From NCBI GenBank assembly GCA_947172415.1, contig OX359192.1, forward strand, positions 126,501 to 190,500: a DNA stretch of 64,000 bases, read 5' to 3'. The translations under genes were made by a program, and so were the position numbers. Origin of the DNA: Chondrosia reniformis. Taxonomy: Eukaryota > Porifera > Demospongiae > Chondrillida > Chondrillidae. The notes beneath the pieces were generated by a model, which saw only the letters and a list, made by a program, of their open reading frames with translations, ran no database searches and was not told the origin of the DNA. Below, in pieces: positions 1 through 64,000 of the stretch (position 1 is its first letter; the number at the start of each line of letters is the position of its first letter).

Positions 1-85
1 ATTAGCAATTGAATTTTATACATTTTTTGCTAAATTATTCAAAACATTTCTATGAGTTCTAATTGTTGCCCTCCTGAATACACAG

Positions 86-2908
86 ACTAGACCAAGCACT
101 CCCAACCTGAATGCAAAGGAGGCGTGGAGAATGGGCTATACTGGACTGGGATCAGTAGTGACTATAGTGGACGATGGTGAGCGTAGTAACTGGTACAGCT
201 GGTGAAATGGTTTTGAAACTGATTTCCTTTTCCTAGGTTTGGAATGGAAACATGAAGATTTGAAAAGGAATTATGTACGTAAGGAAAAATTACATTTTAT
301 ATAGAAAATGAAACTTTCAATGTGTTTAATGTAGTTAAAAGGGAATTAATTAAATATCAATCATAAAGCCATAGATGTTTTTGGGAAACATATCATTACA
401 TTTGTAATGTTAACTGCTGTAACTTGGGGTTGGCCATTTGGTGCCAGTGTAATCGTGTTCCATTCTAATATGTCTGCTTGTGTTAGGATCCGGAGGCATG
501 TTACGACTTTAACAGTCATGACAGTGATCCCACCCCCCGCTACGATCCAACCAATGAGAACAAGCATGGGACCAGGTGTGCCGGCGAGGTGGCCGCACTG
601 AAGAATGACATTTGTACAGTTGGGATTGCCTACAATGCCAGTATTGGAGGTACATGGGGCCCCTGGCTACTTGTACATTGGGCCTGTATGACCTTTGGTA
701 CTTTGACCTTTGACTTCTAGGGATACGTATGTTGGATGGAGATGTCACTGATGCAGTAGAGGGGAATTCCCTTGGGTTCCGTCAGGACCATATTGACATA
801 TATAGCTCCTCCTGGGGACCAGATGACGATGGCCAGACTGTTGATGGACCAGGATTGCTTGCCAAAAAGGCCTTCCAAAATGGAGTTGGGAATGTAAGCA
901 CTTTATACTATGGCAATGCCATACAAACATGTACTAATGTTCAGTTCTAATACCTTAAAAGTGTAGGTCATTTCAAATTGAATAATTAACCAAACTGGTT
1001 TCAATTATCTCTCCTGTAGGGTAGGGACGGGAAGGGAAGTATATTTGTATGGGCTTCTGGGAATGGTGGATCGGCAGGAGACAGTTGCAGCTGCGATGGC
1101 TATGTAGTGTCGCCATTCACAATAGCCATCGGAGCTGTGCAACAAAATGGTGCAATGCCTTGGTATGCTGAGGAGTGCCCCGCCCTCATGGCAGTCACAC
1201 CCAGCAGTGGAGGTGGATCACAGGGCTCCATAGTGAGTACATCTTTAATAATCACAGTTTGCAAGCAGTGTCTCCAAATATGGCTGCCTGTCATTTGTAG
1301 AGTACAACTGACATTCGACACAAGTGCACTGATTATCACACTGGTACGAGCGCTGCTGCTCCTCTGGCTGCCGGCGTCATAGCCCTAGCCCTGCAGGCCA
1401 AGTGAGTGCCACCTGTTACCATGACAACCTTACCATACTGCCATAGCAACCTGAACATGTTATCATTGTGATAATGTTACCGTAGAAACCTGTAACAGCC
1501 TATGACAGTACATTAGCGTAGCAATCGGATAGTGATACAAGGAAACCCAATTGTGTTACCATAGCAATGTACTATTAAGGTAGCATTTGACTTTGTTCAT
1601 GTAGACCTGACTTGACTTGGAGAGATGTTCAGTACATTCTGGCTCTGACTTCAAAACTAGATTCACTTCACTCTCAATCCATTCTGACTAACGGAGCTGG
1701 TTTGAAATACAGTCATCAATTTGGGTTTGGGCTCATAGATGCTGGTGCAGTGGTCAACAGAGCTCTCCATTGGACCACAGTACCTGAACAGATGACTTGC
1801 ACTTTGACCTCCTCAGATACTCCAAAGTACGTACATACATATGTCAGTTACCCCTTCTGTGTGTGCTGAGTTTGAAAGGTTCACCATTGCATCAATTAGT
1901 TTATAGTGGTGTGCTGATGTTTGTTAGATGAAGTTGTGATAGAATGTGTGGTCACAAAGTGACTCTTCTCTTCCTCTTAGGGAAGTGGTTGATAGCGAAG
2001 TTGTTTTGACTCTGTCAGTTGAGAATTGTGACATTACCTATTTGGAGCATGTTATTGCTGAAGTGTCCATCTCCCTGATGTCAGGCCGTCGCCGCGGTCA
2101 TGTTTCAATGGAACTCACATCACCAAGTGCCACAAAATCAGTTTTGTTGAAAAGGCGGAATCGTGACTCCAAGACAACTGGATTTGATAAATGGCCTTTT
2201 ATGACTGTAGCCAATTGGGGAGAAAACCCAAATGGAAAGTGGGAATTGAAGGTATCAACAGTGAGTGGAGCTGTACTAATAGTGGACCAGTTTGAGTTGC
2301 GGCTTCATGGGACGTATGGTATGCCAGTGTCAGTACAGAGGATCCCGCGACAGTGTGATCCACTGTGTGCTGATGGGTGTGCGGCTGCTGGCCCTAGTTA
2401 CTGTGACAACTGCAAGGTCCTACGTGTGGAGCAGACCAGAGAATGTGTGAAGGCGTGCCCTGAGGGGTACATTGAGGAGAAACAAGTTTGCCGGAGAAAC
2501 TGTTCAGTAGTGAATTGTTCAAGTGAGACAGTAACCCCAACAGACTCAGTGACAGTGTCACCCAAAGCAGACACACCCTCTTCTAATGGTCCAAACCACA
2601 CCCACCCTGAGTCCAAAGGCCACACCCACCCCGAGTCCAAAGGCCACACCCACCCTGAGTCCAAAGGCCACACCCACCCTACATCCCAGCCCACAGTTGA
2701 CTCAGTTAGCCCCGGAGATGTATCAGTTGCATCAACTGTTATAATTATACTGTTGATAGTGGTACTAGTTTTAATTGCAGGGGTTCTACTCATTGCTGTG
2801 ATGTTTGGGTACAAGTATACAAAGCGTTCAAAGTTTCAATACAACAAGATTATCAGACCCGAGGATATGACAGACAGTGAGGAGGAAGTTATTGTGCATC
2901 AACAATAG
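86..2908 (+). CDS. Furin-like proprotein convertase (subtilisin/kexin type), 5' end missing
   Basis: Calcium-dependent serine endoprotease of the secretory pathway that cuts proproteins after basic residues. Exons read in frame: 86-176, 237-274, 487-649, 721-893, 1020-1232, 1301-1401, 1605-1826, 1981-2908 (642 residues). The catalytic residues are visible: Asp in VTIVDDG (near 170), His in HGTRCAGE (565-567), oxyanion Asn in WASGNGG (1062-1064) and Ser in GTSAAAP (1349-1351). [10 protein letters not shown] and [11 protein letters not shown] match furin closely. A P domain and a short Cys-rich segment follow. Next come a His/Pro linker with repeated HTHPESKG, one transmembrane helix (about 2725-2805) and a cytoplasmic tail with an acidic DSEEE cluster, like the furin trans-Golgi sorting signal. 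The signal peptide and prodomain lie upstream of the window. The gene converges on CCT3. The family is certain; which PCSK member is inferred. Confidence 0.93.
2600..2685 (+). repeat. In-frame 24-bp tandem repeat in the convertase juxtamembrane linker
   Basis: About three and a half copies of a 24-bp unit coding HTHPESKG lie just before the transmembrane helix of the furin-like protein. The unit length keeps the frame. It makes the linker rich in His and Pro. Confidence 0.8.
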
Positions 2909-3172
2909 ATTACTTAACATTGAAGTCTCTTAACTCTAAATTTATTTTATTTCCTCAATCTTTGGATGTCTACTACATTTCCATATTTGGTCTAATATTA
3001 GTTACATGTGTTTACATACAGTGTAGTTATATACAAGACAACTTCCTCCACAGGAGATACTGTCCCTACGATTGGTTGAATGATACACAGAGTTACAAAC
3101 ACATTTCATGAGCATATGTATATTGTTAAATGTTCCATTCACTAGTTGTATAATGCACTGAAATTACAAGAA

Positions 3173-6100
3173 CTAAAAGTCAGTGATTGAAGTTGGTCCA
3201 TCCTCAACTGTCGGCTTCTTATCCTTCTTATTACCTGATACAATATCATCAATACGAAGCAACAAAATGGCCGTCTACAGAGAGAAAGGGAGGGAGGTGG
3301 GATCATAATTAGAGTACAAAGGTCACCAAGCTGACCCACTTCAATTGCACTCTTGTACGTTTGCACTTTCACAGCCAGTGGATCCCACACTCCGAGTTCC
3401 TTCATGTCTGCTACGACGCCTCTCTCCCCATCTATCCCCCAGGTGCTATTCCCTTGTGTAGCATGTTTGGCCTATTATTAGAACAATAGTCACTGATATT
3501 CAGGGTAACCAGAGGAGGAGTGGTCTCTAAGCCCCACCAACTTACCCTGAGAGCTGTGAGAACTCGAATAGAGTTGCCTCCACAATTCTGTATTAGGGTC
3601 CGCGGGATCACTTCAAGGGCTCTAGCCACAGCCCTGTACGGCCACTGCTGGACTCCAGCCACACTCTTGGCTTTATCATTTAGGACCTGAGCTAATGCCA
3701 TTTCTGCAGCTCCGCCTCCAGGTAATAAGTAGGGATCTACCATTATATTTCTGGCCACCTGCATGGCATCTAACAGATTTCTCTCAATCTATAGAGACAT
3801 GCAGCAAATAGCAAATGCCATACAAAGTGCCAGTCAGTATACTAGCTATAAAACATTGATATACAGAGTTATACAAACCTCATCCACTGATAGTTATACT
3901 AAGATATACAGAGTTATACAAACCTCATCCACTGATAATTATACATTGATATACAGAGTTATACAAACCTCATCCACTGATAGTTATACTAAGGTATACA
4001 GAGTTATACAAACCTCATTTAAAATGTCTTTGCTGGCTCCCCGTAGCACAATTGTACAAGCCTTAGGATCCTTGCACTGCACAAGATATGTGAAGTAATC
4101 ATCACCAATCTTCTTTATCTCAAACAAACCACAACCAGTTCCAATATCTGCCTCCTTCAGCTCATCCGTTCTGTTCACTATACGAGCTCCTACTGCCCTG
4201 TATTAGAGGAAGACACACTTTATAGCAGATGTGCTAACCAGAAGAAGAAATTGCTAACTGGGCCTAAGTAGGGATAGGCCACCATTTGGTTACGCAATCA
4301 CTGTTTATGGACTGACCGTGCCATTCTATTGTTGTCTGTCTTTTTGACTCTTCTGATGCAAGAAATGTTGTGTTTCAGTAGAAAGTGTTGCGCAAGGTCC
4401 GACACACCTTTTTCTGTTATGACCAAGTCTGGCTTCACGGCAATGATGTCATCGCACAGCTTACGAACATAGTCCTCCTCCAACTGAAGAATCTTGGCAA
4501 AGTCTTCTTCATGCTTGATTTCAATATTTGTCTGATTGAGACGAGACACATGCATTTAGCTGACATTGCACACTTGTCTATTAAGGGAAGTCCCCCACCA
4601 GTTCTTACCATGCTTTCTCCCTTCTTAAACTCCAATGTGCAGTCCAGAAGCACTATTCTAGGATTCTCAATTCTCCTAAAGTTGTAAGAAACAACATCAA
4701 CTGATGTCCAACTCGACAGCTAAGAAGTGTAAGGTACATACCTTCTCATTTTAGCGTGAACCACATCTTTACCGACCATTACTCCGTTCAGGACACAGCA
4801 ATCTTCAATGGCACCTCCAGGAATCTTCTCTATCCTTGCATAGCGCTTGATGTCAATCTCCTTTCGACCATTCTCTTCTAAAGTAACTGTCCTTACAGCA
4901 TTCAGTGCTATCTCACAAGCTAAACTGGACCTGATATAGTAGTGAGGGAAAGTGGAGTGGAGGGGAGGGGAGGGGGATAGAGAGTGGAGGGGAGGGGGAT
5001 AGAGAGTGGAGGGGAGGGGGATAGAGAGTGGAGGGGAGAGGGAGAGGGATAGAGAGTGGAGGGGAGAGGGAGGGGGATAGAGAGTGGAGGGGAGGGGAGG
5101 GGGATAGAGAGTGGAGGGGAGGGGGATAGAGAGTGGAGGGGAGAGGGAGAGGGATAGAGAGTGGAGGGGAGGGGGATAGAGAGTGGAGGGGAGAGGGATA
5201 GAGAGTGGAGGGGAGGGGGATAGAGAGTGGAGGGGAGGGGGATAGAGAGTGGAGGGGAGAGGGAGGGGGATAGAGAGTGGAGGTGAGGGGGATAGAGAGT
5301 GGAGGGGAGGGGGATAGAGAGTGGAGGGGAGAGGGAGGGGGATAGAGAGTGGAGGGGAGAGGGAGGGGGATAGAGAGTGGAGGGGAGAGGGAGGGGGATA
5401 GAGAGTGGAGGGGAGAGGGAGGGGGATAGAGAGTGGAGGGGAGAGGGAGGGGGATAGAGAGTGGAGGGGAGAGGGAGGGGGATAGAGAGTGGAGGGGAGA
5501 GGGAGGGGGATAGAGAGTGGAGGGGAGAGGGAGGGGGATAGAGAGTGGAGGGGAGAGGGAGGGGGATAGAGAGTGGAGGGGAGAGGGAGGGGGATAGAGA
5601 GTGGAGGGGAGAGGGAGGGGGATAGAGAGTGGAGGGGAGAGGGAGGGGGATAGAGAGTGGAGGGGAGAGGGAGGGGGATAGAGAGTGGAGGTGAGGGAGA
5701 GGGGGATAGAGAGTGGAGGGGAGAGGGAGGGGGATAGAGAGTGGAGGGGAGAGGGAGGGGGATAGAGAGTGGAGGGGAGAGGAAGACGGAGATGACAATT
5801 ACTGACTAACCACTAACCATTTCTTTAAGAATTTTGTTCCAATTGTACTGTTAATAACATTAATAACTTGTTCTTTATTTTCTAAATCAACTTTCACACT
5901 AATAAATAAAACGATATATATAATCAGGTATCACTTGTTGTCATAGTAACACTTACCTCAAATTGTCCTTGGCATGTGCCACTAGGTCGTCCAAGGCCTG
6001 CCTGAAAGCAGCTATGATAACAGTCGGATGCATCTGCTGTTCCAGGAATGGTTCAGCTACCGTGAGCATCTCACCAGCTGTAAGGGGAACAGGAAGTGCT

Positions 6101-6816
6101 TGATTGACAGGAAGTGCATCATGTGAACATGCTCACCAAGGACTATGACAGAGGTGGTACCATCGCCCACTTCCTCGTCCTGTGTTCGACTTATCTCAAT
6201 AATGGACTTGGCAGCAGGGTGTTGCACCTGTATCTACAGGGGGCGGGGCAGGGGGAGGAGTAGGAGGGCCAAACCAACAACCAGAAATGGCTTACTTCTC
6301 TTAAAATTGCATTTCCATCATTGGTCATCACAATCCCTCCCATAGGGTCCATTAACATCTACACACACACAAACACAACTGATGACACACACAAACACAA
6401 GTGGATGGATTGCACACCTTTAGCATTGCTCTGGGTCCTAGACAGGTTCTGATGACATCTGCAATGGTCTGAGTGACATACAGAACAGAACAGGTAAACT
6501 ATCCAGTCTACACTGCACAGCTGCTATCACGCACACACAAACGCTAGATATAGCAGTCATCAACAAATTAACACTTCAGAAATGTTCTCTAGAATTGCAG
6601 ACGGCTCTAATTTTTAGATCGCTAAGCGCATACCTTTGCTGCCTGAATATTCCCTAACTGCGCCTTCCTACCAGTCTCGCGCTTCGTATTCGCATCTACG
6701 GGGGAAATCAAGTTAACAGTGCCGTAGCTTGCATGGTGGAGGAGACGCGAGCATTCTGCCCTTCCAAAACTACACTCACTTAGCACCAGTACTGGACCGG
6801 GGCCACCTCGATGCAT
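3173..6816 (-). CDS. CCT3: T-complex protein 1 subunit gamma (CCT3)
   Basis: Subunit gamma of the cytosolic TRiC/CCT chaperonin, which folds actin, tubulin and other proteins using ATP. Fourteen exons join in frame (6780-6816, 6634-6695, 6418-6468, 6296-6358, 6137-6233, 5957-6077, 5818-5898, 4742-4930, 4609-4675, 4317-4531, 4014-4197, 3546-3788, 3340-3471, 3173-3274) to give 547 residues; human CCT3 has 545. Group II chaperonin motifs are present: [31 protein letters not shown] and [19 protein letters not shown]-type and WPYRAVA segments are gamma-specific. The start is the ATG of [12 protein letters not shown]. The small exon 5818-5898 (VKVDLENKE...) falls outside every long reading frame but is needed for continuity. 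Two introns carry minisatellites (see repeats). The gene diverges from RPL36. Confidence 0.97.
3861..4016 (-). repeat. 45-bp minisatellite (4 copies) that contains the CCT3 splice donor
   Basis: Four copies start at about 3861, 3906, 3951 and 3996. Each contains the plus-strand string TTATACAAACCTCAT, which on the minus strand is ATGAG|GTTTGTATAA. In the last copy this is the real donor of the CCT3 exon 4014-4197. Confidence 0.85.
4948..5785 (-). repeat. Purine-rich minisatellite in a CCT3 intron
   Basis: About 840 bp of GGGGATAGAGAGTGGAGG units, each followed by a variable run of GGAGAGGGA blocks. It fills most of the intron between exons 4742-4930 and 5818-5898. It ends about 20 nt from the acceptor, on the upstream (intron) side of exon 4742-4930. 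The long pseudo-ORF across it is only a Ser/Pro/Leu readout of the repeat. Confidence 0.95.
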
Positions 6817-7025
6817 CTTTGCTGTAAGTTTTCTGCTGTGGAATATTCAGGAATCGCGCCACGTGGGTAACTTCATGCGCATGCGCAGAATCACGTTTCC
6901 ATATTCTCCAAGACGCAGGGTAAGTTACCAAATTTGAATCAGTGCAATCTTCATTGACCAAATTCTGTTTTAGCAAAATCAAAATATTGTTTGTATTTTA
7001 AAGTCTTTTCTTGTAAATTTATAGA
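6817..7025. promoter_or_regulatory. Shared CCT3/RPL36 bidirectional promoter with NRF1-type palindrome and E-box
   Basis: Only 209 bp separate the CCT3 and RPL36 start codons, which point away from each other. The gap holds TGCGCATGCGCA (6876-6887), a perfect match to the NRF1 palindrome YGCGCAYGCGCR, and CACGTG (6860-6865). Sites were read by eye; function is inferred from NRF1 control of housekeeping genes in animals. Confidence 0.6.
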
Positions 7026-7606
7026 ATGGGCGTAACGCACGAGTTAGCAATAGGTTTAAACAAAGGTCACAAAGTGACTAAGCTAGAAAGGAAACCGCGT
7101 CCTTCCAGAAATAAAGGAGTGAGTCTTTGTTACGAGCTTTTCTTATGTTGATATTTACTAATGATGCGAATGTTTCTGTTTTTGTAGCGCTTAAACAAAA
7201 GGGTCAAGTTTATCAGAGATGTGATAAAGGAAGTGACAGGATTGGCGCCCTATGAAAAGCGAATGATTGAACTGCTGCGCGTTGGAAAGGATAAAAGAGC
7301 ATTAAAATTTGCAAAGAAAAGAGTTAGTTTCCATCGAGTGTCATTCAGAAGTATTCAGAATTCTGAAATATATTTGCTTCATATACGTAATTAAAAGACA
7401 TGTAAAACTGTAGCTCTATCCATTAAGTCATAATCAAGCACGTGTTCCATCTGTAGCGCATTAGCAAGTTATTTTGTGCATGCTACTACATCAACTAACT
7501 CTTCCTATTCCTCCAGTTGGGTGGCCACATCCGAGCAAAGAGAAAGAGGGAGGACATGCAGGCTGTCATACAGATGCAGAGGAAGGCACAGACACAAAAG
7601 CAGTAA
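7026..7606 (+). CDS. RPL36: 60S ribosomal protein L36 (eL36)
   Basis: Structural protein of the large cytosolic ribosomal subunit. Three exons (7026-7118, 7188-7322, 7517-7606) give exactly 105 residues, the same as human RPL36. Family signatures are clear: [12 protein letters not shown]-like [13 protein letters not shown] at the N-terminus, [22 protein letters not shown] in the middle and [11 protein letters not shown] near the end. It is Lys/Arg-rich throughout. Ribosomal-protein introns often host snoRNAs. I looked in both introns (7119-7187 and 7323-7516) and saw no convincing C/D or H/ACA pair. It shares its promoter region with CCT3, and N-WASP follows 215 bp downstream. Confidence 0.98.
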
Positions 7607-7821
7607 ACTTGTTTCAGAATATTGTAATTTACATGTGAAATGATTTTAAAAGAGACTCAGCGAATAAAGGGTAGGTCCATAGCATGCTTACTTTTTGCGA
7701 GATTTTTCGTTCTGGTGCGTGATACACGAATCGACAATTCAGTCACGTTACAAGGCGGAAGCCATATTTCTGGCCAGTCATATAACAGTGCATATTGCGG
7801 TCTGAGAGGTGTGCGGTAGAC

Positions 7822-10800
7822 ATGTCTCAGAAGGGACCAGCTACGAACGAGCCGAGCAACTTGCTTACCAAAGAAGAGAATGACATTATTTTCACAGTTT
7901 TAGGGCACAAGCGACAGGCAAGTTTAAAGTTTTGTAATTAGAGCGGCCTAGATGTCAATTTCCTCCTCTCCCTCGCCTCTTTCTATAGTCCAAAGCGACT
8001 ACTGTAGCGCAAGTTTATAAGAGCGAAGGAAGAAGTTGGAGCAAGCACAAGACTGGAGTGATTTGTTTCGTCAAGGACAACCCAAAGAAGTCTTACTACA
8101 TCAGACTAGTAGATCTGACGGTTAGTTTATATGAAAGCTTTAATTTAAGTGGATCACAAAATAGAGCGAAATCCTTTAATCCTTCACGAGCTTTCTCTGC
8201 CCTCAGACAATTTAATGTGGTCTTGGCCCAGTAATCTAAAGGTCTGTATATCTAATAAACGATGAATAGTGTAGTGGTTGATATAGTGTAGTCAACCACT
8301 TTCAGTATTACCTTTGTATTGTAACAATGGAATGACCCTGCTTGTGTATGGTGGAGTACTGTGAGGTGCTACCTCAGATGAGTCAATGATCTCTGTGTAA
8401 TGGCATTGAATTGTGTACATATGTGTGTGTGAGTCTGTTAATTGGTTTGAATTTTCAAATGGATGGTTAATACTCACTCCCTAATGTGTTTAATAGCCAC
8501 GCCAACTGCTTGATTGAAGGATACCACATTAAACATCTGCTAAATTAATACTAGCCTTGAAGTCTATGTACCTGTATTTAAATTAAATCTTTATCAGTCC
8601 CGAGTGTCTTGATTGAGAATTAAGAAACTTATTTTATCTAATTTTATTAATAAAAGTTTGGCATGGGAACTTTTCATCAGCTGTCAGCTTCATCCTTGCC
8701 TAACAATAGCTCAACTTGTGATGTATTTTCTACATATCAACAGTTCCCCAACACAGCCTATATACAGTACTCCCCAACACAGCCTATATACAGTACTCCC
8801 CAACACAGCCTGTATACAGTACTCCCCAACACAGCCTGTATACAGTACTCCCCAACACAGCCTGTATACAGTACTCCCCAACACAGCCTGTATACAGTAC
8901 TCCCCAACACAGCCAGTATACAGTACTCCCCAACACAGCCTGTATACAGTACTCCCCAACACAGCCTGTATACAGTACTCCCCAACACAGCCAGTATACA
9001 GTACTCCCCAACACAGCCAGTATACAGTACTCCCCAACACAGCCAGTATACAGTACTCCCCAACACAGCCTATATACAGTACTCCCCAACACAGCCTATA
9101 TACAGTACTCCCCAACGCAGCCTGTATACAGTACTCCCCAACACAGCCTGTATACAGTACTCCCCAACACAGCCAGTATACAGTACTCCCCAACACAGCC
9201 AGTATACAGTACTCCCCAACACAGCCTATATACAGTACTCCCCAACACAGCCTATATACAGTACTCCCCAACGCAGCCTGTATACAGTACTCCCCAACAC
9301 AGCCTATATACAGTACTGCCCAACACAGCCAGTATACAGTACTCCCCAACACAGCCTGTATACAGTACTCCCCAACACAGCCTATATACAGTACTCCCCA
9401 ACACAGCCTATATACAGTACTCCCTATGAACTTCACATTTAGGTATCACCTTAAAAATTGTTGAAATAGAATATTATTATTAGTTTTCAAATTTTAGACA
9501 AAATCTGTTATATTTGAGCAAGAGTTGTATGACCAAATATGGTATAGGAAGGAGAGGCCATACTTTCATATATTCCCTGGAGATGTGAGTTACCATGGCA
9601 ACATATTGCCCACCTGACTCCTGCTATGAGATAACATTTGATGCAAATTTAGGAAGAGATGATTGGTCTAAACTTTGCAGATGGAATGGAGGCTAACAAG
9701 TTTTACGATGCGCTAATCACAAAGATTACAGAAAAGAAGCGGAGAGAAAGTGAGAAATGGCTGACATATCAGCCCACATTGTTTAAATATTTGCCTGCAG
9801 AGTTGAAGCTTCTTTATACATCCCAATAAACACCATTTTCAGTGTGCCATCACTGAGCACATGTCACTAATTGTACCTGTCTCTGATGTGCACAGCTCTG
9901 AAGAGAGATGTCTCATCCAGACCAAATCAAGTTGTACCTACTAGCAAGGATTCATCGGACCAAAACTTGTTTGCTGGAACTGGTGGTTTGTCTACAACAA
10001 GAAAAGAAGCTGTGAAAAAGAAAGGCAGAAAAAAGATTTCAAAATCTGATATTTCTGGTCCAAGCAACTTTGTGTGAGTGAGCTGTGATTGATGTTAATG
10101 TAGTTTAGAATATTAGGTCATTTCACATGGATGCTGTGGCAAGTATCACATATATATTTGTATACTATATGTACACATATATATACATATGGTACTGCAA
10201 CGAGACAGAAGGCTGATTGTATTAATTTACTAAGTTAATTGCTTTAGGTAGTACATCTACCAACATACGTTAGTCTTATCTTTGTACTTGTTTCTAGACA
10301 TTTGGCACATGTGGGATGGGATCCCAGCACTGGAACATTTGATGTAAGTTGGAAGTCACATGATGGTCACATGATGGTCACATGATGGTTGCCTATTCTC
10401 TCTGATAGAGTAATAACATTTCAAATGAGTGGAAGCGGCTCTTAGATACAGTCGGAGTGTCAGAGAACGATCTTCAAGACCAGGATACTGCACAATTTAT
10501 TCACAAGTTTGTGGAGGAGCATGGTGGTATTGAAGAGGCCATCCAACAGCTGGACGCCTCTCAGGGCCGACAGCCGCCACCACCTCCCACACGGACACAT
10601 TCAAGGGGACAGCCATCTCCAGTTACAAGTAGACAAGCTCCCCCTCCCCCTCCCTCTCGTCCTACTCCAGGGCTACCACCTTCCCCACCCAGCAGGGGTG
10701 GGCTACCTCCTCCACCTCCTCTCCCTACCGGCCCCCCTCCCCCGGGCCCTCCTAAGCCTCCCCCAAGTCATGGCAACAAGTCTCCAGCCACGCCTCCTTC

Positions 10801-11120
10801 TAATTCTGGTTCAGAAAGATCCTCACTTCTTGCTCAAATCAGAAAGGGAACACAGCTTCACAAGGTCAGTTGAGTGCATGCCAAATAAGGTCATTGAGTA
10901 GTGTGTCATGTGCTGTCAATCCTGTTAGGTGGATGAGAGTGACATCAATGACCGCTCGACAGTCAGTATGTCTGGAGGAGGCGCGTCCTCTGGAAAGGAG
11001 CTGGGAGGGATGGCTGGTGCACTTGCTAAAGCTTTGGCTTCTCGGCAGAATGCCATCCGAGGATCAGACGACAGCGATGATGACGATGAAGAGGAGGATG
11101 ACGATGACTGGGAAGATTAA
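7822..11120 (+). CDS. WASL: Neural Wiskott-Aldrich syndrome protein (N-WASP/WASL)
   Basis: Actin nucleation-promoting factor that links Cdc42 and phosphoinositide signals to Arp2/3. Exons 7822-7917, 7989-8120, 9498-9584, 9653-9749, 9896-10073, 10298-10343, 10409-10864 and 10929-11120 give 427 residues. Domain order: EVH1/WH1 (exons 1-4, ending near KKRRE), a basic stretch (KKKGRKKISK), a CRIB/GBD (SGPSNFVHLAHVGWD), an autoinhibitory helix (NDLQDQDTAQFIHKFVEEHG), a proline-rich region, one WH2 (SSLLAQIRKGTQLHKV), a central helix (ALAKALASRQNAI) and an acidic tail ending DDWED. Human N-WASP has two WH2 motifs; only one is visible here. Exon 1 ends CAG|GCAAGT, a GC-AG intron that is required to keep the EVH1 frame. 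Intron 2 is inflated by a 26-bp minisatellite. Confidence 0.96.
8746..9425 (+). repeat. 26-bp minisatellite in N-WASP intron 2
   Basis: About 26 copies of a 26-bp unit containing TACAGTACTCCCCAACACAG, with G/A/T variants at one or two positions. It lies between EVH1 exons 2 and 3, about 70 nt from the acceptor at 9497. Open frames across it on both strands are repeat artefacts. Confidence 0.95.
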
Positions 11121-11626
11121 TTAACTATTTGATAATTAAATATTGATTTACCAAATGTACGATATTATATAGTACGGAACGTGTTTGTGTGTGTCTTTAA
11201 ATAGAATGTTTGAATTACATAACTCTTACCTCTATTTCAATGTATTTATTCGAGATGTATAAAAGTGCACAGTGTATGCTATCATCAATAACTTTAATTG
11301 CCCAGCTATATATTCTATAATTAACTGTAATATTGTCTTCTCAACAATAGCTAGCTATTACGAGTCAGAGAAACAAACTGTCTCCAGCTGCCAGTCCCTC
11401 TTTACTAGAGTAGGAGTCCATTTTAAATGTCATGCAATAACTCACTCTGATTTACACAATTTGAATGAATGGGTGTTTGGTACAGAAAGAAAACATTGTC
11501 ATTTGAGAGGGACAGAAATGCTTACAAATCAAACAGCACAAACAATACAACGATCACGTGTCTGTCGTTCATTATTAAATATATATTTGAGGAAATGGAT
11601 CTGGAATTCAATAAATACAATTTCTG

Positions 11627-14600
11627 TTATCCTTCATCTTTAGGAGGAGTGTACCAACCTGCAGAGTTTGGCTAAATTGGTCAAGCTGTAAAGTGCTACG
11701 TATTGAGATGCTATAACTCACCATTCTTTTCATGGATCTTGACAAGGGATTTGTATGCTTGTTGAGCGGTGGCCAGTGAGTAGTGTGACGGCTGCAAGTA
11801 GAGAGATCACTGACATACATTCAATAGTTTGAATATCAAAAGTGATTAGAAGCAAAAATGAATACAGAAACAGAAGCTGTTTGTTGCAACACTTTTAATT
11901 TTCGGTCTACTGGTCCTGGAATGGACTTGTACTGCTGATACAGTACATTGCAAATATTGACTGATCATAAAGCTTTAGTCATGCCCACCACGCCCACCAC
12001 GCCTCACTGCTTACCTTGCTACTGGCACCAAACACTATCCGACCCTTCCCTTTGACAAAAGTGGCTCCGATCTGCAGGATGACTGCTTCTATGGTGTAGG
12101 CACTGCTCCACCCCTTGGGGGTCAGTAGCTCCATGCAGATGGCCCCGCCTGCCAGCACATAGCCATTGGACATGTGTGGCTTCACCACACGGACAAAGGG
12201 CGGAGTGTAAGGAAATGAGTCCTGGAAGACAACAATACATGACACTCTGCTTCAAAAAGTGATTGAAACGTGATAGAAGTTCTACCTTCGCTCAACACAC
12301 ACCATCAAGTGCATGCTGAGATGCGTTAGCCACATCAAGTGCATGCTGAGATGCATTAGCCACATCAAGTGCATGCTGAGATGCATTAGCCACATCAAGT
12401 GCATGCTGAGATGTGTTAGCCACATCAAGTGCATGCTGAGATGCGTTAGCCACATCAAGTGCATGCTGAGATGCGTCAGCCACATCAAGTGCATGCTGAG
12501 ATGCGTCAGCCACATCAAGTGCATGCTGAGATGCGTTAGCCACATCAAGTGCATGCTGAGATGCGTTAGCCACATCAAGTGCATGCTGAGATGCGTTAGC
12601 CACATCAAGTGCATGCTGAGATGCGTTAGCCACATCAAGTGCATGCTGAGATGCGTTAGCCACATCAAGTGCATGCTGAGATGCGTCAGCCACCCATCTA
12701 GACATGTCAGTGGTACTCACCTCAAAGAGGAGGTGCAGCAAGATGTGGTCCATACTCTCCACCTCCTTCAACTTTTTCATGTCTTTTGATAATTCACTGT
12801 CCGGGTCAACTCTACAAAATCCACACATAAAATACTCATCGTGGCTTACAAATGGGTGTGTCCTACAAATGGGCGTGTCTTACAAATGGGTGTGTCCTAC
12901 AAATGGGTGTGTCCTACAAATGGGTGTGTCATACAAATGGGTGTGTCCTACAAATGGGTGTGTCCTACAAATGGGTGTGTCCTACAAATGGGCATGGCTT
13001 ACAAATGGGTGTGTCCTACAAATGGGCATGGCTTACCTGTATAGCTTGACATACCAATTATACAAGTTGTCATCAACCAATTCTACAGTAAACACACCTG
13101 CATGCAGAGAAACAGTTACAAATGAAAAGTAGATATAAGGAGGAGGGTGTGGGTGTGGAGGTGGAGGTGGGTGTGGAGGTGGAGGTGGGTGTGGAGGTGG
13201 GTGTTGGGGGCGTGGCATAGCAAGGATGGCAATGTGTGACACAAACTGACCGCTTTTATAGCCATTAGAACTGTAAATCTCCTTCAACTCTCGCATAAGT
13301 CTGTCAGATGCTCGTACTGAACCTGACGCCGAACCCTTTTTTAGATACTCTTCTCGAGTGTTTGTGCGTATCCTCTCCAGGACTGCCTTGCTCTTGTCAT
13401 CCAGTTCCTTCAGACTGCAACTCGCTTCCTCCCTACAGAAGTAACAAGTGTCTAGTCAGGAGGAGAAGCCTCTCATGGCCTGTCAGCCTCTCTCACATTG
13501 TATCTCCCTCCAGTTGGTCATCGTCTCCTTCAAACATGCCAGGATCATCAAACTCGTCACTGTCTCCATCACCTTCCATCATGTCATCGTCGTCATCCTC
13601 TTCCAACTCTTCACAACTCTCCTCTCCAGAGCTCTGCATGTCATTGCCACTCACCTGAGGAGGCAGATAGATGGACTGACACGTGTGGGGATAACCCCCA
13701 GAGGTGGGAAGGGGTCTTTTGAAATTGAAGTGGTACTCACAAGTACTAATGTGGGTGTGGTCACATGCCATGTACTATGATAGCCCGTACTCACCTGTTC
13801 TGACGAGGCCATGCTCAATAACTCGGCAACTACACTTGGTACAGCCATATTGAAGTTGAGACACAATTGGGACACAAGGTGACGCGTTTTAGATAACAGC
13901 TATAGAGAGAGCGAAATCAAAACTAACCATTATTGCCCAGAAGCAAATAAAAAGGAGAATTCTTATGATACAAAGAAACAAGTGCCAATTCTTTAAAGGT
14001 TTCATAATATTACATCCAAAAATTGAAGCTCACAGAACCACAAGTGAGAACTGTGAGGCGTGCTATTGTTACCGCATAAGAGTTCACCAAATGTGACTAA
14101 ATGCACCCAAAAACACAATTTTGTATTTGTACATTGTATCACAATGTATTTGGAGGCAGAGTCAAACCAGTTGTCTCTGGTATATTACAAGAGATTGTAG
14201 GTAGTTGATACATACAGGGAGTGTAGCGGCGTTGTTGAGGCAGAAGTGTGTCTACTGAGTGGGTACTGGAAGTGAATGCAGAATGTACTACTGGAAGAGT
14301 CAAGTATACACAACTAAATTGACAGAGTGTTTTCAGATAATTTGAACACAAAGATTTCAAATTGATGAAATAAGCAATAGGACACTCCAACACCACATCA
14401 AAGGGAAAATCTCTTTGATGTGCAACGAACCCACAAGTTAATACAATACACAATTCACATTGCAGTAATACATTTACATCACACAGCACATTGATCATAC
14501 ATGTTTGTATGTTACAACTATAAAACTGCTGTCAGTGTACAGTGATCTTTGCCCCCAACTCACAGGATGGCTGGCTTGCATTGAGACCTCATCTGAGGCA

Positions 14601-15565
14601 TTCAGCTCCTCCAGTAGACTGTCTATGAATGGTACATTGGACTCAGATACCCATAGGGGCAGTACACTGGGGTAGCTTGGCTAGAGAGAGTAAACAAAAT
14701 GAAGATTGACTGATTTGGAAAGTCTATAGAAACACATATATGACAATTAGTTAACGAGCTTCACTGTAGCAATGAATCTCTATTCTATTACATATATACT
14801 TACATTGATCAAAGTAATTTACAGTATTTGTATCCGAGATCATCTGTTTCACAACAGTCACCAGTTAATGGCTACATCTAGAGCAGCCTCACGTATACAT
14901 CCTTTTGTTAATGAAGTCATATGACTGGCTCAAGAGTAGGAAACTGTCACACTCTATGCCAGATCAGTTTGACCGAGGAACCGTACATAGTACAGCGTAG
15001 CAATGTATGTAACATCCTTCAATTAGTACACCGTACCGTAGTACGTAGGTCAATGGTTATAAAACTCTAGTTACACACGTATAATGGGATCTGTGTTAGC
15101 ACTTTCCACACGGTACGTATTGAAACATGCAGAAACACAATTTAGGAGACTTGAACTGACATGATCGTCACTTCACTGTAACAGAACTGATTGAACAACC
15201 AGTTCAATTTCTCTTCCCTCCATTCCCCTTTAATACTAATCATTAGGTAAGTACAAAGGGGCTTTCTGTATAAATTACACCTTAAAATGTAAAACTAATA
15301 CCTTATAAATATAAACATTAAAAAATCACAGTTTTTTATGGAAATTTACTTTAGAAGAATAGGCTAAGAACAGGGCGGTCTACAATGTTATCTGATTACC
15401 TACCGGTAAGTTACACTGTACGATAATCCGGTGCGTGTTCGAAGGGTCGATAAAACGAAACGTTACTTCTTCTGAATTGACTGACAGCGTCTCTACGGGG
15501 CTGGCCCCTCGAGGAAAACTCTGCTCAATTATCTTCAGTTCAAGTTTTAGTGTTCGTTGAGTCAT
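11627..15565 (-). CDS. UBE2Q2: Ubiquitin-conjugating enzyme E2 Q family (UBE2Q1/UBE2Q2-like)
   Basis: E2 enzyme that carries ubiquitin as a thioester on its active-site Cys. Exons on the minus strand: 15404-15565, 14564-14680, 13795-13899, 13497-13654, 13251-13432, 13037-13097, 12721-12811, 12015-12221, 11722-11791, 11627-11658. They total 394 residues (human UBE2Q2 375, UBE2Q1 422). The N-terminal RWD-like part ([15 protein letters not shown]...) is followed by a very acidic linker ([17 protein letters not shown]). The catalytic UBC fold contains [27 protein letters not shown] and [18 protein letters not shown]; the active Cys codon is at 12135-12137. The C-terminus [10 protein letters not shown] is family-typical. 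Start ATG at 15563-15565, head-to-head with the coiled-coil gene. UBE2Q1 versus UBE2Q2 is not resolved. Confidence 0.95.
12301..12693 (-). repeat. 30-bp minisatellite in a UBE2Q intron
   Basis: Thirteen near-identical 30-bp units (CACATCAAGTGCATGCTGAG plus ATGCGTTAGC). It begins about 27 nt inside the intron from the donor of exon 12721-12811. The unit is a multiple of three, so all frames read open, giving spurious long ORFs on both strands. Confidence 0.95.
12844..13034 (-). repeat. 17-bp minisatellite in the next UBE2Q intron
   Basis: About 11 copies of TACAAATGGGTGTGTCC with small variants, between exons 12721-12811 and 13037-13097. It ends a few bases from the donor at 13036. A second GGTGGAGGTGGGTGT-type array lies at about 13141-13204 in the adjacent intron. 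Confidence 0.9.
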
Positions 15566-15618
15566 ACTACTCCAAGACCGCCGTCACGGCAACCAATAGA
15601 TCATTCTTCGGTTGAACA
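15566..15618. promoter_or_regulatory. 53-bp bidirectional intergenic spacer between UBE2Q and the coiled-coil gene
   Basis: The two start codons point away from each other with 53 bp between them (113 bp if the second gene starts at 15679). A shared promoter is the simplest reading. No TATA box is visible. Confidence 0.45.
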
Positions 15619-16221
15619 ATGTATGTTCCTAAGCTATGTGGATTTTACTCGCGGGGTATACGTCACATGTCTTTGATCATGGCGGGAAAGAAAATGGCCG
15701 ACTGTGAAGATGACAGAATTTTGTCATTATTGTTAGGAGCTAATCAAGACGAGTTTATAGAAAAGTCACACGCAGAAACGAATTTAGTATTTCAAAGAGT
15801 TATAAGTGATATTAAGGAAAACTTGGTCGCAAAATTTCCTGACAGAGTTGCTGAAATAGAGAAAAGCTGTACCCAGCTCGAGGCCAGTGTTGAGAAAGCG
15901 CACGCGGTTACCTACCAGAGATGGAGTGAATGGTGTTCTGCGCACATGTTTGCGTTTTCAAGGCGCTTCCCATTGGCTGGGATGGACGTAAGGTCTGAGG
16001 CGACTGATGGTCTTGAAAGGGAAGAGGCCGATCTAGATGCAGCCATTTTGTCGACACTCCGAGAGCAAGAGACAGTATTAAGAAACATACAAGATATCGA
16101 GGAAACAATTCAAGCGTGCAAAAGTGTGCAAAGAGACATGGAAAGGTTTAGAGAGAAACAAAAACTGCTCACAAAAGCTGTGACTCTGTTTAGTGACGTA
16201 TATGACACAGACAGTAATTGA
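15619..16221 (+). CDS. Intronless coiled-coil protein, not recognised
   Basis: A single-exon frame of 200 residues. A start at 15679 (MAGKKMADCEDD, after ATC ATG G) may be the real one, giving 180 residues. The protein looks wholly helical and charged. One helical stretch covers about residues 55-90. A Trp/Phe-rich segment (YQRWSEWCSAHMFAFSRRFP) follows at about 95-115. A coiled coil (ETVLRNIQDIEETIQACKS, RDMERFREKQKLL) covers 145-190, and the C-terminus is acidic (DVYDTDSN). No signal peptide or membrane segment is seen. The size and layout resemble small kinetochore or complex-scaffold subunits such as the Mis12/PMF1 type, but I cannot support an assignment. It is head-to-head with UBE2Q and converges on RPP14, so it is likely a real gene: its flanks are tight and its frame is long without repeats. 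Confidence 0.7.
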   Translation: MYVPKLCGFYSRGIRHMSLIMAGKKMADCEDDRILSLLLGANQDEFIEKSHAETNLVFQRVISDIKENLVAKFPDRVAEIEKSCTQLEASVEKAHAVTYQRWSEWCSAHMFAFSRRFPLAGMDVRSEATDGLEREEADLDAAILSTLREQETVLRNIQDIEETIQACKSVQRDMERFREKQKLLTKAVTLFSDVYDTDSN

Positions 16222-16438
16222 AGAATTTTATTTTCTTATGTAACAAGTATATGTACTGCATATAGATTGAATAATAATCAGAAGTACAGTTCCTTCATGA
16301 TAGAGTTGTAAGATGGTTGCTAGGGGAACCAGATTAAAGGCAGAGGGGTGGGGTCTGATACCCAGTTGCTTTATGCAGTGGTTAAGTTACCAGTTGAAAT
16401 GGATCTTCTTTTTTGTGCATTTAAGAGATGCTCGCACT

Positions 16439-17126
16439 TTACCAATTGTACTCTCTGCTGTTGACGGCCAGTCCTGAAAGTGAGGTCGATATCTGCTTTA
16501 CTGCAAATACACAAGTGATACAGTTGTAACTGCCCATTAGAGTCAAGGCTGACCATACCATGCTGATCTTGCTAGAGCAGGGAAATAGATTAGTATAAAT
16601 TAAACGTCATCTTACTTATCTGATACTTACTTGTGTGGAACTCTCAAAATTATTTCCACTTCATTGCTTTCCGTACTTGTCACTTTTAGAACATCTACAC
16701 ACATGGCCACATGTACCTGGAGACACACACAGTCACATGTACCTACAGTCACATGTACCTGGAGACACACACAGTCACATGTACCTGGAGACACACACAG
16801 TCACATGTACCAGTTATGTAGTAATGTATAGATACCAGATAGATACTATATAGTACCAGGTTTGTAAATAACAATCCCTCACACACTTGTCCGTATAGAG
16901 ACTTAATAGCCGCCATGATCATTGCTTTGATGTAGGCCGCATTAATATTGTCGCGCCTGTACATCCTACAGTAGGTACGCGATGACATGATATAGTGGTC
17001 GATAAGACATTGCGATCAGGTGCATATTGCAAGTAAAACGTACAACTGGATTTTCAAAAAGCCGTGAGATGGTTGTTGCAGCTTCCTCAGCTGCAAAGCA
17101 CTCGCTTCTATTGCTCTTGTCGCCAT
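16439..17126 (-). CDS. RPP14: Ribonuclease P protein subunit p14 (RPP14)
   Basis: Small protein subunit of nuclear RNase P/MRP, which matures the 5' end of tRNAs. Four exons (17044-17126, 16883-16965, 16631-16694, 16439-16571) give 120 residues; human RPP14 has 124. Matches to the family: DNINAAYIKAMIMAAIKSLY (human has GLNAAQFKQLLISAVKDLF), EVEIILRV, MVWSALTLMGSY (human KLWSSLTLLGSY) and a C-terminal SLSGLAVNSREY (human ALSGNSREL). The frame across 16439-16571 is continuous to the TAA at 16439-16441. Its start codon is 91 bp from that of ZFR on the other strand. In vertebrates RPP14 mRNA also encodes HTD2; no such second frame was seen here. Confidence 0.88.
16705..16812 (+). repeat. Short tandem repeat in RPP14 intron 2
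   Basis: Three to four imperfect copies of a unit containing GGAGACACACACAGTCACAT between RPP14 exons 16631-16694 and 16883-16965. Confidence 0.7.
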
Positions 17127-17217
17127 TTTTCTAGTGACGTTAATAGAAATGTGCTCAAAAATGGCGTCTGATTTCTGATTTATACAGTTGAATTGTATAA
17201 TCTTTACCCTACCAGCT
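17127..17217. promoter_or_regulatory. RPP14/ZFR bidirectional promoter region with a short upstream ORF
   Basis: The start codons of RPP14 and ZFR are divergent and 91 bp apart. On the ZFR side an upstream ATG at 17161 opens a five-codon frame (ATGGCGTCTGATTTCTGA) that closes before the main start. It could reduce ZFR translation if it lies in the mRNA. ACCCTACCAG just before the main ATG could instead be an acceptor for a non-coding first exon. Confidence 0.45.
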
Positions 17218-20200
17218 ATGTTCAGTAACTATGGTTACGGATACGCTCCGCAAGGCAGTGTCTCCCAATCTCAAGCAATTCCATCGCAGCAGACAGGCCC
17301 TGTTAACCCTAACCCGCAGAGTGGGTACTATGGCTATGGGTACAGTTATAATCAGTCACAGACTAATAGTATAGCGTCAACATGGAGTCAGCCTTATTCG
17401 ACCTCCTACTCAGCCACCACCGCACAGCCAGCCCCGACTCTGCCATTTTCCTCAACTACCCCATTGGCACAGGTAACTTCTAGTGTTCAGCCGGCAGCCA
17501 ACCAATACAATCAATATCAAAAGTACTACTACCAAACGCCGCTAGCATCACTTGCCTCCAGCTCTCCCGCCTCACAGAGCTACAGTTCTACATACTACAC
17601 TGGCTCATCTCCAAGCAGCACTCAGCAGACCTTGGTGACCCTGCCGCCAGCACCAACCGGTCTGGTTGGTGCTGGCGGCAGGATCATGGCACCAACTATG
17701 GTCCCAGCACCCGCTAGGCCTCCAGCACCCACTAGGCCTCCAGCACCCGCTAGGCCTCCAGCACCAGCCATGGCCCCAGCACCCGCTAGGCCTCCAGCAC
17801 CTGCTAGGCCTCCAGCACCAGCCATGGCCCCAGCACCCGCTAGGCCTCCAGCACCTGCTAGGCCTCCAGTGCCAGCTAGTTATGTACAGGCAAGTCAGCC
17901 AAGTCCAATAACGTATCCATTTCAGTCATACTTTACTTCTCAAAGTGGATCAACCGGTTCTTCACAGACGACCTCTTCGGAGTACAGACAGAGTCAGTAT
18001 GTCACAGCTGCCAGCAACTACTACAACAGGAAGCAGCAAGCCGGTCTACCGTCTCAGCACCAGAACCAGTCCTACAGTGAAGTCCTCAACACTTACATAT
18101 CTCAAGATAGAACACAGCAGAAGAAAGTGGTTCCTTTGAAGCGCAAACTTCCTGCTGACATGTCACACTACTATTGTCAAGTGTGCAATGTACAGTGTTC
18201 CTCTAATATGGTAAGATCCACCCATCCACTTATCCACTCATCCATCCACTTATCCACCCATCCATCCACTCCACCCATCCACTCCACCCATTCACACTTT
18301 GTCTCCCTAGAACTATCAAGCTCATATGGATGGTAAGAATCACAAGAAGAAGATAGCTCAGTCTGCCACTCAGAGGGTGCAGCGTGATGGGGAGGTAGCT
18401 TATCGCTGTGAGGTCTGTGCAGTCACCAGCTCCTCCAAAGATTCTCTTCAAGTCCATCTCAACGGAGCCAAGCACAAAAAGGTAATCACTGGTCTACGTG
18501 GCATTCCAGTATAGTTCATATTTTCTCCTTTTTTCCCTTTAAAACCACTTTCATTTGTGAACGATGCAAAATATATTATTAGACCTATATACAGTGGACC
18601 CTCGCTTATCCGGCCCCAACGGGACCGGACTATGTCCGGATAACTGAAACGACTGGATATGTGAAGCAAAAGAAATGCCGCCTCGATTGAGATTTTCAAG
18701 CGAGGAACGAGTAGTATTTCGGTTGATATCGTCAAGTGGTTAGTTCAAATAAGTTAGTTTGGTCTTTAAAGTACTACAACAACGCTTCCTTTTCAAGGAG
18801 ACATCGCTACAGCTAGCTATTGTCATAAACTCGTACACGCTATTAAACGATGGACGTTAATTAGGAACGGAATCCAAGGCTGGATAATCTGAGCGGCCGG
18901 ATACTCAAGGTCCGGATAAGCAAGGGTCCACTGTATACATGTCCATATATCAGTGCATGTCCATATATCAGTACATGTCCATATATCAGTGCATGTCCAT
19001 ATATCAGTATATTAGTGCATGTCCATATAGCAGTACATGTCCATATATTAGTGCATGTCCATATATCAGTACATGTCCATATAGCAGTACATGTCCATAT
19101 ATCAGTGCATGTCCATATAGCAGTACATGTCCATATATTAGTGCATGTCCATATATCAGTACATGTCCATATATTAGTGCATGTCCATATATTAGTGCAT
19201 GTCCATATATTAGTGCATGTCCATATATCAGTGCATGTCCATATATTAGTGCATGTCCATATATTAGTGCATGTCCATATATCAGTGCATGTCCATATAT
19301 CAGTGCATAAGTGGTGTAACTGTGTGTATGTAGTCTGTGAACACGTTCCATCGGATGAAGAAGGCTCTCCCATGTCCTTTGACAACTGTTGTGAGGAGTG
19401 TGAAGGGACAGGACGGCAGTCTCATTGAGGAGAAGGAGAAGGCAGACATGATGCAGGGACCAACCATCACTTTTATCGGAGGACAGCAACTCACTTCCAC
19501 CGGCAAGTACGAGGAGGTGGAGTCAGACCAGTCGGTGGCATATCCCCCTGGGGCCAAGGCTCCAAAGATAGTGCCTGGTGAGTTGAAGTTGGTTGCATAG
19601 CAACTGATTAATTCGACAGAGTTCAACATTAGTTTAGAGGTTACCATTTAATTGTAGGGTTCACCTCTTACAGGTAATAGGCCATTAGAAGTGTCAGATA
19701 GTGTGTGTGCTATGAAGCCAGTTTGTTTGTTTGTTTGTCGTGATGCTTGCAGATCCACTTGAAGTACTGAAGGAGAACCCTTCTCTGATGGACTATAAGG
19801 AGCCAGCGATAGTAGGGCTGGATCTGGTGCAGCGTGTCTACAAGGATCCAGCTGCCCCTACGGCTTGCTACAAGTGCACCCTCTGCGACTGCTTCTTCAA
19901 CGACGACGTTGCCAAGGAGATGCACTGTAAGGGAAGGAGGCACAGGCTTAACTTCAAGGTTTGTAGTGTTGATCATGTGACGATCACATGACCACTTGAT
20001 ATGCTTTGCCTACAGAAGAAGTATGATCCAAATTTGGTGGTCGACCTTTCTAACTTAAAGACCAAAAAGAAGAAAGTAGGAGTTGTTAAGCCACACCCAT
20101 CACCCAGGTTTGCCCGTGAAGACCACTCCCACTCTGGTCCCCAGTTCTCTCAACCAGCTAAACCTGAGGATAAACAGATTGTTGTGATCAGGAAACTGAT

Positions 20201-23200
20201 ACCACCTGAAAAGTACCTCCATCATGTGAGTAGTGCGCCCCGCCCCATAGTAGTGGGTCTTAATTGTGTTAATGTTCTGTGTGTGCAGTGTCTTCCCAAA
20301 GATCTCAGTGACTACAACTATTGGTTCAGCAATCATGTGAGTAGATTGATAACATAACCACAACTGTTTCTGTTAATACTTTTTGTGCAGTCAAATTTGT
20401 AGTACAAAGCACTTACTCAACTTGGTATTAAATTTCAATTTAATCATTTTACTTGGAAGGGTTCTATAAATAGCACATTTACTGTCAATTGAATATTGTC
20501 ATGAAAGTTTTTAGATTTACAAGTTTTCTATATATGAGTAGAACAATTGTTATAGACCTTAGCTTGAAAGCAGCCATGTTCTCATTATGTGTTTCCTAAT
20601 ATAGAATGTTGCCGTGGATACCATGGAAGACCAGCTTTTGATTTCCAAACACAATGCCATATCATGGTGTGGAAAGGATGTAAGTAAACTGCAGCAATCT
20701 ATATTTAGTAACACCCAGTGATGTAATGCTTCCTCTTGTAGTATGAAGACGGTAACTATGTGATTGATGTGGTCTGGCACGCACTAAAGAAGACATCGGA
20801 TGCCTTGCTGGAGGAAAAGATGAGCAATAAGTCAGTCACATGCAAGTCACATGCAAGGCACATGAAACCATACTTTTTCTGTAACTTTGAGTAAGCCTGT
20901 AGAGCTTTAGAGGATACAGGTTCTACATTAAGTTTTCTTCATTATGAACTGCACAATGTATTTGCATATTAGCTGTCTCTATGTATGGAGTAATATTGTG
21001 TGTCACATGCATGTCACATGATAGTGGGGTGACACCAGATGCTGCTGTTGCTAAAGAGGAGCTGAGGGAGATCAGAGGAGTTATGAGAGTGGGAGGACTG
21101 GCAGTCAAGACAATGATCAAAGAGGAGAACACTGTTGAGCTCGTAGTCACATGTGCAAGTCAGTCCTAATGTAGCAAGTTTGCATCATTGCACAATGTCT
21201 CTGAGATGGTGCATGTATGACAAAGTTGTTATATGTAGCAAGTTTGCATCATTGCGCAATGTCTCTGAGATGGTGCATGTATGACAAAGTTGTTATATGT
21301 CGTGCAGACAAACCAACTGCTGATCTGTTGGTGAAGATCTCTTCACTACTTCTGGAGAACTTGAAAGTGAGTGTTGAGAGCGACCTCTCTATTGTGATTG
21401 CTCAGATGTGAGGTGTGCTACAGGTCAAGTCTTCACAGACTGTGTGTATTTAGAGAACTAAATAGAGTAACAAATATTATGTATATGTACGGGTGAGCAA
21501 TAAAGGAGATATGTCGTTAATAACATAATATTATCACACATTGTTACAATGGACACTGTCACCATGGCAACAGGTCTTCCAGTAGACAGTGTAGTCATAT
21601 TGTCGCAAGTTGTTATTTCAATGACACGATATCAGATTGAGTGTCCTGAACTGTTAATCTATAATGGGTTGCTATTCCATTACACACACTATCGCTGGCA
21701 GTATTGTATTTCAGTGAGCTAACCCCAGGATAGTACAACAGAAACGTGGTTCTACTAATGAAACTCATTTAATGAGCTAAGTGTTCTCTGTATTCATAAT
21801 ATTGGTTCTATTTTAATAACTTGTTGGTCACGTACCCTTTCCCCGCTAACCCAACCTTCGCAGTACCTATCTATATAGTGTGTCTATGTACTACATCTAA
21901 AGCATGTGTTCCTATGGGACACTTATAGTGTGTACGATACATTATCCTCCTCTTGCCTCTCCTCACTCCTATGTGCTCCTATAGATGGTGTGTCAAGAAC
22001 TGGCATTTACTGTTAGGCACGATATTGAAGGAGCCAATTTGGTACTGACTACCGTATTGACAGACGAGGAGGCAGTGAAGGAGCTAATGGTGAAGGTCTA
22101 TCTAACAGCCACCTCAGTGAGGACGGCTCCCAAGGGAACTGCAGAAGGTAGGGTGTGTCTGCACCTGTCAGTGCTACAGAGTGTGACCTTTGACCTCTGA
22201 TCTTTGTACTGTGTGCAGTAATGTAAAGTGTTTATCTTAGAATGTCCTATGTGGATATGATATAATGTGCTCTAGTGTAGAGTACATGTTTATATAAGTT
22301 AGGAGAGTGATCTTGTGTATGTCCACCTCCTCTGGTCCACACAATGGTAGTCCAATAACTTTACGAAGTGTCGTCTCCATTTTCTGTTAATCCATCCCAT
22401 AAACCTTGGTACCTCTACCAACCTAACACCTTGGTAACTTTGCTGTATGGGACATGAATTGCTGCTATTGTGTGTACAGTGACTGAGTGTGTAAATTGGT
22501 AGATGTTGAGCTTCTAATTGCTCTCCACATTGAGGATGAATGAGAGGGATCTCTGTGTCAATCCAAAGTGTCAGTAGTGGGTTGATGTACTTAACCACAA
22601 GCAGGAACTAGTGATTGAATGAGTTTGGCAATTATGTATTCTAAAAACAGTCATGCAAGCAGGTTTCCATGGCAACAATCAATTGAGCTGGAGACACACT
22701 CCTGATTGGTGTCTTACTTCAGAGGACAACTCCAAATATGGAAGGGGGCTGACCACAATGTCACACTAGTAATACAACACTTTATCTAGTATATTATTAT
22801 TATTATTATTATTAGGGTATCTAGTATTATGGGGATTATAATTACCATTGACATTGCTGGTCAATCTTATCTGTAAATTGAAGCCTGATATATTTGAATA
22901 TCAAATTATGTATGTTGTATAGTGTGTTTGATGTATCCAAGTCAGCGGAGTATTCTCACATTACATGCCATCCTCTTGTGTGCTGACTGCCCCTCCCACC
23001 TTTTTATTGCTCCACCTCCTGTACTGACTGCCCCTCCCACCTTTTTATTGCTCCACCTCCTGTGCTGACTGCCCCTCCCACCTTTTTATTGCTCCACCTC
23101 CTGTGCTGACTGCCCCTCCCACCTTTTTATTGCTCCACCTCCTGTACTGACTGCCCCTCCCACCTTTTTATTGCTCCACCTCCTGTACTGACTGCCCCTC

Positions 23201-23271
23201 CCACCTTTTTATTGCTCCACCTCCTGTACTGACTGCCCCTCCCACCTTCTCACCTCTAGCTAAAGACAAGA

Positions 23272-23302
<31 letters not shown>

Positions 23303-26276
23303 GCCCGGAGTACTCAGCAAACAAGTTTGCTGCAAAGCACTAGCTCTCATCAGACATTCAAAATGGTTTCAGGTGAGTGAGGGGGAGGGACCAGATGTGG
23401 CTGGGAAGGGGAAGAGTGAGGGGGAGGGACCAGATGTGGCTGGGAAGGGGAAGAGTGAGGGGGAGGGACCAGATGTGGCTGGGAAGGGGAAGAGTGAGGG
23501 GGAGGGACCAGATGTGGCTGGGAAGGGGAAGAGTGAGGGGGAGGGACCAGATGTGGCTGGGAAGGGGAAGAGTGAGGGGGAGGGACCAGATGTGGCTGGG
23601 AAGGGGAAGAGTGAGGGGGAGGGACCAGATGTGGCTGGGAAGGGGAAGAGTGAGGGGGAGGGACCAGATGTGGCTCTTCCTGTATCAGATGCTGTCCTTG
23701 TGGTCTCAATGTGATAGACATACTTACTGAACCATTTGCTGCTAATTGCTTCTCTAGTTTATACAATTACTTTGTTTTGATACTGCACTCTCTCACTGCT
23801 GCCCACAATCCAAGAAGCTTGTTATCCCATATGAATATATTATATGTGATTAAGTTTAGCATCATTGCACTTTTCAAAATTGTGTTCCTCACATCAACCC
23901 ATTTTCTGTATTGGGCAATACTATCATATGTTGCATAATATTTAGCCAATCAAATTGCTCTCTCCTTATGCAGGTAGAAATGGATGGCATTGCTCCACAC
24001 ATGATCCTCACTCGAGTGTTCAAGCATCTTGCCAAAACAATACCTGACTTTGATGGCTTGACTCCCTGGGTCAGTCTTCATGTTTCCATGGCAACCTGTA
24101 CCATCTCAGTATAGTAGTGCTGCATACATTCTCTCTTTCTCCCCAAATATATAGTCTGTGAACTGTATTGTCCTCTAAGTACCAGTCTCCCTGCCATTTG
24201 AACTGATACCATTTGTTATTGTGACCACTGGCAAGATGATTAGTGACTTCATAAGTACATATTAGCACTTCCACTTGTACACACTAGAGTGAAGTCAAAT
24301 AGACCTGTTAACACTCAATGGACTGTCTCTTTGTACCAGCTCATTCAATGTGCACACACCATTATCACTTTCTCTTGATATGGGTTGTTGACTGTGGTTA
24401 ATGATATTCATAGTCTCCTATATGCCTGCTGAATGTATGTTGCTCCACATTTAGTGTGTTCCAGCACTTGCCATTTATGACAGCAAATAGCTATCATTAT
24501 AAGATATTCCCCAAGTGTTCCTTGCATTATATATGTGTGGAGAGTAGTATATATTCCCCAAGTGTTCCTTGCATTATATATGTGTGGAGAGTAGTATATA
24601 TTCCCCAAGTGTTCCTTGCATTATATATGTGTGGAGAGTAGTATATATTCCCCAAGTGTTCCTTGCATTATATATGTGTGGAGAGTAGTATATATTCCCC
24701 AAGTGTTCCTTGCATTATATAGTTGATTGAGCTGCTGGTCCACAGTTGTGCCAGGACAGCCCATCCCGAGTATCGGAGACTAGGCGATGTCTTTAAGAGA
24801 GTGGTAGAGTGTCTCTCCACAGGGATCCTCTTAAAGGGTGAGTTCCAAAGCCCCATCTCCATGGCAACCAATACAGCTGTAGACATGTAGTGTGTGATCC
24901 TCAGGTGCTCAAGGGTTGGCTGATCCATGTGAGTACGATGTTGTTGACGCTGCAGAAGACCTGACTGACCAACAAAGAGAAAATATAACGCTAATGGCTC
25001 AGGTAATTACACCTTGCTGATTTATACACGTAGCCAAAGTTCTTACTTCCCTAAAGAAAAGTTCTTACTTCCCAATAGGCCCTTACTCTAAAATAGATGT
25101 AGCATGTGTATTAGATTATTCATGTAGACCTTTTTGTAATTATCTAATTAACTCACATTTTGCTATGAAATTGAGTGACTAGATATACTTATGTTAAAGC
25201 ACCAATTTAGGAGAGACTGCCTGTTATCTTACTAAGGCTGCACTGATACAAGTGGAGTACCAATTGATTATACCCTATCACTGTGATTTCATTAAGATGG
25301 GTCATCTTCTTGTCATTTGATATTGTGACAATGTATCCAATGACATATATCAGACATGATTTCGAGCATATTTAAATTTTATAAGTAGTAATTTGAAGAA
25401 CCTGTTCTGAATGCTATAAAGAGTGTTTGTGTTCGCACCAGGTTACGTAACATTGTAACACAATGTTGTTGTATGGTTTAGAGTCGTACACTGAAATACA
25501 AACAATATGGTTGGACACAAGCGTATTAACACTTCAAAACGGAATTATGATGTATTTGTTAGCAAAAGTCGATACTCACTTTAAAGGCTACTTTTCGAAG
25601 AACTTATTCCAAGTGTGTCCTCTTTGAGTTTATCTGTAAACCGATCACTGATCTATCCCATTTTATTGTTAACTTAATACATTTATCCTTTCCGGTGTGT
25701 GTGCACATACGTACACTCTTAAATGTATTTTCTGAGGTGACCAATAAAATGTCTATTTTGTAGTATATCTTGCGTATCATTGCATTTGGACAATTGGGGA
25801 GCTTTCTTGAAGTGGATGTGGCAGCAGAGCTCTCTACAAGCACCTTGCATTCATCTCCACCCCCTGATCCTGAGGACAGTCTGGCTGACAGCATGGAAGC
25901 AGAACCTGAGGGTGTGTCACAAGTGGATAGAGAGAGAGGCGAGGCACTCCAAGGAGACACACCTCAAATGGATAATGGTAGAGAAGAAGGTATGGCACCC
26001 CAAGGAGACACACCTCAAATGGATAATGGTAGAGAAGAAGGTATGGCACCCCAAGGAGACACACCTCAAGTGGGCGGGGCACCCCAAGGAGACACACCTC
26101 AAGTGGGCGGGGCACCCCAAGGAGACACACCTCAAGTGGGCGGGGCACCACAAGGAGACACACCTCAAGTGGGCGGGGCACCCCAAGGAGACACACTTCA
26201 AGAGGGCGTGGCACTCCAAGGAGACACACTTCAAGAGGGCGTGGCACTCCAAGATGATCCTGCCAGGATTGAGTAA
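17218..26276 (+). CDS. ZFR: Zinc finger RNA-binding protein (ZFR-like)
   Basis: Double-stranded RNA-binding zinc-finger protein with a DZF dimerisation domain, a nuclear RNA-processing factor. Sixteen exons: 17218-18210, 18311-18481, 19334-19577, 19753-19958, 20016-20225, 20289-20336, 20605-20679, 20742-20830, 21025-21158, 21308-21366, 21985-22147, 23260-23372, 23974-24069, 24723-24837, 24905-25002, 25764-26276; 1108 residues (human 1074). The N-terminus is Tyr/Gln/Ser/Pro-rich. Three dsRNA-type C2H2 fingers follow: YYCQVCNVQCSSNM...H, YRCEVCAVTSSSKDSL...H (about 330-390) and CYKCTLCDCFFNDD...H (about 510). The DZF domain (about 650-955) includes RGVMRVGGLAVKTM, ALALIRHSKWFQ, GILLKGAQGLADPCEYD and LTDQQREN. 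Unlike the human protein it continues with a 33-bp-repeat-encoded tail. Introns hold a MITE and several minisatellites, two of which copy the acceptor and one the donor. Confidence 0.95.
17640..17682 (+). repeat. Perfect 19-bp inverted repeat inside ZFR coding exon 1
   Basis: CCTGCCGCCAGCACCAACC (17640-17658) is matched exactly in reverse complement at 17664-17682 with a 5-nt loop. It codes LPPAPTG-LVGAGGR. GC-rich arms predict a strong mRNA hairpin just before the Pro/Ala repeat. Confidence 0.85.
17698..17876 (+). repeat. In-frame Pro-Ala-Arg repeat in ZFR exon 1
   Basis: About 12 imperfect copies of a 15-bp unit (CCAGCACCCGCTAGGCCT-like) code APARPP/APAMAP. This gives a flexible, probably length-variable Pro/Ala segment in the N-terminal region. 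Confidence 0.8.
18592..18933. mobile_element. pogo/Tigger-type MITE in ZFR intron 2
   Basis: 342 bp bounded by terminal inverted repeats CAGTGGACCCTCGCTTATCC... and its complement (CAGTGGACCCTTGCTTATCC...), 21 of 22 bases matching, with TA on both sides (18590-18591 and 18934-18935). TIRs beginning CAGTGG/CAGTAG with a TA target duplication are typical of pogo/Tigger-related elements. No transposase frame is inside, so it is non-autonomous. Confidence 0.9.
18936..19312 (+). repeat. 18-bp minisatellite next to the MITE, ZFR intron 2
   Basis: About 20 copies of CATGTCCATATATCAGTG with CAG/TAG and TAT/TAG variants. It starts immediately after the MITE's target-site TA and ends about 20 nt before the acceptor at 19333. 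Confidence 0.95.
21165..21307 (+). repeat. Duplicated ~60-bp segment in a ZFR intron
   Basis: The stretch starting GTAGCAAGTTTGCATCATTG at about 21171 recurs at about 21235, one copy with CACAATG and one with GCGCAATG. The duplication sits between exons 21025-21158 and 21308-21366. The second copy leads into the acceptor. Confidence 0.7.
22978..23259 (+). repeat. 41-bp minisatellite running into a ZFR splice acceptor
   Basis: Six to seven copies of a 41-bp unit containing CTGACTGCCCCTCCCACCTT and TTTATTGCTCCACCTCC. The last partial copy continues as CCCACCTTCTCACCTCTAG, which is the polypyrimidine tract and acceptor of exon 23260-23372. Confidence 0.9.
23373..23675 (+). repeat. 39-bp minisatellite starting at a ZFR splice donor
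   Basis: Eight copies of a 39-bp unit (GTGAGGGGGAGGGACCAGAT plus GTGGCTGGGAAGGGGAAGA). The first begins at the donor of exon 23260-23372 (CAG|GTGAGTGAGGGG), so each unit starts with a donor-like AGA|GTGAGG. 39 is a multiple of three, so all frames stay open. Confidence 0.92.
24504..24722 (+). repeat. 47-bp minisatellite ending in a ZFR splice acceptor
   Basis: Five copies of a 47-bp unit containing CCCCAAGTGTTCCTTGCATT. Each continues ATATATGTGTGG, except the last, which reads CATTATATAG and is the acceptor of exon 24723-24837. The acceptor region is thus one variant copy of the array. Confidence 0.92.
25931..26262 (+). repeat. Coding minisatellite: Gln/Gly/Asp-Thr-Pro repeat at the ZFR C-terminus
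   Basis: In-frame repeats after the DZF domain. Two 51-bp units code APQGDTPQMDNGREEGM. They are followed by four to six 33-bp units coding APQGDTPQVGG, then degenerate ALQGDTLQEGV copies. The frame then closes with a stop (26274-26276). All unit lengths are multiples of three. Confidence 0.9.
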
Positions 26277-27189
26277 CAATAGCTTCAGTAGAGTAAGGTT
26301 AACTTTGTTGATTGTTTAAGGAAACCATTTTGTTTCCACCTTAAACAACAACAACAACAACAACATAAACATTATTTACTCACTTTGAAATATTCAGTAT
26401 TAAAAGCATGGTTTGCACAGATGTAGTAGGGGTCGTCTGTCTAGCACTGTGAATAAGATGATTCCAATATTGCTTTTCATTGAAAGTGTGCTTTGCAATT
26501 AAATGTACGTAGAACAAGCAGTGAATACTGAATATATCAACTCCGCCCTAAATACATATGCTATGGCAATCGTAGCTCAGTGGCAGAGCACTGGTGCTTA
26601 AGCAATAGCTCTGGAGCAGCCCTGAGAACGATTACCAGTTAAGGCTTCCTTTCTGTTCTCCTCTTCAAATGTTGGAGGGTTGAGTGACTGTCAATACTGT
26701 AGACTTGATTGCATGCATACTTTGATCATCACATTTGATTGGTCAATGATTCAATGTATAACACCTGCTACAAAACCAGTCAATCAACTGTACATTGCTC
26801 AAATGTGCTTCTAATCTACAGTATTCCTCAAATGTACATTTGTGACTATGCACTTGTTAGTAGCATATTACAAGTGTGTCCAGTCGTTATATATACTAGT
26901 ACACTAGTCTATATTGGACACTTGTTACTTGAGACAGTCACTTTATAAGAACTTGTACACAGTCACACTGTACTTTGACATGTCCACAATCTTCCATTTC
27001 GACTGCCTCTGGCAGTAGAAACTACAATTCTTAGCAGGCATCAGCCGACTTGCAACACTGTATACATAATGAGATTCATAGGATGTGACAATCATGAATC
27101 TCATTAACGCAAGTTATAAATTCGCGTGTCGCACCCTTGGTGTTAAGTCGTAAGCTTGAGCATTTTGAGGTAGCATTCAGAGCGAGACC
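26277..27189. other. Intergenic region between ZFR and the small GTPase gene
   Basis: No gene seen. It holds a (CAA)n run near 26345-26365, a tRNA-like fragment (separate entry) and a hairpin with 11-bp arms ATGAGATTCAT/ATGAATCTCAT at 27069-27104, about 85 bp upstream of the GTPase start. Confidence 0.6.
26567..26645 (+). ncRNA. tRNA-like / tRNA-derived fragment
   Basis: TAGCTCAGTGGCAGAGC (26573-26589) is a good pol III A-box and D-arm. The expected B-box region (GAGAACGATTACC, about 26623-26635) is degenerate and no full cloverleaf closes. It is best read as a tRNA pseudogene or the head of a tRNA-derived SINE, not a working tRNA. Confidence 0.35.
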
Positions 27190-27989
27190 ATGCAGTGGAT
27201 AAAGTTGGTAGTGCTTGGAGACGGAGCTGTAGGAAAGTCGGCGTTGTGCGTACGCTATTTAACGAATCGCTTTATTCACGATTACGATCCAACGTTCGGT
27301 AAGTTACTAGTATGATGTGCTAGCAATGCACCAACGCGTTTACTTACTTTCCCCCCTCTCTCTCAATAGAGGACATATACGAAGATGACAAACGGCCAGT
27401 CCATATCGACGAGAAGATGTACGCTTTGAAGATCGTTGACACTGCTGGCCAAACCGAGGTACGCTACTGCAGTTGACCGTTATTGTTCGATCAAGCAGTT
27501 CTTGCATTTAACTTTTTTCTCTTCTTATAGAGTCTGGACAACAGTTTTCAGATGCAGCATATCGAGTCAGCAGATATTCTAATGTTTGTATTTTCATTAA
27601 CTGAACCTCAAACGTTAGCAAACTTGTTGGAATTAAAAGAGAAAATCAAGGAAGTATCGAAAAGTACATGTCCATGCGTTCTCGTAGGAAACAAGAGCGA
27701 TTTGGCACACATGCGAGAAATCACGGCAGAGCAAGTTTCTGAGGCAGCAAAAACGTTAAATTGTAGCTACTATGAAACGTCCGCTGCGACATCGAGCAAA
27801 GAATCATTAGATGAACTCTTTTACGATACCGCAAAATTAGCTGCAGTGCACAAGAACGCACAGAAAATCGAAGAAGGAAAACCAACTGCTAAAAGTGTCA
27901 AAGGAATCATGAAGAGATTAAAGCGTTTCGGGAGCCACCAGAAGCGCGGTATAGCTCCTCTGCTATGCGTGTCTCCCTCCAGTTCCTGA
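27190..27989 (+). CDS. Ras-family small GTPase, RERG/RASL-like
   Basis: Three exons (27190-27298, 27370-27458, 27531-27989) give 218 residues. G motifs are present: P-loop GDGAVGKS (about 10-17), switch I Thr in YDPTFEDIYE, DTAGQTE at switch II, NKSD for guanine recognition and ETSA. Normal Ras has DTAGQEE; here Thr follows the catalytic Gln. The C-terminus is basic ([19 protein letters not shown]) and ends ...LLCVSPSSS, with no CAAX box. Lack of prenylation plus a basic tail is typical of RERG, RASL11 and RASL12-type GTPases, a few of which have been linked to growth control. The exact orthologue is not assigned. The gene stands alone, with UPF1 starting 300 bp downstream. Confidence 0.88.
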
Positions 27990-28289
27990 TCTCGCAAGAC
28001 ACTTATTGACCTTTTTATTGTATATATTTTGTGTTGATTTTTTGTTTTAATGTTTAATGTACACATGACAACTCTTTTATTTAACGATTTATAAATTTAT
28101 TATTGAAAAGATGTATTGATAAATAAAAGTTCATGCATTGTGTTGCAAGACCAGCTGACGAAAATTAGCTATAAATTATACCACTGTTATTCTGTTCGGT
28201 ATATAGTTTCCGGGAGTATGCGGTGAGAATGCGTCTATATAATAGGGAAATCCCTTCGTTTCTACGTAGACTAAGCGGTAGGTCCTACA

Positions 28290-36980
<8,691 letters not shown>

Positions 36981-37522
36981 CCCTCTGTAAGTTCTCTACC
37001 ATTCTAATGTTGTTATACAATTACTCATCTTATCCTCTGTCATGTATACATGAGGAGAGCTACGTGGTCCATCCCACTGGAACTAGGAAATAAGACTATT
37101 CCAAGTATTTTTCCTTTAATGTCAACCCTACGTATTTATAGGAAAATAGTTTTTTCACATAATTGCCTATCTCAACTTCAATTCAATTCAATAATCTTAT
37201 TTAGGCTGGGAGATCAACCTCCCTTTCACTCACTGTCTCTTCTCCCTCGCACTCTCTATCTACAGTATAGCCTTAAGATGTGATGTATTAATTCTGAGAT
37301 GGGATTGACATGCTCTGTTCTTTGAAGACATTTTGCTGAAGCTCTAATAGTCACTATTATTATGAATCTTATTTACACAACAGATAGCTAGAAACAATTT
37401 CATTTAGAAGTGACCTAAAGTAGTATTTCTGTAATGAAACAATATCATAAATACGCTTAATTTCCTACTATGGTTGCGCAATGAAGAACCCTGATTTCGC
37501 CACATCAGGAACCTGCTTTAAA
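36981..37522. other. UPF1 3' region and LONP1 upstream region
   Basis: No coding exon recognised between the UPF1 stop and the LONP1 start. It contains AT-rich stretches compatible with 3'-UTR and polyadenylation of UPF1. An in-frame ATG at 37481 precedes the preferred LONP1 start. Confidence 0.5.
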
Positions 37523-42564
<5,042 letters not shown>

Positions 42565-42690
42565 ATATAACATTCAGATGATTCTTTGGCAAATCTAACA
42601 TATCAACAGATATCTTTGATTCTTTGTACATTTTCAGTAACCTGCCTGCCTTGTAGTGACGGCACGGTCATTATTGGCTAACCAATAAAA

Positions 42691-45423
42691 ATGGCGTCCG
42701 ATCCTTTGTTCGAAGTACGAAATGCCTTTTTCATCGGAAACTACCAACACAGTATTACTGAAGGACAGAAATTAAAGGTAGCTCATCTATTGCTAGATTG
42801 ACTGCTTTTATTACAAATCCCTAACTCTGTAATCAATAGGGTCTAAACCAGGAACAGAAACTCGAAAGAGACTTACTTCTGTACCGTTCCTATGTAGCTC
42901 AAGTGAGTCGGAATAGTAAATCTTTCTGTATATATATTATGTATAGATCAGACGTACTTTCCTTTACCTAACTATACATTATAGTGACTCATGGACCCAG
43001 CTTGGCCTAGTACTGCCTTTTTAGTTTATAGCATGTCTCACTTTTATTATTATATTGTTCGTGATCTTACAATAACCACTCCTCCTAATGTATGCATTGA
43101 TCACTAACCTAACATATCAGATTCTGCTTAATATCTTGTGTTCATACTTAGCGAAAGTACGGTATCGTGTTGGATGAAGTTAGTTCAGTCTCACCAGACG
43201 AGCTGCAGGCGGTGAGACTGCTGGCAGAGTACCTCAGTTCTCCTGCAAACAAGTAAGTTTTGCCTCATGACCTGCTGCTGGTCTCGGATAACCAGACCAC
43301 TATCCTAAACAAAATGGAGGCAAGATAGCGGTCTGGCTACACGAGACTAACCTACTGCAGTTGAGTTCTCTAATGTGATGCACCTCAGGGCTGCCGTCAT
43401 CAAGAAGGTGGAGACTAAACTCACAGCTGGAGTGGATGTGTCCAATGATGTGTTTCTGATCATGGCTGCCTCAATATACTATTTGGAGATGCAGTACGAC
43501 CAGACCCTACGAGTGCTTAACCAATCAGATTCATTAGAAGGGTACGTCAGTAGCCATTTTGTGGTCTGTAGTGTGTGTTGAGTGCTTTCCATATATAGGC
43601 ATGCTTTGAGGGTCCAGACATTGTTGGCAATGTCCAGACTGGATCTGGCAAAGTGAGTCCTTTGCTAAGTACGTAATGAGGCTGCCATTCCACCCTCCAC
43701 CCCTGGTGTAGGAAAGAGGTTAAGGCCATGCAGGAGAAGGATGATGACGCAACACTTACACAACTTGCACTAGCATGGTTCAACATGGGAGTCGTGAGTC
43801 ACCTGGTGTGTAGCCTGGGTGGGGCTGAGCCTCTGCCAGTGTGTAGCCTGGGTGGGGCTGAGCCTCTGCCAGTGTGTAGCCTGGGTGGGGCTGAGCCTCT
43901 GCCAGTGTGTAGCCTGGGTGGGGCTGAGCCTCTGCCAGTGTGTAGCCTGGGTGGGGCTGAGCCTCTGCCAGTGTGTAGCCTGGGTGGGGCTGAGCCTCTG
44001 CCAGTGTGTAGCCTGGGTGGGGCTGAGCCTCTGCCAGTGTGTAGCCTGGGTGGGGCTGAGCCTCTGCAAGTGTGTAGCCTGGGTGGGGCTGAGCCTCTGC
44101 CAGTGTGTAGCCTGGGTGGGGTTGAGCCTCTGCCAGTGTGTAGCCTGGGTGGGGCTGAGCCTCTGCCAGTGTGTAGCCTGGGTGGGGCTGAGCCTCTGCA
44201 AGTGTGTAGCCTGGGTGGGGCTGAGCCTCTGCCAGTGTGTAGCCTGGGTGGGGCTGAGCCTCTGCCAGTGTGTAGCCTGGGTGGGGCTGAGCCTCTGCCA
44301 GTGTGTAGCCTGGGTGGGGCTGAGCCTCTGCCAGTGTGTAGCCTGGGTGGGGCTGAGCCTCTGCCAGTGTGTAGCATAATAGCCTTAACCAACTTGTATA
44401 ACTTGTGTTCAGGGTGGAGAGAAGTATCAAGATGCCTACTATATATTTCAAGAAATGGCTGACAAGACCACTGCCACTCCTCTACTGCTGAACGGACAGG
44501 TATGTATCTTACCCCCTTTACTGAGGTAGTTGTTGCCAGTGTTCCAATGGTTACAGGCTGCCTGCTACATTCATCAAGGAAAGTACGATGATGCTGAAAC
44601 ATCCTTACAGGAAGCAATTGCTAAAGTATGTACGTTGTCAATTTGTATACAGCCACTCATCCATCCAATGATTTATGTATGTAGGATAGTAACAATGCAG
44701 AGACATTGATTAATCTAATTGTTGTAAGTCAACATTTGCAGAAACCATCTGAAGTGAGTGAACTGTTATTTCACAACCTGTCAACCTAACCTTAAATGAA
44801 TCTCGTCTATTTTAGGTCTGCAATCGTTACATGACTACTCTAAAGGACAGTCATCCAAATCATGCCTTTGTCAAAGACTACATAACTAAGGTATAGTTTG
44901 CTAAACAAGAGAATGCTGTTACTATGTTTGACTCTCCCTCTCCCTCTCCCCTCTCCCCTCTCCCCTCTCTCCCTCTCCCCTCTCCCCTCTCCCCTCTCCC
45001 TCTCCCCTCTCCCCTCTCCCTTTCCGCCTCCCCCTCTCCCTCTCCGCCTCCCCCTCTCCCCTCTCCCCTCTCCCCTCTCCCTCTCCCTCTCACTCACTCC
45101 CTCTCCCCTCTCCCCTCTCCCCTCACCCCTCTCCCCTCTCCCCTCTCCCCTCTCCCCTCTCCCCTCTCCCCTCTCCCTCTCCCCTCTCCCCTCTCCCTTT
45201 CCGCCTCCCCCTCTCCCTCTCCGCCTCCCCCTCTCCCCTCTCCCCTCTCCCCTCTCCCTCTCCCTCTCACTCACTCCCTCTCCCCTCTCCCCTCTCCCCT
45301 CTCCCTCTCTCCCCCCCTCTCACTTACTCACTCCTTTTCAACTCACACACTCTTTACTTCTTTTTATGATAGGAAAATGAATTTCAAAAGTTGGCTCAGC
45401 AGCTGCAACTAGTTCAACCATAA
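42691..45423 (+). CDS. COPE: Coatomer subunit epsilon (COPE)
   Basis: Epsilon subunit of the COPI coat, which works in Golgi-to-ER retrograde traffic; it is an alpha-solenoid of TPR-like repeats that binds alpha-COP. Eleven exons (42691-42777, 42840-42902, 43152-43252, 43389-43541, 43599-43652, 43712-43793, 44413-44499, 44557-44625, 44685-44753, 44816-44890, 45373-45423) give 296 residues; human has 308. Diagnostic stretches: [96 protein letters not shown] and [13 protein letters not shown]. The start ATG follows an AAAA context. Two introns are expanded by minisatellites (33-bp unit; CT-rich). Confidence 0.96.
43812..44377 (+). repeat. 33-bp minisatellite in COPE intron 6
   Basis: Seventeen copies of GTGTGTAGCCTGGGTGGGGC plus TGAGCCTCTGCCA. 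Because 33 is a multiple of three and no unit has a stop in several frames, both strands show long pseudo-ORFs (for example repeated [11 protein letters not shown]). The array starts about 20 nt after the donor of exon 43712-43793. Confidence 0.95.
44930..45325 (+). repeat. CCCTCTCC-type pyrimidine tract in COPE intron 10
   Basis: About 390 bp of CCCTCTCCCCTCTCC units, with a larger internal duplication of about 160 bp that includes TTTCCGCCTCCCCCTCTCCC and CTCACTCACTCC. It lies between the donor at 44891 and the acceptor at 45372. Confidence 0.92.
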
Positions 45424-45615
45424 ACTCATTTCTAATTGTTACTATTGATGAGATAGTTATTACAATTATTGTAATTGAATAGCTACAGTTTGTAATGTTA
45501 CGCACATTGCAAGTATGGTACGTTTTAAGGGAAATTTTACAAATGTGCTACCGTATATTCTCTAATTTTTCGGCTCCCTAATATCTCTTTTTCTAATTTC
45601 TACGTGTGTTAAGGA

Positions 45616-45623
45616 TGACGTCA
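45616..45623. promoter_or_regulatory. CRE-like palindrome TGACGTCA upstream of the ABCG gene
   Basis: A full CREB/ATF-type palindrome 14 bp upstream of the proposed ABCG start codon, within the 214-bp gap after COPE. Read by eye; chance occurrence is possible. Confidence 0.4.
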
Positions 45624-45637
45624 TAAGTTTGGTGAAA

Positions 45638-48600
45638 ATGTCTCCTGCACTAGTATGGGTTCTCTGCGCTATCATCCAATTTTGTCGGAGCGACAGCGTT
45701 AATTTGACACAAAAGTTAGCAGAAGATAGATCATGTACTGATTGACAAAGCATTCACCGAATGGACGTAATATCAATGTACATAATGATCATGATCGATT
45801 TGCTATTTGCAAAAGCTCTTTGCTTAACTGCAACGTTAAAATTGATTTAATCAGCAGCTTAATATTTGGACCTACGTTGGTTTATTTTTAAGTTGCCACG
45901 AAAATATTTCTAGTACTGCGCCTATCTTCTTTGTAAATCAGTGTTTTTATTATTATTATATAGCCATGTCGATGCGTATTGTAATGATGGTTCAAAGGCT
46001 GTATTCTATTTGGACTCTTCCTGTACCAGCACAACTCACTGGATGATTGCCCTGGAGGGAGGAGGGGGGTGCAGTAGCGAGGACCAGTGCATACAGCGTC
46101 TGCAAGATAGAACTGGGAGCACCAGTGTACTAACATCTTCACTTCCACTTAGACGATTTGTGAACATTAAAGGTAGAAGTATTTTGTCATCAAATGCAAA
46201 AGAAAATCCACCTTTTCATGACTTTTGTCATGTATTAGTCCCATACTGCAGCAGTGACTTTTGGTTGGGTAATACTAGTACCTCCTCCACTTCCTCTGAT
46301 CATTATCAAGGTGCCAGAATCTTTGAAGAAGTCATCACAAAGTTATTGCAACATCATGGACTAAACACATCTAAGGAAGTTGTGCTCTTTGGGTTGAGTG
46401 CTGGAGGAGTGGGAGCCCTGAACCAGTTTCCTTGGTTGTCCTCCCAGCTGCCTCCTGATGCCCATTTGTCCCTCATTATAGACTCTGGCTGGTTTATCAA
46501 CTTCAAAGACGTCCTTAAGGACTTGTACTCATCTCCTCCATTTGTGCCTGTAGCCCCTTTGTGTAGGATATTTGTTGAAGGTGTTCCTTGCTGTGCTGTG
46601 CCAAGTTGTGTGCTCCTCAACTATAACTCAACCCTTCCTCCAATATTCTTCATATCCAGCAGGTACGACGCATACCTCCTCCAGTATGTCCTGGAGAACG
46701 AGATTCCAGTTGACAGTATCAATCAAAATGCTGAAAATCTAAGTACCACAAATAGCCTAATCAATGTGGCTATAAACACTGTATACTCCTATGGTTCAGC
46801 CTATGTCACATCTGCCAAAGCTGTACAGCAGTACACAAGAACTGTCTCCTTCTTTGTTCCATCTTGCAGCCAGCATAACTACATGCCAACCAGCTCCCTT
46901 TGGGATGTGGGTGGTCCATTGAGGGAAGCCGTTGTTGAGACTGTTGTAGTTGGTGGAATTGTGAACTTCACCAATGCTATTAATCCATCTTTGTGGAGGA
47001 ACATTCAGATCAATGGTACAACCTTGCTGGCAGCCCTGACAACCTGGTACCAAAACAAAACAGAGCTCATCTCATTGTTTGACTCCTGTCAAGTTCTACT
47101 TTGCAATGAGCACTGCCAGGACAGTGCTCTCCTGATACAACCAAGAAAAGGCTTTGAAGCCTGGGAGTGGGTGTGTGTAGTAGTAGCCATCTTGCTGGCC
47201 TTTGGACCTGCTGTACCAAAAGTGATCTTGTACATCAATCAAAAATACCTCTTTCATCAGCAGAAACTGTACATTAGATCAAGAACAGTTACTAAACCAG
47301 GAAAACATAGAACTTTGCCTGCCAGTGTCTCCTGCAGTCAAATCAGTTACACAGTTAATGGTAGCCTATCTTGGTGTGAGACTGGCAGACCAGTGAGCAA
47401 GAGGAGGATTAGGACGGTCCTTGTTCAACCTGTTGAGGAGGAAGAGATCCCTCGTCCTGCTACTCCAAAGGGAAGAGATAAAGTGATAATTAACAATGTG
47501 AATCTGTACATTAATCCAGGAGAACTGGTTGCTATAATGGGACCGTCCGGAAGTGGAAAGACCACATTACTAGACGTCATCTTAGGTAGAAGAACTAGTG
47601 GAACAGTTGAGGTAAGACAGTTTTGCTAATGACAGGCATTGCTTGTTTAGCTATGGGTAGATGAATCAAATGATAGTAATATTGAGTGGCTACTTTACTC
47701 AGAAGATTCTAAAGAGTTTGTTTTTAAGATTCTTTATGTATAGCTGTTCTGCCGTATACATTCTGCAGGGTTTTTAGAGGGTTTGAGGGAGGGCATTCCC
47801 CCCTGAAAATGGTTTTGCCCCCCCCCCCCTGAGCTTTACTTAGCCAATTTAAGCTAAATAATTGAAAATTTTCAATTATTTAGGAAATCAATGTCATGTA
47901 AATCCAGAATTTCTGGATATGTTATAAACTTCAAACATACGTATGGATCACTACATGTTTGTAGGGTGATATATACATTCAGGGGATTCCCCTTAGTGCC
48001 ATGAAGGAGTGGTTTAGAAACAATTCTGCCTACGTACGTCAGCTGACCATTCCATACTATACTGAGCTCACTGTGAGGCAGAATTTGCTTCTGGCAGCCA
48101 ACATGCAAGTTCCTCCTCGGACACCAACTGAGCTCTTATTTGAGAGAGTGGAACAAGTCATATCTGAAGTAAGTAAGTGTCAGGAGCTCTAACATTAGAG
48201 CTATGGACTTAAACCCTCAATACTTTTGTGCATCCATAGTGTATGGTAATCTTACTGTAGACACATGTGCGAATATACGTAGATAAAGCTTTACAGAGCT
48301 GATAATATTGCTAGCTCAGCAATTTAGCTACCTGCCTAATATGTTGGAGTTAGCCATGCTTCATTAAATGATACTGTATGCCCGGTGGACTACATATACC
48401 CCATATGTATATGATTTGATATCCTTACAAATAGACCGGTTTGCAGAAGGTGGCAGACATTCCAGTTGGTGAAGCTACTGGACTCGGCTTGAGTGGAGGG
48501 CAAGTGAGAGCCATTGTATATCCTTGTGCACTCTAGAAATTGGAGTGCCAATAATGTGCAATGGACTATGTCCATCAATTAGATTTATTATTTCGATGGA

Positions 48601-51530
48601 ACATATGCATACAATATTATTATTAATCGTCTTGTACTTTCCTTCGGTTGAATTTTATAGAAGAAGCGATTGTGTATTGCTCTTCAAATGCTAAAGATGC
48701 CCAGTGTGCTATTCTTGGATGAACCGACAACAGGTACACTGACCTGATTAATTACAGGGGTTTCCCCTAGTAATTGACATGTAAATGTTTTCATAGGGCA
48801 AGTATGAAAATTATTCAAATTGTAAATCTACTTTTAATTTCTTAAAAATTAGTTTTTTTTAATTTAGAGTATTGTCTACTATATTTATGTATGCGCATAA
48901 TTAGGTTTGGATGCTGCCACTTCAAAGGAATTGCTGGAGATGCTTTACGTGTTAACACAGGATGGGCACAGTGTTCTGCTGACAATACATCAACCTCGGA
49001 TTGAAATATTTCATATGTTCCACAAAATCATATTACTGACTGAGGGAGAAATAGCATATTTTGGTTCACCTTTTGGTGCTTATAGTTACTTTAAAGACAC
49101 TCTCTCAGCCAAAAATGGCTCAAACATTAAAGTATGTATAATGACTATTATGGCAGACCTGAAGCTTGTGATGTTCGGCTCTATAAATCATTTTACTTGC
49201 AGTTGGAGGGATGTAAGAGTGCGGCAGATGCACTTTTGGACATTTTAAACAGGAAGGATCATCAGAGAGCATTAGTGGAGGCTTACAAAGAGAATGGGTT
49301 TCCTCAAGCTGTGCAGCATGCCATTGATCTGTCCCAGCAGTCAATAGCCCACACTCCAACCACCACACACATGTAAGCAGACACGCCCACCACCACACAC
49401 ATGTAAGCAGACACGCCCACCACCACACACATGTAAGCAGACACGCCCACCACCACACACATAAGCAGACATGCCCACCACCACACACATAAGCAGACAT
49501 GCCCACCACCACACATGTGAGTAGACACGCCCACCACCACACACATAAGCAGACACGCCCACCACACACATGTAAGCAGATACACCCACCACCACACATG
49601 TGAGTAGACACGCCCACCACCACACATGTAAGCAGATACGCCCACCACCACACATGTAAGCAGACATGCCCACCACCACACATGTGAGTAGACACGCCCA
49701 CCACCACACACATGTGAGTAGACACGCCCACCACCACACATGTGAGTAGACACGTCCACCACCACACATGTGAGTAGACACGCACACATGTGAGTAGACA
49801 CGCCCACATGTGAGTAGACACACCCACCTCGCATACAAGACTGGTACCGTTTCTCTAATACATATCATTACAGTATACCATTAACATTTACTATTCATCA
49901 ATATATACACCATTTGGTGAAGCAGATTGAATTTAATAAATGCTTTAACTTTACATTCTCCCTTTCTCTGTTTAGTCAAAACCCAGGTATTTGGAAGCGT
50001 TTGCTCTCATTGGAGAGCAGGACCTCGCTACGTCAGACATTTATTCAGATAATCTACATACCAGTGGTGTTTTTAACTGTTGCCACCTTACTCTGTGAGT
50101 CACATTCAGGTCACATGATAGTCACCTTTGACCCCTACTCTCCTCATTTCAGGCACAGTGTACTATCCAGCAAACAGCTCGGCTAAGGTAGTGGCTGTAG
50201 TGTGTTTGACCACCTGTTGCCCTTCGCTTCTGATGAGTTCCATGGTAATGGGACTACTGCTCAAACCTCTCACCATCTTTGATTTGGAACACTCCGATGG
50301 TATATCCTCTGCTCACGATCTTGTGCTGCAGGTTTTTATCAGGATGGCGGCCATTTCTTGTATACCTTTAGCCATTTGTATGTTGATAATATCCTTGGTC
50401 ATATATGAAAGTCGTGATCCAGTTGTCATCACTATGGTGATACTCTATTTCCTCCTGGCTAACCTAGCTTGGATCACAATATTCATTTTCATTACAGTCA
50501 CCTTTCCCAGCATCACTCACCGGATCTGTCCTCTGGCTGCAGCTCTGGGTAGCTTCTTTTGTGGTTTCATCATCCCCAGGAGCCAGTTGCCACTGTACTA
50601 CATTTGGATCTTGTACATTGACCCATCTTACTATGCCTTCTCTGGAACTGCATTCACTGTACTGGGGACCAGGGAGTTCCAATGCCCCAACTACAAGACC
50701 AATATTGAATGCTATGTTGAGTCTGGACTGGCCTCAATTTACTACTTTGGATTGACAGATATTTGGCCATCCCTCCATCTAGTGTACCTAATAGGGTTTG
50801 TATTTCTTGGGATAGTGATGGCCATATTGTCACTGAACCTCAAGCTGTACTATCCAGTTCTTAGAGAGAGGATTAATATGATGAAAAAACGATGGGTGAA
50901 CAAGTAAGAGTTGCATGGCCTTACATGTGCATTAGGTGTAAGTTCTATGAGAAATGGTGACCTGCAGTAGAGCCAACTTTACTGTGATAGTACATTATCA
51001 GATTTTAGTATATAGCTCATTTATTTTCATAATTATTATCACTTTTTGCCTTTTGTGTAATTTATAGAGGGAAACCATTTGGCTCTAAAGTTTGTTTAGC
51101 TGCTACTGTGTCAGACACTCATTCAACTGCCCAAAGGAGACACAAGATTGTGCACGAGTTCAATTCTCAGGAAAGGGACAGCGTAAGTGAAGAGGAAGTT
51201 GACTTGCTTCAACAGCAAATGAATAACCTTGATGTGGACAGCATTATGAGTCAAGTGGAAATGGTTGATATGATAATAAATGAGGAGGATAAGATGAGAG
51301 ACTGTAAGGACCTGCTGCATAGGAGAGAAGAGAAGATTAATCTAGAGCTAGCTACTCATGTAGTGAACTGGATACAATCTGATGATGACTGTGTCTTACA
51401 ACATGAAGTAGGCTTAGTCAATCGGAATACTTCTCTTAGACCACAAAAGACTTTCAAACAAATTTCTCATAAACCAAGTATCAAGGATACAACTGACTTG
51501 CATGAAACAACTAGTCCATTTTGTAACTAA
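45638..51530 (+). CDS. ABCG-type half-transporter with N-terminal NOTUM/pectin-acetylesterase domain
   Basis: Proposed exons: 45638-45734 (signal peptide MSPALVWVLCAIIQF; its junction to the next exon is uncertain), 45942-47611, 47965-48168, 48435-48503, 48661-48733, 48905-49131, 49203-49372, 49976-50094, 50153-50903, 51068-51530; 1280 residues if all are used. The second exon encodes a NOTUM/PAE-family hydrolase: ALEGGGGC, VPYCSSDFW, nucleophile in GLSAGG (Ser 46397-46399), DSGWF, Asp in SRYDAYLL (46677-46679) and His in CSQHNYM (46874-46876). One transmembrane helix follows (VCVVVAILLAFGPAVPKVIL). The nucleotide-binding domain has Walker A GPSGSGKTT, signature GLSGGQKKRL, Walker B VLFLDEPTTGLD and H-loop TIHQPR. 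A six-helix ABC2-type membrane domain (YIWILYIDPSYYAFSG...FTVLGTREFQC) comes next, then a ~150-residue acidic, helical cytoplasmic tail. The hydrolase should face outside. Substrate unknown. Confidence 0.87.
47800..47835 (+). repeat. Poly-C tract in ABCG intron
   Basis: A run of 13 Cs (about 47818-47830) preceded by CCCCCC, inside the intron between exons 45942-47611 and 47965-48168. No function inferred. Confidence 0.6.
49355..49825 (+). repeat. ~30-bp minisatellite made from an ABCG exon/donor junction
   Basis: About 16 imperfect copies of CACCACCACACACATGTAAG plus CAGACACGCC (28-31 bp). The first copy is the end of exon 49203-49372 and its donor (CACACAT|GTAAGCAG). Many later copies keep a donor-like CAT|GTAAGCAG or CAT|GTGAGTAG. 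Confidence 0.93.
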
Positions 51531-52318
51531 CATTCAAATAAGTAACAAAATAAATTAATTAACAAGCTAGTTGCAATTTCATTATTATTGTATCTGATTT
51601 TATGTTAGCAATGACAATAGGAGTAAATATTAGCATGCATGGGTCCGGAACAGAGGTGCATGTATATGTATACAAAATAAGGCACAGAAAAGCGAGCTCG
51701 AGGCCAAGTCACTGGTATAATAGTTCGCGACAATCGCGAATGTATTTAGAAACAAACGATGCATTATAATTAGTTTTAAAAACGATGCATTATTAGAGAA
51801 CTATACGTATACAATGTCGATATATCGTGTACCTATAATATGTTCTCCGTTCTCCTTAACAGATATATATGATCGAGGTTTGCATGGGATTCCGTGCATC
51901 CGCGTACTCGGGCGGGTGCGATCGATCTATTAAATAGTCTTTCGCACTAGTTGAGTTATAGCTTTTGAATGCTGACGGGTTACGATGTATAATAAGTATA
52001 TAAGCGTGCAATTTTGGGGATTAATTAGAATCAAAGGAATCCGTTTTTACGGACAATGAGAAATATTTCGATTTCCGCAATATTAGAATTGTACGGTATA
52101 TTCTATGAATATTTACAATTAGACTAAATATGGTAAGAAGGGCATGTTTAAAGAAGTATTAGGCGGCCCGCTCGTACAATACCCTGGACAATAGAATAAA
52201 AGACACAAAAGGCGTCGTATATGTGTCTCCGAGACTCCGTAAACGATGTATGCGGATTTTAGCATTGTAGGTTGTTACACCTGCAATACTGTATCTGTCT
52301 AACTGAGCTACGGCCAAG
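51531..52318. other. Intergenic region upstream of the LDLa-Ig gene
   Basis: No gene seen. AATAAATTAATT just after the ABCG stop could serve its polyadenylation. The last ~60 bp (GGTTGTTACACCTGCAATAC...) and a short GGCGGCCCGCTC...ATAGAATAAAA block are also found upstream of the second paralogue (62000-62053 and about 61925-61965), marking a conserved promoter or 5'-UTR. Confidence 0.6.
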
Positions 52319-55300
52319 ATGGTAGCCATGGGTGCACTGACTTTGGTTGCAACTGTAAGTTTCAAATTTGATTCAAATAGTTCGAACTGCATGCATTCTT
52401 ACATGGCGTCCTTCATAAGCAATGCAATGTGTGATTCTCGCAACTTTGCAATTTGATTGTAATGAATTGAAATAGATCAATACGGCAAATATATAGCCTC
52501 TTAATATATCCTATATAGGTAATCCCTTTTTTGAAGAGATTTAGAGATTTTGTGATTATTTGGCATACATATATGGACTAGATAGCTAAAGTATATAGAT
52601 TGCTTAGTAATTACTGGCCTATATGTTAAGACTGAATTTGGGTACATATATATATGAAGATGTCCTTTTACATATATTTTGCTTTTGGTATGCATTGGGA
52701 ATAATAATAACATAATATCTAAAGCTGTGTTCCTGCTATGCATGTACATATTATTATTGTTGTCTAGTTATTGTAGACATTTAAGAGTTTATTATATAGA
52801 TAAGGAATTTTATTGCGTTATTAATAATAAGGGTTAGTTGAGCATCGTTGTCAAATTGAACGTTTCAACCCGGAGGTCTTCTTCAGCAATGAAATTTACA
52901 ACAATTTACGTTATAGAATCGCCACATTCACGTGGAGTCTCTTTGGACGGTAACCTAAATTATGTTTTGTATATCATACTCACAAAGATACAACGATATA
53001 GAAAAGTGTGTAACATCACTTTAATGCGGCCCATGCATGTGCATGGCAGTATTGTTACACACTCCAGGCTGCATGGGACTATGCCATGCACCACCATAGA
53101 AAGGTAACCCAAATGGTTTAAGAGGATGGGGTCAAGGACATCTGTACAACAGGAAATATATATACATATAACCTGGATTCAGGGTATATGCCCCCCTGAG
53201 TGCAGTATGGTACTCATAATATTAATTGGTCCTCTGCAAACCAATACTTAATTAAATGCATGTCTATACACAACATCAAAAACATTTCATGAACGGTCAC
53301 TATATGTATATAGATTAGCTACTTTTCAATATCATTTCTGTATTTTGCAATCTGTATGAAACCTGTGATAGGCTAAACATTGCAAAGAAAGTTGTTATTG
53401 TGTTGAATTTAGAGCTTGCGAAACCTAGTCCTAGATCGATCCATTAAGTCTGCATGTCTAATACCTTCAAAAATCTTTTATACATCATAATTACTGCATG
53501 TGTGCACAAGTTTCAATTAATTCGTTCAATATATCAGTGCACCTATTGGTTCTTATTAATCATTTACATGCAGATGGCACTCATGAGCTATGTTGTGGAG
53601 GCACAAATCTCTTTAGGTTAGTACTCAAGTTAATCTTATATATGTATACTTATAGTGTCAGAGTTATTTGCTGAAGCATATATGTATGTATATATCTGAA
53701 ATGTTTAGTTTTCCAGCTGAATTAGCTAGTTATATAAATGACCTCCAGTGGACATGGATTCTATACATGAATAATCTAACTTATCATTTTCCTACATGTT
53801 AGCAAGCATACAAGGCTAAGCAGATATAAAGAATAAAGACTTACAAAAGTCCTAGGCCCAAGGCCTATACATATAGAACATATGTATTTGCCAGTTTATT
53901 GCAATTTGGACATCAGACTATGTCATAGTAGTACCTCATTCTATCCATGCAGGCTGTGACCAGGGAATGTATAATTGTATGATGAATGGAAGATGTATCG
54001 ATGCTGCTCAGCTGTGTAATGGCATGAATGACTGTGGAGATGCTGATCCTGGTTCGGATGAAACTGAAGCTGTTTGTGGTAAGTGAGCAAGTTATATAGC
54101 AATCACTTTAGATACACTCAGCACCATAACACATCATGTTTAATCTCTATAGTTGGAGAATAATTAATATGAGTTATTATTGTGTGTATATATATAATAT
54201 CTATTTCTAAACTTTTAGTTGAACCTTTTCCTGGAATTCCTCGCTATGTCAGAGTTGGCCTAGAAGGAACTTCATCATTTCCTGTCACTGTAATGGTTAC
54301 TCTTGACTGTCAGCCTTATGCTGAATCTCGATTTGGAAGGAACATCAATGAATCCTCTTTTAGATGGTTCAGAGAAACGAGTGAAGTTTTTGATAATTCT
54401 ACTATAAGAGACATTACTCTCAGTGGAAACAGGCAGCAACTGTTTATTGATAATATCAGAATTGCCTCTGGTTCTGAGGATGGCACCGAAGCAGCATACT
54501 CATGTGAGGTATGCAGTAATCCAGACCCAGTTAGATGTGATAGAGGTACTACAAGTGTCAGAGCTAGAGGTAAGTTGCCATTTAATGTTGTGACAAACCT
54601 TAATTTCTAAATTGGCATATTTTCCTCCTCCAGATCCCCCTGTACTGACCTGCCCAGAACCAGACAACCAGATTGATTTTCAGCCTGTTCTTAGCATTCC
54701 CCTTGGCTGTGATGTTTGTGTAGAGTTTGGTGATAATGCTACGCTTGCTTCACTCCTCTGTCAACCGTCGACCACCAGAGTACCAGTTGACTGTGTCATT
54801 AGAAGTCCTGAAGGATTGAATCCCGATCAACTTGCAGACATAGATGGTTTCCAAGTGGCTTCTCCTAGTCAGATCTCTATGTCTGGGCTACTAGCAAATC
54901 CTGAAAATCCTGCACCACCAAGAATACTTGGAACTTGGACATGTACCTGTAACAATTCTGATGGAGTAACAGTCGCAACTTCAAGATTGGATTCATGCTG
55001 TGAGTCAATTAATTAGAACCCGACCTCACATACATTTTCTTGGCTACATTTAATGTGATAGATGACTCAAATTGACTGCTAGAATTTCTTTTCATATTCT
55101 TATCATTTCAGTACAACCGCCAAGGATTGATAAAGGAATAGAAATGTGTAGAAATATCCGCTTTCCTCCCTACGTGTCTGAAGGACCCAAAGAGACTAAA
55201 ATAGGAGGTGATGTCTGTACTATAGTAGGAAGTCGAGTGGATATTAGATGTGACCTTCTTGAGAGGGGAATGCCCCCTGCTAGAGTGATCTGGAGAAGAG

Positions 55301-58300
55301 GTAGCACAGAGTTACCAGAATTTGAGAATCGTTCCATGATATCAATTAATGCTAGTGAGCCTACTGTTGCTTACACTTGTGAGGCAATGAATGATGCTGG
55401 CATGGATAGTGCTACAACTGATTTTATGTTTGCTACTGATGCAACAAACTACAGTAAGTGAATATATTAAATCTCCTATCTGTCCATCTCTCTGTCCATC
55501 TAACTGTCTATATAACCCTCTGTCCATCAATTACTCTGTCCATCTCTTTGTCTATCTTTCTGTCTAACCCTCTATCCATCTCTCTATCCATCTCTCTGTC
55601 CATCTCTCTGTCTATCTCTCTGTCTATCTCTCTGTCTAACCCTCTATCCATCTCTCTGTCCATCTCTCTGTCTATTTCTGTATCCATCATTATAAATTCA
55701 TAAAGATAAATTGCTTTCTGATACATAATGGACTATATAATACTCCAAGACACAAGAACATGCGCCTCCTAACAATGTGAATTAATACTTTCTTTCTTAA
55801 CATATAATATGTATAATTAAGGTTAAATGTAAGCTGTAAGCCACTAATGGAGGTAATGCTAACAATCATAAAAAGTGATGCAAAATTGTTATCAATTATC
55901 TCTCTGCCCATCGGTACGATCGAGGGAACCACACTAGCCAAAATCAACTTAGAATAGATTCCAAACGTTTCGAACAGAACGGCATAAGATGAACCGAGAT
56001 GAAGGCCCGTTGCCAGGGGTGTACAACCCACTTATCCACCTCTACACACCCTCTTGATTATTAGACTGTGTCACTGCATGTTAGCATATTTCAGTTACTT
56101 TATATTCCATTATACCAGTATATCACATCACAGTTAAACAACAGGACTTATACCTCATGCATGCAAGCTGTCATCCCCTAGCAACACATTTATTCACACC
56201 TCATTTCCGCTTTTTTCATGTGTATAAAGTCTGCCATCTCAGTTTTGTAAGTGTTAATTCCACTGATGAAGGTCCTGGATTGGACCGAAACGTTTGGAAT
56301 CTATTCTAAGTTGATTTTGGCTAGTGTGGTTCCCTCGATCGTACCGATATGCAAGAACCTAGCCACGCAGAAGTCCTTCACATCTCTCTGCCCATCACTT
56401 TTCAAATGTATAAATTCAGTGTGCATTAATATTCCCAGAAATATAATTCTTTCAGGTTATATTTATTAACGTTCATCTCTATCTTGAATTTCAGATATTT
56501 TTCAGAAACCCATCCTTGACAAGAGTAGACCAGGACCTCCTCCTGATGATGTTCCTCCCGACGATATGACAGTGACAATTGGAGAAGACATGTATATACT
56601 CCCAGGAAGGACAGCTACTGTTGAATGTGGTCTAAGCCAGGAAGGAATCCCTCCAGCACCAGTGAGGTGGACAAGACGCGACTTTCCATGGGATGGTGAA
56701 GGACAGTCCAACGTCATGTTTAGTGGAGATGGCCGTATATTAACTATATCCAACATTTCTAAGTCAGTTGACTGCACTTACTACTGCTGCATTGCTGAAA
56801 ATGCTGCTGGAATAGATCAAGCCTGCACTAATATAATATGTCCAGGGGAGCCACCACTCTTCAGAAGAGGGTTGCGATTGCCACTACCTATGAACCCTGA
56901 TCGCATCAATCCAGGTCCAGCATCAGTAGACATAGGAGGATCAGCCTATACTACACCTGGTAATTTGATAGAAATTATTGGTCAAGACACGAGGGCCAAC
57001 CCTCTGGCCATGGATTGGACATGGCAGTATATACCTAGTGGAGGTACACCCACAACCATCACAGGCACACCAATGATTATCATGATGGGAGGCTTTGAGG
57101 TGTCCACCTTCACTGACATGATAGATGGACTGAACTTTACCGTTTTCACAAATATCCCTCGTAAAGTTAGTCGTGTGGAGATTAGAGGAGCTACGGCTGG
57201 ACAGCAGTTCAATATCTCAAGTACTGTAACCAATGTAATAGGATCAGACACAGCAACAAGCAATGTCGCTAGTAAGTTGAAGAATTTATATGATCATGCA
57301 CGTTAATACTAAATACAATTTCCTCTTTCTTCATTGCAGTATACTCTCCACCTGTGTTTGAACAGGGAATGCCAAATCCAAACATTCCTGATGTCATTCA
57401 AAATGATCTCTCTCCAACTGTTACTATTGGAGAAACCATTTATATGGCTGAGGGCAATTCTGCAACCATAAATGCCAATCTCGTCCCCGGATCTGGTCTT
57501 TTAGATGGCACTACAGACTTTGAGTGGTACTACAAAGGAGAGAGGGTTTTTGATGATGTAGCTGAGGGTGGCAGATTTAGCATTTCAACAACTCCAACAG
57601 GAACTAGTCTTACCATTAATGATGTCACTTTGTCTGATGTTGGACAGATTCAGGTTATTGGATACAATCCAGCTGGATCTGATAGGGCCTTTACTGATTT
57701 GAATGGTAAATATAGATGACATGATTGTCCGATTGTGATATAGGTTTCTATTACAACTGTTATGTGCTATATTATCCTCCTTGCTTAGTCAAATATCCTT
57801 CTTCTTATAGTGTATAAACCAATAGCAATTGACAAAGGTGATCCTGACAATATCATTGGACCAGACGAGCCATTAAAGGGTAAAATTGGTGATACATTTA
57901 ATGTGGAGAAGGGAAAGCGAGCCTTCATTAACTGTGACCTTGCTGAGAGTGGTGGATTTCCTTACAATGAAACAGGCAATCTTCCTGCAGAAATAGAGTG
58001 GTTTAGAGGGACACCACCAATGCCAGTGGATCCAAGTCTTTATAGTGGTAACCATGGTAACCAGCTGTGTGTAGATGTTTCCTCCTTAGCGGATGGAGGT
58101 GACTTTACATGCGTAGCTACAAGCCGAATTATGGAAGAAGGTACTTTCCAATCTGATACAGCAACATCTCCAGTCAATGTCTTGAGTGAGTTGAACCTAT
58201 ATTGAACTAAATGATTTGGTTGACTTTATTCTTCATGTTGGAACGATCTCTTTTTCCAGTGGGACCTATAATTGACCCTGCTGCTCTACCACCTATGATG

Positions 58301-59411
58301 GCTGGAGAAAGAGCAATCAATTTGGAAGGAAAGAGGAGACGTGTTGTTGAAGATGGTTCTACTGTACGCATCAGATGTTCAGTTATGATGTCTATACCTG
58401 ATGCCAACATTACTTGGACATTTTCCAATGGCCAAACAACACAAGACATCAAAGCAGGTGGAAAGTTTACAATTGCAGAAGATATGACTGGTGAAAGTCA
58501 ACTTCTTATTAGTAATTTTGGAAGCGAAGATGTTGGCCGCTATCGCTGCACTGCATCAAACTCAGTTGGCAGTGATGTAGCTAGTGCAAGCATAGGACTG
58601 TGTCCAAGTGACTCAAGGAGATGTGCACCAGGAGAGCCAGGGTTTACCATTGAGCTGGATGTGTCTGGAGGTTTCAATGACACTTGTCCATTTTGTGCTG
58701 AATATGCAATGAATCAATATGGACCAGTGAGTTAGATGTTGACAGTCCCAATACATGATAAATGCCATGTCTCACTCTCTATATATATATACGTAGTGTC
58801 AACCTCCCTGCCATCTTGGTATCAAGACTAGAACAGTCATCTGTCGAGCTGGTGGAAGAAGGTTTGAGAATGAGATCTGCAACATGACATCACAGACTCC
58901 TCCATCTCAAATGACATGCGAGGCTGATTTCCCTGATCCAAATGATAGGGCTTGTAATCTGGCTCCAAGATGGAAGAAGGGACCATGGGGCCACGTAAGC
59001 CATTCAATCTCATCCCAATTTACTAGTCAAATACTATCTGTTATTTAATATTTCTACAGTGCTCTAGAACATGTGATGGTGGCCTTCAGAAGCGTCAAGT
59101 CTGTTGCCATATTCCCGCTACTGGTAAAGAAATACATGATTCAGAGTGTACTTATGCTCCCAAGCCAAAAGAATCAAGGAGATGTAACATTGGTAAACCA
59201 TGTGGTAAGTGTACTTCTTGTTAATGTGTGTGTGTACATGTGTGACTACTGTGGAGGGGTACCCTAGCTACCAAGCTGTTATTCCCCTGAAGGTTGCCAA
59301 GACTTTGCTTCTGGATGTGAAAAAATAGGAGGACGCCGATGTGCTGAAGAAGTCTTCAAAATTGCTTGTTGTGAAACATGCAGTCAGGGTGGAAGATCCT
59401 TCCCTTATTAA
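52319..59411 (+). CDS. Secreted LDLa-Ig-TSP1-PLAC matrix protein (papilin/ADAMTSL-like layout)
   Basis: Thirteen exons (52319-52354, 53574-53616, 53953-54078, 54219-54569, 54634-54999, 55112-55453, 56495-57271, 57340-57705, 57811-58185, 58260-58726, 58797-58994, 59060-59204, 59293-59411) give 1236 residues. Order: signal peptide ending near MSYVVEAQISLG; one LDL-receptor class A module (LCNGMNDCGDADPGSDE, six Cys); a row of Ig-like modules, with recognisable ends such as YTCEAMNDAG, YYCCIAENAAG, FTCVATS and YRCTASNSVGSD; TSP1-like repeats (WKKGPWGHCSRTCDGGLQKR); and a C-terminal PLAC-like domain (GCQDFASGC...ACCETC). No membrane anchor is visible, so it is probably an extracellular-matrix protein. 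Exons 3-9 are all phase 1-1. Two Ig-like modules (second half of 56495-57271; 57340-57705) lack the usual Cys pair. A paralogue follows. Confidence 0.9.
52855..52890 (-). ncRNA. Hammerhead-ribozyme-like motif (relic), intron 1 of the LDLa-Ig gene
   Basis: On the minus strand: helix I arm ATTG (52887-52890), core CTGAAGA (52880-52886; CUGANGA consensus with N=A), helix II GACC/GGTT with loop TCCG, GAAA (52863-52866), CGTT, and helix I arm CAAT (52855-52858). One extra A separates the core from helix II. Only 4 bp support helix I, so it may be decayed. Confidence 0.5.
55475..55690 (+). repeat. CTGTCCATCTCT/CTATCTCTCTGT tandem repeat in intron 6
   Basis: About 210 bp of TGTCCATCTC and TGTCTATCTC units beginning some 20 nt after the donor at 55454. 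Long Ile/Ser and Asp/Arg/Glu/Met pseudo-ORFs on the two strands are artefacts. Confidence 0.9.
55898..56396. mobile_element. Penelope-like-element remnant flanked by 15-bp direct repeats
   Basis: The 15-mer ATCTCTCTGCCCATC occurs at 55898-55912 and 56382-56396. Between them are two inverted arms of about 60 bp (near 55913-55973 and 56285-56346; GGTACGATCGAGGGAACCAC... and its complement). Next to the second arm is a hammerhead-like motif (separate entry). No reverse-transcriptase frame is present. Inverted terminal segments plus a hammerhead are known from Penelope-like retroelements; the assignment to that class is inferred. Confidence 0.65.
56257..56300 (+). ncRNA. Hammerhead-ribozyme-like motif in the intron 6 insertion
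   Basis: Order along the plus strand: helix I arm ATTCCA (56257-56262), core CTGATGA (56263-56269), one extra A, helix II GGTCC/GGACC (5 bp, 6-nt loop), GAAA (56287-56290), CGT forming a 2-bp helix III only by pairing with another copy, unpaired U at 56294 as the predicted cleavage position, and helix I arm TGGAAT (56295-56300), fully complementary to the first arm. Very short helix III variants are known to act as dimers. The extra A departs from the consensus, so activity is unproven. Confidence 0.65.
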
Positions 59412-60686
59412 TTAACTGTGACTCTATCTAGTATTCTTAAGTAACCATTCACTAACATACAATTCCGCTTGCCACAGTTAATTCACTCCTGCATCTCCAA
59501 AAGATTACCATTTAATTGTAACATTTTCCAAATCAGTTTGGGTAAAAAACTAACTTGGTTATGAGACATCTCTCAACCTGCTTTATATCACTATTAAAAA
59601 GTTTAGGTGATATGCATTTTTCTAACTGCACCAAACTTATCTTTGAGATGGTTCGTCTTCAGTCTTTTTGAGCACTGCCTAGAGACAATGAAAAGATGAA
59701 CCATCCTTGGTACTATTGAAATATCATGTACGTAGATGTATTGTCTGTAAGTATTATGTATTTTCATCCTATACATTTGGACCATATATGATTTGGAAAT
59801 TAAATTTCTAAATTATTTTATATCCACCCTGTAAGCTGTTTTACAAAAGTATATACATGGCCAGTGGTCCTAAGTATTGCACCTAGCTATATAGGAAGTA
59901 GTGTGTTTGATTATTCATATTTTTCTATAAATATATATGTATTTCTTAGAATACAAATTCAAGGTTGTATGCAATTTCTTTGTCTGTTTTTTTATTACAT
60001 TAATAGATAGGTCAATTTCAGAGGAAGCAACTTCTCTTCATTTGGATTAATGTAAAAGTAAGTATGTATATGTAGGTAACCTATATGTATATAGCATGTA
60101 CAACAATTATTTTTAAGTCATGCCATGCAAACTTCATGAAAAATCTAAGATACCATTTTCCTACATGCTATATGCCTATTCTGTAAAAGAGCCTATAGGG
60201 GAACTAAACCTGAAGAGAACTTTGGATGAGGATACAGGAGTCTTTTCTTCCTTCTTTTCCCTTCTTTCATCTTCTTCTCCACTGGGTCAGACAGCCGTTT
60301 CTGGGAATTCCACCCTTCAGCAGTGATCCTGGGAGTCTTTGTCTTTTCTTTATCTTGATCTTCTGTGAATCCTTGGCTCTCTATGCTAAATCTAGGGGCC
60401 TTATATACACTATTTTGGCGCCAAAAGTTAAATAAGGTGTTAACTAAGACACATGATGAAATTTTAATTTTATTTCATGTTAGAAATAGTTCTTAAATTA
60501 TATGTGAATGTCTATTAGGCCAGGCAAAATCGATTCCCAGTTTACCGTCTCCGCCCGCATGCTTTTTTGGGCACGCCGTCAAACTTTCATTTTTCATTAT
60601 GTGGCCACGCCAATGACTTCTGGTCACAATGGGATCAACTAGCAAACACAGAAACGGAAGCTCCTTTATAATAAGTATTCAACTTT

Positions 60687-60926
60687 TTACACAGGATCAA
60701 ATTACAGGTTTCATATGGTGTGAAATCTATTTGAAACTTCTTGAACAGCCAGGTTTCAAAGGGTGCTCAAGAATGTGCTAACAGATTAATTTCACGGGTT
60801 TCAAGTTTTAACAGCCCCCTTTCCGAGCTTTATACATACTTTCATACCTTTTGAAACCTGGCAGTTCAAAAGAGTTTCAAATAGGTTTCATGCCTTCTGA
60901 AACCTGATATTTGATCCTGTGTTAAA
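60687..60926. mobile_element. Fold-back / MITE-like inverted repeat
   Basis: The segment starting ACACAGGATCAAATTACAGG (about 60689) is mirrored, at roughly 80% identity, by the segment ending CCTGATATTTGATCCTGTGT (about 60922). The arms of about 70-80 bp share CAGGTTTCA, CTATTTGAAACT and TTGAAC.GCCAGG. The middle contains related GTTTCAA motifs. No coding capacity. Confidence 0.65.
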
Positions 60927-61339
60927 TACTGTGGTTTCTTTATTAAAAATTCAACTCAGTGAGTTTTGTATGTCTGATGACTGATGACTGATTGCATTTT
61001 TAATAATGAATAATGATAAATGACCTCCCTCCCTCATGCTATTTTTGAAAATGCTGGACGATAAACTGTGAATCAAATTTGCAAGGCCTTATATGTAGTG
61101 TGACCTGGATAGATCCCATTAATCCACCCACCCATCCATCCACCCGCCCATCCACAGAAATTTCATTTCGCGTGTACAATGTGCCGGATATTCGTTTTCC
61201 CCTTTTTTCTTATTTCACTTTCGGTAAAAGGTATAGAAGGAATGTAAATTGCTCCGTCATAAAATTATTAGTTGCTACTTTGGAGTTTCATAAAACACTA
61301 ACAGTTACAACCCAAATACCTAGCTTATCGAGTTAAAAG

Positions 61340-61869
61340 GACCTCATATAGTGAAAACGACCCTCGTCAGATAAGAGCGTTATACTCCTTAAAACCTATG
61401 CCACTGTAGGGAAAAGGGTTGGCTACGCGGGACTGCGTTCATAACGACCAGTACAACGAGGCACGGACTGTTTAGTGTAAATTGCACTGTATAGAGTTAA
61501 CGACCACCTGCCCAGCGTGACGACGACCGCCTAATCTGTAGTTCCTAACGACCATACAATATATACAGAAAAACGTTGAGTCAGATGTATATTACGCCGG
61601 TATATACATTCGTATACGAATTAAAAGCGTATACATCTTTATTGACGCTGAGAGCTACTTACCGTAGACTTCAAGGGGTAAAATCGTAAAACGTAATTGG
61701 CCCTTAGCGAATCATTCGAGGTGTCAATCGCGACTATATTTACCGAGAGATTACTCTTCTTTTATTGAACGTAAAAGTTGTTATACTATCATTATTTTAC
61801 AAGGGTCGCTGTACATAAAGACCACCACATGTTGGTCCCAAGTATGGTCGTTAAAGAAAGATTCTACTG
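61340..61869. mobile_element. Candidate degenerate pogo-like element upstream of paralogue 2
   Basis: The right end reads GGTCGTTAAAGAAAGATTCTACTG followed by TA (61870-61871); its complement begins CAGTAGAATC, a pogo-type terminus. The interior repeats AACGACC(A) several times (61365, 61445, 61500, 61545). A clear matching left TIR is not visible, so the left boundary is uncertain. Confidence 0.35.
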
Positions 61870-62053
61870 TACTGCCGCGACTCTATGCAAAGTAGGATAT
61901 ATCCGGTCCCCGTATATAGCGTACAGCGGCCCGCTCTATAGCTATTTGACAATGGAATAAAACAACAAAGAGGTAGCAATACCGGACGACATTTGCAGTC
62001 GTGTAGGTGTTACACCTGCAATACTGTATCTGTCTAACTGAGCTACGGCCAAG

Positions 62054-64000
62054 ATGGTAGCCATGGGTACACTGGCTTTGGTTGCAACCGTAAGTTTCAA
62101 ACGATTTCCATGTTCTTTGAATTACTAATTATATCAGCTTCATCTGTTTTGCAGGTGATACTTCTGAGCTCGGCTGTCGATGCACAAATATCTTTAGGTC
62201 AGTTTTGAGCATTTCCTTTTTGTCGGTAACTAGTGTATTTATACGATAATACGTCACCGGAACTGGAGTTCGCCTCCGCGCCAATTAATCGCGTGAGAAG
62301 AATGAAAGGTGATGCTTCCGTTAACAAAACAACAACTTCGTTTTTGTTGTGGTTAGCCGCACTATGACACTATGACCGCACTATGACACTATGACCGCAC
62401 TATGACCGCACTATGACTGTACCAGGCGGGCATGTATACATCAGAACGTGACGAGGAGTGCACTTCATCAGAAGCTGTCTTGATGATTATTATTATTATT
62501 ATTGATTTAAGTGCATCATGTCCAGTTGCACACTAGGGCTAAATTTTGCCCAATGCAGCACTATACAATAAACATTGACACCAGTTCTATATAGTCTATA
62601 CATATATATATGCACAGAAACAGTTCTGATATATACTATATAATACTTAATTAGGATTAACACGGGTACATTGCATAATCCGATGATGTTTATATTGACG
62701 AAGGCAGTTATCTTGTAGTAAAGCTTAATCTAGTGTATCAAACAAGCTTGGTTACACAGCACAAGATATGAATGCCTACTTTTATTATACTATAGTATAA
62801 TTATTACCACACACCATTAATGATGTGGTGATACTCATTAATTATTTCAAGTGTGTCATATTCTACAGCTACTAGGATCACTCTACAAAGAAAAAACACT
62901 TACTGTCTAATATGTATGTCTCTATATACTTGTAATTGTACTAGTAAAAGTGAATCTGTGATATATGTATAGTAAATATATATTATAGAGAGTAAAGTAT
63001 TTTAGTCTTCTTGAATCAATATATTATATTGATTCAAGAAGACTAAAATACTTTAGTTAGTTGGATTATGTATTATATAATACATTGACTTATTCCATTA
63101 AATAGTGTACATAACATTTAGTACAAATTTACAGCAAGGGCATGTTTGAATTGGGCCATTAACTCTTTCTTATGATCTCCTATGCGATTGATATATGAGA
63201 TATCCATTTATTTTATATACCATAGACTGCCTTTTAATTGCAGTGTCAGATTACATTTTTGGTGAATTGTAAGCTGATTGCAGTTCAAAGATTGAGTTTT
63301 TCAACATTTTATGTTTTTTAAAATTATGTCACTTTCTTCTTGGCTTCTTCCACTACTCTCGGTGAGAGGTCTGTCTCTTGTGCTGTAAGTCTTGGCAGCT
63401 GCAATGGCTTAAAGAAGCAATCAATACTCATTCATTCATTCATTTGATTATTTATTCTGGTACACCACTTAGTCAGAAGACTACTTTTCGGGATACCCAC
63501 CAAAGCAGCATTCTCGTATGAGACATGTGAAATTTTGCAATCCACAGCTGTTTGGCTGTCAGAATTAAAAGACAGTCTATGGTATACAGCTATTTAAATG
63601 AGTATGTCTAATTCTTAACATTATTGCTATCCAGGCTGTGACCAGGGAATGTATAATTGTATGATGACTGGAACATGTATCGATGCTGCTCAGCTGTGTG
63701 ATGGCAGTAATGACTGTGGAGATGGTGATCCTGGTTCGGATGAGACTGAAGCTGTTTGTGGTAAGTGAGCAAGTTATATAGCAATCACTTGAGATACACT
63801 CAGCACCATAACACATCATGTTCAATCTCTATAGTTGGAGAATAATTAATACGAGTTAATATTGTGTGTATATAATTTCTATTTCTAACATTTTAGTTGA
63901 ACCTTATACTGGAATTCCTCGCTATGTCAGAGTTGGCCTAGAAGGCTCTTCATCATTTCCTGTCAATGTGATGGTTACTCTTGACTGTCAGCCTTATGCT
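62054..64000 (+). CDS. Tandem paralogue of the LDLa-Ig-TSP1-PLAC gene, 3' end outside the window
   Basis: Exons 62054-62089 (MVAMGTLALVAT), 62155-62197 (VILLSSAVDAQISLG), 63635-63760 (LDLa module, LCDGSNDCGDGDPGSDE) and 63897 onward (Ig module, EPYTGIPRYVRVGLEGSSSF...), cut at 64000. Exon sizes and phases (36, 43, 126 nt) are the same as in the first gene, and proteins are nearly identical in the LDLa and first Ig modules. The flanking intron after the LDLa exon is also close to identical, so the duplication or gene conversion is recent there. Intron 2 is longer and differs, holding a perfect palindrome. Confidence 0.92.
62335..62420 (+). repeat. Short CCGCACTATGACACTATGA repeat in intron 2 of paralogue 2
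   Basis: Four to five units built from CCGCACTATGA and CACTATGA between about 62357 and 62418. A short TTATTA microsatellite follows near 62485. Confidence 0.7.
62993..63055. repeat. Perfect 31-bp palindrome with 1-nt spacer
   Basis: TAAAGTATTTTAGTCTTCTT... (62993-63023) is exactly mirrored by 63025-63055, separated by a single T. The arms are perfect over 31 bp. It lies in intron 2 of the second LDLa-Ig paralogue, away from the splice sites. Confidence 0.93.

Follow-up and report, generated by a model that had tools for sequence, protein, structure and literature searches.

The gene described here lies on the forward strand at positions 45638–51530 of the window, a 64,000-nucleotide stretch of the Chondrosia reniformis genome (contig C4, positions 126501–190500), whose numbering is used below. 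Ten exons, the boundaries of which were picked by hand from the sequence, form one open frame of 1262 amino acids, and all nine introns of this spliced model are of the GT–AG type. The encoded protein contains, in this order, a signal peptide, a NOTUM/pectinacetylesterase (PAE) domain, a transmembrane (TM) helix, an ABC ATPase, an ABC2 membrane domain, and a charged tail. The features are as follows:

45638–45714, forward: exon 1, signal peptide (MSPALVWVLCAIIQFCRSDS...), from the gene model, the signal peptide by inspection
45964–47611, forward: exon 2, esterase ectodomain, TM helix, cytosolic linker, and Walker A in a single frame, from the frame, Pfam, and the gene model
45964–46903, forward: NOTUM/pectinacetylesterase domain (PF03283, residues about 25–339), from Pfam; all eight matched PDB sequences are NOTUM
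46397–46399, forward: catalytic Ser171 (GLSAGG), aligned to GSSAGG of NOTUM, invariant in 5/5 rows of alignment A2
46667–46669, forward: proposed catalytic Asp261 (SRYDAY), invariant in 3/3 fusions and 5/5 A2 rows
46874–46876, forward: proposed catalytic His330 (SCSQH), invariant in 3/3 fusions and 4/5 A2 rows, the bacterial row having a gap
47084–47119, forward: cysteine motif SCQVLLCNEHCQ, equivalent to DSCPWPHCNPSCP of NOTUM by alignment
47171–47227, forward: extra N-terminal TM helix (residues 429–447), Kyte–Doolittle mean 2.37, with a hydrophobic stretch at the equivalent place in both paralogs
47540–47566, forward: Walker A, GPSGSGKTT, from the gene model and motif scan
47965–48168, forward: exon 3, ATPase domain, from the gene model
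48447–48503, forward: exon 4, with the LSGGQ ABC signature at its 3' end, from the gene model and motif scan
48661–48733, forward: exon 5, Walker B (VLFLDEP), from the gene model and motif scan
48905–49131, forward: exon 6, switch histidine (TIHQP), from the gene model and motif scan
49203–49372, forward: exon 7, linker from the ATPase to the membrane domain, from the gene model
49976–50094, forward: exon 8, first hydrophobic stretch of the membrane domain, from the gene model
50153–50903, forward: exon 9, rest of the ABC2 membrane domain (PF01061), Pfam 35.4 bits with a cut-off of 26.9
51068–51530, forward: exon 10, charged tail and stop, from the gene model

The initial annotation had placed the hydrolase and the ABCG half-transporter in a single gene, in frame and within the same 1.6-kb exon, with intact Ser (GLSAGG), Asp (SRYDAY), and His (CSQHNY) motifs. 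The three motifs are all present, and the joining of the two parts is confirmed by the reading frame, Pfam, and the spliced model. The hydrolase and Walker A are both located inside the 1648-bp exon 2. The stop-to-stop frame 45914–47629 (571 aa) carries the esterase, the helix, and Walker A; Pfam assigns it 171 bits (E 5.2e-50) for the PAE family, the cut-off of which is 26.6, and 42.9 bits (E 9.7e-11) for the beginning of ABC_tran, with a cut-off of 25. The Pfam search of the spliced protein, suggested in the initial annotation as a check, placed PAE (residues 25–339, E 3.3e-49, 168.3 bits) and ABC_tran (residues 536–686, 93 bits) above their cut-offs, while the score of ABC2_membrane (residues 852–1024) was 26.4 bits, slightly below the cut-off, as against the score listed above for exon 9 alone. 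The last 153 residues contain 27 D+E and 18 K+R, and no Pfam family was found in the exon 10 tail at E up to 0.01.

Several tandem arrays can be noted in and near the gene. The start of intron 7 (49360–49827) is an array of 28-bp and 20-bp units repeating the end of exon 7 and the splice donor. It contains 14 copies of CATGT[A/G]AG, the first of which is the donor used, and three copies with ACATAAG, which lack GT; translation continued beyond the first donor meets an immediate stop. Upstream of the gene, there are a 33-bp array of about 17 copies with 98% matches (43806–44375) and a CT-rich array with a higher period of 177 bp (44932–45314).

In the ectodomain, the catalytic Ser was assigned by alignment with NOTUM, and the Asp and His by their invariance in the family alignments. 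The esterase matched eight distinct PDB sequences, with a best E of 2.7e-26 for the window protein alone and 4.1e-34 for a three-row profile. The cysteine motif is also present in PAE genes of contigs C9 and C7 and is therefore not specific. Residues 1–426 include 16 cysteines. Raw counts of glycosylation sequons are eight in 406 ectodomain residues versus three in 387 cytosolic residues of the window protein, and nine in 488 and 12 in 571 residues of the ectodomains of its paralogs, which is in keeping with a predicted extracellular location of this part. A structure predicted from the single sequence had a mean pLDDT of 35 and was uninformative.

The C-terminal part has the layout of a half-transporter, with one ATPase domain ahead of one membrane domain, and carries Walker A, LSGGQ, LDEP, and TIHQP. 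When compared with PDB, it matched animal ABCG proteins with E values of 1.6e-35 to 3.1e-41, and the best 27 of the 467 matched sequences are CDR1/Pdr5, ABCG1/2/5/8, and plant G25/G16. The hydrophobic N-terminus, the ectodomain with its sequons and cysteines, the helix at residues 429–447, the ATPase, and about six hydrophobic stretches after it suggest an arrangement with the N-terminal part outside and the ATPase inside the cell. The hydropathy scan also weakly flags residues 220–246 within the ectodomain (1.49–1.64).

The genome scanned for relatives of this gene comprises 117,379,552 bases in 15 contigs. Searched with the PAE family, it showed 23 exon matches, spread over six contigs. With the ABC half of the window protein as query, 31 matches were obtained, the best of which outside the window are located on C2 and C8 and adjoin PAE matches. 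Among the six PAE regions outside the window (L009–L014, 9.9 kb each), two have a downstream ABC match, and these are the two paralogs; in L011–L014 (C9 twice, C7, and C5), no match to the window ABC half was found at E up to 0.01. Thus, two further genes on other chromosomes have the same esterase-to-ABC order. Spliced alignment produced unbroken models from the esterase to the membrane domain, 1065 aa on C2 and 1095 aa on C8, the exon edges and last residues of which are provisional because the window protein served as the alignment guide. Both models exceed the Pfam cut-offs for PAE (107.9 and 118 bits), ABC_tran, and ABC2_membrane (39.1 and 34.2 bits); on pieces joined by eye, ABC2_membrane scored 46.3 bits for C2 and 19.3 bits, below the cut-off, for C8. 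In C2 and C8, introns separate the main esterase exon from the helix exon, whereas in the window gene both lie in one exon. The C2 paralog also contains a tandem array (L010, about 5535–6117) in the intron between these two exons.

When comparing the three fusions, differences in the conservation of their domains can be noted. The ectodomain of the window protein is 37% identical to that of C8 and 36% to that of C2 (40% between C8 and C2); the corresponding values are 55%, 54%, and 56% for the ATPase and 33%, 30%, and 51% for the membrane domain. The stretch of helix and linker is poorly conserved, with pairwise identities of 17, 26, and 31%. The Ser, Asp, and His and the ABC motifs (Walker A, signature, Walker B, and switch His) are kept in all three proteins, so that neither half looks vestigial.

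These comparisons bear on a trivial explanation, namely that two adjacent genes were merged in reading or that the assembly is in error; the initial annotation had itself named mis-assembly as a possible objection. Both parts lie within one open exon, and the equal order recurs on two other chromosomes, with 30–55% identity by domain, which makes chance or mis-assembly untenable. According to the available part of the genome note (PMC12181767), the assembly is moreover of chromosome level, made from HiFi and Hi-C data; it comprises 117.37 Mb in 14 chromosomes plus the mitochondrial genome, and its scaffold N50 is 8.46 Mb. Given the two paralogous loci and the shared exon, both the mis-assembly and the two-gene readings were rejected as highly improbable. 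The fusion is almost certainly a real gene family with at least three paralogs of this architecture in the sponge.

Phylogeny of the esterase domains joins the three fusions in one clade with support of 91/93 when bacterial rows are included and 92/91 without them, which is below the strict mark. In the tree without bacteria, C8 pairs with C2 (87/91). In the tree of ATPase segments, the fusions are not resolved as a clade (62/49), and the window protein is paired with C2 (85/89). The esterase and ATPase trees thus branch differently among the fusions, both with weak support. The ATPases are 41–56% identical to three short segments (about 90 residues) of other ABCG genes of the genome, and the C8 fusion shares as much identity with the segment from C3 (56%) as with its fusion partners (54–55%). 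With 125 residues of the C2 membrane domain as query, all five matches in the whole genome at E up to 0.01 fell in C2, C8, or the window gene on C4, and no ABC half of the fusion type lacking an esterase was found in this search. Since the trees disagree weakly, the common origin of the ABC halves rests on their identity (54–56% over the ATPase domain) and on this membrane-domain search.

Other PAE genes of the genome are also of note. About three tandem genes at C5:8205784–8212021 (L013) have motifs of the YCDGA type, unlike the NOTUM-type ones. Two genes, at C7:8184903–8186117 (L012) and C9:4648673–4649670 (L011), are near-identical (90% over the compared segment), and a lone PAE-matching exon is located at C9:4626473.

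The initial annotation had called the ectodomain NOTUM-like, and this description can be refined. In a tree of ten rows including two bacterial ones, neither the place of the fusions nor the NOTUM grouping is resolved. The two bacterial rows were dropped as long branches and C5a and C5c were added; the resulting unrooted tree (ten rows, 189 columns) places the fusions together with human and Drosophila NOTUM, apart from the C9, C7, and C5 rows, with a split support of 96/95. Among the rows compared, the PYCSSD motif is common to NOTUM and the fusions only. A human NOTUM segment has the window gene as its best genome match (E 4.5e-25); of its 16 matches with E values up to 1, all those with E up to 5e-4 fall within PAE genes already recorded above. 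No free-standing NOTUM was found beside the fusions in this exon-wise genome search, which short exons can escape. Pairwise identity does not set the fusions apart, since human NOTUM is 38, 37, and 34% identical to C4, C8, and C2 and 39 and 40% identical to the C9 and C7 proteins. A difference from NOTUM lies in the oxyanion region. In human NOTUM, the amides of Gly126, Gly127, and Trp128 participate in the oxyanion hole, as described in the available part of PMC8172013. Gly takes the place of Trp128 in each of the three fusions and also in the other PAE rows compared from this genome, and Ser takes that of Gly126 in C8 and C2; the loop reads LEGGWYC in human NOTUM and LEGGGGC, LESGGGC, and LESGGFC in the fusions.

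A Wnt family search of the genome revealed 25 exon matches, which, judged by their positions, represent about ten loci on C3, C7, and C10. About four Wnt genes are clustered within 24 kb at C7:234714–258123. The motif CRCHGLSGSC, which we take to be the context of the Wnt acylation site, is kept in two of the four loci examined (C3 and C10), and the other two differ there. Judging by these loci, substrates of the NOTUM type probably exist in this sponge. Their presence permits Wnt deacylation by the fusion esterase, with Wnt as a candidate substrate that is unproven because of the Gly at the Trp128 position in all three fusions.

One can accordingly ask whether the fusion is simply a membrane-held Wnt deacylase, in which the ABCG part mainly positions the enzyme or moves lipid for an unrelated end. 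The 96/95 grouping with NOTUM, the shared PYCSSD, the best match of the human segment, the alignable C-terminal cysteine motif, and the Wnt loci speak for this reading. The last but one of these loses weight through the C9 and C7 genes that have the same motif, the grouping dissolves once the two bacterial rows are included, the missing Trp128 is a further difficulty, and ABC motifs intact in all three proteins are contrary to a simple anchor. We consider it fairly unlikely.

Another explanation is that the enzyme removes acetyl groups from extracellular glycans (polysaccharides of food, matrix, or symbionts) and that the ABCG half transports related compounds. The Pfam family takes its name from pectin acetylesterases, and the LEGGGGC loop is nearer those of other PAE genes (LEGGGLC, LEGGGFC, and QEGGGWC) than that of NOTUM; however, the tree without bacteria puts the domain with NOTUM and away from the genome's other PAE genes, and we regard this explanation as rather unlikely.

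We tentatively favor, at somewhat less than even chances, a model of a cell-surface deacylase working in concert with an ABCG exporter, in which export and deacylation would occur in one step. The fusion would be a membrane-tethered ectoenzyme on an ABCG half-transporter, with the NOTUM-type serine esterase outside and the ATPase and tail in the cytosol, an ABC2 membrane domain of about six helices, and one extra TM helix ahead of the ATPase. ABCG half-transporters function as pairs. Two copies, or two different paralogs, might pair in the same manner, and two esterase domains would then flank the exit. ATP would drive the movement of a hydrophobic ester, such as an O-acylated lipid, into the outer leaflet, where the esterase, held beside the exit, could strip the acyl group from the exported substrate. 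The membrane location, topology, pairing, substrate, and coupling in this scheme are all inferred. The preservation of the catalytic residues of both halves in three diverged copies argues that both activities are used.

NOTUM of animals is a secreted palmitoleoyl-protein carboxylesterase that stands alone. It has in common with the fusions a homologous esterase domain, the aligned Ser in GxSAGG, PYCSSD, and the C-terminal cysteine motif; the fusions differ in the absence of Trp128 and in carrying an in-frame helix and an ABC half. Pectin acetylesterases of plants and bacteria (PF03283) share the Pfam family and the catalytic signature, and the remaining PAE genes of this genome are separated from the fusions in the tree that lacks bacteria. 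A PAE stretch of Aureibacter has five annotated features, none of which is an ABC protein, and that of Burkholderia carries no annotation. Animal ABCG1/2/5/8 are likewise half-transporters with the ATPase first, but they lack a signal peptide, an ectodomain, and the additional N-terminal helix. Bacterial peptidase-containing ABC exporters also combine, in one fusion, an ABC exporter with an enzyme acting on the cargo; this enzyme is a cytosolic cysteine peptidase, the ABC class is different, and the likeness is in plan only, with no homology claimed. Fungal ABCG proteins of the Adp1 type are NBD–TMD half-transporters with additional sequence, most commonly EGF, according to the available part of PMC9426558. 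The fusion resembles them in layout, having an ectodomain ahead of the ATPase (by sequence, with inferred topology); their extra part is mostly an EGF domain, whereas that of the sponge fusion is a catalytic hydrolase, and the Pfam scan of the window protein found no EGF family at E up to 0.01.

No published title among the matches listed names a fusion of NOTUM or pectinacetylesterase with an ABC protein. The parts, and ABCG proteins with an extra N-terminal part, are already known; judging by the titles among these matches, it is the serine-esterase ectodomain that differs. The word Notum does not occur in the available parts of the sponge Wnt papers PMC4902976, PMC8235796, PMC5797367, PMC2688036, and PMC2000352, and those of PMC4169000 and PMC12221298 contain nothing on sponge NOTUM. 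A plasmid search gave three bacterial PAE records, and no relatives of the fusion were found in viral contigs and GTDB contigs. Because the GTDB set covers bacteria and archaea, these viral and GTDB results say nothing about other animals; the fusion may already sit unnamed in the protein databases of other sponges.

That three diverged copies have retained the catalytic residues of esterase and ABCG alike suggests long-standing selection on the pairing of the two. A bolder and rather doubtful proposal is that the NOTUM branch exists here only as an ABCG ectodomain, that the three paralogs couple lipid export to deacylation, and that the free NOTUM of other animals lost the transporter or the sponge line gained one. 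If this is true, Wnt deacylation may have started as, or been recruited into, a lipid-export machine. The fusion bears on the origin of NOTUM, which is both a regulator of Wnt and a drug target; with an extracellular hydrolase covalently attached to an ABCG pump, it would offer a directly testable example, in an animal, of export coupled to processing at the surface.
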